NCBI GenBank assembly: GCA_951799445.1
Contig: OX637290.1
Coordinates: 5,582,501-5,646,500, forward strand
Length of the DNA stretch: 64,000 nt
From: Pseudisothecium myosuroides
Taxonomy: Eukaryota; Streptophyta; Bryopsida; Hypnales; Lembophyllaceae
Reading direction: 5' to 3'
In this document: piece by piece, positions 1 to 64,000 of the stretch
Position numbering within the stretch: the stretch's first letter is position 1
Layout: each line of letters opens with the position of its first letter
Program-made: the position numbers and the translations under genes
Notes under the pieces: generated by a model
The model's input: only the letters and a program-made list of their open reading frames with translations
Database searches by the model: none
What the model was told of the DNA's origin: nothing

Positions 1-7
1 AATCACC

Positions 8-691
8 ATGGACAAGGATAAAGGTGTACCTAAGCCATTTAGACTAATTCCGGTTGGGGAAACCTCAGCAAGGGAGGTGCAGCTTGACTTGACCAAGGAG
101 GATCTTCAAGGTGTGTTGGAATCCTTCCAAACCCTTCACATAGGATCCTCTAGTGACTCAGCTTCACAATCTCAACCTCAAGTAGCAGCTTCACCGTTTG
201 TTCTTGTACCATTGGTCCGTTATCGTTTAGAAATTCAATCGTTTAGGCATCCAGGCACCAAAGTGTTGGGTCCAAAAGCCATCAAGTTTTGGACTCAACA
301 ACGTGGGGTGCGCCTTATTCGAGACTTGAGATCGGAGGTGCCCGTGATAGGAGCACCGTTGAGCCGAACAAGGGGACGAGTGGAGGAAGGCAACTTGGTA
401 ATTCCACAAGTGGCGGTGGTGTTGAAGAACGAGGGACAACGCCAAAAAGTGATGAGACACACTTTTAGAGGGGCAATTCAGTTGCCAAACTTCTCGTTGA
501 TCTTCACCGAATTTCGAGCGGGAGATTACTTGTTTCACACCACGTGGCAGTGGGAACAAGGCTGGTGGCTGGAAAGGGCATCGAGTTTGTGGGATTCATT
601 GACTCTACGTGTCCTTGACACGGAGATACCACCCACGATTTACTGTGAGGCTATAGAGGGCACTCATGAGGCATGGCAACTTTATGTGTAA
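8..691 (+). pseudogene. N-terminal ORF of the retrotransposon, unknown function
   Basis: This ATG-initiated frame encodes 227 residues directly upstream of gag. It is in the same reading frame as gag and is separated from it by two stops (TAA 689-691, TAG 701-703) only 12 nt apart. I recognise no domain. The sequence is moderately basic, with a Trp-rich stretch near residues 180-195. It may be the N-terminus of the Gag polyprotein (matrix-like) cut off by mutation, or a separate small ORF. The same-frame arrangement, and the lack of an early ATG in the gag frame, favour the first reading. It belongs to the element, not to a host gene. Confidence 0.6.
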
Positions 692-703
692 GTTGACTTG
701 TAG

Positions 704-2578
704 GTGAAACTGGATTCACTTAGGAGACCGGGTTACACTAGGAGTGGTACTCCATTTGCCAGTGACACCGTTTCAGAGTTAACTAGCGGTGTCGAGCCAG
801 TGCAATCGCGAAGTCAGAGACATTTCTTGGGTGAGAGGAATCAAAATGATTTCGTCCAAGAATCAAGCAAAGAACAAGCAGATTGGGTGGAAGATACTGA
901 GCGTAGTAAGGGAGGAGAATTACCAGTCACTACAGTTGACCACGGGGTGAGATTTGTTCAAAACAAATCTATCTTCGCTTGGGACGAGATGACTACGCCA
1001 TATGAAGGCGTGGATCGGGGAGTCAGGCGGTTTTCCGGTGCCAATGGCACCATGGAAGTGGACGACTTCCGTAGGGAGTTCACTATGTGGTGTGAACTTC
1101 AAAAGTCACGAAATGCCAGTTTCAATCCATACATGGTATGGAGGGCACTGTTTGGGTGCCTTGAGGGAGCACCATTGGCAGATTACGGGGAATTTGAGCT
1201 TGCTCATTCCACGGAGATCCTAGCTTGGCGGGATTACTACGCTCCACACTATACAGACGTTTGGGGAGGAGGATCCATCGCCATAGTACCTGCTAGCAGA
1301 GGAAAGAAGGAAGAAGGGGGCGCAAGCACGGAAGGTCAAGAGGCTACCGTGACTACGAGCCCAGTGCCAGTGGCTAACTCGCCTCTCTTCAACCCTACGG
1401 CTCAATTCTTTTTGCAGCTGCAGCGGGATTACTACGGGCAAAGGGCCGATAAGATGAAATCACTTCGCACGTTTGCACGTGGCAGTGATGAGTCGTTGCG
1501 AGAGGCGCATTCAAGGCTCAGACGGTTGATATCCGCCACCCAAGGAGTGACGGAGCAACAAGCTGTTCAACATTGGTATAGCATCTTGGATAAAGAGCTA
1601 AAAACTCTTGTCCGAGGTGAGGCCTTGAGGTTAGGTATTCCACCAACCTTGAGGTACGTTTTTGAGACCTCCGAGAGGATTGAGATCAATCTCTTAGAAG
1701 AAAAGGCGGCCATGGGGTTCTTGCGTAAGGAGGAGAAACCGCAAGAGAAAATCAAGATGGCTAAGGCCAGTATTCCAGCTAATACCGGAGACACTGACAT
1801 GGTATGCTTCAACTGTGGGGGCGTTGGCCACAGACGACGGGATTGTAAGAAGAAATCCACCAAGGAAGCTACCAAGTCTGGAGCATTTTGCTCTGGTTGT
1901 GGGATCAAGGGCCACGACGAGGCCAATTGCTGGAAGGTTCATCCTGAATTGAAGCTTAAGAACACGAAGGAGGCGAAGGGAGGTGATTCCAAAGAGGCTA
2001 AGTCTACAGGAGGAGAGAAAAAGTCATGGAAGGCACACTTTATAGAGTTGGAAGCTAAAATGGCGGCTATGAGCTCAACCACCACCACGGGGGCTACTTC
2101 ATTTTACGCGGAGGGAAGTGACCATATGTTGTGTGGCATGGTAGATGCTCAAGGCATGTCCACAGACGCCTATGCCTTGACTAGAGGCAAGACCGTGGTG
2201 CAAGACCCGCCACGAGGAGCGAGTTCGGGATTGGATCCACAGAGAGGTGAAGCCAACCGCCAAGCTAGACTACCAGAGTCATTCGTGTTGGAGGATATGG
2301 TGCCTATTACGTCCATGATTCTACCACAGCGGAATTCAAGCAGTCGACGGGTTGCCCGGGCTCTACGTGGGGATGGACAAGGTACAAGTGTTCTCTTTGA
2401 CGCAGCTACCGCCATTTGTCAGGCTCCTTTGTTCACGGCATCCATGATCTCTCAGGCACAATTTAGTGCTGCTACAGTTTTCAAATTGGTTGCTACCCTA
2501 TGTGAGGACGGCGCCTCAGCATCGGTAGATTTCATGGAAGTTGTGCTTGAGCCACAGGCGACGATTGGCAGTAATTGA
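704..2578 (+). pseudogene. gag: Gag (nucleocapsid) region of the retrotransposon
   Basis: The 624-codon frame carries a central Gag-like capsid region, with a Q/L-rich helical stretch around 1400-1700. Two zinc knuckles follow near 1804-1935: CFNCGGVGHRRRDC and CSGCGIKGHDEANC, both matching C-x2-C-x4-H-x4-C. These bind RNA during packaging. The frame begins with GTG right after a TAG, and its first in-frame ATG comes only near position 989. Initiation therefore probably lay upstream, in the 8-691 frame. It ends at TGA 2576-2578, but the same frame stays open into the protease, so this stop is more likely a mutation than a natural Gag terminus. Confidence 0.85.
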
Positions 2579-3300
2579 ACTGATGCAGACGAGCTCTTAG
2601 CAGTCGCTGCTCGTGTGAAGACCATGCCAGCGCGTCCGGCAATAGAGGGGTCCTCCATTACCCCAGGAGTAGTGGTATTGGACAATTCTCAAGGCATTTT
2701 CCAATTGGTTGGGCCCAAAGGGAGAGTTTTTGCGCCTCGTCGGGTACTATTAGATTCCGGTGCACAACCCTTGATGCTGGGAGAGTCAGCAATTGAAGGC
2801 TTGGATTTGACCGAGGACAAGTTGAAAACGTGTCCGTGGACGATTAGTACCTCTATGGGAGGGACGGAGCAAGCAAGTGGCATCACGAGGGGCGAAATGA
2901 CATTACGTCTGCGCCATGATGATGTGGAGAATGCTAGCTTCATGAAGGTGAAGGCCATAGTTACGGAGGCCAAGTCGTATGACGTCTTGGTTGGGGCTAT
3001 GGTGTTTACCCTATGGGTTTCACTTTGGACTTCTGGGAAGAGACAACATACTATAGACCGGGATGGCAAGCAGGAGATGGGCGTAGAACTCAACTGCCAG
3101 CTTGTTTTATACGAGTTCTTACCGGCAATTTGGCTGATCTCTATTGTTTTGCTGGACTTGAGGGTGAGAAGCAACCATGGTTTAAGGAGGATTTCGAAGA
3201 TCCTCTTGTTGTAGCTTCAACAGATTTCACCAAACCCCATCATCAGGAGGGTGAAGATGCTGGGGGCGAGTTGTACCAACCCGGCATAGAAGCTGCATAG
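2579..3300 (+). pseudogene. Retroviral-type aspartic protease region (frameshifted)
   Basis: After the TGA at 2576 the frame is open and encodes a pepsin-like retropepsin core with the catalytic motif VLLDSGAQ (about 2743-2766). Downstream is a YDVLVGAMV segment typical of the end of Gypsy proteases. At about 3005 the plausible protein continues one frame over (from about 3013, MGFTLDFWEETTYYRPGW), which points to a 1-nt deletion. That second frame runs to TAG 3298-3300 and then continues straight into the methyltransferase region. The protease would cut the polyprotein. This copy cannot make an intact one. Confidence 0.82.
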
Positions 3301-4557
3301 AAGACTACCGTGGGTTTGCAAGACGCTGCCAGCAAAGTTATCCAGGAGGTGTGGCAACAATCGTTGTTGCCAAAAGAAGATGAAGTGGTTGCAGGCGAGG
3401 ACAATGAGGGTCCTCCTTTGCACACTTCAACAATCAGGTGGAAACCACCAGACGAGGGAATAACTCTTTTAGAGTTGTTTGGTGGCATTGGCACCGGGTT
3501 GGCGGCTGTATTGCAGGCGGGCATGAAAGTGAAGCGTTATGTCTATGTGGATAACAATGATATGGCACGGCAAGTAGCCAAGCGCCATGCTCGGCGGTTA
3601 TGCCGTGCATTTCCATTGTTGTTGAACACGGGCGCTATCACGACCGCATTTTCTGCATTGCCAAGCGATATTTCACTAATATCACTCCAAGATATTGTTA
3701 AATTGGGGTCAGTGGATCTAGTTATCGCGGGATGGCCATACCAAGGTATGTCTATGGCTGGCCACCAGAATGGATTAAAGGACAAGCGTTCTTCAAAATT
3801 CCATGACATGGTGAAGATATTGCGATATGTGCAAACATCTCAGCGGCGACCGCCGGGGTACATCATTGAGAATGTACCAGTGGTTGGTACATCGCGGACC
3901 CGCACGCTTGAAAGTCTTCATCATGTGCACAGTGTGCTTGGGATTCCTGTATTGATAGATGCAGCGGCGGTCGGGTCGAGAGCTCACAGACCACGATTGT
4001 GGTGGACCAACTTGGCGCCACCTGAGCTACTACATACAGCAATTCCACGGATTGAGCGACCTGACGTATACGTGAAAGATATCTTGGAACCTCACCGATC
4101 ACCCCGACGTGTTTATCACGACGAGCAAGCACCACTTGCGGTAGTGAATCGTAAGGATGAGCCACGAAGAGCTTTATCAACATTGGTAAGCTTTTCCAAG
4201 TCCTATGCCTTCAAGGACAATGGGCCTGAACTAGTGTGGGATGCCCGCACTGAAGAGATGGTGGAATCTAATGCGGATGAGCGAGAGCGGGCTATGGGAT
4301 TCCAAACGGGCATCACTCAGGCACCTGGCATCACCGAGTTCCAAAGGCGATATCTCATTGGTCAGGCCATGGATTTAAATTGTCTGTCGTGGATTGTGTT
4401 CCTTGTGACTACCGAGCAGAAGCGATTAGCTTCCACACTGGATGGTCACTTGGGTTTCCATGAGCTGCAAGAGGCTATGAAACCATCAAGTTCTGGGAGT
4501 CCACACTTAATGGTTGGGGGCGTAGACGCCTGTGCAGCTCATCCATGGGACATATGA
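3301..4557 (+). pseudogene. Cytosine-5 DNA methyltransferase domain inside the polyprotein (catalytic Cys changed to Tyr)
   Basis: The domain spans about 3460-4420. Motifs appear in the unpermuted order. Motif I is LLELFGGIGTGLAA (SAM binding). Motif IV is AGWPYQGMSMAG. Motif VI is IIENV. Motif VIII is SRAHRPRLWWTNL. A motif X-like segment reads LIGQAMDLNC. The spacing, and segments such as PVLIDAAAVGSRAHRPR and ERAMGFQTGIT, look more like DNMT3 than the circularly permuted plant DRM enzymes. The nucleophilic Cys expected after Pro in motif IV is Tyr here (codon TAC, 3739-3741), so this copy should be inactive. It lies between protease and reverse transcriptase in the same frame as both, bounded by TAG 3298 and TGA 4555. 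An active relative would add methyl groups to DNA carbon-5 of cytosine, perhaps on newly copied element DNA (inference). Confidence 0.92.
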
Positions 4558-5346
4558 AAAAGCAACACATTTTTCACAACTCCAAGGCCAAGTTCAAGCA
4601 GTTGGGAGCAATTGGCTAAACCAAGGATGGAGTTGGAGGAAGACGTGGAGAAGCTTTTCTTGGAGGAGCACATATCGGATCAAACAGAGGAGCTATGGCG
4701 CTTGAGCCAAGTGGAAGAACAATATGGTATGGTGGGTGTGGAGCAAGATGAAGTTGCTCCAGCTGGTGTGCAATAGCAACGAAAGATAGAGAGAGCTGTT
4801 TCAAAGGAAGAACGGAAGGAAGTGGTGACCAAGGAAACTTGGAAACCATTAGTAGGCCTGGAGGATGAAACAGAGAGGGAACATGAACAAGAGTTCCTCA
4901 AGAGTTATGTGGATTGCTTTGCATTTAGTTTGAAGAACTTGGGAGTCCTTAGGGGACAACAGATCCGTATAAACTTGACGGATGATGCGCCAATTTATCG
5001 CAAACCGTACAAGTACAGTGAGGCAGAGCGCAAGATGATCCAAGACCGAACTAAGGAGTTGTTGGAGGCCGGGTTGGTAGAGTTAGCGCCTTCGGACTGT
5101 GAGTATGCATCAGCAACGGTTATGCCATCCAAAAAGGATATTTTCGGTAATTGGACCGAGAAGAGGATGTGTGGAGATTATCGGAGAATCAATAAATTCA
5201 CGAAGTCCGACCGTTATGCGATGCCAACACCGGAGGAGAACTTTGACGCCATTGGCCACGCCAAAGTATTTAGTACTTTGGATCTTCGGTCGGGATATCA
5301 CCAACTTGGCATTCGAGAAGGTGATAAAGGAAAGACGGCGTTTTAG
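4558..5346 (+). pseudogene. pol: Linker and N-terminal half of reverse transcriptase
   Basis: The frame continues from the methyltransferase through an acidic Glu-rich linker, is broken by TAG at 4774-4776, and enters reverse transcriptase. Typical fingers and palm sequences are visible: IYRKPYKYSEAE, LLEAGLVELAPSD, RMCGDYRRINKFT and VFSTLDLRSGYHQLGI, the last holding the first catalytic Asp. The frame stops at TAG 5344-5346, just after GKTAF. The next codons continue RT without loss. In related Gypsy elements a Trp commonly follows KTAF, so TGG to TAG is the simplest explanation. Confidence 0.88.
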
Positions 5347-7929
5347 GGGATTGATGAGGATGGAAAGGACCGCTTGTATCAGTGGAAGTTCCTTCCTTGT
5401 GGGTTGAAAAATGCACCCGCTGAGTTTCAAAGGGTCATGGACCGTATCTTTGCGGGCTTGGAGTTTGTGAAATGCTACATTGATGACATCATTGTCTATA
5501 GCATGAATCAGAACCAACATAGAGCTCACTTGAAGGAGGTTTTTGCTAGACTGAGACTCCACGGCTTAAAATTGCATCCGAATAAATGCAAGTTTTATTA
5601 TAACCGTGTAGAGTACTTGGACCACATGATATACCCTGGTGGATTAAGTGTGGTAGCTAGTAAAGTGGAAGTGATGGTTTCTATACCAAGGCCGAAGGAT
5701 GTGAGTAGACTACGGGCGTTTTTGGGGTTGTGCAACTACTATCGGAAATTTGTGAAAACGTTCAGTGCCATTGCAAAGCCATTGACCATGCTGACAAGGA
5801 ATGATCAACCTTGGATGTGGGGAGATGAGCAAGAGGCCGCCTTCACGCAATTGAAGGAGCGTTTATCATCGGCACCCATCTTGAGGAGGCCGATTCCTGG
5901 TAGAACTTACCAGTTGCACACAGATTGGAGCTCACTGGGGATTGGCGCAGTGTTGACACAAATGGACGATGATGGCAAGGAGTTTGTAGTAGCTTATGTC
6001 AGTCGCTCCAACAACAATGCGGAGGCACAGTACAGCTCATACGAGGGAGAGTGTTTAGTAGCGATTTGGGCCATTGCTCACTTTTGTTGTTATTTATATG
6101 GCAACAAATTTCTATTGGTGACAGACCACCAACCGTTGAAGTGGCTCATGGAGTCTGACAAGCTTACTGGTAAGCTTGCACGATGGGCCTTGATGCTAAT
6201 GGAGTATGACTTCAAAGTTGTATACCGTGCCGGTTTGGTGAACATGGATGCGGACGGCTTGAGTCGCAATCCAAATCTTAGCCAAGTGGACTCCACGGGG
6301 GCTCGTTGGCACGTGGAGGAGGGAAAAGATTCGTTACCAGGGTGGCATGCTGCCACCTATTTGAGTTTGTTGACAATGACTGGAGACGTCACCGAGGAAG
6401 CCATTGTGGCCAAGATGGATGCGGATGGTGGTGAAGAGTCTGGGGGCGCCAAGGACATTTTCGAGGATGGAGATGTGATGAAGTATTTGAAGCTTGGTGA
6501 ATTGACATCCACAGTGTCAGCCAAGGAGAAGGACCGGATCCTACAACGAGCCAAGAGGTCTGTATGGGAGGGGGATCACTTACTTCGTATATGGCCAGAT
6601 GGCAACAAGAGGGTGGTACCGGCGCCTCATGAGAGAGTGAAGTTAGTTATGCATGCACACGAGGACTTGGGGCACTTTGGAGTGCGAAGAACTCACAGCT
6701 TGCTGCAGATTCACTATTGGTGGCAAGGCATGCAAACGCAAGTCCAACAGTTGGTAGCCAGATGCACGGTTTGTGATAGAGTGCGGGCATCATTTAATGC
6801 CTCAATGCCTCAACTACAACCATTGCCAATCATGGGATTGGGCTATAGGTGGAGTTTGGACTTTGCAGGACCATTGCCAGTAACACCACGACATAACAAG
6901 TATGTATTGGTGATGATTGAGCACTTCTCCAAATGGATAGAGTTGGTGGCGTTGCCTGACAAGTTCAGTGAAGGGGCCGCTTACTCATTCTTAGATCGAG
7001 TGTTGAGTCGCTTTGGAGTTCCAGCCGAGGTGTTGACTGACCAAGGGCGTGAGTTTTTTGGAGAATTTCAAGCCTTGTGCGAACAAGCAATGATTGATCA
7101 CCGCACTACTTCACGGGATCATCCCGAAGCAGATGGATTGGCGGAGCGCATGGTGCAAACCGTCAAAAGGGGACTTCGCAAGTATAATTTGAAGAAGGGC
7201 CATCATAGAGATTGGGACTTACAACTACCGTGGATAGCAATGGGCTATCGGTTTAGTAAGCAAGCATCTTTGGCTTCTTTCTCACCCTATTATTTGTTGT
7301 TTGGTCGCCATCCGGTTTTACCGATGGCAATCAAACAAGATGCAGACAAGATATTGGATCACATGGATGATCCAGACACGTGGGCTCGAGTATGCGAGCA
7401 ACGTGCGGAATTATACAAGAGGGTGATGCCCATGGCTTTGGAGAACCTTTCTATTGCGCAGCATAGAGACACTCTGCGTTATGCCACGATACGAGGAGGA
7501 GGCTATAGACCTCAAGTGCGACGTTTTCTGCCCGGTGATTATGTCTATTTGCAGCAAACGGCACCTACCACCCTTGACGTGACTGCAGGGCGTATTATTC
7601 TACGAGTGCGTGAGGTGCTTAAGTCGGGAGTTTTGCTCTTGGAGGGTCGTGATGGCAGGATCTGGAAAGATCACACGCGCAATTGTGCGCCATGTCATTT
7701 GCCACACATTGATGGACGTATTGATTCCAGCGGGTCACGGATTTCGGCTGGGCTGAAATGCGTGTTGTGTAGAAGCGCCAAGAGCGCTGCCACTATGGTA
7801 TTGTGCGATGTTTGTTCGACTGGGTGGCACATGGATTGTTTGACACCGCCATTGCAAGAAATTCCGGCGGGTCGGTGGGTTTGTCCCAAATGTGTGCCGG
7901 GGCATGGACAAGCATCTTCATCTTTGTAG
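5347..7929 (+). pseudogene. pol: Pol C-terminal part: RT core, RNase H, integrase, PHD finger
   Basis: This is the longest intact stretch. RT continues with YQWKFLPCGLKNAPAEFQ and the catalytic box CYIDDIIVY near 5473-5500. RNase H shows HTDWSSLGIGAVL, YEGECLVAIWA and VTDHQPLKWL. Integrase has the zinc-binding HHCC region (HEDLGHFGVRRTH through CTVCDRV, about 6655-6780), then the catalytic D,D,E within WSLDFAGPL, LTDQGREFF and GLAERMVQTVKRG. A GPY/F-like basic region follows (about 7520-7700). The C-terminus, where chromoviruses usually carry a chromodomain, holds a PHD finger. The frame ends at TAG 7927-7929. It would drive copying and insertion, but it has no N-terminal half because of the 5344 stop. 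Confidence 0.93.
7759..7893 (+). other. PHD zinc finger at the C-terminus of integrase
   Basis: Residues match the C4HC3 PHD pattern: CVLC, then CDVC ten residues later, then HMDC, then CPKC, with a Trp (RWVCPKC) two residues before the last Cys pair, as in histone-tail-binding PHD fingers. Plant and animal PHD fingers read histone H3 tail marks. In an integrase this position suits steering of insertion to certain chromatin, as chromodomains do in chromoviruses. That role is inferred. Confidence 0.9.
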
Positions 7930-8537
7930 GGTTTTCCATTGGGTTCTCGTTGGTTCTTCGGAGAAGGCCACTGAGTTCGCCAATGTGAAAGGGGCTTCGA
8001 CACCGGCGAAGGGGGCGAGTAAAGGAGTGGTTACCAAACCACTTGCTACATCTGGTATACTCTTGTATCATGGGTGTTTAATTTCTTTACTTTGCTATGG
8101 ATGTCGCTGATGGTTAGTGTTTGTGATGATAGGATGTTTTTCGCATTTCTTTCATTACTTGCAGGCTTTGCCGTGATTGTGATATACATCACAAGTCACG
8201 AGGCGTTTTCCCTATGACCACGGTATTCACCGCTAGTCAGGAGCTATTGGACCTTGGTGTGGTTAGGTTACTAGCCAATTACAAGGTCTATTGTTACTTA
8301 TGGCACGCTTGCTCTCATGTTGGCTCGATATGATCTTGGCACGATGTGTTTGTGCACGACATCAACAAAATCATAGTAACAACTAAGTCTCAAAGGGTGC
8401 GAAAGGGAAAGAATTTTGCCACCAAAGAACAGCTTCAACTTTGTTGAAGCTACCTTCACATTTTATAGGATCCCATCTAGAGGAATGGTCAAAAAAACAA
8501 GGCATTTTGGAGGTAAATTGCCATTTACTACAACAAA
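7930..8537 (+). other. Retrotransposon 3' noncoding region, possible 3' LTR
   Basis: There is no coding signal. A purine-rich run (gcgaagggggcgagtaaagg, about 8006-8025) could be the polypurine tract that primes plus-strand synthesis. Sequence after it would then be the 3' LTR. The LTR boundaries cannot be set, because the 5' LTR is outside the window and no matching direct repeat is visible. Confidence 0.4.
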
Positions 8538-8759
8538 CACTGTAAGAAACCCGCATTTTAGGTAACAAGCCCCAATTTTTTTAAACTAATTTTGGATGAT
8601 GTCAATGTTGACAATCCAATGTTTTTATGTCAACATTAATGTTATGTTGGACGTTTTTGTTGACATAAAAACATTGGGTTGTCAACATTGACATCGCCTA
8701 AAATCCATTTTAAAAAATTGCCTAAGGCTCATTACCTAAAACATGGGTTTTTTATAGTG
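8538..8759. mobile_element. CACTA-type foldback MITE, 222 bp
   Basis: The ends are inverted: the left end CACTGTAAGAAACCC and the right end (reverse complement) CACTATAAAAAACCC. A long internal inverted repeat (gatgtcaatgttgacaa / ttgtcaacattgacatc) means nearly the whole element folds on itself. It is flanked by AAA at 8535-8537 and 8760-8762, the 3-bp target duplication expected of CACTA elements. It has no coding capacity. Confidence 0.82.
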
Positions 8760-10563
8760 AAAAATTGGTTGCTTGGTAGAGGGGAGTGTCTTCCATATTC
8801 CTTAGAGATGAAATGGGACATTGCATGTAAAGTACAATGTTGCAAAATCTTGTGGCATGTAGAAGAGCGTTATCTAACTACAAAGAATTGGGCACTTCCA
8901 TAGATGACGTGCTATAGCTGGCTTTCAAGCTCTACGAGGTGAAGCATCCATACCAATAATTGTTTGTTTTTATTCTCTATTGACTGTTGCTCAAAGATGT
9001 ACTACATTGGATGAAGTACGTTCTTGAATCAAGCAAAGGTAGGTTGCAAGGAACTTTCTTGCTTTGAAATGTAAAGCTTTATCGCCCCTTGCCCCTAAGG
9101 TACATGATGATTTTGGATTAGAGGAAGATGGTGATGTCAAGATCATAGTGAACATAGAAGAGTCTAGGAACGACAATATATTGTCTTTAGTGAAGAGGTT
9201 ACCTTGCCCACTAGGATTGAAGGCTACTAAAGAAGCTACATGGGCGCAGTGACAAAGGGAGATTGGCAATCATACAATTTAGAGTGCCATGACAAAGATG
9301 ATTGCAATGAATATGAAGAAGGCTTGGAACATCAAGAACCTAGCCACTTTGTCTCTATTTTATGATGCCCGATAAGGATAAGCTTCCGCTGGAGGTACGG
9401 GAGTACTTGCAACTAAGTCGAGAAGAAGAAATGTTGCAATTGAAGACTCAAATGGAAGCCTCCAAGGCTACAATAGCCCGCGCAACTGCAACTGCAATGC
9501 GTTAAGTTGCAAAAGTGACATGATTGATTATTGCAAATGCAATGAAGGTAGAGCGTGCCACCACAAAACTGAGTACCACCTTCACCATTGCAAAATCAAA
9601 CTCCTACAAGTTTTAGCAACGTTCTCTCCCAAATTAGTTGTCCTTGAGGCAAAATTCATCTCTGAAACTAAAGAAAATTGACTATGACGAAGAAGGTGTT
9701 GTGGATCCCCGAGGCAATTTTGGCCCCTAGTGCATTGATGATGGCATGAGCCTCCCGCAAGGCTCCTTATGCCAGAATTCTACAACCATCCTTTAAGGTT
9801 GTCTAAATCATTAGTATACCAAATGCAACAATGCATCTCAAGATTTAGATCACTTCTTGACTTCCTCATGTTTATGTTTCTTGTCGTTCATCATTTTCTC
9901 TTCATGGTGTACAAGCAAGTTCACCAAAAATCTCTAAAGCATGTTGGGATTTAAGTTATAGAATGATAGCTCATGTGAACTTGGATTCAATCCCATCAGG
10001 TTAGAAGACACAACAAAAAGTGTGCAATTTGGTGAATTTTTTCATCTCCATCCATCACTAGATCATGTAAATTTTGTGAAATCTTTCTTTTGTGATTCTC
10101 CTAGAAGGACATTGAGGCCCAAAAGTGATCAATGGATGACTTTCAAGATTATTTTTAAAATAAAAAATGCACATATTGGTTCATAAATTGATCTATAATT
10201 AATTTTAGAAGAAATTTTCAAGTTTTCAAAAATCTCTAAATCTAGACTATTTCATGGTCTTCTAAGGGTTAAAATGACACTCAAATGAAAGATGCTAATT
10301 AGGTGTGTAAGATGACCATTATGGATACACTTTTTTTTAATTTTGTAATAGTCTAAAGATTCTTTTGGGACAATTAGATAGCCCACTTCAAAAATTCATA
10401 ACAAATTTATACTTGTCAAAAACATAATACTTCAATTGCTCTCCCCATTTCTCACATTTGTCTTTATATGACAAAAAAAAATTAAAATTTTTCAACAACA
10501 CCAACTTGGTAAACCATTAATTCAACTTGTCATAGGCTGGTTCACCTTGTACGTGTGTAGGCC
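8760..10563. other. Intergenic, AT-rich, with coding relics
   Basis: No intact gene is visible. 8760-9520 has a less AT-rich, coding-like texture with scattered stops and may be a degraded gene or transposon. The rest is AT-rich spacer in which I see nothing further. Confidence 0.5.
9377..9505 (+). pseudogene. Relic coding fragment with coiled-coil character
   Basis: A 43-codon stretch encodes a charged helical peptide (DKLPLEVREYLQLSREEEM, then LQLKTQMEASKATIARATAT) ending in TAA. It has no start codon and no clear partner exons, although 9000-9370 has similar base composition. It resembles a remnant of a gene or of a transposon capsid-like protein. The family is not recognised. Confidence 0.3.
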
Positions 10564-10829
10564 ACAATACACTAAATCCTCCATTTGAAGTGGGACCAAC
10601 AGGGAGAATTTTGTGTTTTTCCGGGATAAAGTAAAAAAAAAAAACTAATCTGAGCCGTATCTAGGGTATGTTGTAGACCTCTCCAAACTGTATTTGGGGT
10701 CTCTGATCGCAAATATGAATTCAAAATTTGCAAAAAAAAATTTGTGTGAAAAATAAAAAATCCCTGCGTTTTTCCTAGGGTAAATTTGGCCCGCAGGGCC
10801 CACTTCGAAAGGAGGATTTAGTGTCCTCC
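10564..10829. mobile_element. TIR element (MULE-like MITE), 266 bp
   Basis: The terminal inverted repeats contain CACTAAATCCTCCATTTGAA (left) and CACTAAATCCTCCTTTCGAA (right, reverse complement). GTGTAGGCC occurs at 10555-10563 and again at 10830-10838, which fits a 9-bp target duplication as made by Mutator-like elements. The internal part (gcaaatatgaattcaaaatt, followed by the tgcgtttttccta region) is shared with the tandem repeats at 24.5-25.0 kb. Confidence 0.6.
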
Positions 10830-10858
10830 GTGTAGGCCGTCCTTTACTCCACGAGCCA

Positions 10859-11090
10859 TGATTACGAGAGTCAAAGGAAAACGGGGACCCACTCACCCGC
10901 TCTCCAACCCTTTCACCGGAGCTCTCCCGAGCCAGAGAGCTTCGGCAGTCGTTTAATGTACGCCATCGTGTCTTCCACAGGCCACACGATTACGAGAGTC
11001 AAAGGGAAAACGCGGGACCCACTCACCCGCTCTTCAACCCTTTCACCGGAGCTCTCCCGAGCCAGCGAGCTTCCGCAGTCGTCTCCCTCA
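10859..11090. repeat. 128-bp-period tandem duplication upstream of the LysM gene
   Basis: The block beginning gattacgagagtcaaagg recurs 128 bp later with only scattered differences. It includes acccactcacccgctc and ccctttcaccggagctctcc. It lies 200-430 bp upstream of a TATA tract, so it may duplicate promoter elements. It is GC-rich compared with its surroundings. Confidence 0.85.
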
Positions 11091-11292
11091 GCCCGAGAAG
11101 CGCCTCCGACGCCATTTTGGCATGTCGTGCTCGTCCCTTGGGATTCGGGCCGCACAGGAACCGATCGAGTCTATCGTCCCGACACAAATATTAATAAGTT
11201 GAGAGTCGAATCCCTTACTGTCGCCACGAGCGGTCGTCATTCGCCCAGTGCACGTGACAATTGCACGCGCCCAGCAATTTTTCCTTATACAG

Positions 11293-11312
11293 TATATATA
11301 TATATATATACT
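11293..11312 (+). promoter_or_regulatory. TATA tract, candidate core promoter of the LysM gene
   Basis: An alternating (TA)n run lies about 680 bp upstream of the LysM start codon. Transcription starting near 11330, with a 5' UTR intron ending at the gcgcag acceptor at 11981-11986, would explain the distance. This is inferred from position only. Confidence 0.45.
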
Positions 11313-11993
11313 CTGTCCATGCCAGCTCGATCGATCAAGCCACAGTAGTGCGATCGTGTGTCGCGCTAATTAATAAGAATAAGAGCATCTTATTGGTCCT
11401 GATGAGCCTGGCGGCTTTTGATTAGTTTCGTGTGAGCTACTGGGGAGTGGGTTTTTGCGTGGGTTTTTGGGTTGTTGCGACGCTGCTCGGTCATTGGGGA
11501 GTCCGCCTGGTGGATCGGTCGATCGGAGGACCTGTATCACGGGTGAGGACTGGCAGTTGGTTGATTGTGGCGTGGAATCGTGAGCAACTGTGTCTTGAGA
11601 AAAGTTGTGAGCACGCACTTGTGATAGGGTTTTTTTATTTGTCTCGTTTCCTTGTGTTTTTTGAAGTTTGAGGGGGAAGGTCGATCACTTGAATGGCTAT
11701 ATATTGTTTTCGTGTCTGTGCTTCGGTAGCGTCGCGGTATAGGAATCACTTACAAAACGGTTGACGTTTAACCCTGGTGCATTTGCATTTCGTGGGGTTT
11801 TCTACGGCGACTTTTTTGAGGTGTTTTCTTAGTTAAGCAAGTCTACATGCATCAGCGGCAGCGTTGGATTTTGCCTAATGTATAATGTTTCATCTCAAAG
11901 TCGTCTACACTCTGTCTGCAATGTTGTTTTCGGATCGCATATTAAAATTTGCTTTCGTCATGTAACAATTTGTTTTCGTTGCGCAGTGTGAGA

Positions 11994-13058
11994 ATGGCAA
12001 CAAACGGTACCACCCCAGCTGCGAAGCCGGCGAGTAAACCGCCTGGAGGCAAGAAACCTATCAAGGATGAGACCCTGGCGAAGGCTGCAGGTGCTGTCAT
12101 TGCCGGCGGCATCGTTTGGAGCCTGTTCAAATCAGTCACCGGACGAGGGAAACGGCAACAGGTGCATTCTCAAGAACACACCACGAAGGAGGCTATCACG
12201 GTAAGGAAATCATCAGAAATGCCCAAATTGGGTCTCGTCTTTTCGACATTTTTGAGCAGTCATATACAGTAGGAAATTGTTTGGTTCCATTCTTCTACTT
12301 ACCGGCACATGCAACGCTCTTCACTGATTCTAATTATATAAAATTAGTTCCACTCTAAATTATATGTTTCTCCATTTGATCAGTTGAATTTGGTCATTTT
12401 AAAACCTTGGTCTTTGGAGGGTAAGATGCTTGTATTTTTGAGCTAGCTCCGAGATTCTAACTCGAGCTTTCGGGGTCGTAGGAGAAGAGCCACACATCGA
12501 GCAAGGACGTTGAACATATCAACAAGGAGTTGGAACACAAGGCAAAAGGTGTTGCTCACAGTGCTGATCACAGGGGATATGAAATCAAGCACACTCTAGA
12601 AGCCGCCGGAACTAAAATTTCTCACTTTGGACACAAGAAGTCGGATGGCAAGACAATTCAAGTGTTCAAGGGCGACACTCTGTGGGGCATTGCTAAGAAA
12701 CACAATGTATGTCCTCTTGTCAACCTTTCCTTCCAAGAATTTTGTCAACATAAATTTTGTTCATTTGTTTTTTGCAGCCCTTTTTTCAGTGTATCTGAAT
12801 TTCTTATGCAATTTCAGTGGGAGGTTATAGATCGCTTGAGTATAAATAGATGAGTTGCTGGCAAGTGGGGTTCAATCTGTTTCCAGTTTGGTGGACAGGT
12901 CCTTAACGGTTCTAGTATCCTCTTATCTTAATGTGTTTACAACTGTGTGTTGACATGCTGTTTGAAATTAGGTGTCTGTTGAAGCATTGATGGCAACTAA
13001 TGGAATTCAAAATGGAGACAACATATCTGCTGGAGAATCGATCATCGTGCCCAAATGA
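11994..13058 (+). CDS. LysM-domain protein, 172 aa, three exons
   Basis: Exons 11994-12200, 12482-12706 and 12972-13058 join in phase 0 at GT-AG introns and give 172 residues. The N-terminus is basic and Pro/Lys-rich with no clear signal peptide. A short hydrophobic segment at residues 31-45 (AAGAVIAGGIVW) could associate with a membrane. The C-terminus is one LysM domain, residues about 127-172 (VFKGDTLWGIAKKHN through NGIQNGDNISAGESIIVPK). It is split by intron 2 after the first helix. LysM folds bind N-acetylglucosamine polymers such as chitin or peptidoglycan. Small plant LysM proteins without a kinase are common and mostly uncharacterised. A gcgcag acceptor just before the ATG suggests a 5' UTR intron. 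Function and location are otherwise unknown. Confidence 0.88.
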
Positions 13059-14940
13059 TGGAACCGATCCAATTGGTTTTGTTGCTATGCCCCTCCTTTG
13101 CAGAGCGAGGAAAACTATAGAATAGCATTATGCTCCTCGTGTGATACTGTTTGGAATAGCAACTCTTCTAATGTATCATCTTCTAGTCTCTGTGGTTTCT
13201 AGATAATTCACGTACCTGAATCTGAGCACACGACAGGTCGTGTAATAAGCGTGTGGCAGCTTTTGAAGCTGATTGTGTAATGCGTTGAAGTCTGACAGTT
13301 ATTTTTTGATAATTCGTCTTCACCACCATCCTGTAACTTGTGAATTCGTAGTGTGATCTTGTATGTGAGTGAGTGCACTCTGGTGAATCATTGCAAGAAT
13401 CTGTTTCAGTTCGGTGGACGTGCACTAGAATCTTGTGTACCTTATACCTACATCGCAGGTTTCATGTAGTAGAAATTACCAATTGCCAAGATCATTCACG
13501 CAAACCAGAGCAGTTTCTTGCACTGCCCTACCTTTCATGAAGATTTTTTATGAGCAGTTTGTGATGGAGGAAAATTGGTTGAAGAGCTTGCAAAGAGTCT
13601 TAATCTTGCATATTATCGTGTTGAAATATTCCAAATATCCATCTTCCCAGGAGAAAAAAAGAGTGAATATATGTTTAAGAAACCCTCAATGCTGACAAGG
13701 ATATTTAGCAGAGATCAAAGAGAAAAATGGTGTACTCACATTGGGGAGGTGGTGTCCACAATTTCCGTTGAGTATGCAGACTCTTCACCAAACTCCAAAA
13801 GATGCCAACTTGTGTCAAGTCGATCCTTGATGTGCGTGACTACTTTTCCTAATTTGGATCAACCTTTTCATTGTCATTTGTTGACATTAGAGGATTTTTG
13901 AGCTCTCAAGAGGGCCTTTACTAGGAGAGGAGGTTGGAAGGGTGCTTTTGAATTTAATGTTGTCCTTGAGGAAGACTAATCCCCTATTTCTACTCACTGG
14001 AAAGGAAAAAATTATGATGAATTTTTGTAGGACAAACAGCTCCCATTGAAGACCATCATAAAGCTTTGTGAGGGTTTTACTATTTTAAATTTACAGGTTT
14101 GTCATTTTAAATTTCATCATCATGACTTGAGACTCACACAAGCACTTGTATACAAGATATCAACAGCGATGAGTGTCCACTGGGCACAACATAAATTGCA
14201 CCCACAAGCAAGCATTTCAACAAACATTGTTGCTCTTCTTCTCCTAGGCTTACTCTACACATACTTTCATATTCAAGTCAAATCAGAAACCTCAATATAT
14301 AAACTGCTATTCAAATTTAATACTACATAATATTGATTACTTGTTTTGTCATATACTAAGGTCTTTGCAAGTACTTCACACAAGATAGCAACAATCAAGT
14401 AGGTACTTGGGCTACTGCTTTTACTCCTCAACAAATAGGGGAGCCAGTCAATCTCTAGGGCCTTCTATTGAGCTCGAAAATCCTCTAATGTCTTGTTTTC
14501 AAAGACTTAAGTAGTAGGCTTAGGGCCGATTTACACCAGGGCCAAGAAAGTTCCTAGAAATTGGCAAAACATTATCTACTTTAGCTATGTAGGATTCCAA
14601 ATAGATTTCTCTTCCATGAATAAAGGTATGGACCATGACCAAAGTGTAAACCCAACTTGGACCACACCTATCTCTCCACTAATCCCTACTTGGATAATTC
14701 AAGAGGGCCTTCAATCCAACTTTAGTATAAATTGGCCCTTAATCAACCCATTGAAGATAGATCTTTACACCAAACTTTTTGGAATACTACAATATAATTC
14801 TAAAAATTGATGCCAAAAGGTTAGCGAAATTATTTTTCCCCAGAAAATAAAAATTGTATAGAATAAACATGAATTTGGAAGGAATATTGTTATTTTTTTG
14901 GTAACTATTAAATGAATTTGTTTTCTCAACCTCAATTATA
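13059..14940. other. Intergenic
   Basis: The first few hundred bases are probably the LysM 3' UTR. The rest is AT-rich. Short frames at 13435-13901 and 14046-14330 have no recognisable protein features. I see no RNA gene or repeat. Confidence 0.6.
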
Positions 14941-15364
14941 TATAAGGTAGTCTACTCTAAAATCGATCGTCTTCTTGAAATTGATCCTATAAAAAGCTAT
15001 AGAATGAATATAGGGTGGTCTTCAAATGGACCACTTTAGCCATTGATTGAATTGAGAAAAAAGTATTGAGTATTCTTTATTGCAAGAGCCAATCATTGAC
15101 CTTGATTTCCTCAAATCACTTTAGAATTTGCAAGTGAACGCATTTAGAAAGACCTCGAGGCACAAATAGGTACCTTCAACAGAAACCTTTGAAAATTCAT
15201 AACCAATTCAAAAATACTTCAAAAAATATGAAACCACTTGTATTATGTTTGGTATCTATTTTAATTTCTCTTAAAAACGAGTTTTAAATATTTTTGTTCA
15301 TACAAACCTATGAAAAAGGCAGACCAGCCCTTAAATGGTTACATTTAGAGTAGACTATCTTATA
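14941..15364. mobile_element. MITE with about 21-bp terminal inverted repeats
   Basis: The left end TATAAGGTAGTCTACTCTAA and the right end (reverse complement) TATAAGATAGTCTACTCTAA are near-identical inverted repeats 424 bp apart. The outer TATA could include a TA target duplication. There is no coding capacity, and the superfamily is uncertain. Confidence 0.65.
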
Positions 15365-16734
15365 CTTATACCGGTATGAAGTGCTAGTCTTGATAGTAGA
15401 GTATACTGGGGTATAATTCATTTACAAATTTTCCAAACAATTTTCACTAGAAAGTTCAACAACTTTAGGAAGCTCTAGCATGCTCAAAAATGAACCAATT
15501 TTGGAACCACAAAATGCATTGCAATTGCAATGATGTGCACTTCAACTTCATAAAAATGATATAACAATTTGAATTGCTTTTATATATTGTCTACCATTTC
15601 ATAAAGAACCTTTGGAAGATAGTCAAAGATTTTTTGCATTTGGTGAAGAACAAGCAAGAAATCATACAATCGATTCAAGTGGTATGAAATTAAGTATCTC
15701 TAAAGCAATTTTGAAGATTCATTTCTTATATGTACCATTGAATACAAGTTGTAATTTTCACAAATGTTGGCAACACTAGATAATACATAGTGTACATTAG
15801 AAAACATCAAACTCTTTGTATGATTCTCAACTACATATGTGTGTTTGTATTGATGATAAAGTAGACTTCAGTGTGATTCCAACACAATTCAAAATTCAAA
15901 ATTCCGTTCAATTTTGAGCATACACGGGCCTCCCAAAGTTGACCTAATCTCAGCAAGATGCAAAAATTCGTAAATGAACTGGTAAAAAATATCTGCTCTA
16001 AAGACATTTCTAAGACTGTGAAATATCCTTGAGAAGAGGTGTGTGAATCCTTATAATGTGATTGCTCTCTTCATGACCTTCATAGAAGTGAAATTTGCAA
16101 TTGAACCTATACGAGATCAGTTTTGGGGGAGCAATACACCCAATGGCTTGTCCAGTCGTATCCCCTTGTTTTGGAGGCAGTCCACGGGATTCTTTCAAAG
16201 GCCTGGAAGGACATAGAGTCACACAACTGTTTGTTTAATTCCATTGAAACCAATACGTCCTGGAAGATCAAAATAATCCTGAAACATGATCAGTTTTCAT
16301 CAAAAGCCAGTGTCTCTTAGTACCCAGCCGCCACCGCAAAGGAACAAGCCACTCTTTAGAATTTGCAGATGAAGTGAACCATGATGAACTTCATGAATCG
16401 TTTCACAGTTTTTTCGAGAAGCCGACAACAATTGAACAAGAACTGAACTTGATTGAACACAGCTTGGCGAAAGATGTGTATACTCACGTCCTGTGAGATC
16501 AAAAGGAATGCAGCACTGAATCAAAAAGAATGCATTTGCTCACTCTTGATTGATCTGCATCAAAAAATTTGTACCTGAATTTTGTTCCAAGACTGAGAAA
16601 TTATCGGCACATGAAATGCAAACCAACGAGTGCACCAAGAATGTCTTTGTCGTAATTTAAAACGAACTCGCAGCAAGTATATATCGAGGATAACAAAGTT
16701 GGAGTCTTTACCGACCTTACCGAGGTGAGCGTGC
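15365..16734. other. Intergenic, upstream of the SIS gene
   Basis: AT-rich up to about 16.0 kb, then more balanced. A TATA-like sequence (gtatatatcgagg, about 16676-16688) lies roughly 55 bp before the start codon of the next gene and may be its core promoter, implying a short leader. I see no other features. Confidence 0.5.
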
Positions 16735-17919
16735 ATGTGTGCAAGAATTTCAGCAATGGCGTCCCCAGTTATGGTGCAAACCTCGTTATCCTTCATGGCC
16801 ATCCAAGCGTTGGCCGAGATTCACCGCGTCTTCAACCGCGCCGAGCGCGATAAACAGGATCCCTGTGTGCCGATCGTGAAAGAGATCATGAAAGCCAGAG
16901 ACAAGGTGATTGTTTTGCACGGACTTGGGAGAGAGGGTCTCATCATCCGCGGCTTCGCCATGCGCCTCTTCCACTTAGGGTTACGCAAAGTGCACATGTT
17001 CGGCGACATGTGCACGCCGCTGCTGAAAGCCGGGGACCTCCTCATTGTGTCTAGCGGACCCGGGTGGCCCAGCAGCGTCGACCCCATCATCGGCGAGGCG
17101 ACAGCGTCAGGTGCCAGGGCTTTGGTCATCACCGCCAAACCCGACGGCGCCGCGGCGGCACTCGCCACCACGGTTGCAGTCGTCCCCGCGCAGACGATGG
17201 CGGATCCCGACTTCCCCGGCGAGGGAGAATCGGCTGATGTGCACCCGGAATGCCCTATGATGGTGGGAGGGAAAATGCCGTGGCAGCTTCCGCACAGCAA
17301 TCAGAGGGCATCCATGGTGCCTGCTGGGGATGCTATGGCGGCATCAAACCCGAGCAAGGCCAAACTCTCTGCAAAACTTGACGAAATGATCGCGAAAGCA
17401 GATTCGGACAAGACCCGAGGCTCCCAACGAGGCTCCCAAGTGCGAGGCTCGCAGATTGGAGATGCAGATTTGGACAAGGCCCGAGGCTCACAACGAGGCT
17501 CACAAGTGCGAGGCTCGCAGAGTGGAGATGGAGATTTGAAAGCAGGAATCACGCTGTACCCACCCGAGCCTGCTCGATTTGCGGTGACGGACAACAAGAT
17601 TTTGCCCATGGGAAGCGCATACGAGGGCGCGCTCTTCATCCTGTTCGAGATTGTGGTGTACACGCTGCGGGAAAAACTGCAGGAGACGCTGCCAGTCATG
17701 CGCGGGAGGAATACGAACTTGGATCACTTCCCGCCGGAGCACGCTTGCGGACCGCCGCCGCCATCGCCACCGCCCACGCCGCCGGACGAGTGCGGCCGCT
17801 ACCACAAACACGCGCCTACGTCCGACTCGGGGCTGCCGCATATGCCCTTTGTGGAAGAAGAGCCTGCGGCCGCCGCGCAACTCGCCGCTGCTGCGGCCAA
17901 ACTTTCGGTAAAAAAGTAA
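16735..17919 (+). CDS. SIS-domain protein resembling 6-phospho-3-hexuloisomerase, 394 aa, single exon
   Basis: Residues about 25-160 form a sugar isomerase (SIS) fold: KVIVLHGLGREGLIIRGFAM, RLFHLGLRKVHMFGD, DLLIVSSGPGWPSSVD and ARALVITAKPDGAA. The closing SIS helix comes much later, at about residues 287-323 (LPMGSAYEGALFILFEI, then RGRNTNLDHF), like the C-terminal end of microbial 6-phospho-3-hexuloisomerases. In between is an insert of about 120 residues, including two copies of a 22-residue repeat rich in RGSQ. The C-terminal tail has a Pro run and an Ala-rich stretch. The enzyme family isomerises hexulose 6-phosphates. Activity here is unproven, because the insert could alter the active site. 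The gene is GC-rich and intronless against AT-rich neighbours, so old bacterial transfer or retroposition is possible. Another in-frame ATG lies at 16756; start choice is uncertain. Confidence 0.85.
   Translation: MCARISAMASPVMVQTSLSFMAIQALAEIHRVFNRAERDKQDPCVPIVKEIMKARDKVIVLHGLGREGLIIRGFAMRLFHLGLRKVHMFGDMCTPLLKAGDLLIVSSGPGWPSSVDPIIGEATASGARALVITAKPDGAAAALATTVAVVPAQTMADPDFPGEGESADVHPECPMMVGGKMPWQLPHSNQRASMVPAGDAMAASNPSKAKLSAKLDEMIAKADSDKTRGSQRGSQVRGSQIGDADLDKARGSQRGSQVRGSQSGDGDLKAGITLYPPEPARFAVTDNKILPMGSAYEGALFILFEIVVYTLREKLQETLPVMRGRNTNLDHFPPEHACGPPPPSPPPTPPDECGRYHKHAPTSDSGLPHMPFVEEEPAAAAQLAAAAAKLSVKK
17407..17538 (+). repeat. Two in-frame copies of a 66-bp coding repeat in the SIS gene
   Basis: The unit from gacaagacccgaggctccca to ggagatgcagatttg occurs twice in tandem and encodes D-K-x-RGSQRGSQVRGSQ-x-GD-x-DL. 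Each unit itself contains three RGSQ-like submotifs, so the stretch probably grew by nested duplication. Confidence 0.92.
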
Positions 17920-20900
17920 ATTGGGTGTAAGTTAGGAGGAGCATGTAGCAAGCATTTAATGTAAGGTAGAAACACCTATTCCCGTTCATTTAAGGTAATG
18001 GATATAGATGTAGTCAAATTCACAATTAGGTGGTATTTTTGCGCCGCAGGTAAATGGAAATCATTAAAAATTTAAATTTAGATTTGGAATTTTTATATTT
18101 TCTTGTGAATTTTCGAACTTAGAAACTTCAAACTGTTCATTAGGTGCATGTTTGAAGCACATGAAAAAGATCCAAAACCATTTATTTATTGCTTCTTATT
18201 TTACAATCATCAAGCATCATTTGTAAAGTAGGAGACATTCAAAGTGAATCAGGTAGTTCTACCTTAATTTAGTATCATCGTAAATCGAGAGAATTTGTTT
18301 GATAACCATTGTTGAATGTTATGGAACTCTCATGTTCTAATTATATAAAGAAAATTGGAAAGTAAAGTTGGGTTGAGTCCAAGAATGGCAATGTATAAAA
18401 ATTATAAGAGATCAAGTTAAAATGACCTAATTTCAGTATGCTTAATTTGAACTCTGTGCAAGAAGCATCTACTTGTTTTTTGAATTTTGTAAGACAAGTA
18501 TTTGGGAACATGCTGCGATTTGAGTGATCTTAATTTATGCAATTTGGAGAGTGTCAGGCACTTTTAAGTGTGTTTTTTGTTTTTTTTAATTCTTGAAAAA
18601 AAACTAAAAGTTTCTTCTATTATAAGTTGTTTCATATTCTTTGATTTCTTTACAAAAATTAGTTGTTTTGAAGTAGAAATTGCATGAGGCTCTATAAACG
18701 TCCCCACATACCTTTATAATTGGAATTGAAGAATGCAATATGTATTTTTGTGATAGAAAACATGTTTAGAGTCTAAATTGTTTTTGCACCTTCTACTTTT
18801 GTCATTTAGTATCCCTTTGCTCCTCAACCAAAAAATATGACACTTTAATAATTGCACATTTATTTAACGCCAAAATGCCCAAAGCACCATATTTTTGTGT
18901 TGAATAAACTTTAAAAGTAAAATAAAATCTTATCAATGTACTATTCATTCATTCATTCATTTATTTATTAATATCCTTTATAGTTTATTTTGAGCTTATT
19001 ATTTTTTATTTTTCAATTGAAGATTTTGTGCAAGGGTATTCATTGCAAATCTTGATTTTTTAGTACTAGGGACTCTTGCAATTGAGCCTCCGTACATTGA
19101 GTCTTAAGGGGAAACCACATTGAAAAATTCATTTAAAAAAATTGTAGAGTAGATTTTAAGAAGTTGTAAATCGATTGTCATTATGCTTGTTATGTCCTTT
19201 AATCTCTTATTTTTCTCATGACCTCAATTTTAGACTTGAACGTGTAAAAAGAGGATTGAAAGTCTTTTAATAATTTTTACAATTTTCACAATTTCTTGAC
19301 GAAACATTATAATCTTTCAATCTATAAATAATATTGTTATATTTGTTTTTTCTATCTAATTTGTAACACATCTAGTTTGAATTTGTTTAGTTACATTTCT
19401 TTAAGTTGATAAAACTTATCAAAACTTGGGCTATTTGTTTAGTTTGGAGTAAACTCTTAGAATTTCAAAAAAAGCCTTGGGCATTTAGGATTAACAACTA
19501 GAATGGATTTGTCTTAGAACTATCTCTACGAGCTAGAAACATCTTCTATTTGAAATCTATTTATTGGAAGGGGTGTATATATATGATAAATATTTTAGAA
19601 TTGCAATGCTTTAGGTATTGTACTTCCAATCCAATTTCAAGAAATTCATTATAAATTCAATCAAAGTAAAAGAATATGAATTCTAAAAAATTTGATGTAA
19701 ATTCAATTTTTTTTTCAAGAAATATTAGCAAAAATGATTTTGAAATGTTTAATCCTTTTGAAAATGTTCATTAATGCTTAAAAAGATGTTTAATGGACAC
19801 ACTACTTTAAGTACAATCACCAAAGAGTGTTTGAATGTGCATTTTCAAGATATGGTTCTATTTTAACCTCTAAAGTCCCAAGACCCATTTTCTGTCAAAA
19901 AGCCACTCAAAACTGTCATTTCTGCCACATTAACCTATAATAGCAAAAAAAATGTTTTTTTCAAAATCTAACCATAGGATCTTGTACTTCACTTGTCTGA
20001 GAGCATGTGGTAAAAATTTCATCAAATTTGACAGTATGGATTGGAAGATTTTAGCAATCAAAGTCAAACAAAAAGCTTTTTTTCAAGAACATGCTTAGAT
20101 TGCCCAAAAAACAAGATTGTCCATAACTTTTTCATCACTAGTCCAAATAGAATGAATCAAAGTTTCACATGTAGACAAAAATATACTACCCACCAACCTC
20201 TGTTTTTAGTAGTTTAGAAAAAAAAATTTGAAAAATTTAGACTTTTTGTGAATTTTTTTGGACTGCCCGTCGACCTCCGTTGTTGGCTTTTTGTGCCATA
20301 ACTTTTGCTTCTAGGCACCGATTGAAATTAAAAAAATTATATTTCCAAGAAGCTTATGTATTTTTTTAGGTTCACAAAAAAAAATTAGAAGATTATGATG
20401 AATATTGAGATCGTATGAGCCTACCTGAAGTCGCATTTTGGCCCCCGTAGGGCCAATGGGACTTTAGGGGTTAAGCTATTTTTTGGAGGATCTTGTTGAA
20501 AATTTAAAAAAGACTTCCAACACAAGTTAACATATATATTTTTGAACATTGTTGTACACATTATGAATTCTCAAAACATTAATTCTTGATACACATATTT
20601 TGAAGTTATAAATTTTAGACTGACTTTGCAGTAGGTTTGCAATTTGTTTTGCTTATTTTACATTCTAAAAATTTATCATGATGTGAATAACTTTGATTGA
20701 ACCAACATTTATACCACATTGTGAACTAAATGACAATATTGAAAGAAACACTATTGACCTTTTAAAAGATCAGACATTAGATGAGATTGAGTGTCTTTGT
20801 ATTTTTCTTTCTATTTATTAAACCAATGAGATCCTCATTAATATGCTAAACAAATAAAAACTGAAATTGTAGGTTGAAGAACATCATATTTTTATATGTT

Positions 20901-23900
20901 AGAATTGTACTAGTTATTATGTTAGTATTCACAATGATAATTATGAAGTAATAAGTATAATACTCTGCCAAATGCAGAACAAGTTTTCAAAAATAGAGTT
21001 CTTTAAAAATTTCATGAGTGGCAGTTATAATTCATTGATAGATAGTTGTGTTTGCAAATAATTTTCACATTAGAATCAATAATTTTAAATTAGTGTTATC
21101 TAATATTTCAAAGCTAATTCACTAAAATTCTTCTATTTGACAATTTGAATGGTAAATTTTACAAAAATAAATCTAGGAATGTCTCAAAATTAATTGTCAT
21201 CTAAATTCAAAACCTTTAGAGGACCCAAGGTATAAATTATTTATTAATATTATCAAAATATTTTCATATTTCAAAAAGTCATTGTTACTTCACTCCAAAT
21301 ATCAAAATTCATGATTCAATACAAATAAAAGTTTATAAAATATAGGACAAAAATTTGATTTCAAATTTTAACAAAAATTCATTTTTATTTTTATTTTGTT
21401 TTTCTACTTCATTGAAATTCTAATTACCATCTTAAAAATCATTGTGATCATTTAGTATTATAAGACCAAAGACAATTTTATCAAAATTATTTGTTATAAA
21501 AATTTTATAAGACACTTTTTAAATGTGTTTGATTTCAATCATTGTTATTGAAAGACCCTGAAGTATTTTGAACCCCTCTAATATCCAATTTTTCAAATAC
21601 AAATCTTTTTCATTTACAAGGGAGTCATGATTTGACTAGTTTTTTAATTATAGTATTCAACATGTTGTTTTTTAACAAAGTCATTTTGTTTTTTTGAAAC
21701 GCATGAAATATTTTCACATAATTATTCTTCCATTTTTTGTGTAGCTTTTTGTTCATATTAAATTTCAAAATATTGACAAACAAAAAAACACAAACTTCAA
21801 TAGCTTTTGTATGATGGTTTTTAAAACACATATTTCATTCAAATTCTTGAAGTTTGTTTTGAAAGATTACATTCTAATTCACAAAATACCATGACATAGT
21901 AATTTCAATACAAAAAAATTACATAAATTTTTGCACATTTAAATCATATCAAAGACATTTTAAATTTATAAAGATTCAAAGGAAAATATGGATGCAAAAA
22001 TCAAGAAGCAATATTTAATACTATATTTGGATGATATTTTTTCATTCAAAAATGTATGCTAGTAAGTGATCAAGCAAGTGAAGTTCTTCTAGTACTAAAT
22101 CCTTTCAAATTGTATATTAAAGTTTGCAAAGATTATTTTGGGGACCCTACTACAAATACTATAAAATTTTCAAAAAATTTAAGCAAGGTAAAATCTATAC
22201 TTCAAAGGTTTTTTTTAATTGTTAGGTTTGCTTAAGCAAAAGAAGTCATTTTGAATATAAAAAATCAAGCTCTAAGGATAAAAAGAAATTTGAGTATTGA
22301 AATATAGCACTTTGTATAAAATTAAAAAACAACTAATGTATCTTGAACTTAACACAATGATGTAGAATGATAAACCAAGTTGCACACAACAAACTAAATG
22401 AAAATTGCTATTTTTCAATATGATAAAAGAGAGTTTGATTATTCAACTTAGGATATTTTACACTTAAATAGTATTTGCATAGACTAACCGAATGACTATA
22501 CAAGCATAATGATCTATAGAACTAGGATAAGTTTGTTTTTCAATCATTATCGGTTGTAAAGTTTGATAAATTTTTATATTGTCTTTAATATTTTACTTAT
22601 TAATATAAAATAGGTTGAAATTTTTAACAATACATAAATCTATAAACCAACCCTTTATCAAAAGACAAAAGGTAGGACATGCTCTATGATATTATACATG
22701 TTGCTATGCATTGGTGGGACTTGAATTTGCACCTTTTGAGTAAAAAAGTGTTTTTTAAGATAAAAAGATGCCCTTTTAGTTTTGGAGGCACATAAGTCCT
22801 TCCATCTCTAACTTGCATGAAACACATATATTTCTAATTTGTATTCTTAATAATTCTAATTAGCCATGATTCAATTATTCTTTAGGCATGTTAACAAGGT
22901 TGAATTATTTTAAGCTGTAGATATTTAAGTAAATTTGGCATATAGTCAGAGCCTTTAAGGTCTACACAAAATTGTTAGAGGCCAAAGTTAAAAAAAGATT
23001 TAGACTGGTTAGAATTTAAAAATTAGAATGACATTTAAATTTTTTCAAACATTCATTTGTAGCTTGTATTCAACAAATAAAATAGGCAAGTTTGTTCCAC
23101 TTCATTTTTCACTATTGATAATTTTTCATTGCAAAAATAATAGATGAAAGAAAATCCAAACTACTTAAGTGTTCATTGTAACATAATTGTTGGTCAATGT
23201 CCCTTCCACTATTTCAGAGAAAAGTGGAAAGAATTTGAATGCAAAGTTGTCCATAGGTCCTAAAATGGTCAAAAACAAGTAGCACATTTTGAGAATGAAT
23301 CCTAGTCAAATCTTTGATTTTAAGTGTTGGTCTTTTGAGTCAATCATTAGATAGAATCATGGATAGAATAGAATGGTTTAACACTAAATATAGAAAAAAA
23401 GATTTAACTACTAAAGGTTTAATACTAACGCTAGTATTAAACTTTGGCGTCTTTTCAGGATTATCAATGATAGATAAAAGTTTCATCACATATATATTGT
23501 TAAGAGTGATATTTGCAAAGTGAATGCTATCCAACAATGTATCTACATTGGATCCTTACACACAATGTCCGGAAAGTTTTTGGAGTTGCCTCAATAATTT
23601 GCCTCCTCTTTATAGAAGGAGTTAGGTTTTTTTTTCCAAGGGCACCAATTGCTTCGTTTCCTTATCAAAATCTCTTGGTTCATTTCTTCTAGGATCAAAT
23701 TCTCATTAGCCACTTTCCTTCAATTTTGAATTTGCAAAGTCTATAATCCTCTTCTTTCAATGAAATGTTGTTTTTTAAAACTAAAACTTTAAATTTCATT
23801 ACATCAAGTAGACATTGACAACAAAGAAAGGGCTGACCACCACAACCAATTCTAAAGTGATATACACCATTGCCATATCCAAACCCTCCAAGCCCTTCAA

Positions 23901-24480
23901 TGGGCAATCCCAAAGCAATACTCGCTTCATCCAAGAATATACTTGCCTCTACCAACCTAGATATTAGCCTTGAATTGGAAATGGCAAATTACTAAAATTT
24001 GACAATTTCATGAAAGCGGTAGCTACGTACCCACCTTTTATTTTTGCACACTAGTTGGTTGCCAATTCTACCCAAATTTTTTGTTTAGTTTTGGATCTTC
24101 CATTTTTCACACTTCGACTGATTATATTTCCAAAGGCGTCAGCTAATAGTGGACAAACTGGCAATTCTCCCTGAACATTGCTCATGCCTTCATTAATACC
24201 ACATGCTTGTAAAACCAAGTATTAACTCATTGTTAGACTTTATTAGGTTCAAAAACTATCAATTAATTCATTGTTAGCCAATGGAAATGTACCCCCCCTC
24301 CCCCCTGATTCTAATTTGAAAACATTAGGAAAAAATAATTAAAAATTCTGTAAAATTTCTTTTTGGAGCAAAAAATAGAGAAGAAACCAGAATTACTACT
24401 TGAAAAAACAGTTCTATATGGGATTGAAAGAAAAATAGTTGGTAAAACTAAAAAAAATACCTCCAATGTTGGTTCACTAT
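17920..24480. other. Long AT-rich intergenic region
   Basis: No gene can be supported over 6.5 kb apart from the TTAA element at 19867-20470. The base composition is strongly AT-rich, with many homopolymer runs and a short ATTC microsatellite at 18943-18960. Frames above 60 codons (21625-21831, 23314-23537, 23695-23955) look like chance. Confidence 0.7.
19867..20470. mobile_element. TTAA-flanked piggyBac-type MITE, copy 1 (604 bp)
   Basis: It begins TTAA|CCTCTAAAGTCCCA and ends, in reverse complement, TTAA|CCCCTAAAGTCCCA, with TTAA at 19863-19866 and 20471-20474. The internal sequence (ataggatcttg; tggtaaaaatttca; a cataacttttg box) recurs in the elements at 40.5, 56.3 and 59.4 kb. TTAA duplication with CCC-starting ends is the piggyBac hallmark. 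No transposase is encoded. Confidence 0.82.
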
Positions 24481-24512
24481 TGACTACCTAGCCCTCAAAG
24501 CTGGCCAAGGTG

Positions 24513-24985
24513 AATTGATCCCCTCGCTCGTCCTCCCGAAGTCATTTGAGGGGTGCATGTAAAAAAATCCCCCCGCCCCCTTTTGTGCTTGATTAATTTA
24601 CCTTATACATCCCTTCCTGTTAATTTAGGGCTTCTGATTGCAAATATGAATTGAAAATTTGCAAATTTTATCATGCGAAGCAAATAAAAATTTCAGCATT
24701 TTCCCTTGTGGATGAGCAAGGGGTCAGTTTACCCCGGCTTCAAAACCTCACCCTTGTCAGGGTGAGTTGACCCCCTTGCTTAGTCCGTCCAAGTCATTCT
24801 AAGAGTGCATGTAAAAAAAAAGCCCCCTATTTTGTGCCCAATTAATTTACCTTGGACAACTCTTCCAATTAATTTGGGGCCTCTGATTGCAAATATGAAT
24901 TCAAAGTTTGCAAATTTTATCATGTGTGGAAAATAAAAAATTTCAGCGTTTTCCTGAGGGGCCAAGCTAGGAGGTCAGTTCACCC
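24513..24985. repeat. Two diverged tandem copies of a repeat of about 250 bp
   Basis: Each copy runs from a gtgagttgacccc-type start through gagtgcatgtaaaaaaa, a cctctgattgcaaatatgaa box and ttcagcgttttcc. The same core is inside the TIR element at 10.6-10.8 kb, so this is a dispersed family, perhaps tandemly arranged MITEs. Confidence 0.7.
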
Positions 24986-26432
24986 CTCTTACCTAAGACC
25001 TTCTCTACCGGTAGCCAAAAAAGATACAAAAGTACAGAATACAGAAATACAGAAATACAACATGCAAAAATACAAAATACAAAAATATTTAGAACTTTCC
25101 CTCATAAAAAGTTCAATACGGAAGAAAAAAAATAGACAATACGGAAAAGTTCAAAACTGAAGAAAGTCGAGACCATGCGAGGCACGTCGTATATTCATGC
25201 ACAATCGTACATCGTCAGATTTTTCATAGAATCCGTCAGTCCGCAGCAGCAAGCATCGCATCTTTTCCTTCACAGAACAGAACCGACTTGCAAAAACCAG
25301 ACAGATTCATTTGTTTAAAAAAAACACGAAAAAACAGACAGACAGACAGACAGTTTATGTTTCTTCACAAATTCCAATCTCTGACAATTCCCACCCTGGC
25401 ATTCTGCCATTCTCATCTCGTAGTCTACAGTACTCTACTGCAGTGGTGGAGGCGTACAACTCACCCACCCCCCGTCCACCTGGTATTGCAAGAAACCCGG
25501 CGACAAATCCTTTTCGACTAAACTTAGAAAATGACGCAATTATTGGGAGCCTTTCCAGGAGTCTTGGTGTTTGTTTACTGTAGAAATGGTGCCCCCCTGT
25601 CCTGTACTTTCACAACTTTGACTGTAGATTCGCAGCTTCGTGAGAGGTACAGTAGAAACGAGTGATGAGGCAAGTGGCAGGTGGTTGACGACTGACGTTC
25701 TTGTGGTGGTGGTGGTGTGGGATTGCAAGCAAGCGATGATTTTCAGGGAAGACGCCAAGTGTGGAAGTGAGAGATCAGCTACAGGTTTGTGCGAGTTCGA
25801 ACTCAGAGTTGGGTTTCTTTGCGGGAGTTTTACTTGGGGCGTGGCTGCGTCAGACACTGAAAGTGAAGCTGATTTTACGGAGCTGGAAAACTCCCAGTTT
25901 TGGCTTCGGGTTTGCATGCCCCGGTGCTGACGCCGAAGAATGAGTGCATGATTCGAGGATGGAAATTGCTGTGTAGTTTTTAGCTTCTGACTGATGCAGA
26001 AGTTGTGGAGGAAGTTATGGGTGTGGGTTTAGTGGTGGATGGTGAGAGTGTGCAAGTGAAGAATACTGATGATGCTTCCCGATTCACGAACTCTGGTAAC
26101 ACTCATCACCGGATTAGGAAGCCCGATTAGGAAGCTCTTTCATCTCTATTTGTGAACGAGGTCGCTGGAATTTGAGAGAGGTAGAGAAAGTTTTAGGAGA
26201 GTTTAACGATTTAGGGTTTAGGGTTATTAAGCTACGTGAAGCTCCTGCAGACTGTATCCCAGGTTCTTCAATCCAATGGTCTTTTCCACCTCTGACGAGT
26301 TCCGGAGTTGTGTTGCAGAAAACGCAACTAACTTGGGGAAAAGGAACGTCGATGAGAGTGTTGGACGGGTTGTGTGGTGGCAAAAGCAAGAATGCGTATC
26401 TTAGGGGCTCAGAATTGCAAGTGTAATCAACC
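24986..26432 (+). promoter_or_regulatory. Upstream region and probable 5' UTR of the GAUT gene
   Basis: It contains a low-complexity run of atacagaaataca words (25030-25090), a CAGA microsatellite (25335-25353) and a GTG-repeat patch near 25700. From about 25.6 kb the composition becomes balanced. A telo-box-like TTAGGGTTTAGGGTTA lies at 26211-26226, about 210 bp before the start codon. Such motifs act in plant promoters near transcription starts. Frames here on both strands have no protein features. Confidence 0.45.
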
Positions 26433-29400
26433 ATGGCTCCAATACAAGCGAGATCAAGAGGGGCGGTGTCTGGCCGAAACACGCGAATTCACATGGTGGT
26501 CTGGTCTGTTATCATATTTATCTCTGTCGTTGGACCCTCTTATTTTCTTACCAAGCGAGCTGGCAGCTTTTTGACTGGTAAGAGTAATCTATTGCTTTCG
26601 GATCCTGTGCTTTTATATTTTGGTGTTGCAGATGGCAGCCCTAGACTTAAGGGCGTGAATTGGACTTGAGGCCTTCGTTTCGGGGGATTGTAACCCCTGA
26701 ATTCATGCATTTCCTTTTGCAGGTCAACCGAACTTATTGCTGGATGGCTCATCTGAGGAAGTAAGTCTCTGTAAAACTTTTGTTGCTTTGGACGTGAGTT
26801 GTCCATGATACTATTCCTTGCAGCTTGCAGCTGACAACATTATTTGCCCGTCATGAATGATACCGTTTTTGCATTATTCCACTGACGGCATTTATGTGTC
26901 CTTTGGCAGTTTCAGGTGGAGGAAAGGAGAAGACACATGGCTATGATGGAAATGGGCGAATCCCTGCTTGACAGAGAAAAGACGCATGTAGCGAAACCTC
27001 CTGGTGATGTAGGAGGAGCTGTCGTTAAGGTTAATGTCATCTTCAGCGACGGAGATGGTATTGCCCCGTATGCCAGCAAGACTTTGTTGGAGGGTTCCAA
27101 CTGTGAAGATGAGAATTCTTGTGGTGATAATACCGAGTCTCAAATTGATAACCCCTCACGTAAGCACCGAGGTGCACTATTAACTGGTTACTCTTGTGAA
27201 CCTTCCTTACATTATTGCTTTGCTTTTTACCCCCAAGTGACCAAAAAGTGGCCGAAAGGTGACTGCTTTTCAGATCTGTCCGAGTTGAAATAAATCAATT
27301 AGGAAACTTTGAGGAAGGTAACAATATGATTCAATAGAAGAAAGAAATCGTAGTCTTCATTTTTAATCAACAGGAATATACTCCTGAAATCTGATCATTA
27401 GCTCCCAAATTGGATTTTCTCTTTCTAGCTTGAGCACTTTGCTTTTTTTTGCACCCAGGTACCACTACTGTGACATCTTAAGAATAACCTACAGTGATTT
27501 GGGCTTTATATCATCAAAGACTGATTGGCAACTATTTTTTGGTCAACGATTGCAGGAACTTTTCAGCAGAAGTTAGGGCCTGAGGCAGTTGGAAAGTCAG
27601 CAGTTTGGCAACGGGGACTTCCACCTGCACATGCGGACCACAATGTGCGCATCATGCGAGACCAGCTCGTGATGGCTCGAGCGTTTTCAAGTATGGATGG
27701 AATTCCTAGTAACTCACGCCTGGTTAAGGACCTGAAGTCCCGACTGAAGGAGAATATGAAAGCCGTCGAGGATGTCTCTTTTGATTCTGAGCTACCAAGG
27801 GGGTGAGAGAGTCCATTCAATTTCATTTGTTACTTGAATTTCCTGAATTTTCTTTTGTACTGTTGGCACTTTCTGTTTCTGTAAGGTATAGGTCCTTAAT
27901 TGTGACACCCCGAGATTTTGCATAGTGGGTACATGTTGATTTGGACACCAATTCAAGAACAAAATTTGCATATGGCACCCAAGTAATGCATTTTCTGGTT
28001 TGAAACCTCTCTGATTTGCTAGGAGGAATATTTAGAATCTGACCATTCTTACTGATCAAATTCGCTGTGGTCAGCGCTTTTCGGTGTGACGTCCTTAATG
28101 AGGCTCTGAACCTTTTTGCTTGTTGCAGTTCGAAGGAGAAGATGGAGGCCATGGCACATCTCCTGGCGAAAGTAGCCTCTCTCCGTTACAGCGACAAAGT
28201 GCTTGTCAAGAGGCTTAAGAACATGCTGGAGGCGACCGAGCAGCAGCTCCGCAGCCAGAAAAAGCAGAGCAACTACTTGAGCCAGCTGGCTGCCAAAACT
28301 GTACCCAAAGGTCTTCATTGTCTGTCCATGCGACTGACTGTTGACTACAACGCGCTTCCCCTCGAGCAACAAGTTTTTCGAGAGACGCCGAAGCTGGAGG
28401 ATAACTCCCTTTACCACTACGCCATCTTTTCTGACAACGTCCTGGCTGTCTCTGTGGTGGTGAACTCGACTGTTATTAATGCACAGGTAATCACGAATTA
28501 ACAGCTTAACCCTAAATCCTAAACTGCAACTGCAACTGCACAGGTAATCACGAATTAGCAGCTTAGCCCTAAACCCCAAACCCTAATGGACTGAGATCGC
28601 ATGGTTTAAAACTGACCGATTCGATTGATCATGTTTTAATCATAACATTATATTTCAGACAGGGCTAAGTTCTGTATCGCCAGGATCAGTGGAGAACATT
28701 GCATGTGTCATTAAAATGAAACGAGTTTGAACAAAAGGAAGTCCCCATATGGCATAGTCGAAAGTGCTCAGAATTTCGCACCTAAAATATCCTCCTCTTG
28801 GATTAGGGCTTAAGCTTCTAGAGGACTGAGATTTCACAGGTTCAAAATGGCGATTTGATTGATTATATTGTGAATTGAACAAGAGATAGTGTTTATATGA
28901 CCCGTTCGACAGTGGTAGTAACACATGAGGCCTGATTTGTTCCTTCAGTGTTAATTTTCTTTTGGGAAGAATTTTGTGATCTTACACAATCTTCTTGGGA
29001 CCCACTTGGGACCCATTTTTTTCTGACTTTAGCGACCGGTTTTACGTGTTATGCTCCAGGACCCCGGACAGCACGTGTTCCACATCGTCACCGACTCTTT
29101 GAATTACGGAGCCATGATAATGTGGTTCCACGCCAATCCTCCTGGACAAGCCACCATCCACGTCCAAAACGTGGACACTTTCAAGTGGCTGAACTCCTCC
29201 TATAGCCCCGTGCTGAAGCAGCTGGAAACCGACTCCATCAAGACTTATTTCTTCAAGTCGGGCAGCAAGGAGCGGGTGTCCGCCAACTTGAAGTACCGTA
29301 ACCCCAAGTATTTGTCCATGCTGAATCACTTGCGATTCTACTTACCGGAGGTTTTCCCCAAGTTGGACAAGATTCTTTTTCTCGATGATGATGTTGTCGT

Positions 29401-30734
29401 CATGAAGGACCTCACCCCTCTTTGGAAGGTGAACCTCCAAGGCAAAGTGAATGGAGCTGTGGAGACTTGTGGGAAGGCGTTTCATCGGTTTGACAGATAC
29501 TTGAACTTCTCCAATCCTCACATCAACCAAAACTTCAGCCCTCGGGACTGTGGGTGGGCGTATGGTATGAATATATTCGATCTCAAGGAGTGGAAGCAAC
29601 GCGATATCACTGGGATGTACCACAAATGGCAGAATCTGGTAATCAATGTTTCCCTGCTTTTGAATTTACGTTCATGAATTGATCATGCAAGGGATGTGCA
29701 CCTCTAATTGTCACTAATTACAACTGAGCGTAGTTACTCATATAAAACATAAATTATCTTCGTTGGCTCGTACTGGCAACATATAGAGGAGGATTCCAAC
29801 ACACTTCAGCATGCATTATTTGGACATTGTATGAATAATTTATGAATTTCGAAGTTGATTGTCTCTAGGTTTACCAAAAAACACACACTAGGCTCTCATA
29901 GACAACATCATAAAGAGAATCTTCTCACACAAATCAAATCTCTTAGAGGCTTCCCCAGATGAAGAGAGGCCTTTGGAAGATCATTGTGACCTTAGGGAAC
30001 TCCCCGTAAATCACGAGAAAGATTCTCTTTATGACATCATTTTAAAAGTTCTTTACGTAGTCTAATTTTAACCCCTAAACCCCATATTCTTGATGATGAA
30101 CTAGGGTGTTTCTGACCAATCTTTGTTCAAATAACTTCTCATTCATCCCTAGTAACATTAAAACCTTTAGAAGACAACCTTCCTTTGTGATCAAGTTGAT
30201 GGAAATGGGATAAGTAAGTCATATATTTTACAATGATATAAGCAAATAGCTCTAAAAAGGATTCAAGCCTTCAAGGCTGAATGAAAACCCTGTTATATGC
30301 TTAATTTTTTACTTCACTTTGAGTGGGTGCATTCAATAGAATATTTTGATTCATTTCTATATTCTATACTTCACTTTGAGTGGGTGCATTCCGTAGAATG
30401 TTTAGATTCATTTCTATAGTTCTCCTGAACTTGTGTTTTGTTGATGGTTTTGCAGAACGCTGATCGGACTTTGTGGAAGCTGGGGACTCTCCCACCTGGT
30501 CTGATCACATTTTACAAACTGACTCACCCCCTTGCCAAGTCATGGCACGTGTTGGGGCTGGGATACAACCCAGACACTAGCATTAAGGCTATCGAATCGG
30601 CTGCGGTTGTCCACTACAACGGCAACATGAAGCCATGGTTGGATATTGGCATTCCCACTTTCAAGCCATATTGGTCGAAATATGTCAAGTACGACCATCC
30701 TTGGCTGCAGCAATGTAACTTTCATAGTGACTAA
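26433..30734 (+). CDS. Galacturonosyltransferase (GAUT), GT8 family, 631 aa, seven exons
   Basis: Exons 26433-26577, 26723-26760, 26910-27159, 27556-27802, 28129-28486, 29060-29638 and 30456-30734 join in frame at GT-AG sites. The protein is a type II Golgi membrane enzyme: a short basic tail, a transmembrane segment near residues 22-40 (VVWSVIIFISVVGPSYFL), a stem region, then the GT8 catalytic domain. Clear motifs are IRDQLVMARAF-like stem sequence, SQLAAKTVPKGLHCLSMRLT, FLDDDVVVMKDLTPLW with the metal-binding DxD at about 455-457, CGWAYGMNIFDLKEWK, GTLPPGLITFY, and HYNGNMKPW with its His at about 592. It transfers galacturonic acid from UDP-GalA to the homogalacturonan backbone of pectin. 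The sequence is closest in feel to the GAUT1/GAUT4 side of the family, but I cannot assign an orthologue. Length is close to the family norm and all catalytic motifs are present. Confidence 0.95.
28480..28575 (+). repeat. Duplicated splice-donor region after GAUT exon 5
   Basis: The donor and downstream bases gcacag|gtaatcacgaatt...cagctta...ccctaaa occur twice, at 28481 and again 58 bp later, with CCCTAAA-type motifs in both. The proximal donor gives the expected protein. Using the distal one would read into an in-frame TAA. Confidence 0.8.
29909..30033. repeat. Inverted repeat inside GAUT intron 6
   Basis: CATAAAGAGAATCTT at 29909 and its exact reverse complement ending at 30033 face each other over about 95 bp. 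This may be a small MITE or simply an RNA hairpin in the 817-bp intron. Confidence 0.5.
30312..30425. repeat. 57-bp tandem duplication near the 3' end of GAUT intron 6
   Basis: Two copies starting cttcactttgagtgggtgc, 57 bp apart, end just 30 bp before the tgcag acceptor at 30455. They enlarge the T-rich region preceding the splice site. Confidence 0.85.
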
Positions 30735-31110
30735 CTGATCAGCTTAATTAGGAAAGCCTGCGGATGGGGATATATGGTTGCAGTCAGATGATTGAATCGC
30801 AAATTTCTGCTTGGAAATTCAACTCTTCAAATTGAGAGTCAGGAAGATGCAGGGTTTCGGTACCAGGCTGAGAGAGTGATCCTTTTGGAAAGGAGTAGAT
30901 GAAGAACCCAGGTCACAGAAACTTGTGTTGAAGCTCGGCGAGCATCACACCAATTTTCACTGTAAATATGTTGTTTTAAAGTGTATCATCAATTTTTTAG
31001 TACAGTAACGCTATTCAGCAATGGAGCCAGTGCTTCATTTCAGTCCATGCAGAAAAAGATGATGTATTTTGAACCCATGTTCAACACAAATTAGAATATG
31101 ATCAAACCTA

Positions 31111-31389
31111 CTGTTGGGATTCTCTTTTGATTTCTTCTTAGTTTTGTTAACTTGTCAATGTTGGTTCCTTGGTTCATTCTTGACTTCGTTGTTGAATTTT
31201 CGGCACATTTGCTGTGACAATATATTCTTCCTCTGGATTTTACTGTTGGGATTCTCTTTTGATTTCTTCTTGGTTTTATTAACTTGTCAATGTTGCTTCC
31301 TTGGTTCATTCTTGACTTAGTTGTTGAATTTTCAGCACATTTGTTGTGACAATGTATTCTTCCACTTGGATTTTACTATTGGAATCTTC
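31111..31389. repeat. 132-bp minisatellite downstream of GAUT, about 2.1 copies
   Basis: Units start ctgttgggattctcttttga at 31111 and 31243, with a partial third near 31375. They share gtcaatgttg-ttccttggtt and gaattttc-gcacattt blocks. The array starts about 380 bp after the stop codon, so it may lie in or just past the 3' UTR. Confidence 0.88.
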
Positions 31390-31798
31390 AATACTCGTTG
31401 AATAATGTTATGCAATGAAGCTAGAAGTTGCACAAAAGTTCCTAGTGACTCCTAATCACTTTGATTTATAGAATTAATAGACCAAAACCTATTGATGTAA
31501 GGTGATACCATAACATTCTAGAGCCATATGTTGACACCTATGATCATTAGTTCTCCTAGGTAGATGTTGTGGTTGTAGTTAACACTTGTCAACAAGAATT
31601 GCTTAAAAAAAGATACAATACATTTGCACTTTGTATTAGGAGTGGTGTTAGCAAGGACCTCAAGACCAAGTTTAGGTACAACTTTAGACTAAGTTCATTC
31701 TATTAACATTTCTCCTAACATCAAGTCCATTCATTAATTAAGGTCAAAACATCCAAAACCGTCCATGTATCCATTCTTGCACGGTAGACTTCCATTAA

Positions 31799-32746
31799 AC
31801 CCCTCAAGGCCTAGGACGTTTTTGGGTTTAAAAACATCATTGCTTTTGAAGTGATATAGTTCAAAATGTTAGTAAGGTATAAAAATCTCAACCGTACAAT
31901 CTTGTATTGTACATATTGTAGATGGCGTGAATCAAATTTGGAGTCATTTGACTGTGTAGATTGCAAGATTATAATGTTTTAGTGTAGAAAAAACATGCTG
32001 AAATTTTCCTAGAAACACATTTGGAGGTGAAATTCGATTTCTAAACCTACTCAAATAGAAAAACTATACACTACAAAAGTGATTCAAAACCACCATACAA
32101 GCACATTGGTGAAAAAAAAACATCATTGAATTGCCTCATTGTGTCTACAAAATGGCTTTGAAATGTCAAAAAAATAGCAAAAAAAGTAGCAAAAACCTGC
32201 TTCTACTAAAATGCTTCTCAGTCACTCATAACTTCTTGGATTGTTATGAAAATTTAGACACACAAACTAGACTAGTATGCGCAACTTTCTTCAAAACAAT
32301 TATTGAAATCAGACACTGTATGAAGAAGAAACAAGCCGCCGAAGTTCATTGTAATCCAAAAATGTCTAGACTTTGAACTTCGAATTGCTCCCAAACATTC
32401 AAAACATCTTGGATTGACATGAAAATTTTACCACAATAACTAGACTTCAAGGGGAACATAACCTAACAAATTTTATTGAAAAAAAACGTTAGATGAAGAA
32501 GATATAAGCCCTTGAAGTTGCAGCCTTTAAATGCAGTTTGGTGAACTCAAATTGAACCTGTGAACTTCGATTGGCTTCTAAGACATCAATACATCTTGGA
32601 TTGATTTGAAATTTTTACCACATAAACTAGAAAAGAGAGCGCAAATTTCCCAACAAGTTTTATTGAATTTGGACATCGAATGCAAAAGTTATAGTTCTTT
32701 GAATTGGACTTGAAACTTTGTGAGGCCTTTTTTAGGCGTTGAGGGG
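31799..32746. mobile_element. TTAA-flanked piggyBac-type MITE, copy 2 (948 bp)
   Basis: The left end is TTAA|ACCCCTCAAGGCC and the right end, in reverse complement, is TTAA|CCCCTCAACGCC. TTAA occurs at 31795-31798 and 32747-32750. Internal motifs match the family (gattgcaagat; cataacttcttgg). The same target sequence without insertion survives in the adjacent tandem copy at 32804-32885. Frames inside it are not genes. Confidence 0.85.
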
Positions 32747-32885
32747 TTAAAGTGTCCCTCAAAGGTATCATGAAACCATCCCTATACTTAATTGTGATTG
32801 GTTATCCATTTTGCATGGTAGACTTCCATTAAAGTGTCCCTCAAAGGTGTCATTAAACCGTTCCTATACTTAATTGTGATTGGTT
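32747..32885. repeat. 82-bp tandem duplication holding the empty insertion site
   Basis: The segment ttaaagtgtccctcaaaggt through acttaattgtgattggtt occurs at 32747 and again at 32829. The second copy is preceded by tgcatggtagacttccatta, which also precedes the element's left end at 31770-31798. Confidence 0.9.
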
Positions 32886-33423
32886 GACTGCTAATTTTTT
32901 TAGATTTTAGTTCTAGATCCAACTATTTGATGGTTTCAGTGGCCTAGGGAGCTTCCACTCCGAAATTTTGTAGATTTTACAAGTCCTCTCCAAAATCTTC
33001 ATGATTTTCAATTGCTAGTGCTTCGTACTACAAAAATATTTTTTCCTAGAAAAAGGTGCCTCAAACTATGCTGAATTGCTTATTTTCAAAGTTTTAGTTG
33101 TTTCCACCTTAGTCATAATATTCTTTGAAAGAGTCATATACCACTTTGGCTCATTTGCTAATTCAACGAACAATCGAGGTAACCAAGATTCTCTGAACCT
33201 TTGTCACCTCCTTTGGCATAGATCCTCTCATAATCACCCAAATAAACAAAAAAAACATGACATTAAATAGCTCAAAACAGTCCTGCAAGCAGAGCATAAG
33301 AAGTGTTCGGTACCCCTTCCCCCAAATCTAAGTTAAACCCTAAACCCTTAAACAAAGTTCACCTCCAAATTCACGTCTCCTCGCAACTTAATTGGCAACA
33401 ACAAAACTTAAATCGGAGAGAGC
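32886..33423. other. Intergenic, downstream of the MYB gene (minus strand)
   Basis: AT-rich spacer with an aaaccctaaaccctt motif near 33338. It probably contains the 3' UTR of the MYB gene. I see no gene. Confidence 0.5.
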
Positions 33424-36400
33424 TCAAATGGCAACAAGCTCTAGAAGGTCCAGTTCCCCTCCTCCTGCATTGGGACGCTGCCGTCCTTGGTTGGGACGCC
33501 AGGGCTCTTGCCAAGGGAAGCCAACAACACTAGAACGGCCCTGATCTGCAATGCAAGATTGCCCCTGCTGCTGCTGCTGCAAAGCTTGCATATCGTAATT
33601 GCCATATTGAGGATGGCTTCTCATATTGCCTGAAGTAGCAGCAGCAGCAGCAGGAGTAGAAGTGTTATCTCTAATGTAGCTATGGTTTTGGAAGGAGTTC
33701 AATGGTGCAAGGTAAGTCATGGGGATGATACACTCCAGCTGCGCCATAGTTCTGCTGCTGCTGCTCCTGTCAACTCTCTTGTTCGAAGGGATGGCGCCCG
33801 AGTAGGTGTGAAGCATCGGATTCCAGGTACCATCGCCAACACTTGCTCTTGCAGGGCGCCATCCATCTTCGTCCAATTGTAATTCCGGTTTTGATGTGTT
33901 TTGGTATTGTGCTGGAGCGTGCCTTGAGAGTGCTGCTGCTGCAGTTTCGTTCCCTGTGTAGGGGCTCCAGTTGGCTGAGAGGTTTGGGGGTAGCAAGAAC
34001 GTAGAGCCATAGCTCACAACAGCTGGAGTTGGGTGATGTGGTGGAGTTTCGCAGTCTGGAGTTTTTGTTTCTCCATCTCTTGAATTGCCGTATGTGCGCA
34101 ACGCAGGAAACGATGGCTTCCCCTCGTTGGGAGGCATATCGTCAGCGCCCTGGGGGAGAACACATGTAAGAACACGAGATTTATCATCGCAAGATTCCAA
34201 TCCCTAATCGATCAATGATCAGTCCTATGGGCATTTTGAAAGCATGAATCCGAACCCTAAACCCTGAGACCTAAGCCAAGAAAAAAACCAAGTAGCCCAA
34301 ATTGGGCCTCATGGGTTCTTTTAGCAGTTTTCAGTGGGTCATACGAGGAGATTTTTTCGTGCAATTTTACTTGTTCTTTGAGCAGCACAAGCATTGTTCT
34401 TCGCTGATTCTGGTAATACAGAAACTGGACCCATCTGAACGATTGATTCTTCACAATCAAGGAGCAATTGAACTTCAAACCATGAAGAAGAGTTAGGGTA
34501 CCACCTGACAGAGCTCGTTAGGGTAGGGGATTGCATGCGGAGCCTCGGGTGGAGCATTCTCGCGGTCGAGGCCATGATGGGGATTTGCAGATTTGCAATG
34601 GGCGACGACTTTCTGCTGGTAATCCCGAAGAATGGTGCACCGAGGCACCACCTCCAGACCCTCGGAGCCCCCATCGCCTGCCTTTCGGTGCTTGCGCCGG
34701 AGATCTTTCCGTCGCATGGTGGCATTCCAATGGTTTTTGATGGCGTTTTCGGTACGGCCGGGAATGAGCTTGGCGATGTCTGCCCACCGATTCCCAAGTG
34801 TGTTATGGGCCAACACCAGCGCTTCCTCTTCTTCCGTGCTCCAGCCATCTCGCTGTAAGAATATCATGTCCCCAGAATCACTCAGTAACTCTCACACCCT
34901 TGCCAATTTTTTCACAACATTCTTGAAACATCCCTTGCTGAATAGCAAACGAGTCTGGATCTGTGCCTAGACTTGCAACTTTACTTTGGTGGATGCTTGA
35001 AAGAAAACTTATCTTCAGGAAGAATTCTTGGACGATAAGTTCAGCCATAAGCATCAGGTTTCAAAAGGGACCTCAATCGTCTTGTTATGTTCATTCAGAT
35101 ATGGCAAGAGCATGGTACCTTAATGTCAGGACGGAGATGATTGTGCCAGCGCTCCCGGCATTGCTTTCCTATCCGACCTTGTAAGTGATCTGCAATGACT
35201 GTCCACCGCTGTTGTCCGTGCCTCCTCACCAACTCCATCAGGTACCTAATCTCTCACAACAAGTCAATCGTTAATAGTGTGTAATTAGCACATCCTCATC
35301 TGCAACTTATACCAATACCCTATTCTAGAATCAGCTGCGTTCTATGCATTTGGCTTAACCAATTGTGCCTCTTTTTGTTATTTTAGCAGTTTTGAGTATG
35401 TCACATGAGGACTTTGTTCGTTCAAATTTTTTGGCTCTCAACCAAACGGGTGGAGGCCTTGCATTGACAAAAGCTATGTCTACAAAAATGTAAGGAAGTT
35501 TGAGAAGGTTGCTACTCGAAAAGTGAGTCAGTGCTAGAGTGTGTTACAAGGACAGAGTAACTTGTAGCATAACTGCTTGACAAACACATGCCGTATTCTT
35601 CAGTTCTCGTGGTGGAAAACACGGCCCTATCTAAATTCTATTATTTACACAATATGTTCAATTCAATTGTTCATTTTAAAACCATGATCCTTTAGGGGTT
35701 AATGGCAAATGGACATACATACCTGTCTTCCTCGGGTGTCCATTGCCCTTTGATTATGTTGGGACGGCGTGGACCTCCTTTTGACGAGCGCTTGAAGAGA
35801 CGTTTGCCGTTCGACATCATGTCATCATGCTGAAGCTCCTCGTACGCATCCCTGGCTGTGAGCTGCTGATCCTCACAGTCAAATCCTGGTTCAAATTGTC
35901 TACTACCCCCGAAGTCATTTCGGAAATGGTCAGAGAAAGCCGATTCTTTATTCCTGCCATAGAATTTGTCTTCACACTTGTTGGTCAGCTCTTCTAACTG
36001 GCGTTTTCTGTTATTGTCTGATGTCTGCAGGTTTGCTGCTCCGAATCCTGCACCTGACCATGTTTCGCTTGCAGGAAATTGGACATCATCGGCCATTCTG
36101 GAAGGGTTGACTGCCACATCTTTTAAAGGTTCGAAATTCATATATCCTGTACCACTGAAGAGGTTTCCGTTTTTTGCAGGAGATCTGGGTTGAAACTGAA
36201 GTTGCGTCTTGGCCCGTTTAGGCCCCCACATCCCTGCAACCAAGGTTTCGGAATTCCATGCCCCATCAAGCAAGAATGGTGATGCGTCTTCTCTGAACTC
36301 ATCGGAGCTTTCATGGCTTAGACATCGTTCACCTTCATGGAGCCTGTCTCGTCTGCTTGAAGTACTGTCGGGCCCGCAATGGCTCAACGAATCGCTAAAC

Positions 36401-36726
36401 AGATTCGAGACTGCTGCTGCTGCACTATCCGGGCCCAATTTAGTCGGGGCAGAATTCAACTCCTGATATTTGACGTTGCCATTGGAGCTTGCACCTGGCA
36501 GAGAGCAGCCACTGAGGTCGCTACTGACCAGGTGAAGGGATCCAAAAATTTGGTTCTGAAGAGAGCTTCCTATAATATTTTGAGAGTCCCAACTCTCCAG
36601 CATGCCTGGCATGCTGGGGTAACTCCCTAGCATTGCTGTTAAGATGTCAACGTTCTTGCTGGGCATCATCTTGTGTACCCTTATCGTATTGGCTTCGTAA
36701 TTATTATCCACCAGTGGAGAAATCAT
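33424..36726 (-). CDS. R2R3-MYB transcription factor of the MYB98/MYB64/MYB119 group, 734 aa, four exons
   Basis: Minus-strand exons 36726-35723, 35245-35119, 34852-34505 and 34149-33424 join in frame at GT-AG sites. The R2 repeat (about residues 324-375) starts [12 protein letters not shown] at the end of exon 1 and is completed by exon 2 ([20 protein letters not shown] through [14 protein letters not shown]). The R3 repeat in exon 3 reads [20 protein letters not shown], then [20 protein letters not shown] and HWNATMRRK. Regular Trp spacing shows two complete repeats that bind DNA. The IIKGQWT start and [13 protein letters not shown] are typical of the group that includes Arabidopsis MYB98, MYB64 and MYB119 and the liverwort female regulator FGMYB. 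The DNA-binding domain sits mid-protein after a long acidic, Ser-rich N-terminal region. The C-terminal exon has a Gln run and is Pro/Ser-rich. It is nuclear. A role in female gametophyte or sexual development is an inference from relatives. Confidence 0.93.
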
Positions 36727-39173
36727 GCTACAGACGCATGCATCACAACTCCCTCTACAACTGATCTTTTGATCTTTTGTGAAGCTATGACTAATAACAC
36801 TCTCTATAACTATCTAGCCTTTCCCATAGCAATTCTCGAACCCAAGCTCGCCAAAACGGGAAAGTCCATCTATCAATCTACTACTAAGAGACCAACCATG
36901 TTCTCAATGACAGACCTCGCCCATCAGTGATTTCTATTGTGGCTATACAGTCCCAATTCCAACCTTCAATTAAACCAGTGGCCAAAAATATCCCTTCTGC
37001 GCAGCCACAAAAGAAATTACTGCCTCTCATTGTTTCTGTAAACGGACCCCTCAAACTCACTGCACTAGTGACATTCCAAGCACTAGGCAAGGATGATGAT
37101 GAATCGTACTCTCGTGTGTCTAATGCAACTAAAATAGAGAATAGTATCTTGCAGAAAAAGGGGAAAAGATCAGCATGAGCTTGGCGCCACTGAAGAAAGC
37201 CGAGCCTGGGTAGCCGAAAGAAAAGGGCAAGCCGATTTTATCACGTCAACGAACCCAGCCTGAGACCATGAATTCAAAGACCTGAAGTGTTAACGCAAAC
37301 GTCTTCACAACAACAAACGTGCTCCAGCACAGGTACTCGTGTCAAACCTCCGAACGATTTAGGTCAGGAACAAACTCACACACGCTGACCAGATCATCGT
37401 GCCCCTAGATAATCAGACGCTCCATTGATTTTCCAAAGCTTGTCACCGCATCCTTCTAGCACCCCTAGTTAGTGATCCCCTCCACAAACAATCAATTTAA
37501 AGAGAAAGCCCTCCGAGCGCCGCCTGCTCGTCACCGCCTTCTCTAGCTAGCCTCTACGGCGTAGAAGAGTAGACACTCGACAAGCATAAATTTGAGTACT
37601 AAGGGAAACCGACATAAATAACCCCATGCAAGATTTTTTACGTTGGTACGACGCACGGCTCTCCCTCATCTGACTCTCCTTCCTCACCACAATAATAGTA
37701 CCCCGCTTGCTCTTCCTCCCCACCTCTTCTGAACCCCACCCTACAAGGACTACTGCTGCTGCTGATCCTCTCCATAACCAGAATACCAAGGTCAGCAATA
37801 GTACCCTTGTTCTGTATCACCTCCTCCACACCCCACCCTACTACTAGTGTTGCTGTTGATTCTCTTCATCACCAGTGGAGCTTCTTTCTTCTAAGGGTCA
37901 TCAGTAGTGTCACAAAAGGCTACTTCCCGGCAAACAAAAAAACCAAAAAAGTCCTTGACAACACGAGTATTAATTGACTGTCTGGCTCTCTGTCAAATTC
38001 AATCCATGGAATAGCGAGCACCACTGATCCTTTTGACTCTCTGCTTGCTCTTGTGCATGAAATTCTTGGGCTTGAATGTTGCCTGCAATTGAAGGTGCCT
38101 GGCTATGGAGCGTCGTCCTCTTTCAGACTTGCAACGGGACTCCATCTCAAGTCTCTCGCTATCAAAAAGGACTGCAAGAGGGAGTGTGGGCTGGTGCAAA
38201 AGAAGCGCCTTTGGTCCGGAGATAGCGCCGGACTCAGCAGCAGCCAGGCCAGGACGCACGTAGACCTCAGGTACCCATGTACCCATGTACCCCACGGGTA
38301 CATGAGTACGCTGCTCAAATCTAGTATTCTTCCAGGTTCTTTTCTTTTCTTCCTTATTTTTCCAACCACAGCTAGATTACTGGAATCACGCAACGAGGTG
38401 GGGAGCACTGGCCAGTCATTTGCATGACACGTGGTGGTGTTGATATGATGGAATTATCTCCATGTCATCACTAAGATTCCAGTTCACTCCATTTTAATTG
38501 TATTTTTGCTGAAAGTAGCATTGACACGTCATCAAAGGGGTGGTTTGTAACCTCTTGGAATGTGATGTGGAAATTCAACAGAAAGTCTGGCGTACGGTAG
38601 AAAGGGAGGGATACTCCAAACCGCCACTTTTCGTAGTGGATTGGTGAAATTTTTTATGTTTTCTCATTGGCAAGTGATAGGAGATTCCAATGTACTAAAG
38701 AACACATCATTTGGATTGCAAAAGTTTTGTAGAGTCTAAAGTTTTTTTGGCAAAGTTTCTATAACAGTTTCTTCAAGAATAGGTATAAATTGAATTAGGA
38801 GACGTACACTTTGTGATCATCTCAGCAAGTGGCGCTTTTAGGCACCTAGCACATTTGGGTAGTATCTCTATCTAAATATTGGGGTTGATGGATGATTTCA
38901 AATTTTCATTATTCATTAGAGTTAATTGTAAAGTTGTCCTGTGTTTGTGAACCTGTGTCAAAGGAAGGTTTAACTAAGAATAGAACAAAACAAACACGGC
39001 ACCAAACTCAATTAGACCTAAGTTTGGGTGTTCTAGGGAGTTTGATCATGTGTTTTTCCAAACTCCGGCTTCTGGTTCCGCTTTGTACACACTTTACAAT
39101 TAACTTTATTATCATTATCATTTTTATTAGACCATTTTGATAGGTAGTTTTGAGTTTGAAAATAGGTCAATAA
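36727..39173. promoter_or_regulatory. Upstream region of the MYB gene
   Basis: This 2.4-kb stretch is less AT-rich than the distant spacers up to about 38.4 kb, so it likely holds the MYB promoter and 5' UTR. It includes a diverged duplication of a ccccaccctac...ctgctgctg block (about 37727 and 37819) and a perfect palindrome at 38284-38304. Frames at 37999-38427 on both strands overlap each other and show no domain. I cannot place a transcription start. Confidence 0.4.
38284..38304. promoter_or_regulatory. Perfect palindrome CATGTACCC-cac-GGGTACATG
   Basis: Nine-base arms with a 3-bp spacer are embedded in a run of gtacccat words. It lies about 1.6 kb upstream of the MYB start codon. It could be a dimeric factor site or a small repeat product. 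GTAC cores are bound by plant SBP-box proteins, but no test is possible here. Confidence 0.4.
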
Positions 39174-39175
39174 TA

Positions 39176-40475
39176 CTACCTCCGTCCCAAAATAATCTTC
39201 CTGTTGGACAAAACATTCTAGATTAAGGCAAAAAAGAACATTTTAAAAACTTGTTGGGTGATTGCAAGAAACACTTCACCTTTTTTTTGTCCCCTTGACC
39301 TTGGACAGGTAGTTTTTTGCTCATAACTTTTGCATCGTTTGTCCATCTTCTATGAAACTTGAAATGAAGGTACATGTGGTAGTTGCAGATGTTGAGTAAT
39401 TTTTTGGGTTTTTTTAAAATTATTTTACTATTTTTAAACTGCCCCCAATTGGATGTCTACCTTGGCCATTTTGAAGGTTTTTAGTACTATTTTTTTGCTC
39501 AAAATTCCGAATTTGAAGCTCAAAATTGGTATACTAGGACTTCTACTAAAGTTACACAAGATTACCAAAGATTTTCTAAAAATAGTTAATTTTCCATCTT
39601 CCACATGTGCTCAAAGTGCACTACCTTTGCGTAAGTGTAGAGAATACAATTTTATTTTCCCAATAGTGAAAATTGGTGAAAATGAGCACCTATAAGTTAG
39701 TAAAAATGTCTTTTTTTTTGAGAATTTTTTGAATTTTTTTACTATTTTTTAAGAATTAAATTCCAAATTGTCTATTTTCTTGCATTTTTCAACCGTCTTT
39801 GACCGTGCATAACTCTTAGAGATAAAAATTTTTAGGTCTGAATTTTTGCACATATCATTTTTTTAATTCTTTACACATTATCCATATTTTATTTTATTTA
39901 AAAAAAATTTATTCCAAAATCCACAAACAGGAGTGAAATGGCCGTTTTGAGCCAAAATCGGCAGGTGTTTCTTGCAACTACCCTGCTTTGTGCTATAAGT
40001 AGAGTTTGGTGTACTCCTAGCATTCTAGAAACTTTGAGTTTAAAAGTCCTTTTTGAAATGTAGTTTTTGGAATATTGAAAAGTAGAATTTCTTGGGCATA
40101 TTCAAAGATCACCAATGGTCAATTAATTGTTGAAAGTGAGGTCATCATTTTGTAGGCATTTAGTATATGCCTAAGCCCATGTGTGGCCTTGTATTCCAGC
40201 TCCAAAAGCTTCATCTCCTTCAATTGGGCAATATTCAAAGAGATGCAAAAAATACGAACAAATAGTGTTGACTGACCCCATTAATCATTTTATTTATCTT
40301 TTGACTAATGATTGCATGAATGGAGGGGGACCTACTACTCGAAGTTGTTTTGTTGGTCCCCAAGAGCAATCAAAAGTCAAATTTGACCAATTCGCAAGTC
40401 ACAAACTACAACAGGAAGATCATTTTGGGACAAAAAATGATGGCCAACATGAAGATCATTTTGGGACGGAGGGAG
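39176..40475. mobile_element. Stowaway-like (Tc1/mariner) element, 1.3 kb
   Basis: The left end CTACCTCCGTCCCAAAATAA and the right end, in reverse complement, CTCCCTCCGTCCCAAAATGA are inverted repeats that continue for about 34 bp (ATCTTC-TGTTGG). TA flanks both ends (39174-39175, 40476-40477). CTCCCTCCGTCCC is the classic Stowaway terminus. The interior is AT-rich with no transposase, and unusually long for a MITE. Confidence 0.87.
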
Positions 40476-40486
40476 TACTATTTTAA

Positions 40487-40985
40487 CCCCTAAAGTTCTA
40501 TGACTATGTTTTCATCCAAAATGCTCCAAAACTGCCATTTCTAGTACAAGTACCAAATTTTTGAAAAAAACTTTTTTTGACATATGAAACCATAGGATCT
40601 TGTAGTATGTTGACTTGAAAACACGTGGTAAAAATTTCAGAAATTTCCACCGTGGATTGCAAGATATAAGCATTCAAATTCACTAAAATCATTTTTTTGA
40701 CCCTGCGAAAAACAAGGCAGCTGCACTTCACAAGCTCACTTTTCTATGAAAAAATGTCCAAAATGGTGGTGCTTCTTTGGATTCTTTTTCCTAGACAAGT
40801 TGACTACATGTTTGAAAATTTTCATTTCATTTGGAATTGTACAACATATAGGAAAAAAATAGTTGTAGAAAGAAGTAGAAAATGATTCAAAATACTAAAT
40901 TGTTAAGAATTTAATTATAGAATTGAAAAATGTCAATTCCAATGGTTATAATGTTGTTATAAACAATCTGCATCCTATGATATTA
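40487..40985. mobile_element. TTAA-type MITE, copy 3, truncated
   Basis: It starts TTAA|CCCCTAAAGTTCTATGAC, ten bases beyond the Stowaway element. It is similar to the 56.3-kb copy for about 490 bp (gactatgttttcatc; ataggatcttgtag; ccaatggttataatgttgt). The right end was not found, so it is truncated or interrupted. Confidence 0.6.
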
Positions 40986-41820
40986 TTTTTTTTGTCTTCG
41001 TGATTAGCGGCACAAGAAAACCTTCCTCATGCAAATGCTATTAATTTGAAAATAAAGAATTCTCGTGTATACTATTTTTTAGATTCATTGAAATTCATAG
41101 AGTAAGAGAGACATCATCTTCAAGTCAGTATTTTATGTTTTTGATCAATGCAATTTTTTGTTTGCTTTGACGCAGATATGGTTGGCATTAGCTCGGAGAG
41201 GGCAATTAAATGAAAAAAGAAAGTCTCATGGAATTCATACTATTTTTGCGGAAAGTTTGCTCCGCATAGTTAGAATGAACTTTATGTAAAAAAGTCATGT
41301 TATTTATAGAAGGGTTGGGCACAGAGTCCACTTCCAAATGAGAAAAGGGCGGATGACCATGTTTTCTATCTAGTAGTCTGGGGTTTGTTTTGGAAATATT
41401 GCAATGCTAAGAACTTAAGAGTACGGAGATAGAAGGAAATGCGTCACTCAAGTGCAATGTGGTCTTCGACGCACCGACCTACGTGAATCTCTTTCCCTTG
41501 AATATTTGCCATCGGTCATCAAAGGAAGAGGTTCATAGTCTTTATATGAACTTGGGAAATGGCCTTTGTAATTGAAACAAAGGCGAAGCCGTTTTTTCTC
41601 TGTGTCAGTCTTTGAAGCTATAGGTGTTATACACATTTGAGTTCCTTAAATGCTACTAACCTGTAAAGTGGCACATCGATTGTTTGGAAACATTAAATTA
41701 TTTCATCTTTACGTCTCCCTTTCCGATAGTACATGCACGACTTAAAGAGAGAGAGAGAGTGCAATGTGGTCAAACGTGGATACGTAGGCTGTATTCTAGG
41801 AAAGACAGAACAGGTGTTAG

Positions 41821-42796
41821 GGGTGATTGCATGAAAGACTGGTCAATTATTGTCACACTTTAGCAAGACGAGGTTTTCCTGTACTATAACTTTTGAATTA
41901 AGATCCCAATGCCAAAAACAAAAAAGCTATTTCTAGATATCTTGATTGTAATTATATCCCTTATTTTTCAAAAAAATTAAAAAATCATTTAATATTTAAA
42001 ATTCAATTTTTCTAATTTTTCAATTTTTCAAATTTAGGGTTTTTGAATACGATTGAGCCGCTTAAATTAATGATTTTCAGTTGAAATTTCTATGGTACAT
42101 TTCTATAGTAAGCAGACATGTTCCTACCAAAGGACGTCTAAAAATACATTATTTTATGTCCTCCACATCTGTGCAAAGAGGCCTCCCTTGCGCGCGCAGT
42201 TGTGAACTATAGAAATGGTTTTGACCTCATTTTTGTGGTTGAAACTCATCACTAGGAAGTCCCCCAAAATGGCCAATTTTTATTTTTTTTTATAATTGTT
42301 TTTCCTATTTATTACAAATTAAAATGTCAAAGTATGTATTTTTTGGGACATATTCTTGGACATAGAATTGTGGCGAAAAAAGACATACTTTGACTTTTTT
42401 TTCTATTATTCACAACTACGCGCGCAAGGGAGGCCTCTTTGCACAGACGTGGAGGACATAAAATAATGTATTTTTAGATTTCCTTTGGTAGGAACATGTC
42501 TGCCTACTATAGAAATGTACCATAGAAATTTCAACTGAAAATCATTAATTTTAAACCGCTCAATAGTATTCAAAACCTCTAAACTTGAAAGTGTGACAAA
42601 TTAGATAAATTGAACTTTAAATATTAAATGATTTTTTAATTTTTTTGAAAAATAAGGATTACAATTGCAATCAAGACATCTAGACATTCTATTTTTTGTT
42701 TTTGGCATTGGATTCATAATTCAAAAGTTATTGCAAAAGACAACACTAGTTTTGCCAACGTGGAACAAAATCGACCAGTCTTTCATGCAATCACCC
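41821..42796. mobile_element. Foldback element with inverted arms of about 400 bp
   Basis: GGGTGATTGCATGAAAGACT at 41821 and its reverse complement ending at 42796 begin arms that stay similar for roughly 400 bp, including gcgcgcaagggaggcctc near the centre. The remaining loop holds a smaller inverted repeat (gtcaaagtatgtattttt / aaagacatactttgac). TTAG flanks both ends (41817-41820, 42797-42800), which is compatible with a TTA duplication plus one base, as in PIF/Harbinger, or a 4-bp one. No coding. Transcripts would form a long hairpin. Confidence 0.85.
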
Positions 42797-43396
42797 TTAG
42801 GCAGATGCTGGCTACTTAGGCAATGTAATGAGGTGTATATAATTGGGTGCCGCCTTCTGGAGTGGACAACCGTGCATGCAATCAGTGTTTTTAAATTGGG
42901 CCTCATAAGGCCCAAATGCCTCAAAAAAATGGGTTGCATCAAGCCTATAGGAAAATTTTGAAGAAAAATTGGATGATAATGCCAAATTGCTCCAATTTTT
43001 TTAAAAATTTTGGATGAAATTGCCAATTTTAAATGAAACTCATCCAAATATGTGGATGAAAAGATAGTTCTATCCAAAATATAGATGAATACTAAAATAT
43101 TTGGCTACATCATTTTCTTGTATGTTGTCACTTCAGCACTTTTCCAAAAGAAACAAAAAAAAACTTGCATGTAATTAATGCATGGTATAAAATTAGACTT
43201 GTAGTATCACTCATGGCCGCACTAGTTTGGACAACTTCATGATGTAAAGAAAAGTTGTTGATTTTGACAGCTGCAGGGGAAATAGGTCGCAATGCTTCGG
43301 AGGTTCCATGCCCGCTGGACAAGGAATTACTAGTACCTTTGTTTGTCGTCGTGAATGTTGTGCAATTTGTAATGCTGTGCTTGCTGTGTACTTTAG
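42797..43396. other. Intergenic
   Basis: AT-rich spacer. From about 43230 the composition becomes coding-like and may hold a 5' part of the next relic, for instance around 43260-43400. No start can be justified. Confidence 0.45.
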
Positions 43397-46300
43397 TTGG
43401 AAGTGCATCATAATGTCAAACGTGGTATACGTGAAGTTTTTGCAGCAGGGGTGGAAGATGGAGGAACCCCTGATTGTCAAATTGCCGCAAGGTTCGTTCT
43501 AGATAAATGGAGACGACATTATATAGAGGACTTCCTCATCGTCAGAAAGCATTGTCTACACATCGTTCTCGGAAAATACACTTATAGGAGGAAGAGGGTG
43601 GTCGACAGTCCTTTTTCGATAGGAAGAAGGGAAAATTGTGTTTGACCAGGTAAGTCTTTGAATGCACGTGCATGTTGTTAATTTTTAGAGAATTCAGAAT
43701 TTCTATCCTATTCATTTTTGGTGCACCTTTTGAGTAGCCCATGAGTTCGTGTTTGACTCATGCACTCATGGGAAGCTTCAGGTGTCGATAGAGGACATAG
43801 AGCACAAAATGGACTTCAACTTAGGCAGTTGCTCTGATGCTCTGTCTGACCCTTACTTTGAACCACAAGTTGACCATCGTCAACAACACAACTTCAATGT
43901 CACTAATGAGGTGCTGGAAAGGCAGTTCAATCAGCCCAGTTGTCCGTCGTTGGAAATAGCAGGTCCACAAGAAGGTTGTCAGAGCATCTCGTCTCTCTCG
44001 TATGCACAAGTTCAAAAGATGGTCATAAAGGCGTTGTTTCTGTCCACAGCCTCTTTGGTTGGTTTTTGTTCAGGTGTGCTTCATTATGCGGGAAAAGCTT
44101 CAATTGGATTGCCCGTGATCAATACTCCAGACCCAGGTCAAGCCAGCACTTGGAGTGAACTGACATACCGGAAGGCTGAAGCAATAAGGAACAAAAAGCC
44201 AAACATGATGAGAACGTCTGCGGGGGAGGAGTCCAATTCACAAGAGGATTTTCCTATGCCGCAGAATGCCACTCCTGAACAAAGAGCTCTGTGCACACGA
44301 AGGCTTAACAGATGGCGTGCCAAAAAGGTAAGAGACTCAACAACTAACCGGAAGGCTATGAAAAAATTTCCATACATCATCCACGTTGATGGTTCTAGAA
44401 GACCAAGAGGCATTCACCGACATAAATGGAAAGCTACTGTGAGAGGGCAATGTAGTCGCTTGGACCCTGGTGAGGACAATATGATTCACCATCCCAAGAG
44501 TGTTGTCGACAGTGTTTGCCATGCACTGGAAAAAGAGTGGGAGTTTGAAGGATTTTCTCACAAGGCCAGGGAAATGTTTGAAATGTCTGCCACAAAATGC
44601 ATGCGCAACAAAAAAATGCAACTGAAATACAAGTGTCAGAAGAATGTGGATGGACCTAAACCGGACACCGTAAGAGACATACTTGGCAAAGATTGTTGAC
44701 TTGACCAAGAAGTCATTGAAAGAGCAAGCAGCAGGTACTTCAAGTGATTGGCCATAGAAAGGGAAAAATATGGGCTACGAAGACGTCATGCAGAGAGGTG
44801 AATTGACTTGTGAGTATCAGGTAAGTATCAATCGAGTGTAGAAGGCTATATAAAATATGGCCTTTCTAATTCAGTTCTAAAGTAGTGCATATGTTATATT
44901 TTGAAATTTATTAATTTTATGTCAGCGGTGTCATGTGTTTGTTCAAGATTATCACCCATTAGTTCATTTTAAAAGTGAGTGAAATATTTTTTAAACTGTT
45001 TTAGTTATAAACTTGGGTCATCGGGTTATACATGTGCATATCAATGTATGTAGCATTTGGTACCTACTCCATGAAACTATTTCTTGGACGTGCATTGGGT
45101 CAATGAAGATTACGTGAATGTTGAAGATAGAAGAATTCAAGAACGTGCCCGTACAACAACATAGAACTCATTCAATCATGTATTCCATTATGACATGATG
45201 ATGAACTTCCAAAAACACATTCTGCTCTCTTGTATTACATAATGTCCCATACGAAAGGTGATGAAGAATTATGAATATTTGAAATAACTGAAATTGAATG
45301 AGCATATACAATATGAAATATTGTACATGGGCAGTTTGGTAAAGTGTTGGCATTTCAATCACCATTTTTTAATGTATTTATTGTTGTGAAGCACTCTTGA
45401 CCTTCCTTGAAATTTTAAAAGTGAATCTTCATTCAGTCAAAGTATTGTTTACAAAGAGTCTACAATTTTATACTTTTGAAGTTGATAATTTGTCGATGAA
45501 ACTTTTTTCTTGTTAACCGTCCCAGTTTGTGGACTGCAGTCTGGGAAAAATGGGAAGAAGCATGTTGACAAGTCAAGGACAAGAAGGCCTTGCTTGACAA
45601 GCTAGAGGACAATCACCCTTCTTTCACCACAGTGCATACAAAGGTTAGATATCAATGACTCGAACTTCAGATTTTATACCTGAATTGTGATGTTGCCTAA
45701 CTGATCAATTTTTTCTTTTAAATTTTTCTGTGGCAGGAAAGTGAAGATGAAAGCTTCAAAGAAATCCCAAAAGATTGTCCTTGGACTAGGGAGACTGCAG
45801 CATTAGAAGCTAATGTAGACGCTCAGATAAAAAATTTGAGAAGTCAACTGCGTTGGCTTGAAAATTCAAAGAAGGTAAGCAGTTGTGGTAGTGAATTGTG
45901 AGACCTTTGTAAGTTAAAAGCAATGAAGTCTGTTGCATGAATTCCTAATTAATGGATATTTCATGAGAATGTTTAATCCAGTAGCTCTGGCATGCCACTG
46001 GAATTGCCTGAACATGTGCATGCTGTGCAAGTGCACTGCTAGTTGCGGAGAGATTGCTAAGAAGTTAGGAAAATTTGAGTTCTAAATAGAATTGAATTAG
46101 AACCTAGCAATGTCATGAGCCTCATAACATGTGGCAATGATGGACTTTCCTCTGACAGTGCAGCCGCATCACGATGCGCTTGACAAGTTATGTGATGTGG
46201 CTCTTCAAGTAACGGAGAACAAAGGAACAGTGAGTGAAGTTTGTAGAGGTATGTGATAAGGAAATTGAATATGAATTCTATGGTGTCTTTTGGTTATTTA

Positions 46301-47340
46301 ATTGGAATTTGTGGACATCTTATCTCGTTAATCATTGTCTATTCCTTCTTTGAATAATACCAATTTTAAATGCCATGAAGGAAAACGTGACTCCCCGTGT
46401 TGTTTCTGGTGAGAAGGACTCAAAGATGTTTTCAAAAGACAAGGAAAAGCTGAGGGAAGTAATAGTGCAGGCAGATCCTGTAAAAGTAGGTAGGCAGCAT
46501 ATTCCTTCAGCGGATAAACATAAAGCAAGATGCAAAAGTGTACTTGTACAAGTTCCACAAGTAAACATAACTGAGGTGAGTAACTCAAGAAAGTCATGCA
46601 TAACTTCTTGAATGAGGTACAGGAATATGGGCAATTTCATTAAAATGACGGTATTCCAAGTGCTACTTTGACAATGTGACATTTTCAGCATGTAGGATAG
46701 GTATAGATTTTAGAAGGACCATTCTAAACCATCTAGGATAGATATAGATTTAGAATGGCCGTTTCAAATTTCTTTCATGTCATTATAAAATAATATCGTC
46801 ATTTCAATGAAATTGCCCATGAATATGAACTAGCAGCCTTGCAGTTTAACTGTTTGATTCCATGTCGTTCTTTTGTTCGTGAATTGGAAAACTATAGGGT
46901 TGCTAGGTCAAGTGGGATATGCAATTTTATTTTCCACATGTCCATCATAAAAAACTGTACCGCATGTGCAGTCTAAGTCGATGCACTTGTGGTTTATTGC
47001 GTACACGAAGATGTTGATGCAAATAAAGCATGTTTTGTGAATCATTGACCATGAGTATGGAATGCAATTACAAATGGGGAAAGAGATGGAATGCGGTGAT
47101 GTAATATTGATGGTTGCACTCGTTGAAGGTAAAGAGGAAGAGGTCGGCAAAGGAGTTCTAATGGATTTTGTAGGTTCAAAATTTGCTTGAAAAATTATAC
47201 CGAAGGAGTAGTGCATTGTTAAAGTAAATTCGTACACTGCAAGAGGAGGCTCTGAAGCTTGCCTTTTTCCAACAGGTTGGAAAGATCAAATGAAGGGCAA
47301 GATGGTTAGGGATGTTGATGGGCGAATCATTTTGTGGCCG
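43397..47340 (+). pseudogene. Multi-exon relic resembling CACTA (En/Spm) plant transposon proteins
   Basis: Plus-strand coding segments recur: 43397-43645, 43749-44696 (316 codons), about 45590-45640, 45735-45875, 46160-46245, 46375-46575, 47050-47230 and 47275-47338. Several end at good donors (aag|gtaagc, gag|gtgag) or begin after acceptors. The large segment has a basic region (RRPRGIHRHKWKATVRGQC) followed by CHALEKEWEFEGFSHKAREM, similar in style to plant transposase_24/En-Spm proteins. Pieces EEEVGKGVLMDFVG and MVRDVDGRIILWPDSLV resemble the C-terminal region of the same class. Stops between them (near 47170-47210) break it. I infer a decayed or partly domesticated transposon gene. A real host gene with short exons is the alternative. 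Confidence 0.45.
46629..46818. mobile_element. 190-bp MITE with GGGCAATTTCATT ends, copy 1
   Basis: The left end GGGCAATTTCATTAAAATGA and the right end, in reverse complement, GGGCAATTTCATTGAAATGA are inverted repeats. Flanks are AGGAATAT and ATGAATAT, a 7-of-8 match suggesting an 8-bp hAT-type duplication. It lies within the relic gene, probably in an intron. A second copy is at 52.2 kb. Confidence 0.72.
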
Positions 47341-49153
47341 GATTCTCTGGTCCACATATGACGGTCAAAGAGGCAAGATTTCATCAGCCACTGCGACTCA
47401 TGCAATTCAACTACGGCCACAACACTGTTTACGTAATGCAAATAAGACTACAGATAGCAAGTACATACATAGAATGTGTTTGTGTTTTACGTCAAGAGTA
47501 CATGCTTACAAACTATTGGACAGCATGTACCAGTTTCCAGTGGTAGTGTGAGGATACAAATGTAGAGTATATTTGAAATTATCTTTGTTTTCAAGCATGG
47601 AGAATTTGAGGAGCAGTAAACTCAGTGAAGCGCGAGGCACATTGCAGTTCACAAAGTACATAGTGCGAGACATAGTGTCACTTAGGTGGGACATGGGAAA
47701 GGAATGTTTCTCGGACCACATTATAATACGGCAATTGCTGCTTTCAAAGTGGATATGAATAAAAAAAATTCTCCTTGTAATATTTGTACATCGCAACACT
47801 ATATTGGTTTGCTCAAAAATGGAATATGAAGGCTTCAGAAGAATTCTTTTGGAATATACCATAGGATTATTGACATAGAGGTGCTTTGATTTGTTGAATC
47901 TGTCATTTCAAATATCATGTTCCTTTATAAATTCAAGTTAATTTAAACACCGATTGGAAGAAAAAATTGCAGGATGCACTGCAAAAGCACGAGTCCAAAC
48001 ATCTGTTGTTGGACAAGTGTCAATGCCCTGGACAATTGTGATAATTACATGGAATTTTAATAATTAAGTCTATGAGGTTTGGTGAAATTAAAAGACAATT
48101 AAATCTCTTTAAAAGACACGTTTATTACTTTCAACAATGTCTTTTCAAGCATGTCCTAGAGACAACATTTTAGGTAAAAATTACTTAAAAGACTTGCACT
48201 TTAAGTATGCATTTTTTGACTAAAAAACAGACTTAGAACACCCCTTCCTCTAGTAGTGCTAGCCCCTTTGGCCAGCAAATTCTGAATTTTGGAACTTGGT
48301 CTAAAGGCTGGATTCTGGATTCTCAACCCTTGCTTAAATCTGTGATAATAAAGGAAAAAGAAACCCACTATGCAAACACACTCTCATTCTCGTCGATCTT
48401 GAGCTCATAAAAAGGACACCAAAATTTGGTGTGATCTTGCAAATTTGGTGCAATCTTGCAATTCCTCCCATCTACTCAATCAAGCACAACCAACTTCATG
48501 ACTGTCCACACCACAAACCCTAGAATTTTAACCGAATACTCCTGCTCAAAGATCTTAAACGCTTTCTCTTCCAATGTTGAGACAAACTCACATGAGAGTT
48601 GAATTCAAGGCAATAGAATGAGGTTTCAGTAAACGTTGTACTAGCTTTGCAACGGAGACAGCACTTTCAAGAAGATGAGCACGTCACACCTTTGTCAACG
48701 AACGCGAGGACTTGAGCACCAAACACAAAATTTGAGCGCAAAATGGAAAGACTTGAGCGCCAAACCCTACAAATTGAGATTGTCCGCCACGAAGGTCAAC
48801 AACTGACAATTGTTTTTATAGTTTTTTTTTTTTTTTTTACATTTATAGTTTAAGTTTCCAATACATGGAGGGACCACACCACAGTATTGACCAAAAATGA
48901 TGTCCTTTTTTGGCATCCTTTGATCAATCAACGTTTTGCACTGTGCGCAAGTCTTTAACGATCAATAAAGAAACTTTCCAGCACATCAAACCAAATTTCA
49001 GTACTTTAGTACTAAAGTCCCTTCCTTAAAACAAACACATCTCTTGTAGTGTATAGCATCCTTGTCCACTATTTAAATTATTGTTTGGTGGTGCCTTCAA
49101 TTCATGGATTGATTGATGGAGAAGTACTATTGATTGCATTTGTTACTTTTGTT
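47341..49153. other. Intergenic
   Basis: No supported gene. Right-end-like CACTA termini (ctctagtagtg near 48253; cttgtagtg near 49034) hint at further decayed elements, but I found no left partners. Long T-runs occur near 48825-48838. Confidence 0.5.
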
Positions 49154-49190
49154 GTGTGGAATGTGTGGAATGTGTGGAATGTGTGGAATG
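49154..49190. repeat. Short 9-bp tandem repeat (tgtggaatg), about four copies
   Basis: The array ends about 10 bp before the acceptor of the kinase-like exon, where a pyrimidine tract is normally found. Confidence 0.9.
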
Positions 49191-49201
49191 GGTTTCCTTA
49201 G

Positions 49202-49675
49202 GTATACAAAGCTTGGTATAACGCTAGCTTTGTGCCAGAACTCTTGGATGTTGAGGAGCTGGAGGGGAGTTTCAAAATGATTGCAATAGAATACTTGGGG
49301 CCTCCATGGCAGATGCTGGTAGTGCTTGACACTGAGACCAAGGAAAGGGCTCGTGTGGTGGTGAGAGAGGCGTTGCAAAAAGTTCACAAGTTACGTGTGT
49401 TTGATTCAACTAATGCAGGGTTTGTCCACGGGGACGTTCGCAATGTGAACATTATAGTGAATTCACATGGAAAGGGTTTTGATGTGAGATTTGTGGATTT
49501 TGATTGGGCAGGCCAGGAGTCTGTGTCAACTTATCCTCCTAATATGAACCTCACAACCATTGCTTGGCCTGAAGGCGTAGCTGATGGTAAGCCCATACTG
49601 CAGAGATACAACATGGATGTCCTTAATTCAACACTTGGAATAGCATCAAACTATGATTGGAGGAGCTATGTTTAA
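49202..49675 (+). pseudogene. Orphan terminal exon of a kinase-like protein
   Basis: After an acceptor (ttccttag) the frame encodes about 157 residues of a protein-kinase-like C-lobe. The catalytic-loop version is GFVHGDVRNVNIIV (His, Asp and Asn present). An altered metal-binding segment VRFVDFDWAGQ stands in place of DFG, followed by YPPNMNLTTIAWPEGVADGK. This pattern belongs to a family of kinase-like proteins seen in non-seed plants and fungi, in which DFDWAG is usual. The N-lobe with its nucleotide-binding Lys is missing from the preceding 1.5 kb, so it is probably a fragment, unless a distant 5' exon exists. Catalysis is therefore doubtful. Confidence 0.65.
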
Positions 49676-50433
49676 AGAAGGCACTGTGTGAAAGTGCTTC
49701 GATTTGATGCGAGGTTGTAGTTGTGAAGAGTAATGTCATTTGTAGGCTGTAGGAATTTCCTCGTATCCTTGTTTCAAATTTCACAAGAGGTAACAATATT
49801 GTAATCTACAAGGAAACATTCTTGTTACAGTTATTTACAAGCAAATGTAAATTGCTACTGTTACGTCAAGTTTCAAATTTGGGATTTCAAATTCATGAAT
49901 CTAGTGGTCAAATGCATGTAGATGCGTTGCCTAACTTTCTCGATGGAGAAGGTGAATATTCTGTCTTATATGGCAAGTAGACATCTCCTCAATCGTGCCA
50001 GCTATGTTTGAGGAATGAATGGATAGAGTCTAACCGAGACTCACAATCACGTTTCACACTGAAAGTACTCTTTGGATTTTACAAATGGCTGTATAATGCA
50101 ATTAAGGTTGTATTACTTGAAATGTTTTGTTGACTTCGGACATCCCCAAATTGATATTGAACAATCCCCATGGCATTTTGTAACAACTGGTTGTGCATGA
50201 ACAATTTTCCATTTGATGATTGAATCCAAAGAGATTTTATTTATAGCATTGGTTTGTTTCATATAATGCACTTCTTTGCTCATTGATAGTAGTATTCATT
50301 TATGATCAACTATTGCTAAATTAGACACCAAAGTAGATGTCAATAGCGTACACTTGACTATGAATAACTCATTCCACTTGGATATAAATCAGCTGATTTC
50401 AATATCCAACTGAAGGCCCTCTTCAACTCGTTA
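49676..50433. other. Intergenic
   Basis: AT-rich sequence downstream of the kinase-like exon. I see no gene or clear repeat. Confidence 0.6.
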
Positions 50434-51361
50434 CACTAATAGAAAATTCAATGTCCAAATCAACATAAAAGTGTTGTTTTTTCTGTTGATTTGGTCGCGT
50501 GGATCATCAATTGAAATTTGTTGATTATTTTTGTTGATTTGGTTAATTCCAAGTAGGAAAATAAAAAAATAAAAAATAAGTGAATAAAAATTTTGCTGCC
50601 CGAAAATTCCGGGCAGCAGAAAAGAAATTTTTCACGCTACCCGAAAATTTCGGACAGCCCTAGCAATCGCCGGTCGCCCATAGGATTTGAACCCAAGACC
50701 TTGGGCTTCAAAACCAAAGGCTCTAACCAACACACCACACTTGTAATCACATGTGAAATGTACATATTTTTTTCTTACTTATGCATTTAGAATTTTGTGT
50801 TTTCTAATTCAGAAGACTTTGGCGGCCATTTAAGCATAGGAAAACAACTTTTTCAAAAAACTTTGAACTAAAAAAGTTGGTAAATCAAGTTAAGTTTCAT
50901 CTCCAAAAATCCGTTTGAGATTTGGAGACTCCAATTAAAAGTTATGGACAAATTTCAGAGAGGATGTTTGAAAATGTCAAAGTCTTCAAAAAGAAAAACA
51001 AGAAAAACTCCTTTTGTAATAAGTTGCATGCGACATAATCTTGCAATTGGTAAGGTTTTCAATGTGTTAACCTTGCCCTACTACAATGAAACAAAAACAT
51101 TCTAAAAGATTCCAAAATATTTTAAAATTCCAAAATATTTCAAAAAGACTCGATAAGATTCGATAAGATTCCAAAAAGATTCTAGATTCTTTGAAATTTT
51201 GTTGATTTGGTCATTGCACTATCCAAATCAACAGAAAGCAGTTAGTCATTTTGTTGGCTTTCACAAAAAGTCCTTACACTGCTTTAAACAACAGAAAACA
51301 AATGAAATGAACAGAAATCAATTGATTTTCTGTTGATTTGGTCATGGTTTTTCTACTAGTG
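50434..51361. mobile_element. CACTA-type non-autonomous element, 928 bp
   Basis: The left end is CACTAATAGAAAATTCAATG and the right end, in reverse complement, CACTAGTAGAAAAACCATGA, followed on both sides by a shared ccaaatcaaca box. TTA occurs at 50431-50433 and 51362-51364, the expected 3-bp duplication. Subterminal copies of tgttgatttggtc are typical of CACTA elements. It carries an 8-bp-arm hairpin (GCTGCCCG/CGGGCAGC, 50595-50618) and a tRNA-like block. No transposase. Confidence 0.87.
50672..50738 (-). ncRNA. tRNA-like sequence inside the CACTA element
   Basis: On the minus strand, GTTGGTTAGAGCC resembles a D-arm/A-box and GGTTCAAATCC is a good B-box/T-loop, about 30 bp apart. The anticodon arm does not fold convincingly and the acceptor stem is not seen, so this is a tRNA-derived fragment (captured tRNA or SINE head), not a working tRNA gene. 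Confidence 0.45.
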
Positions 51362-51841
51362 TTAATGCTTTCTGAGTTCTGAATTCTAGTTAGTTCTTCA
51401 CAAATTGCTCAATGCTTTAGGTACGGTTACGTTTGGCAAGTAGTTCAAATTAAAAACAAAAAAAACAGCTTACAATGGTGTAAGAAACGCAGGTTTTGAA
51501 ATAGGTGGTGACAGTCTTCGTAATGTGTCTAATGTTCTACTGCTTTGTTGAACAATAAATAAGGGGTCCAGAGGGAAGGATGCACACAGGCTCATCGCGT
51601 TTGTGATATTTGTGAACTGTTTTCTTAGACTGAGTGAGAGATTTGAAAGTCTTAAAAAACAATCCGTTATTACTAGATTAAATCAACTCAATTGTGGTTT
51701 TAGTTTGTTTGTGGGTTTAGGGTTTGGAAATATGAATGTCAAAACGCTTGGATTCTGTGAAAGCGAGGTTATTACATGACGTAAAATTCTTGAGAGTATT
51801 TTCCATTAGGTTTTTGTATTATTTCTGGTGTGTGTAAATGT

Positions 51842-52830
51842 GAAAGATTACTTGAAGAAGGGAGTTACTTGGACCTCTTGATTCATTATCAATCAAAGTG
51901 TGTAGAGGCTTTGCACCCTTTATTTACTTATGTATGTGTGCAAAGTAAAAGCTCAATAAAAGTAAAAGTAAAAATACAATGGTAACGTTTGTTCTAATTT
52001 GTTTTACATGCAACGCTAAGATATCCCCAGTTGTGCGCTCACCAGTCATTCTCTTTGTACCATTGGGGAGCTTGACTCGATGAGGATTGTACTAAAGTCA
52101 TATCGTTACTTTTGGACGTATGATGGATCTGTGAGCAGTTTTTAAGACCATAAATTGAATTCAATTATGGAAAATGAAGTACAGATGGGCAATTTCATTG
52201 AAATGGCGGTATTATTGCGCCATTTTGGCGTTGTGACATTTTGACCATCTAGAACAGGTATAGAGTTTAGAACAGCCGGTCTAAACTGTAAAAGCTAGCG
52301 CCAGAGTTTAATAATACCACCATTTTAATGAAATTGACCGTGTACTAGCAAGTTTTGATGGCATTCTTGGCATCGCCAAAAGCTCTCAATGAGTAGAAAT
52401 GCACCAAAGTTGTTTTGCACTTTTGGTTCTCAAATGTGAAAGTTGTAAGTTTGCAATTGAATTTTGTTTTTATAAACTAAATTAAATTACGGAAAAATTA
52501 CTCTAAAAATTAAAAGAATACATTAGTAAATCATGAAAAACGTCTGGACAAGTGCACAGCGCTACAAAAGTTGTTTATCAGTCAAACTTTAAGAAACTAC
52601 ATTGATCTTAAATTAAAAAAAGATAACAACAAGAAATTAAATCCTCGTATTGAAGAAGAAGAAAGTTTTAAATTCAGTTTATAAATCAATTTAATATTAT
52701 CTAAATAATTAAATAAATTTTTAGTGTGATTTTAAAATATAAAATTAAATATCCTAACCAATGTTCAATGCACTATATACATTTCAACTTGATGGTGATG
52801 TTCTTGTCATAATATTTTTTTTATTTTTTA
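51842..52830. repeat. Dispersed direct repeat, copy A
   Basis: The sequence is shared, in the same orientation, with 55.77-57.36 kb: cttgattcattatcaatcaa, atacaatggtaac-tttgttct, gagcttgactcgatgag, ggcatcgccaa-aagctctca, and later caatgttcaatgca. It has a 154-bp MITE that copy B lacks, and it holds the uninserted TTAA site (52608-52611) matching copy B's element. It could be an old LTR pair or a segmental duplication. Confidence 0.8.
52186..52339. mobile_element. 154-bp MITE with GGGCAATTTCATT ends, copy 2
   Basis: The left end GGGCAATTTCATTGAAATGG and the right end, in reverse complement, GGTCAATTTCATTAAAATGG match the 46.6-kb MITE. The interior gacattttgaccat...tagaacaggtatagagtttaga is also related. 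No clear target duplication is left. Confidence 0.7.
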
Positions 52831-55435
52831 TTTTATTAGGATATTTGCAAATTAAAATAAAATATTAAATCATTTAGCATTGTTGAAGGAGAAAAAAATC
52901 AATAATGACAAATTGATTGTAAATTCTACAATCATAGTGAATAAAATTATCTAAAATGAAGTGAAAACAAATGAAATCATATTGTGAAGTGAGAAAATAT
53001 AAAAGGATTGCCTAGCAATGTTGTCATTTTATGCGTACAAAAAAAAACATGTGCTGAAATAGGAATGTGCGTAAATGGAAATCAACGCTTTGTAAAAAGC
53101 ATCAATGTGACAACCAATTCCTCTAAATCATCATAGTTTTACATGCGTGATGAATCTATACATTGAACGAAATACACATAAACTCTAATACAAGTGCATA
53201 CAATATCTACTACATTTTTTGCTTTCTTCTTTATTTTTTTGTTTCAATTGAAATTGATCTTGGATAAGGAAATTAGAATTTCCAAAGCAGTTCTCTACCT
53301 ACCTGACAATAATATTTCCATCATATTACAAACTTTTTCCAATCAACCGTAGCGTGATTGTTTGGTTTGATACGTTTCTTTATATTTTGATGATGCAATA
53401 AATATGAACATAAAAACAACTAAGTCCCATTTTCAGCACATAGAATGCCTTTTGTTGTAGATGGTACAATTGCCAAGTCAATGTTTTTAAAATTCAGAAG
53501 TTGATTACAAAGTAGAGGCTCGTGTATAGTTTTTGATCTTGGTACTTGTAGAGAATCTGTGTCAACCAAAGGCAATAATCACCTACTACATAATTTTTCA
53601 TCTTCTTTGGAACAAATGAAAAGAAGGTTTGATTGCAAAAAGACAATACAACAAAGCCCAAGACATGAGTATTTTACCCCATAGGCCAAGCAGACCCAAG
53701 ACTAGTCAAACCTATTTTTGCATCTATGGACGCGGAAAAACCACGGTCGAGGGCCTCCGGCCCTTTCAACGATTTCATTTTTCAACCTCCATGAGAAGCT
53801 TCATTGGTGCTGCAGCTAGGCTTCGTCCTCTATGGCCAGCCGTGAGAGGCCTCACAACCTCTTTCTATGCTGAGTCTCTAGCTTGGTCGTTTCCTTTGTT
53901 GGTCTAATCTTGTCTGTCATTGTTTTTGTGTTGTCATTGTTCGTGTTGCCCCGCTAGGCCACTTGTAGCTGGTGATCTTGTAAGGTAAACTAACCTACCT
54001 CAACCATTTGCCATTTATCGCCATCCCACTTTTGGCCACATCTCCACTATAGAACTCATCTAAATTTGCTTACTTTTTTGACAAAATCAAAGCCATAATG
54101 CCAACAAGGATAACACGTCAGTCTTCTATTGGTAGATACTTGGAATGGCAATTATAGGTTGTTTGTACAATGTTGTGACTCCAATTATGAATGGATTAAA
54201 AAATTTAGGATAGATCACTTCATAAATTCATAGAAATTACAATTTTAATAGGAGAATTGTGATTCCACTTAGGTTTGATTCGTGAAACAAGCGCACACCT
54301 TTGAAAACTATGTGCCCATCCTACTTTTGACCCCAAATGCTGACATTGCAAATCAAGGTGGTAATAGGCTAGCCTACCTTATTCTATTTCTCTGCAACGA
54401 AATCCCGTTTCATTTGTGTAAAAATAAAAATAAATGAAAAGACTAGACAGACCGCAGACTGGAAGCAACAACTTTGAAACTCAGGTGGAAGAAATTTTCA
54501 CCTAACTGAAAAGATTACCACATAATTTCATAATTTCATGCTATCAACTCTTTACAAGCTTTCTACTCACCATTTGAAGAGCCAACCCTTAAATTGCATT
54601 TAAAGCATTTACAAAAAAGTATTGATACTAAGAGGCTGTAAAACAGAGCGGGCATTAAAATGGAACATGACTTAGAGGTACATTTTGCTTTCTTCAATGT
54701 ACCACCTATGCACATTTCAGGAGGTGGTCCATTTTGATGACCACAAATGACCACTTTTTTGCAACTTCAAAAATTTGTAACTCATTCCACAAAGGTCCAA
54801 AAAATATGAAACAACTTGGGTTAGATTTCGATTCCACTTGTCTTTCAAGGAAAATTTATTGAAAAATATTTCAAGATGTTTTACCTCCCCCGAATTCAGT
54901 TTCAGCGCTTAGATGCTCCATTTTTGGACCTCCTACCTTAACATGCCTGTCCTGAGTAAAGAAAAAGCCACCTCATACCAGCAAATCGATATCATGATCA
55001 GAAGGAACAATGACTAAAAGATTAAATCAACATTAACCCTATAAATGCGCGGGGGGTGACCTTGGAAATCATGCATTGTATAACCGTGAGAGTCATTGGA
55101 ATAAAAAAATCCAAAAGTACTCATTGGAAGTCAAGCTACTGTAGATGTTCTCCACTTTCTACAAAAAACTCCAAGGATGAATAGTTGTAGTTCTGTCCTA
55201 CATTGGAGAATCCCTTGTCATTCATCGGACACTTATGGTCCGCGGCGTCCTTATTAGGTTAATCTCTTGTCTCAAATGTTTCCATTGAAACACTAGAGAC
55301 GAATAAGAAATTAAGTTCAGTGCTGTGTGGAACAACCATGAGACCAATACAAGCAGAGCATCACTTTGAAGTTTTGTCCTATTTTGTCCTATCTGAGAGT
55401 GAGACCCCACGGTGGGGGCTATTCTCAGATAAAAA
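52831..55435. other. Intergenic between the two direct-repeat copies
   Basis: AT-rich sequence with no supported gene. A 92-codon frame at 53629-53907 and a 103-codon frame at 55222-55533 show no domains. If the flanking repeats were LTRs, this would be their internal region, but no Gag or Pol trace is visible. Confidence 0.6.
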
Positions 55436-55530
55436 GGCAAAAAGAGGGGGAGGGGGAGGGAAAAAAGGAAAAAGGAGGGGGGAAGAGGAAAAAAAGAAAG
55501 GAAAAAAAGAAGGAGAAAAAAACAATAATC
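55436..55530 (+). repeat. Pure polypurine tract of about 95 bp
   Basis: The plus strand is almost wholly A and G, with G-runs (gaggggg aggggga ggg) followed by gaaaaaaag words. Such mirror-like purine tracts can form triplex DNA. Several G-runs could also stack as a quadruplex. Confidence 0.85.
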
Positions 55531-55769
55531 CATCCATTAAGTTAGGCCGTTTGTTTGTTTCGTTTCGTTTGTTATAGTGAGATCTCCCGAACCGCGTGTC
55601 CCTCGATGGCGTGCTTGGTACCGTCGGAAAGCCCTTGGCTAGGAGGGGTGTACAAGCTTTGTTTCAATCTATGATGTGAAAGTTATTGAATTTCAAAGCT
55701 TTACGTTTTCACTATGGCAACGGCGCAAGGCACACTAGTTGAACTTTTGAATCAATTAAAAACAAAATT

Positions 55770-57360
55770 TAAAGGCAAATACCTTAAAGAAGAGAGTTTG
55801 ACCTCTTAATTCATTATCAATCAAAAATGTAGCTCTAGACTTTGCACCCAGCTCTTTATATTTACTTATATATGCAAAGTAAAATTTGAACAAAAGTAAA
55901 AATACAATGGTAACATTTGTTCTAGTTTATTTTTATGTAAAGTTGAGATATCTCCGGTTGTACACTCATTGGAGAGCTTGACTCGATGAGGGTTGTACTA
56001 AAGTCGTATCATTGCTTTTGGACATATGGTGGATTTGTGAATAATTTTTAAGGCCATAAATTGAATTGAGTTTTTAGCATCATTCTTGGCATCGCCAACA
56101 AAAAGCTCTCAATGAGTAGAAATGCACCAAAGTGGTTTTGCACTTTTGGTTCTTAAGTGTGAAAGTTATGAATTTTAATTGAATTTTATTTCTATAGATT
56201 TAATTTAATTAAGGATAAATTATTATAAAGTTTAAGAAAATACATAGGTAAATCACGGAAAACACTTGGACAAATGCACAATGCCACACAAGTTGTTTAT
56301 AAGTCAATTTTTTTTTGAAATTACATTGATCTTAACCCCTAGAGTTCCTTGACTATGTTTTCATCAAAAATGCTCCAAAAATGCCATTTTTACTACATTC
56401 ACCAAATTTTGGAAAAGAAACATCTTTTGCATATATATAACCATCTTACCTTGTAGTGGTTTGAAAAAACTTGGAAATAGTTCTAGAAAAACTCATTGTG
56501 TGGATTAAAAGATACTAGCATTTGAATTGACAAAAATCCATTTTTTAGCTCTTTCTAAATGGTCTAATTTCATCTTTCAAACTTCTTACACAACCAGTAG
56601 ATCCTACAACTTGTAATTCTCTGTAATATATTGAAGGAATAAATTAGGAATACACACAGAAAATTCCACCAAAAAAATATTTCATATTCATGCTTGAAAA
56701 AAATAATAAGTGGAAAGAAGTAGAATATGATTCAAAATACTAAATTACTAATAATTTAGTTACAAAATTGAAAAATGCCAATCCCAATGGTTGTAATGTT
56801 GTAGCAAACAATCTAAATCCAACCCAATGCTTTTAATTACATAAATACTAAAAATTGAGTAAAAGAAAGGATTTCAAAGTTTATTTTGGTGTAGAGATTC
56901 CATAACTACTCGCAAATAAACTCCTGATAACTTTCATCTCATCTATCAAAATGGAATGATTCAAAGCTTTCAACGTATATATAAATCTAGAAAACCAATT
57001 TCAAAATTTTATTTCTTAAAAAAGTGATTTTTTCCGAGCAACCCAAGTTGTTGGTAGTTCAATCAAAATCACATATCATCCAATAACTTTTTAACCATGT
57101 GGTCAAAAGTTATGAAAATTGTTGGACCTTAAAGCTATTCCTTGAACACATGTTGAGTGAAAATTTCAACAACAATAAATAAAAACTTCATTTGTAGTGA
57201 GCTGCCTTAAATTGCTATGTTGCTAAAAAATAAGTAAAGAAAACTTTAATATGATTAAAAATATGAAAATTAAATATTCTAAACAATGTTCAATGCATTG
57301 TATATATTTCAATGTAATGATTAATGTTCTTGTTTTATTGTTATTATTATTATTTTTGGT
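55770..57360. repeat. Dispersed direct repeat, copy B, interrupted by a TTAA element
   Basis: It matches copy A (51.84-52.83 kb) from the cctcttaattcattatcaat block to acattgatcTTAA, where the TTAA element begins. Similarity resumes near 57237 (attaaatattctaaacaatg). Copy A is continuous across the left junction. Confidence 0.78.
56336..57206. mobile_element. TTAA-type MITE, copy 4
   Basis: It starts TTAA|CCCCTAGAGTTCCTTGAC at 56332 and is closely similar to the 40.5-kb copy for about 490 bp. The right end is uncertain. Copy A homology resumes by 57237, favouring an end near 57.2 kb (TTAA at 57207) with a lost terminal repeat. A TIR-like end gggcctttaggga|TTAA also occurs at 58568-58584. Confidence 0.65.
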
Positions 57361-58883
57361 GCATCACATGATTCATAATTCTCGTGAGATTTTGCAAGCA
57401 ACACATTCTTTACTCAGATTTTGTAGAAACATTTTATTTCTTAATTTTGTAATGACACTACGAACCAAAGTGGTCCAATGAATGATTTCACTTGCTATTA
57501 CACTTGCCATTGTAGGATGAGAAAAAATGCTTTTTCATCCAATTTATTTATTTGGAGGGCACTTGATCGAGTACATTTTCAGTGAATAGTATTGCAAAGT
57601 CCCTTGTTAGGGTCTTATTGACTTTTCTAAAGGAGAAGATGCTTAATCCATGAATCCCCCTAGTAGTGTATTTGGGCCATTTCTTGCTATTTTCTCTTGA
57701 TGTGCATTTTAGCCATAAAAACAATTTTTTTTGAATTTGAGTCCAACTGAAATGAATCTTACCAAGTGAGTTTCTACTCCAATTGAAAATTTTGAAAAAT
57801 TCATAAATTTTTGTATTTTATAGCAATATGAACTTTGGACCTACAACCATGGTTTGTTGATTTCCTAATATTAGAGTGACACGCTAACTCTTGTTTATAC
57901 CATAATGTTTTCCAATATAATATACATCTATGGTGAAAATTTCATAATTTTTTACTATATTTTGTATTTGATATGAATTTTCTTCATTGTTTTCTTAAAA
58001 AATTCATAGTAATTTCAAATTTCCCCCCCAAAAAATTGAAAATTTTATAACTTGTAGTAGAAATATGACCTCATTTCTGATAAATGAATTTAAAAATTTT
58101 CATTTATATCTAATTATAAAGTGGCAACAAATAGAGTGATGACAATTGAGGATTGAAATCAGTGGTTATGGGCCCGTCCTTACAAGGTTAAGCCCTGATG
58201 ACAAACAACCTCACAAAATGGAACAATAATCAAAATGCTCAAAGTCATCTAATGTGATGAGCTAAATTGTTTGGGCTGCTTATTGCAGTCATAGCCACTT
58301 CTCTTGCAATGAGAAGCATCCACCAATTGCAATGAGAATAGCCAGACTACCAATGATTATTGCACCTACAAGCAGTTGTCTTGCAATAGAAATCATCCAC
58401 ACTGTTCATGCAATAACTTTTGACTCATATATTCAAATGTCATGAAATTTTGTGTATATGAAAGATATTTCTTGTCCCCACCTTCTATTAAAATTTTAGC
58501 CTAAAATATGCAAATCTCTAGTCACACATACCTGCCCAAAATTTCTATGTTGTCAAAAACGTATGTTGGGCCTTTAGGGATTAATTGTGCAATTGTGAGA
58601 TTTGATATTACTAGAATGTATACATCAAGAGAATTGTGGATATAGAAGTATATAAAAACAATGATTAAATTTACTTTTAGTTTAAAAAAAAAATTGACGA
58701 TATAAGTTTATTAGATATAATCAAGAAAAAATGTGAAATAATTATTCTAATGAAATTATTGCATTTTCAAATCCATCGTAAGAACTTTCACTCTTAGATA
58801 TGCAACATTTTGGGGGAATCAAACTTAGAAAGAGTTTAAAAATAAAAGCTCAAATATTATATCAAATATTGCCACTATCTATG
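57361..58883. other. Intergenic
   Basis: AT-rich; no gene seen. It ends in a possible TTAA element terminus at 58568-58584, described with copy 4. Confidence 0.5.
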
Positions 58884-59015
58884 CACTAGTAGAAAATCCG
58901 TCCGGTTCTGTTGTTTTGGTCGCGTTGATGATCAACAAATTTTTGTTGATTAACATAAATCTGTTGATCATCAACGCGACCAAAACAACAAAACCAGGCA
59001 GATTTTCTACTAGTG
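58884..59015. mobile_element. CACTA-type hairpin MITE, 132 bp
   Basis: CACTAGTAGAAAATCCGTCC and its inverted partner (…ggcagattttctactagtg) flank an almost perfect hairpin containing ttgttttggtcgcgttgatg and its complement. ATG occurs at 58881-58883 and 59016-59018, the 3-bp duplication. Its ends match the 928-bp element at 50.4 kb. Confidence 0.93.
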
Positions 59016-59365
59016 ATGGTATGTTTATCCGTACGGATACAATCTAAAATTTATGGTCTAAGACTATTATTCATTGATTAATTCCAAAGCATTCTTCCAT
59101 TTTGTATTTTATAGCAAATCTTTGCAAATTTTCAAAAAAAATTGTCCATATATCCTACAGAATAACACTAGAAAGATAAAGTATATCGCTAAGGTAGTTG
59201 TCACTCAAAATTTATTAGATTTATTAATAAGTAGGTGCATTTTGATATTAATATAAAATATTATTAAATTATACTTAGTTAGACAAATATGAATTCTATT
59301 CTTGAAGTGTCAAATAAATATTGAAATTTTCTTTTTATGTGGTTGAAAATTTATTATTTTCTTAA

Positions 59366-60291
59366 CCCCTCAAGGCCCAAGGCCTTTTTTTAGCCAAAAA
59401 ACACTGAAAACTACCATTTCTATAGCAAAGAGTAAAAAAAAAATTTAATGTTTGTTTAGCAAATCTAACTATAGGATCTTACACCTAACTAGTATCAGAA
59501 TGTATGGAAAAAAAATTTGAATTTTTGACCGCACAGATTGCAAGATATTTGCGTTTAAAGTGGAAAAAATAAGTTTTTCAGCACATAGCGGGACTAGATT
59601 TTTTGACTTTGAACATTTTTAACTTAAAATTTTTGCACTATAGAGTTTTGAGCTTTAAATCTTTAAGGTGGAGAATTGAATTGAGAGTCTAGGGGGGAAA
59701 AAATATTCAAAAAAACTTAATTATCATTCCTAAAAAAATTGTTAAGTAGAGGTAGGTACAAGATAGAAGGAAAATCTAAAATATTAATTTCTTTTAGATG
59801 GAATTAAAATACACTAATCCCAATGGTGAGATTGTTCTAGCAAGTAAACTAAACCATGAGAATTTTTTTTTTTGAAAAATTGCAGAAATAGCATTCAGAA
59901 TTGAATCCTACAAGTTATTCTTTTTAAAAAGATGCTCTAACTACCCAAAAAAGAAGAATGTCCATAACTTTCTCATAACAAATCCAAATGAAATGAATCA
60001 AAGCTTTCCAGATAGACAAAAATATAATCTATGAAAAAAAAAATATTAAAAAAAAATCAAATTTTTGCAAATTTTTTTTTGCTGCCTGGGTTGCCCGCCA
60101 TCCCTTGTTTTGAACTTATTTGGTCATAACTATTGTTCCCGGGCACTGATTGTAAAAAAATGATATTCCCACAAAGCTTATCAGTTTTTCTATATTCAAA
60201 AAGAGTTTCAAAAAATCACGACAAAACTTCAGCCCGTAGGTACCTGCCTGAAATCCCATTTGTCCCCCAAAAGGACAATGGCCTTTAGGCG
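59366..60291. mobile_element. TTAA-flanked piggyBac-type MITE, copy 5 (926 bp)
   Basis: The left end is TTAA|CCCCTCAAGGCC and the right end, in reverse complement, TTAA|CGCCTAAAGGCC, with TTAA at 59362-59365 and 60292-60295. The interior aligns with copy 1 along its length (ctataggatcttac; gattgcaagatattt; aatgaatcaaagctttcc; cataactattgttcccgg). No coding capacity. Confidence 0.85.
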
Positions 60292-60412
60292 TTAAATTCA
60301 AATTTGTAAAATTTAAAGTATTTAATCATCAATCCCTCAAGTGTAGAACCTTGTAGTGTATTATAATATGTAAATTGACGAACTTTCTATTTATCCCTTT
60401 ACCCCTACAGTC

Positions 60413-60450
60413 TTAACCCCTTAGCGGGTTTGCGTCCCTTTTTTGGACGA
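60413..60450 (+). mobile_element. Possible left end of a larger TTAA/CCCC element
   Basis: TTAA (60413-60416) is followed by CCCCTTAGCGGGTTTGCGTC and a short inverted box (cgtccc...ggacg). This fits a piggyBac-type end and starts the GC-richer segment. The right end must be beyond the window, so the element is unproven. Confidence 0.35.
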
Positions 60451-62299
60451 TGTACAGAGAGACAGTATTGTATGTCGTTCGGTGGTTCGTTTTTTCATCC
60501 ATTTTTTTTCCGACGACAAAGCCAGTCCACTTAGGGACTGCAATTACGACAGGCTTGCCTTCAAATGGGCATCTTCATTTTTAGAAAAATCAGAGAGTAC
60601 AGAGTGGTCAAGAACGTGTAAAATTTTTGCTTTGCCCGGTTGATCCAGGCAGCTACTGCCTCGGAATTGCTGCAGTTTTTTTCCTTATGTGGGCAGCCAC
60701 GGAGGCGGGCAGTACAGTACATTTGCTTGCATCATACTGTTTCAAAAAGCTCTGGTCTGCATCTTAAAATATTTTAATAATGGACGGTATGATAGTCATT
60801 GAAGAATAAGAGTATGCACCAAGGCTATGTAGCATGACACTTGTCACAATCCATAAAGAATGCCTTCCTCTGAAATTCTAGAAGGATGAAGACGTCGACT
60901 GATTCTTCAATGCTCTGAACTCACATGTAGACTAAATGGAGGAGACTACTATATACAATGGCATGTAAAACGACGGTTACGCCTACCTCTATATTGTAGA
61001 AGGCAATGAATCACACCTGTCTAAGTCATTATTTCCATATATAATTTCATTTATCAAAAACAACTTCTAGTACACAATAAAAGCATTGCAACGTTTGTGT
61101 ATACCAATGCACATTTACAAATAAAGAAATTGCAACTTCAGCAGCACTCATTCATGTCTCTCAATTTTGTAATGAAATTCGACAAAGTGGCCGTCCTCTG
61201 CATTCAAGTATTGTCAGTTGCACTCCTTGACCAGCACTCCTCAGTGAAGCATAAGAACTGATTCCAAACACTGCATGAGGCCCCTGTGCAAAAATTGTAG
61301 TCTTGTATTTCCACTTCCACAGGTCATGAGAGTTCTCATTCGTTATCCAAAACTGTTGGCATTTCCATTTCTTCGAGAGTTCTTCTGTTGTCGATCCACC
61401 CGTCCTCTCAGTTTTGTCATCTCCTATAGTTACAGTGCAGTGTGTTGACCCACACTGCCATTTACTCTGTATTCTCTGCTCCCATCGTTCTAGCTGTCGA
61501 CAACTTAGTATTTCGCTTCTAATCTCCGTCACCGTAGACCAGAGCCTCTGTATTGCTGGACATTTGCAGAACACAGAGCAGTACTTAGGACAACATCATA
61601 CATATTCAGTGACTACCAGGTTCCTGTGCAGAGTAATATAGCCAACTTCCATTGCATATGCTTTCTGTTTTCCTACATAGTATACTTCTGTTGTTCTTCA
61701 CGTCTTGTAGAATAAGTACACGTCTCTTCCATTCCGAAGCTGAACAATCGTCCTACTGTCAGTGAAGTCGTTGAAGGTAGCACCTCACGTGGGTTCCTGA
61801 AACCGAATAGATCAACTTCATTGACGAGAACCATCTCCTGTCGTTTTGAAGTGGATCAACACCGTCATTGCTCTGCTTTGCCATTACGACGTCATGAAAA
61901 TGCACTGACATTCTCCGCACATGGCCAACACCTGCCCTCCCACTGACCAACATTCGCCAAATCTGGCATACATTCGTCAAACTATCGCAGTGGACTACTG
62001 CGATAGGAGCGTCAGACACACAGACTCGTCAAATTCTAGGTCTCATCGATCGACGTCAATTACTACGCAAATCAGTGAAGCGTGGTGTAAGAAGACAGGA
62101 CACTCCTCGTGGATTACGATTTCTTTTCCGTCATCATAGCGCAAGAATTCTAGGTTGGAGAGAGCGACTACCGGAGGGACATTCCCAGGGGTTTAGTGAA
62201 GAAGTGAACCACGCATTGAGGTTTCTGCTTTGGCCGGACGTGTCTGCTGCTCAGTGCTTGTGCCGATTCTGCTGGAGAAGTTCCTCCAGTCTTCAGTGA
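60451..62299. other. Transition segment with possible coding pieces
   Basis: Composition shifts from AT-rich to balanced. A minus-strand frame of 137 codons (61161-61574) and plus-strand frames at 61414-61641 and 62075-62299 exist, none with a recognisable domain. The last lies in the same frame as the long open frame that follows and is separated from it by one TGA at 62297-62299. Confidence 0.35.
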
Positions 62300-64000
62300 G
62301 TCTTTCTTCTTGCACTGCTGTCGGGCCTCAGCGGACACCTTCGTAGCGCACTTCCTGGACAAGATGTCGATACATACGACGTCTGCTGCCGGCCGTGCTG
62401 TGTCCCGTATCGGACGCGCTCCTTAACTCGCTCTGAGGCACAGAGCAACAGTGCAGCGTCAAGTCCAGCAGGAGCACTCAGTGATCGAAAAAGAAAAGAG
62501 TACACGGCCACCGTTCTACATGACGACAGTAACAAACGTCGAGGGAAAAGCCCCATGTGTCCCGAGGAAAACACTGGCGTGGAGTTGCCGAAGCTGATGC
62601 CCACTCTCGCAGACACGGACATTGAAAGCACCATCAAACTTCCCGGCGTTCCACATGCTCAAACACCTTCAGTACTGCCGTGGCGAGGCGAGCAGTGGCG
62701 CGTCGTTCCTAGCAGTGACACTACTCTTACTCCGTCTGCTAGTACGCCTATTCCTGTGAGACTTTCCTCTGCACTCATAGCTCCTAGAGTAGCAACTGAG
62801 ACCATGCATGATGAAGTGCATTGGGTTCTCGGTTTGGCAATCCATGCATACGTGCAAAGCAGCAGACGAGAACTAATATACGTTATCATGCTAGACACTG
62901 GGCAGGAGCTTCACATTCCTTGTGGTCATGTGCAACCGCTTCTCCTCCTAAATCAGTTTGATGGAGACGAGGAGTCCATGCCCGCTACTGAGGACTCACA
63001 GCAAGCAGTGAGAGGAGGACATCAGTCATCGGAGGAGTTACAGTGCCGAAGTCATACCTCTTCAGCGGGTGGGCAGTCATTTCCTGAGAAGATGTTGCCG
63101 ACCGATCCCACAAACACGGAGGACGCCGACGACGACTCTTGGCACTCCTGGTACGATTTCTCCACTTTCCCTGAGGCTCGAAGCGACGACCTTCACAAGA
63201 ACAACGAAGTTGATCAGACGAACCTGTCGACACCTGTGGTGCTACCGCTGTCTACTCCCTTCTTGGCTGCTCCCAGTATACGAAAGCGGTCGTCTGATGA
63301 GATAGGACGTCTCTGCACTCAGGTTTCCCCCTCTACTGATGCACCTGAGTTTGCTAAGCTATTCAGGCATGTAATGCGAGACTGTCTCGGACTGCCAAGC
63401 GGGAGGGAAGTGATCATGGACAGAGCGGTTCACGGAGACGCTCGGCAGGCGCCTATCTTCAGGGAAGACAGAGTGGCAAGCGAACTTCCGACCCCACCAA
63501 CTGCAGTGGCGTTGAATATCGGAGCGTGCAGTGCCAGTGGCGTCCAGCTCGACGGCGTTCTGCCAATAATGCAGCCTCACGCGTGGACATCGGTGGCGCC
63601 GGTGACGTCTGCGCCACCCACGACGTTCGAGTTGGAAAACAATGCAGTAAACGACAGACGAATCAAGGACACAGCTCCAGACATTGGGAAGGGCCCTGCT
63701 TGCCAGCATTTGCAGGCACATGTTCAGCAGCTGGACTGGTCAGGTGTACAGTCGCAGGGAGCGGTTATTGCGGGGTCTCCTGCACCTCTGAAGCCCACGT
63801 TACCGTTGGCTCTGTCAAGTGTTCCTGAAATTGGTGAATGCAGCCGGCCCCAACGAACGCGGCGCAATAAATCCGTGAACGCTCCACGGCCTGTGGACAC
63901 AGTGCACCGTACTAAGGGCGCGACGGTGGTTGAGTCGCTGAACGTCGGCTGTCAACCTGTTGGAAACGCAGCGGACATTCCGCGAAGAGGAAGGCGTATA
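62300..64000 (+). CDS. Long open frame of unknown function, running off the window (at least 567 codons)
   Basis: Every codon from 62300 to 64000 in this frame is sense: 567 codons without a stop, in DNA distinctly GC-richer than the preceding 40 kb. In-frame ATGs are at 62555, 62597 and 62804, so a true start is not fixed. The frame also extends upstream of a single TGA (62297) to about 62075. The predicted protein is hydrophilic and rich in Ser, Thr, Pro and acidic residues, with basic clusters (DRKRKEY; SNKRRGKS) and few hydrophobic segments, so mostly disordered. I recognise no domain. It may be the N-terminal part of a transposon protein, given the TTAA/CCCC sequence at 60413, or a host gene continuing to the right. 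Confidence 0.6.

What the first reader, a model, noticed from the sequence alone, without database searches (positions are those of the whole stretch)
3301..4557. DNA methyltransferase inside a Ty3/Gypsy polyprotein
A cytosine-5 methyltransferase with motifs I, IV, VI, VIII and X lies between protease and RT in the same frame as both. It was therefore presumably made and processed as part of the polyprotein, not as a separate gene. The unpermuted, DNMT3-like order differs from plant DRM. DNMT-bearing Ty3/Gypsy elements are published for charophyte algae, so this is a new or extended case depending on the host. An element that writes its own methylation could hide from, or mimic, host silencing.
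Basis: partly seen in the sequence, partly recalled or inferred. Interest (0 to 1): 0.93.

Follow-up and report, generated by a model that had tools for sequence, protein, structure and literature searches.

The report
Moss retroelement with its own methyltransferase
In what is likely a moss genome, a family of jumping genes carries its own DNA-methylation enzyme in front of a stop signal that is likely leaky, so the enzyme would be made together with the coat protein and would mark the element's own DNA; the copy in this window has lost the cysteine that such enzymes need.

Summary
Three corrections. (1) This copy is dead: motif IV has Tyr where 16 of 16 fetched sister copies and 74 of 79 relatives have the catalytic Cys, and stops and a frameshift break it. 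(2) Protease and DNMT are not in one frame in this copy, though they are in kin. (3) The DNMT is not simply part of Pol: in F1, F3, F4 and L010 (the last two close kin) it ends the gag-protease frame at a UAG followed by CAA YY, a tobamovirus-like readthrough context, with RT behind it. So the enzyme would be made at Gag level. Ends are split direct repeats with 4-base target duplications, the odd repeat type published for KnitGypsy-Dnmt3 of a charophyte. DNMT is under purifying selection about as strong as gag and RT. I read it as a land-plant extension of KnitGypsy-Dnmt3 with a newly seen expression layout; its likely job, untested, is methylating the element's own cDNA.

The parts
1..8361 (+). 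Ty3/Gypsy-type element, cut by the window start (left end A1 at G000:C4:5579904, 2,597 bases upstream)
704..2575 (+). gag frame with CCHC zinc knuckle (PF00098), frame 2
2579..3030 (+). aspartic protease region (PF13650 E 2.6e-4, below its curated cut-off), frame 2; frame changes near its end, approximate
3301..4554 (+). DNMT3-like C5 cytosine methyltransferase, frame 1
3739..3741 (+). Tyr codon at the catalytic Cys of motif IV (WPYQG)
4771..4782 (+). CAA UAG CAA CGA: conserved stop between DNMT and RT; sister copies mostly have CAA UAG CAA CCA, a tobamovirus-like readthrough context
4777..7926 (+). RT, RNase H, integrase (H2C2 and rve), in frame behind the stop; broken by a further stop at 5344
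7759..7893 (+). PHD finger at the C-terminus of the integrase frame (PF00628 E 6.8e-11)
8018..8361 (+). terminal repeat B (LTR-like TG at 8028, CA at 8360-8361)
8362..8365 (+). 4-base target duplication TCAA, matched by TCAA directly before A1

Best explanation
The window holds a decayed copy of a Ty3/Gypsy-type retroelement of a likely moss genome whose gag-protease reading frame, in kin, ends in a DNMT3-like cytosine methyltransferase, set off from RT-RNase H-integrase-PHD by a UAG stop that is likely read through, so that the enzyme would be made at Gag level, packed into the particle, and would methylate the element's own cDNA. [quoted passage not shown] Inferred: that the stop is read through at a low rate, that the protease frees the enzyme, and that active copies methylate cDNA so that new insertions arrive already marked like silent host DNA; the PHD finger is predicted to bind histone H3 tails and to steer integration. 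Deamination of methylated cytosines, whoever placed the methyl groups, would explain the G-to-A lesions of this copy.
For: Layout in kin: L010 has gag-protease-DNMT open, UAG, RT-RNase H-integrase-PHD in frame. Stop and context: UAG in 14 of 16 F1 sister copies, CARYYA after the stop in 15 of 16, both in 13 of 16; UAG CAA UCA in L010 and F4, UAG CAA CCG in F3. CAATAGCAAYYAARG occurs 61 times in the genome against 2 for the reversed control; 36 of 98 DNMT matches have it 1,000-1,250 bases downstream. Twenty relatives end at this place. Selection: pN/pS DNMT 0.33, gag 0.35, RT 0.28. Active site: 74 of 79 relatives keep Cys, 16 of 16 sister copies. DNMT3 fold. Deamination bias 147 of 202 against 22 in the opposite direction.
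Against: No readthrough, enzyme activity or methylation was measured. In the paper the K. nitens enzyme gave no activity in yeast, called inconclusive. P0092 has Tyr in place of the stop; P0087, P0216 and the Riccia model P0110 run from DNMT into RT without a stop. 25 of 61 pattern matches have no DNMT match near. The deamination bias can come from host methylation alone and is not confined to CG. pN/pS pairs are not independent. F4 and L010 are close kin (85% at RT), so the conserved stop is not four independent cases.
Confidence: 0.58

Rival explanations
1. The layout is right but the enzyme's main target is not its own cDNA: it acts in trans on host or rival element DNA, or on RNA, or serves as a nucleic-acid binding part of the particle.
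For: De Mendoza et al. discuss RNA and host-protecting roles and leave the role open (section read); nothing here fixes the target.
Against: Motif IV, VI and VIII residues of catalysis are kept in most relatives, which a mere binding role would not need.
Confidence: 0.2
2. The UAG is a plain end of the first frame: RT-integrase-PHD is made by reinitiation or from a spliced or shorter RNA, and no readthrough happens.
For: Splice-like GTAAGT...TTGTAG letters stand at another frame boundary (window 688-703); readthrough was not measured.
Against: ORF2 stays in the same frame behind the stop in L010 and F1, and the six bases after the stop fit the readthrough context in 15 of 16 F1 sister copies.
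Confidence: 0.17
3. The DNMT is a passenger without a use, caught once and drifting; the window copy simply shows its decay.
For: The window copy has stops, a frameshift and no catalytic Cys.
Against: 98 element-type matches, pN/pS 0.33, the same place behind the protease in F1-F4 and L010, and relatives in liverworts, Sphagnum and Closterium.
Confidence: 0.05

Closest known systems
KnitGypsy-Dnmt3 of Klebsormidium nitens (de Mendoza et al. 2018, PMC5890265)
   Same: LTR Gypsy domains, unpermuted DNMT3-type enzyme in the element, DIRS-like repeat structure, purifying selection on the DNMT (passages); K. nitens integrase-PHD proteins are relatives of this integrase (P0126, P0154)
   Different: Other host (likely moss); enzyme on the Gag-protease side of a conserved UAG, whereas the paper says it lies in the Pol polyprotein ORF; PHD finger, a word that its main text does not hold; several families and about 100 places in one genome
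SymbioDIRS-Dnmt3 and SymbioLINE-Dnmt of dinoflagellates (same paper)
   Same: Retroelement with a captured cytosine methyltransferase; SymbioDIRS enzymes methylate CG in yeast
   Different: DIRS and LINE elements, stated in the paper to be unrelated to Gypsy; tyrosine recombinase in the DIRS ones; here DDE integrase
DNMT3A/DNMT3B catalytic domain
   Same: Motif order and fold
   Different: About 20-25% identity; no ADD or PWWP domain in the frame; Tyr at the catalytic Cys in this copy
Tobamovirus-type leaky stop
   Same: UAG followed by CAR YYA; in F1 also CAA before it, as in tobacco mosaic virus (recalled, no call)
   Different: Between a DNMT and RT of a retroelement; not assayed
Chromodomain-bearing Gypsy elements (chromoviruses)
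   Same: A histone-reader type domain behind integrase
   Different: PHD finger instead; no chromodomain among the Pfam matches

Membership tests
Ty3/Gypsy (Metaviridae) | protease, then RT-RNase H, then DDE integrase | tested here: met
   Pfam RVT_1, RT_RNaseH, Integrase_H2C2, rve in that order; protease match weak
Ty3/Gypsy (Metaviridae) | two ordinary long terminal repeats | tested here: not met
   A1 at the left, B at the right, or B1-A2-B2; no B before A1 in the four copies read
Ty3/Gypsy (Metaviridae) | RT places with Ty3/Gypsy in a tree | not tested
   Domain order and Pfam only; I therefore write Ty3/Gypsy-type
KnitGypsy-Dnmt3 lineage | Gypsy domains with an unpermuted DNMT3-type enzyme | tested here: met
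KnitGypsy-Dnmt3 lineage | DIRS-like repeat structure | tested here: met
   Split direct repeats; compared with the paper's figure legend only
KnitGypsy-Dnmt3 lineage | one clade with the K. nitens DNMTs | not tested
   No K. nitens DNMT sequence was among the listed hits
DIRS elements | tyrosine recombinase, no target duplication | tested here: not met
   rve integrase found and no recombinase among Pfam matches; 4-base duplications in four of four copies read
DNMT3 enzymes | DNMT3-type fold and motif order, I before IX/X | tested here: met
   host DRM permuted
DNMT3 enzymes | catalytic Cys in motif IV | tested here: not met
   Tyr in the window copy; Cys in 16 of 16 F1 sister copies and 74 of 79 relatives
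Tobamovirus-type readthrough | UAG CAR YYA with an in-frame continuation | tested here: met
   13 of 16 F1 sister copies, F4 and L010; one base off in the window and in F3
Tobamovirus-type readthrough | measured readthrough | not testable with these tools
   needs a reporter assay or ribosome profiling

The most novel reading that the evidence does not exclude
A Gag-borne DNA methyltransferase: since early in streptophyte evolution these elements have packed a DNMT3-like enzyme into every particle at Gag rather than Pol dose, behind a tobamovirus-type leaky UAG, so that cDNA is methylated before integration and each new copy arrives already silenced, while a PHD finger on integrase chooses the chromatin; host-like epigenetic marking is thus part of the particle itself.
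Probability: 0.35. Interest if true: 0.82.

Novelty: new variant of a known kind. Interest (0 to 1): 0.62.

Why it matters
It carries the DNMT-bearing Gypsy kind from a charophyte alga to a likely moss, with relatives among liverwort, Sphagnum and Closterium database proteins, and it makes the open question of what such enzymes are for testable: the enzyme stands on the Gag side of a stop that looks leaky. Laboratory mosses and liverworts can be transformed and have DNA-methylation mutants (recalled), so self-methylation by an element could be measured directly.

Tried and rejected
Ordinary LTRs within the window: none found; explained later by split repeats with the left end outside the window. 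A second copy of the element elsewhere in the window: no match. Reading the stops at 689 and 701 as lesions: rejected, both stand in 15 of 15 sister loci that cover them. Reading the UAG at 4774 as a lesion: rejected. A later host-gene insertion: rejected, protease and DNMT share one frame in L010 and in copies of F2, F3 and F4. The viral-contig scan with the DNMT alignment gave 9 loci at 24-43% identity over short stretches; the one I looked at, L001, holds a phage-type C5 methyltransferase by its motifs, and the set was dropped. Of 5 genome-contig loci only L010 was used; four Streptomyces loci at 27-33% were dropped. A tree with host DNMT3, MET1 and CMT could not be made for want of full sequences; two rotated host DRM pieces served as a far outgroup in a quick tree that warns of long branches. 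DRM and DNMT1 chains did not appear in the VIA-align rows, which excludes nothing. A protein search of the own genome did not complete (calls below), so copy numbers rest on the Pfam search, which calls its own counts lower bounds.

Full report

Host. An intronless SIS-domain gene at 16729-17916 has the moss Ceratodon purpureus as its nearest named relative, 81% identity, among 14 hits, with unnamed proteins up to 88%. I infer a moss. The assembly has 387.9 Mb in 222 contigs, and the window is C4:5582501-5646500.

Copies. PF00145 gives 114 matches in the own genome; 98 have a profile start (31-66) like the element's, and I sorted out the 16 others, which include bacterial-type, DRM and MET1-like genes but also further element copies. 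I fetched the first 20 of the 98 in score order, 10 kb each: 16 are window-like (F1; 87.5-95.4% at the DNMT) and 4 belong to a second family at about 45% (F2) with no RT match in the stretch. Two more families, F3 (L046, L048, L051) and F4 (L047), came from the sorted-out rows. In F2, F3, F4 and L010 the DNMT follows the protease in one frame. All these copies were chosen by their DNMT, so they cannot tell how many related elements lack it.

This copy is dead. Motif IV reads WPYQG instead of WPCQG. All 16 F1 sister copies have Cys. Of 120 relatives listed, 79 cover the column: 74 Cys, 3 Tyr, 1 Phe, 1 gap. Four premature stops of the G-to-A kind (at the end of gag, just before and just after the DNMT, and in RT) and a one-base shift between protease and DNMT break the frames. 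In the DNMT piece of 15 F1 rows (window included; L037, a duplicate, and L031, deleted there, left out) 147 of 202 private differences are C-to-T or G-to-A against 22 the other way and 33 transversions; L023 alone gives 56 of the 202. Per site the rates are CG 0.27, CHG 0.29, CHH 0.21. Deamination of methylated cytosine in all contexts would leave this; it does not tell who methylated.

The stop before RT. At 4774 stands UAG between the DNMT linker and RT, in frame with both. Among the 16 F1 sister copies UAG stands in 14 (the two UAA copies are identical in the DNMT piece), CARYYA follows the stop in 15, and both hold in 13; the window has CAACGA. Of 3,818 stop triplets in any frame of the F1 stretches 15 are followed by CARYYA, which equals the number of junctions that have it. 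L010, a 9,285-base contig filed under a cyanobacterial MAG but by content an element of this kind, has gag-protease-DNMT open, then UAG CAA UCA, then RT-RNase H-integrase-PHD in the same frame; its 127-base end overlap fits a repeat-collapsed assembly. F4 has UAG CAA UCA and F3 UAG CAA CCG. CAATAGCAAYYAARG occurs 61 times in the genome against 2 for the reversed pattern; 36 of the 98 DNMT matches have one 1,000-1,250 bases downstream on the same strand, 20 of them at 1,104; 25 of the 61 have none of the 98 matches upstream. Twenty of the 120 relatives end here, found by suffixes that I chose after seeing them. Against: P0092 has Tyr in place of the stop and runs on into RT; P0087, P0216 and the Riccia gene model P0110 run from DNMT into RT. 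The context is the tobamovirus type as I recall it; readthrough itself is untested.

Ends. Sister copies end at a 345-base repeat B (window 8018-8361; LTR-like TG...CA from 8028). In 5 of 16 F1 sister copies the right end is B1-A2-B2, with A of 325 bases; B1 and B2 are 98.3-100% alike, so some insertions are young. A also stands at the left end of the four copies whose left end I read (window, L024, L030, L031), with no B before it. The ends TGTCATG and CACGACA are near inverted, and each of the four has a 4-base target duplication (read). So this is a DDE-integrase element with split direct repeats. De Mendoza et al. say of KnitGypsy-Dnmt3 that its repeats are those of a DIRS element while its domains are those of Gypsy (figure legend), which ties the two together. 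L010 carries the same B-A junction.

Selection. Pooled pairwise pN/pS among F1 copies, window and L037 excluded and gappy rows dropped (13 to 15 copies): gag 0.35, protease 0.40, DNMT 0.33, linker 0.24, RT 0.28, RNase H-integrase 0.40, PHD 0.44. The pairs share history and include decay after insertion, so the figures are rough; the DNMT is kept about as well as gag and RT.

Relatives. A quick tree of 42 rows puts the window with unnamed proteins P0001, P0005, P0008 and P0028, then with P0029, P0064 and P0072, then with Calypogeia, Marchantia and Sphagnum proteins, while F3 and F2/F4/L010 form another clade; several branches are long and the root is not safe. F1 to F4 in one genome and relatives in liverworts, Sphagnum and Closterium speak for an old association. 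Another layout exists: 23 of the 120 listed integrase-PHD proteins carry a DNMT-like stretch, and in P0183 it lies between RNase H and integrase; Volvox and Pleodorina proteins show weak, degenerate versions.

PHD. The C-terminal PHD is nearest to CHD4, PHF12 and PHF21A. As I recall, PHDs of this group read H3 with unmethylated K4; no binding residue was tested here. No chromodomain is among the Pfam matches of the frame.

Literature. Searches list no paper whose title or shown abstract reports a DNMT-bearing retroelement of a moss, a stop codon between DNMT and RT, or its PHD finger (one search listed 19 of 20, one search listed 15 of 36). I saw the listings; of PMC5890265 the abstract, passages and sections 10 and 11; of PMC6338049, PMC12344493 and PMC10538959 passages. 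PMC12344493 repeats that DNMT3 members in retrotransposons are reported from streptophytes and dinoflagellates. Supplements, subscription papers and preprints were not seen.

Verdict. Known kind, new variant: a DNMT-Gypsy in a likely moss with the enzyme on the Gag side of a likely leaky stop.

Noticed in passing
L027, L028, L029, L041; G000 contigs C49, C217: F2: gag-protease-DNMT frames of about 1,000-1,120 aa with no RT match in the 10 kb read; pairs on C217 and on C49 stand 73,138 bases apart, so some are segmental duplicates rather than insertions.
   Followed up: partly
P0183, P0207, P0170, P0190, P0232; Volvox P0196, P0220; Pleodorina P0192: Second layout in metagenomic, alga-like elements: DNMT-like stretch in front of integrase-PHD, behind RNase H in P0183; motif IV often WECQ.
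   Followed up: partly
P0128 (Marchantia polymorpha Mp_7g09570): Annotated 612-aa protein with a DNMT-like stretch and a C-terminal PHD but no rve match by Pfam: a relic or a host-kept gene.
   Followed up: no
window 2-703: A further open frame of about 230 aa before gag, ended in the sister copies too by two in-frame stops 12 bases apart within GTAAGTTGACTTGTAG; use unknown.
   Followed up: partly
window 8573-8720: Hairpin of two 70-base arms, 84% complementary, just behind the element: MITE-like insertion.
   Followed up: no
L010 (CADCWO010000201.1): A plant- or alga-type retroelement contig filed in a cyanobacterial MAG of a genome database: likely contamination.
   Followed up: partly
G000 contigs C180, C81, C110: C5 methyltransferases in long frames, bacterial-type by their motifs in C180 and C81 (C110 not read): possibly bacterial contigs in the assembly.
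   Followed up: no
25 places listed: Exact CAATAGCAAYYAARG matches without a DNMT match upstream: chance, decayed copies, or elements without the DNMT.
   Followed up: no
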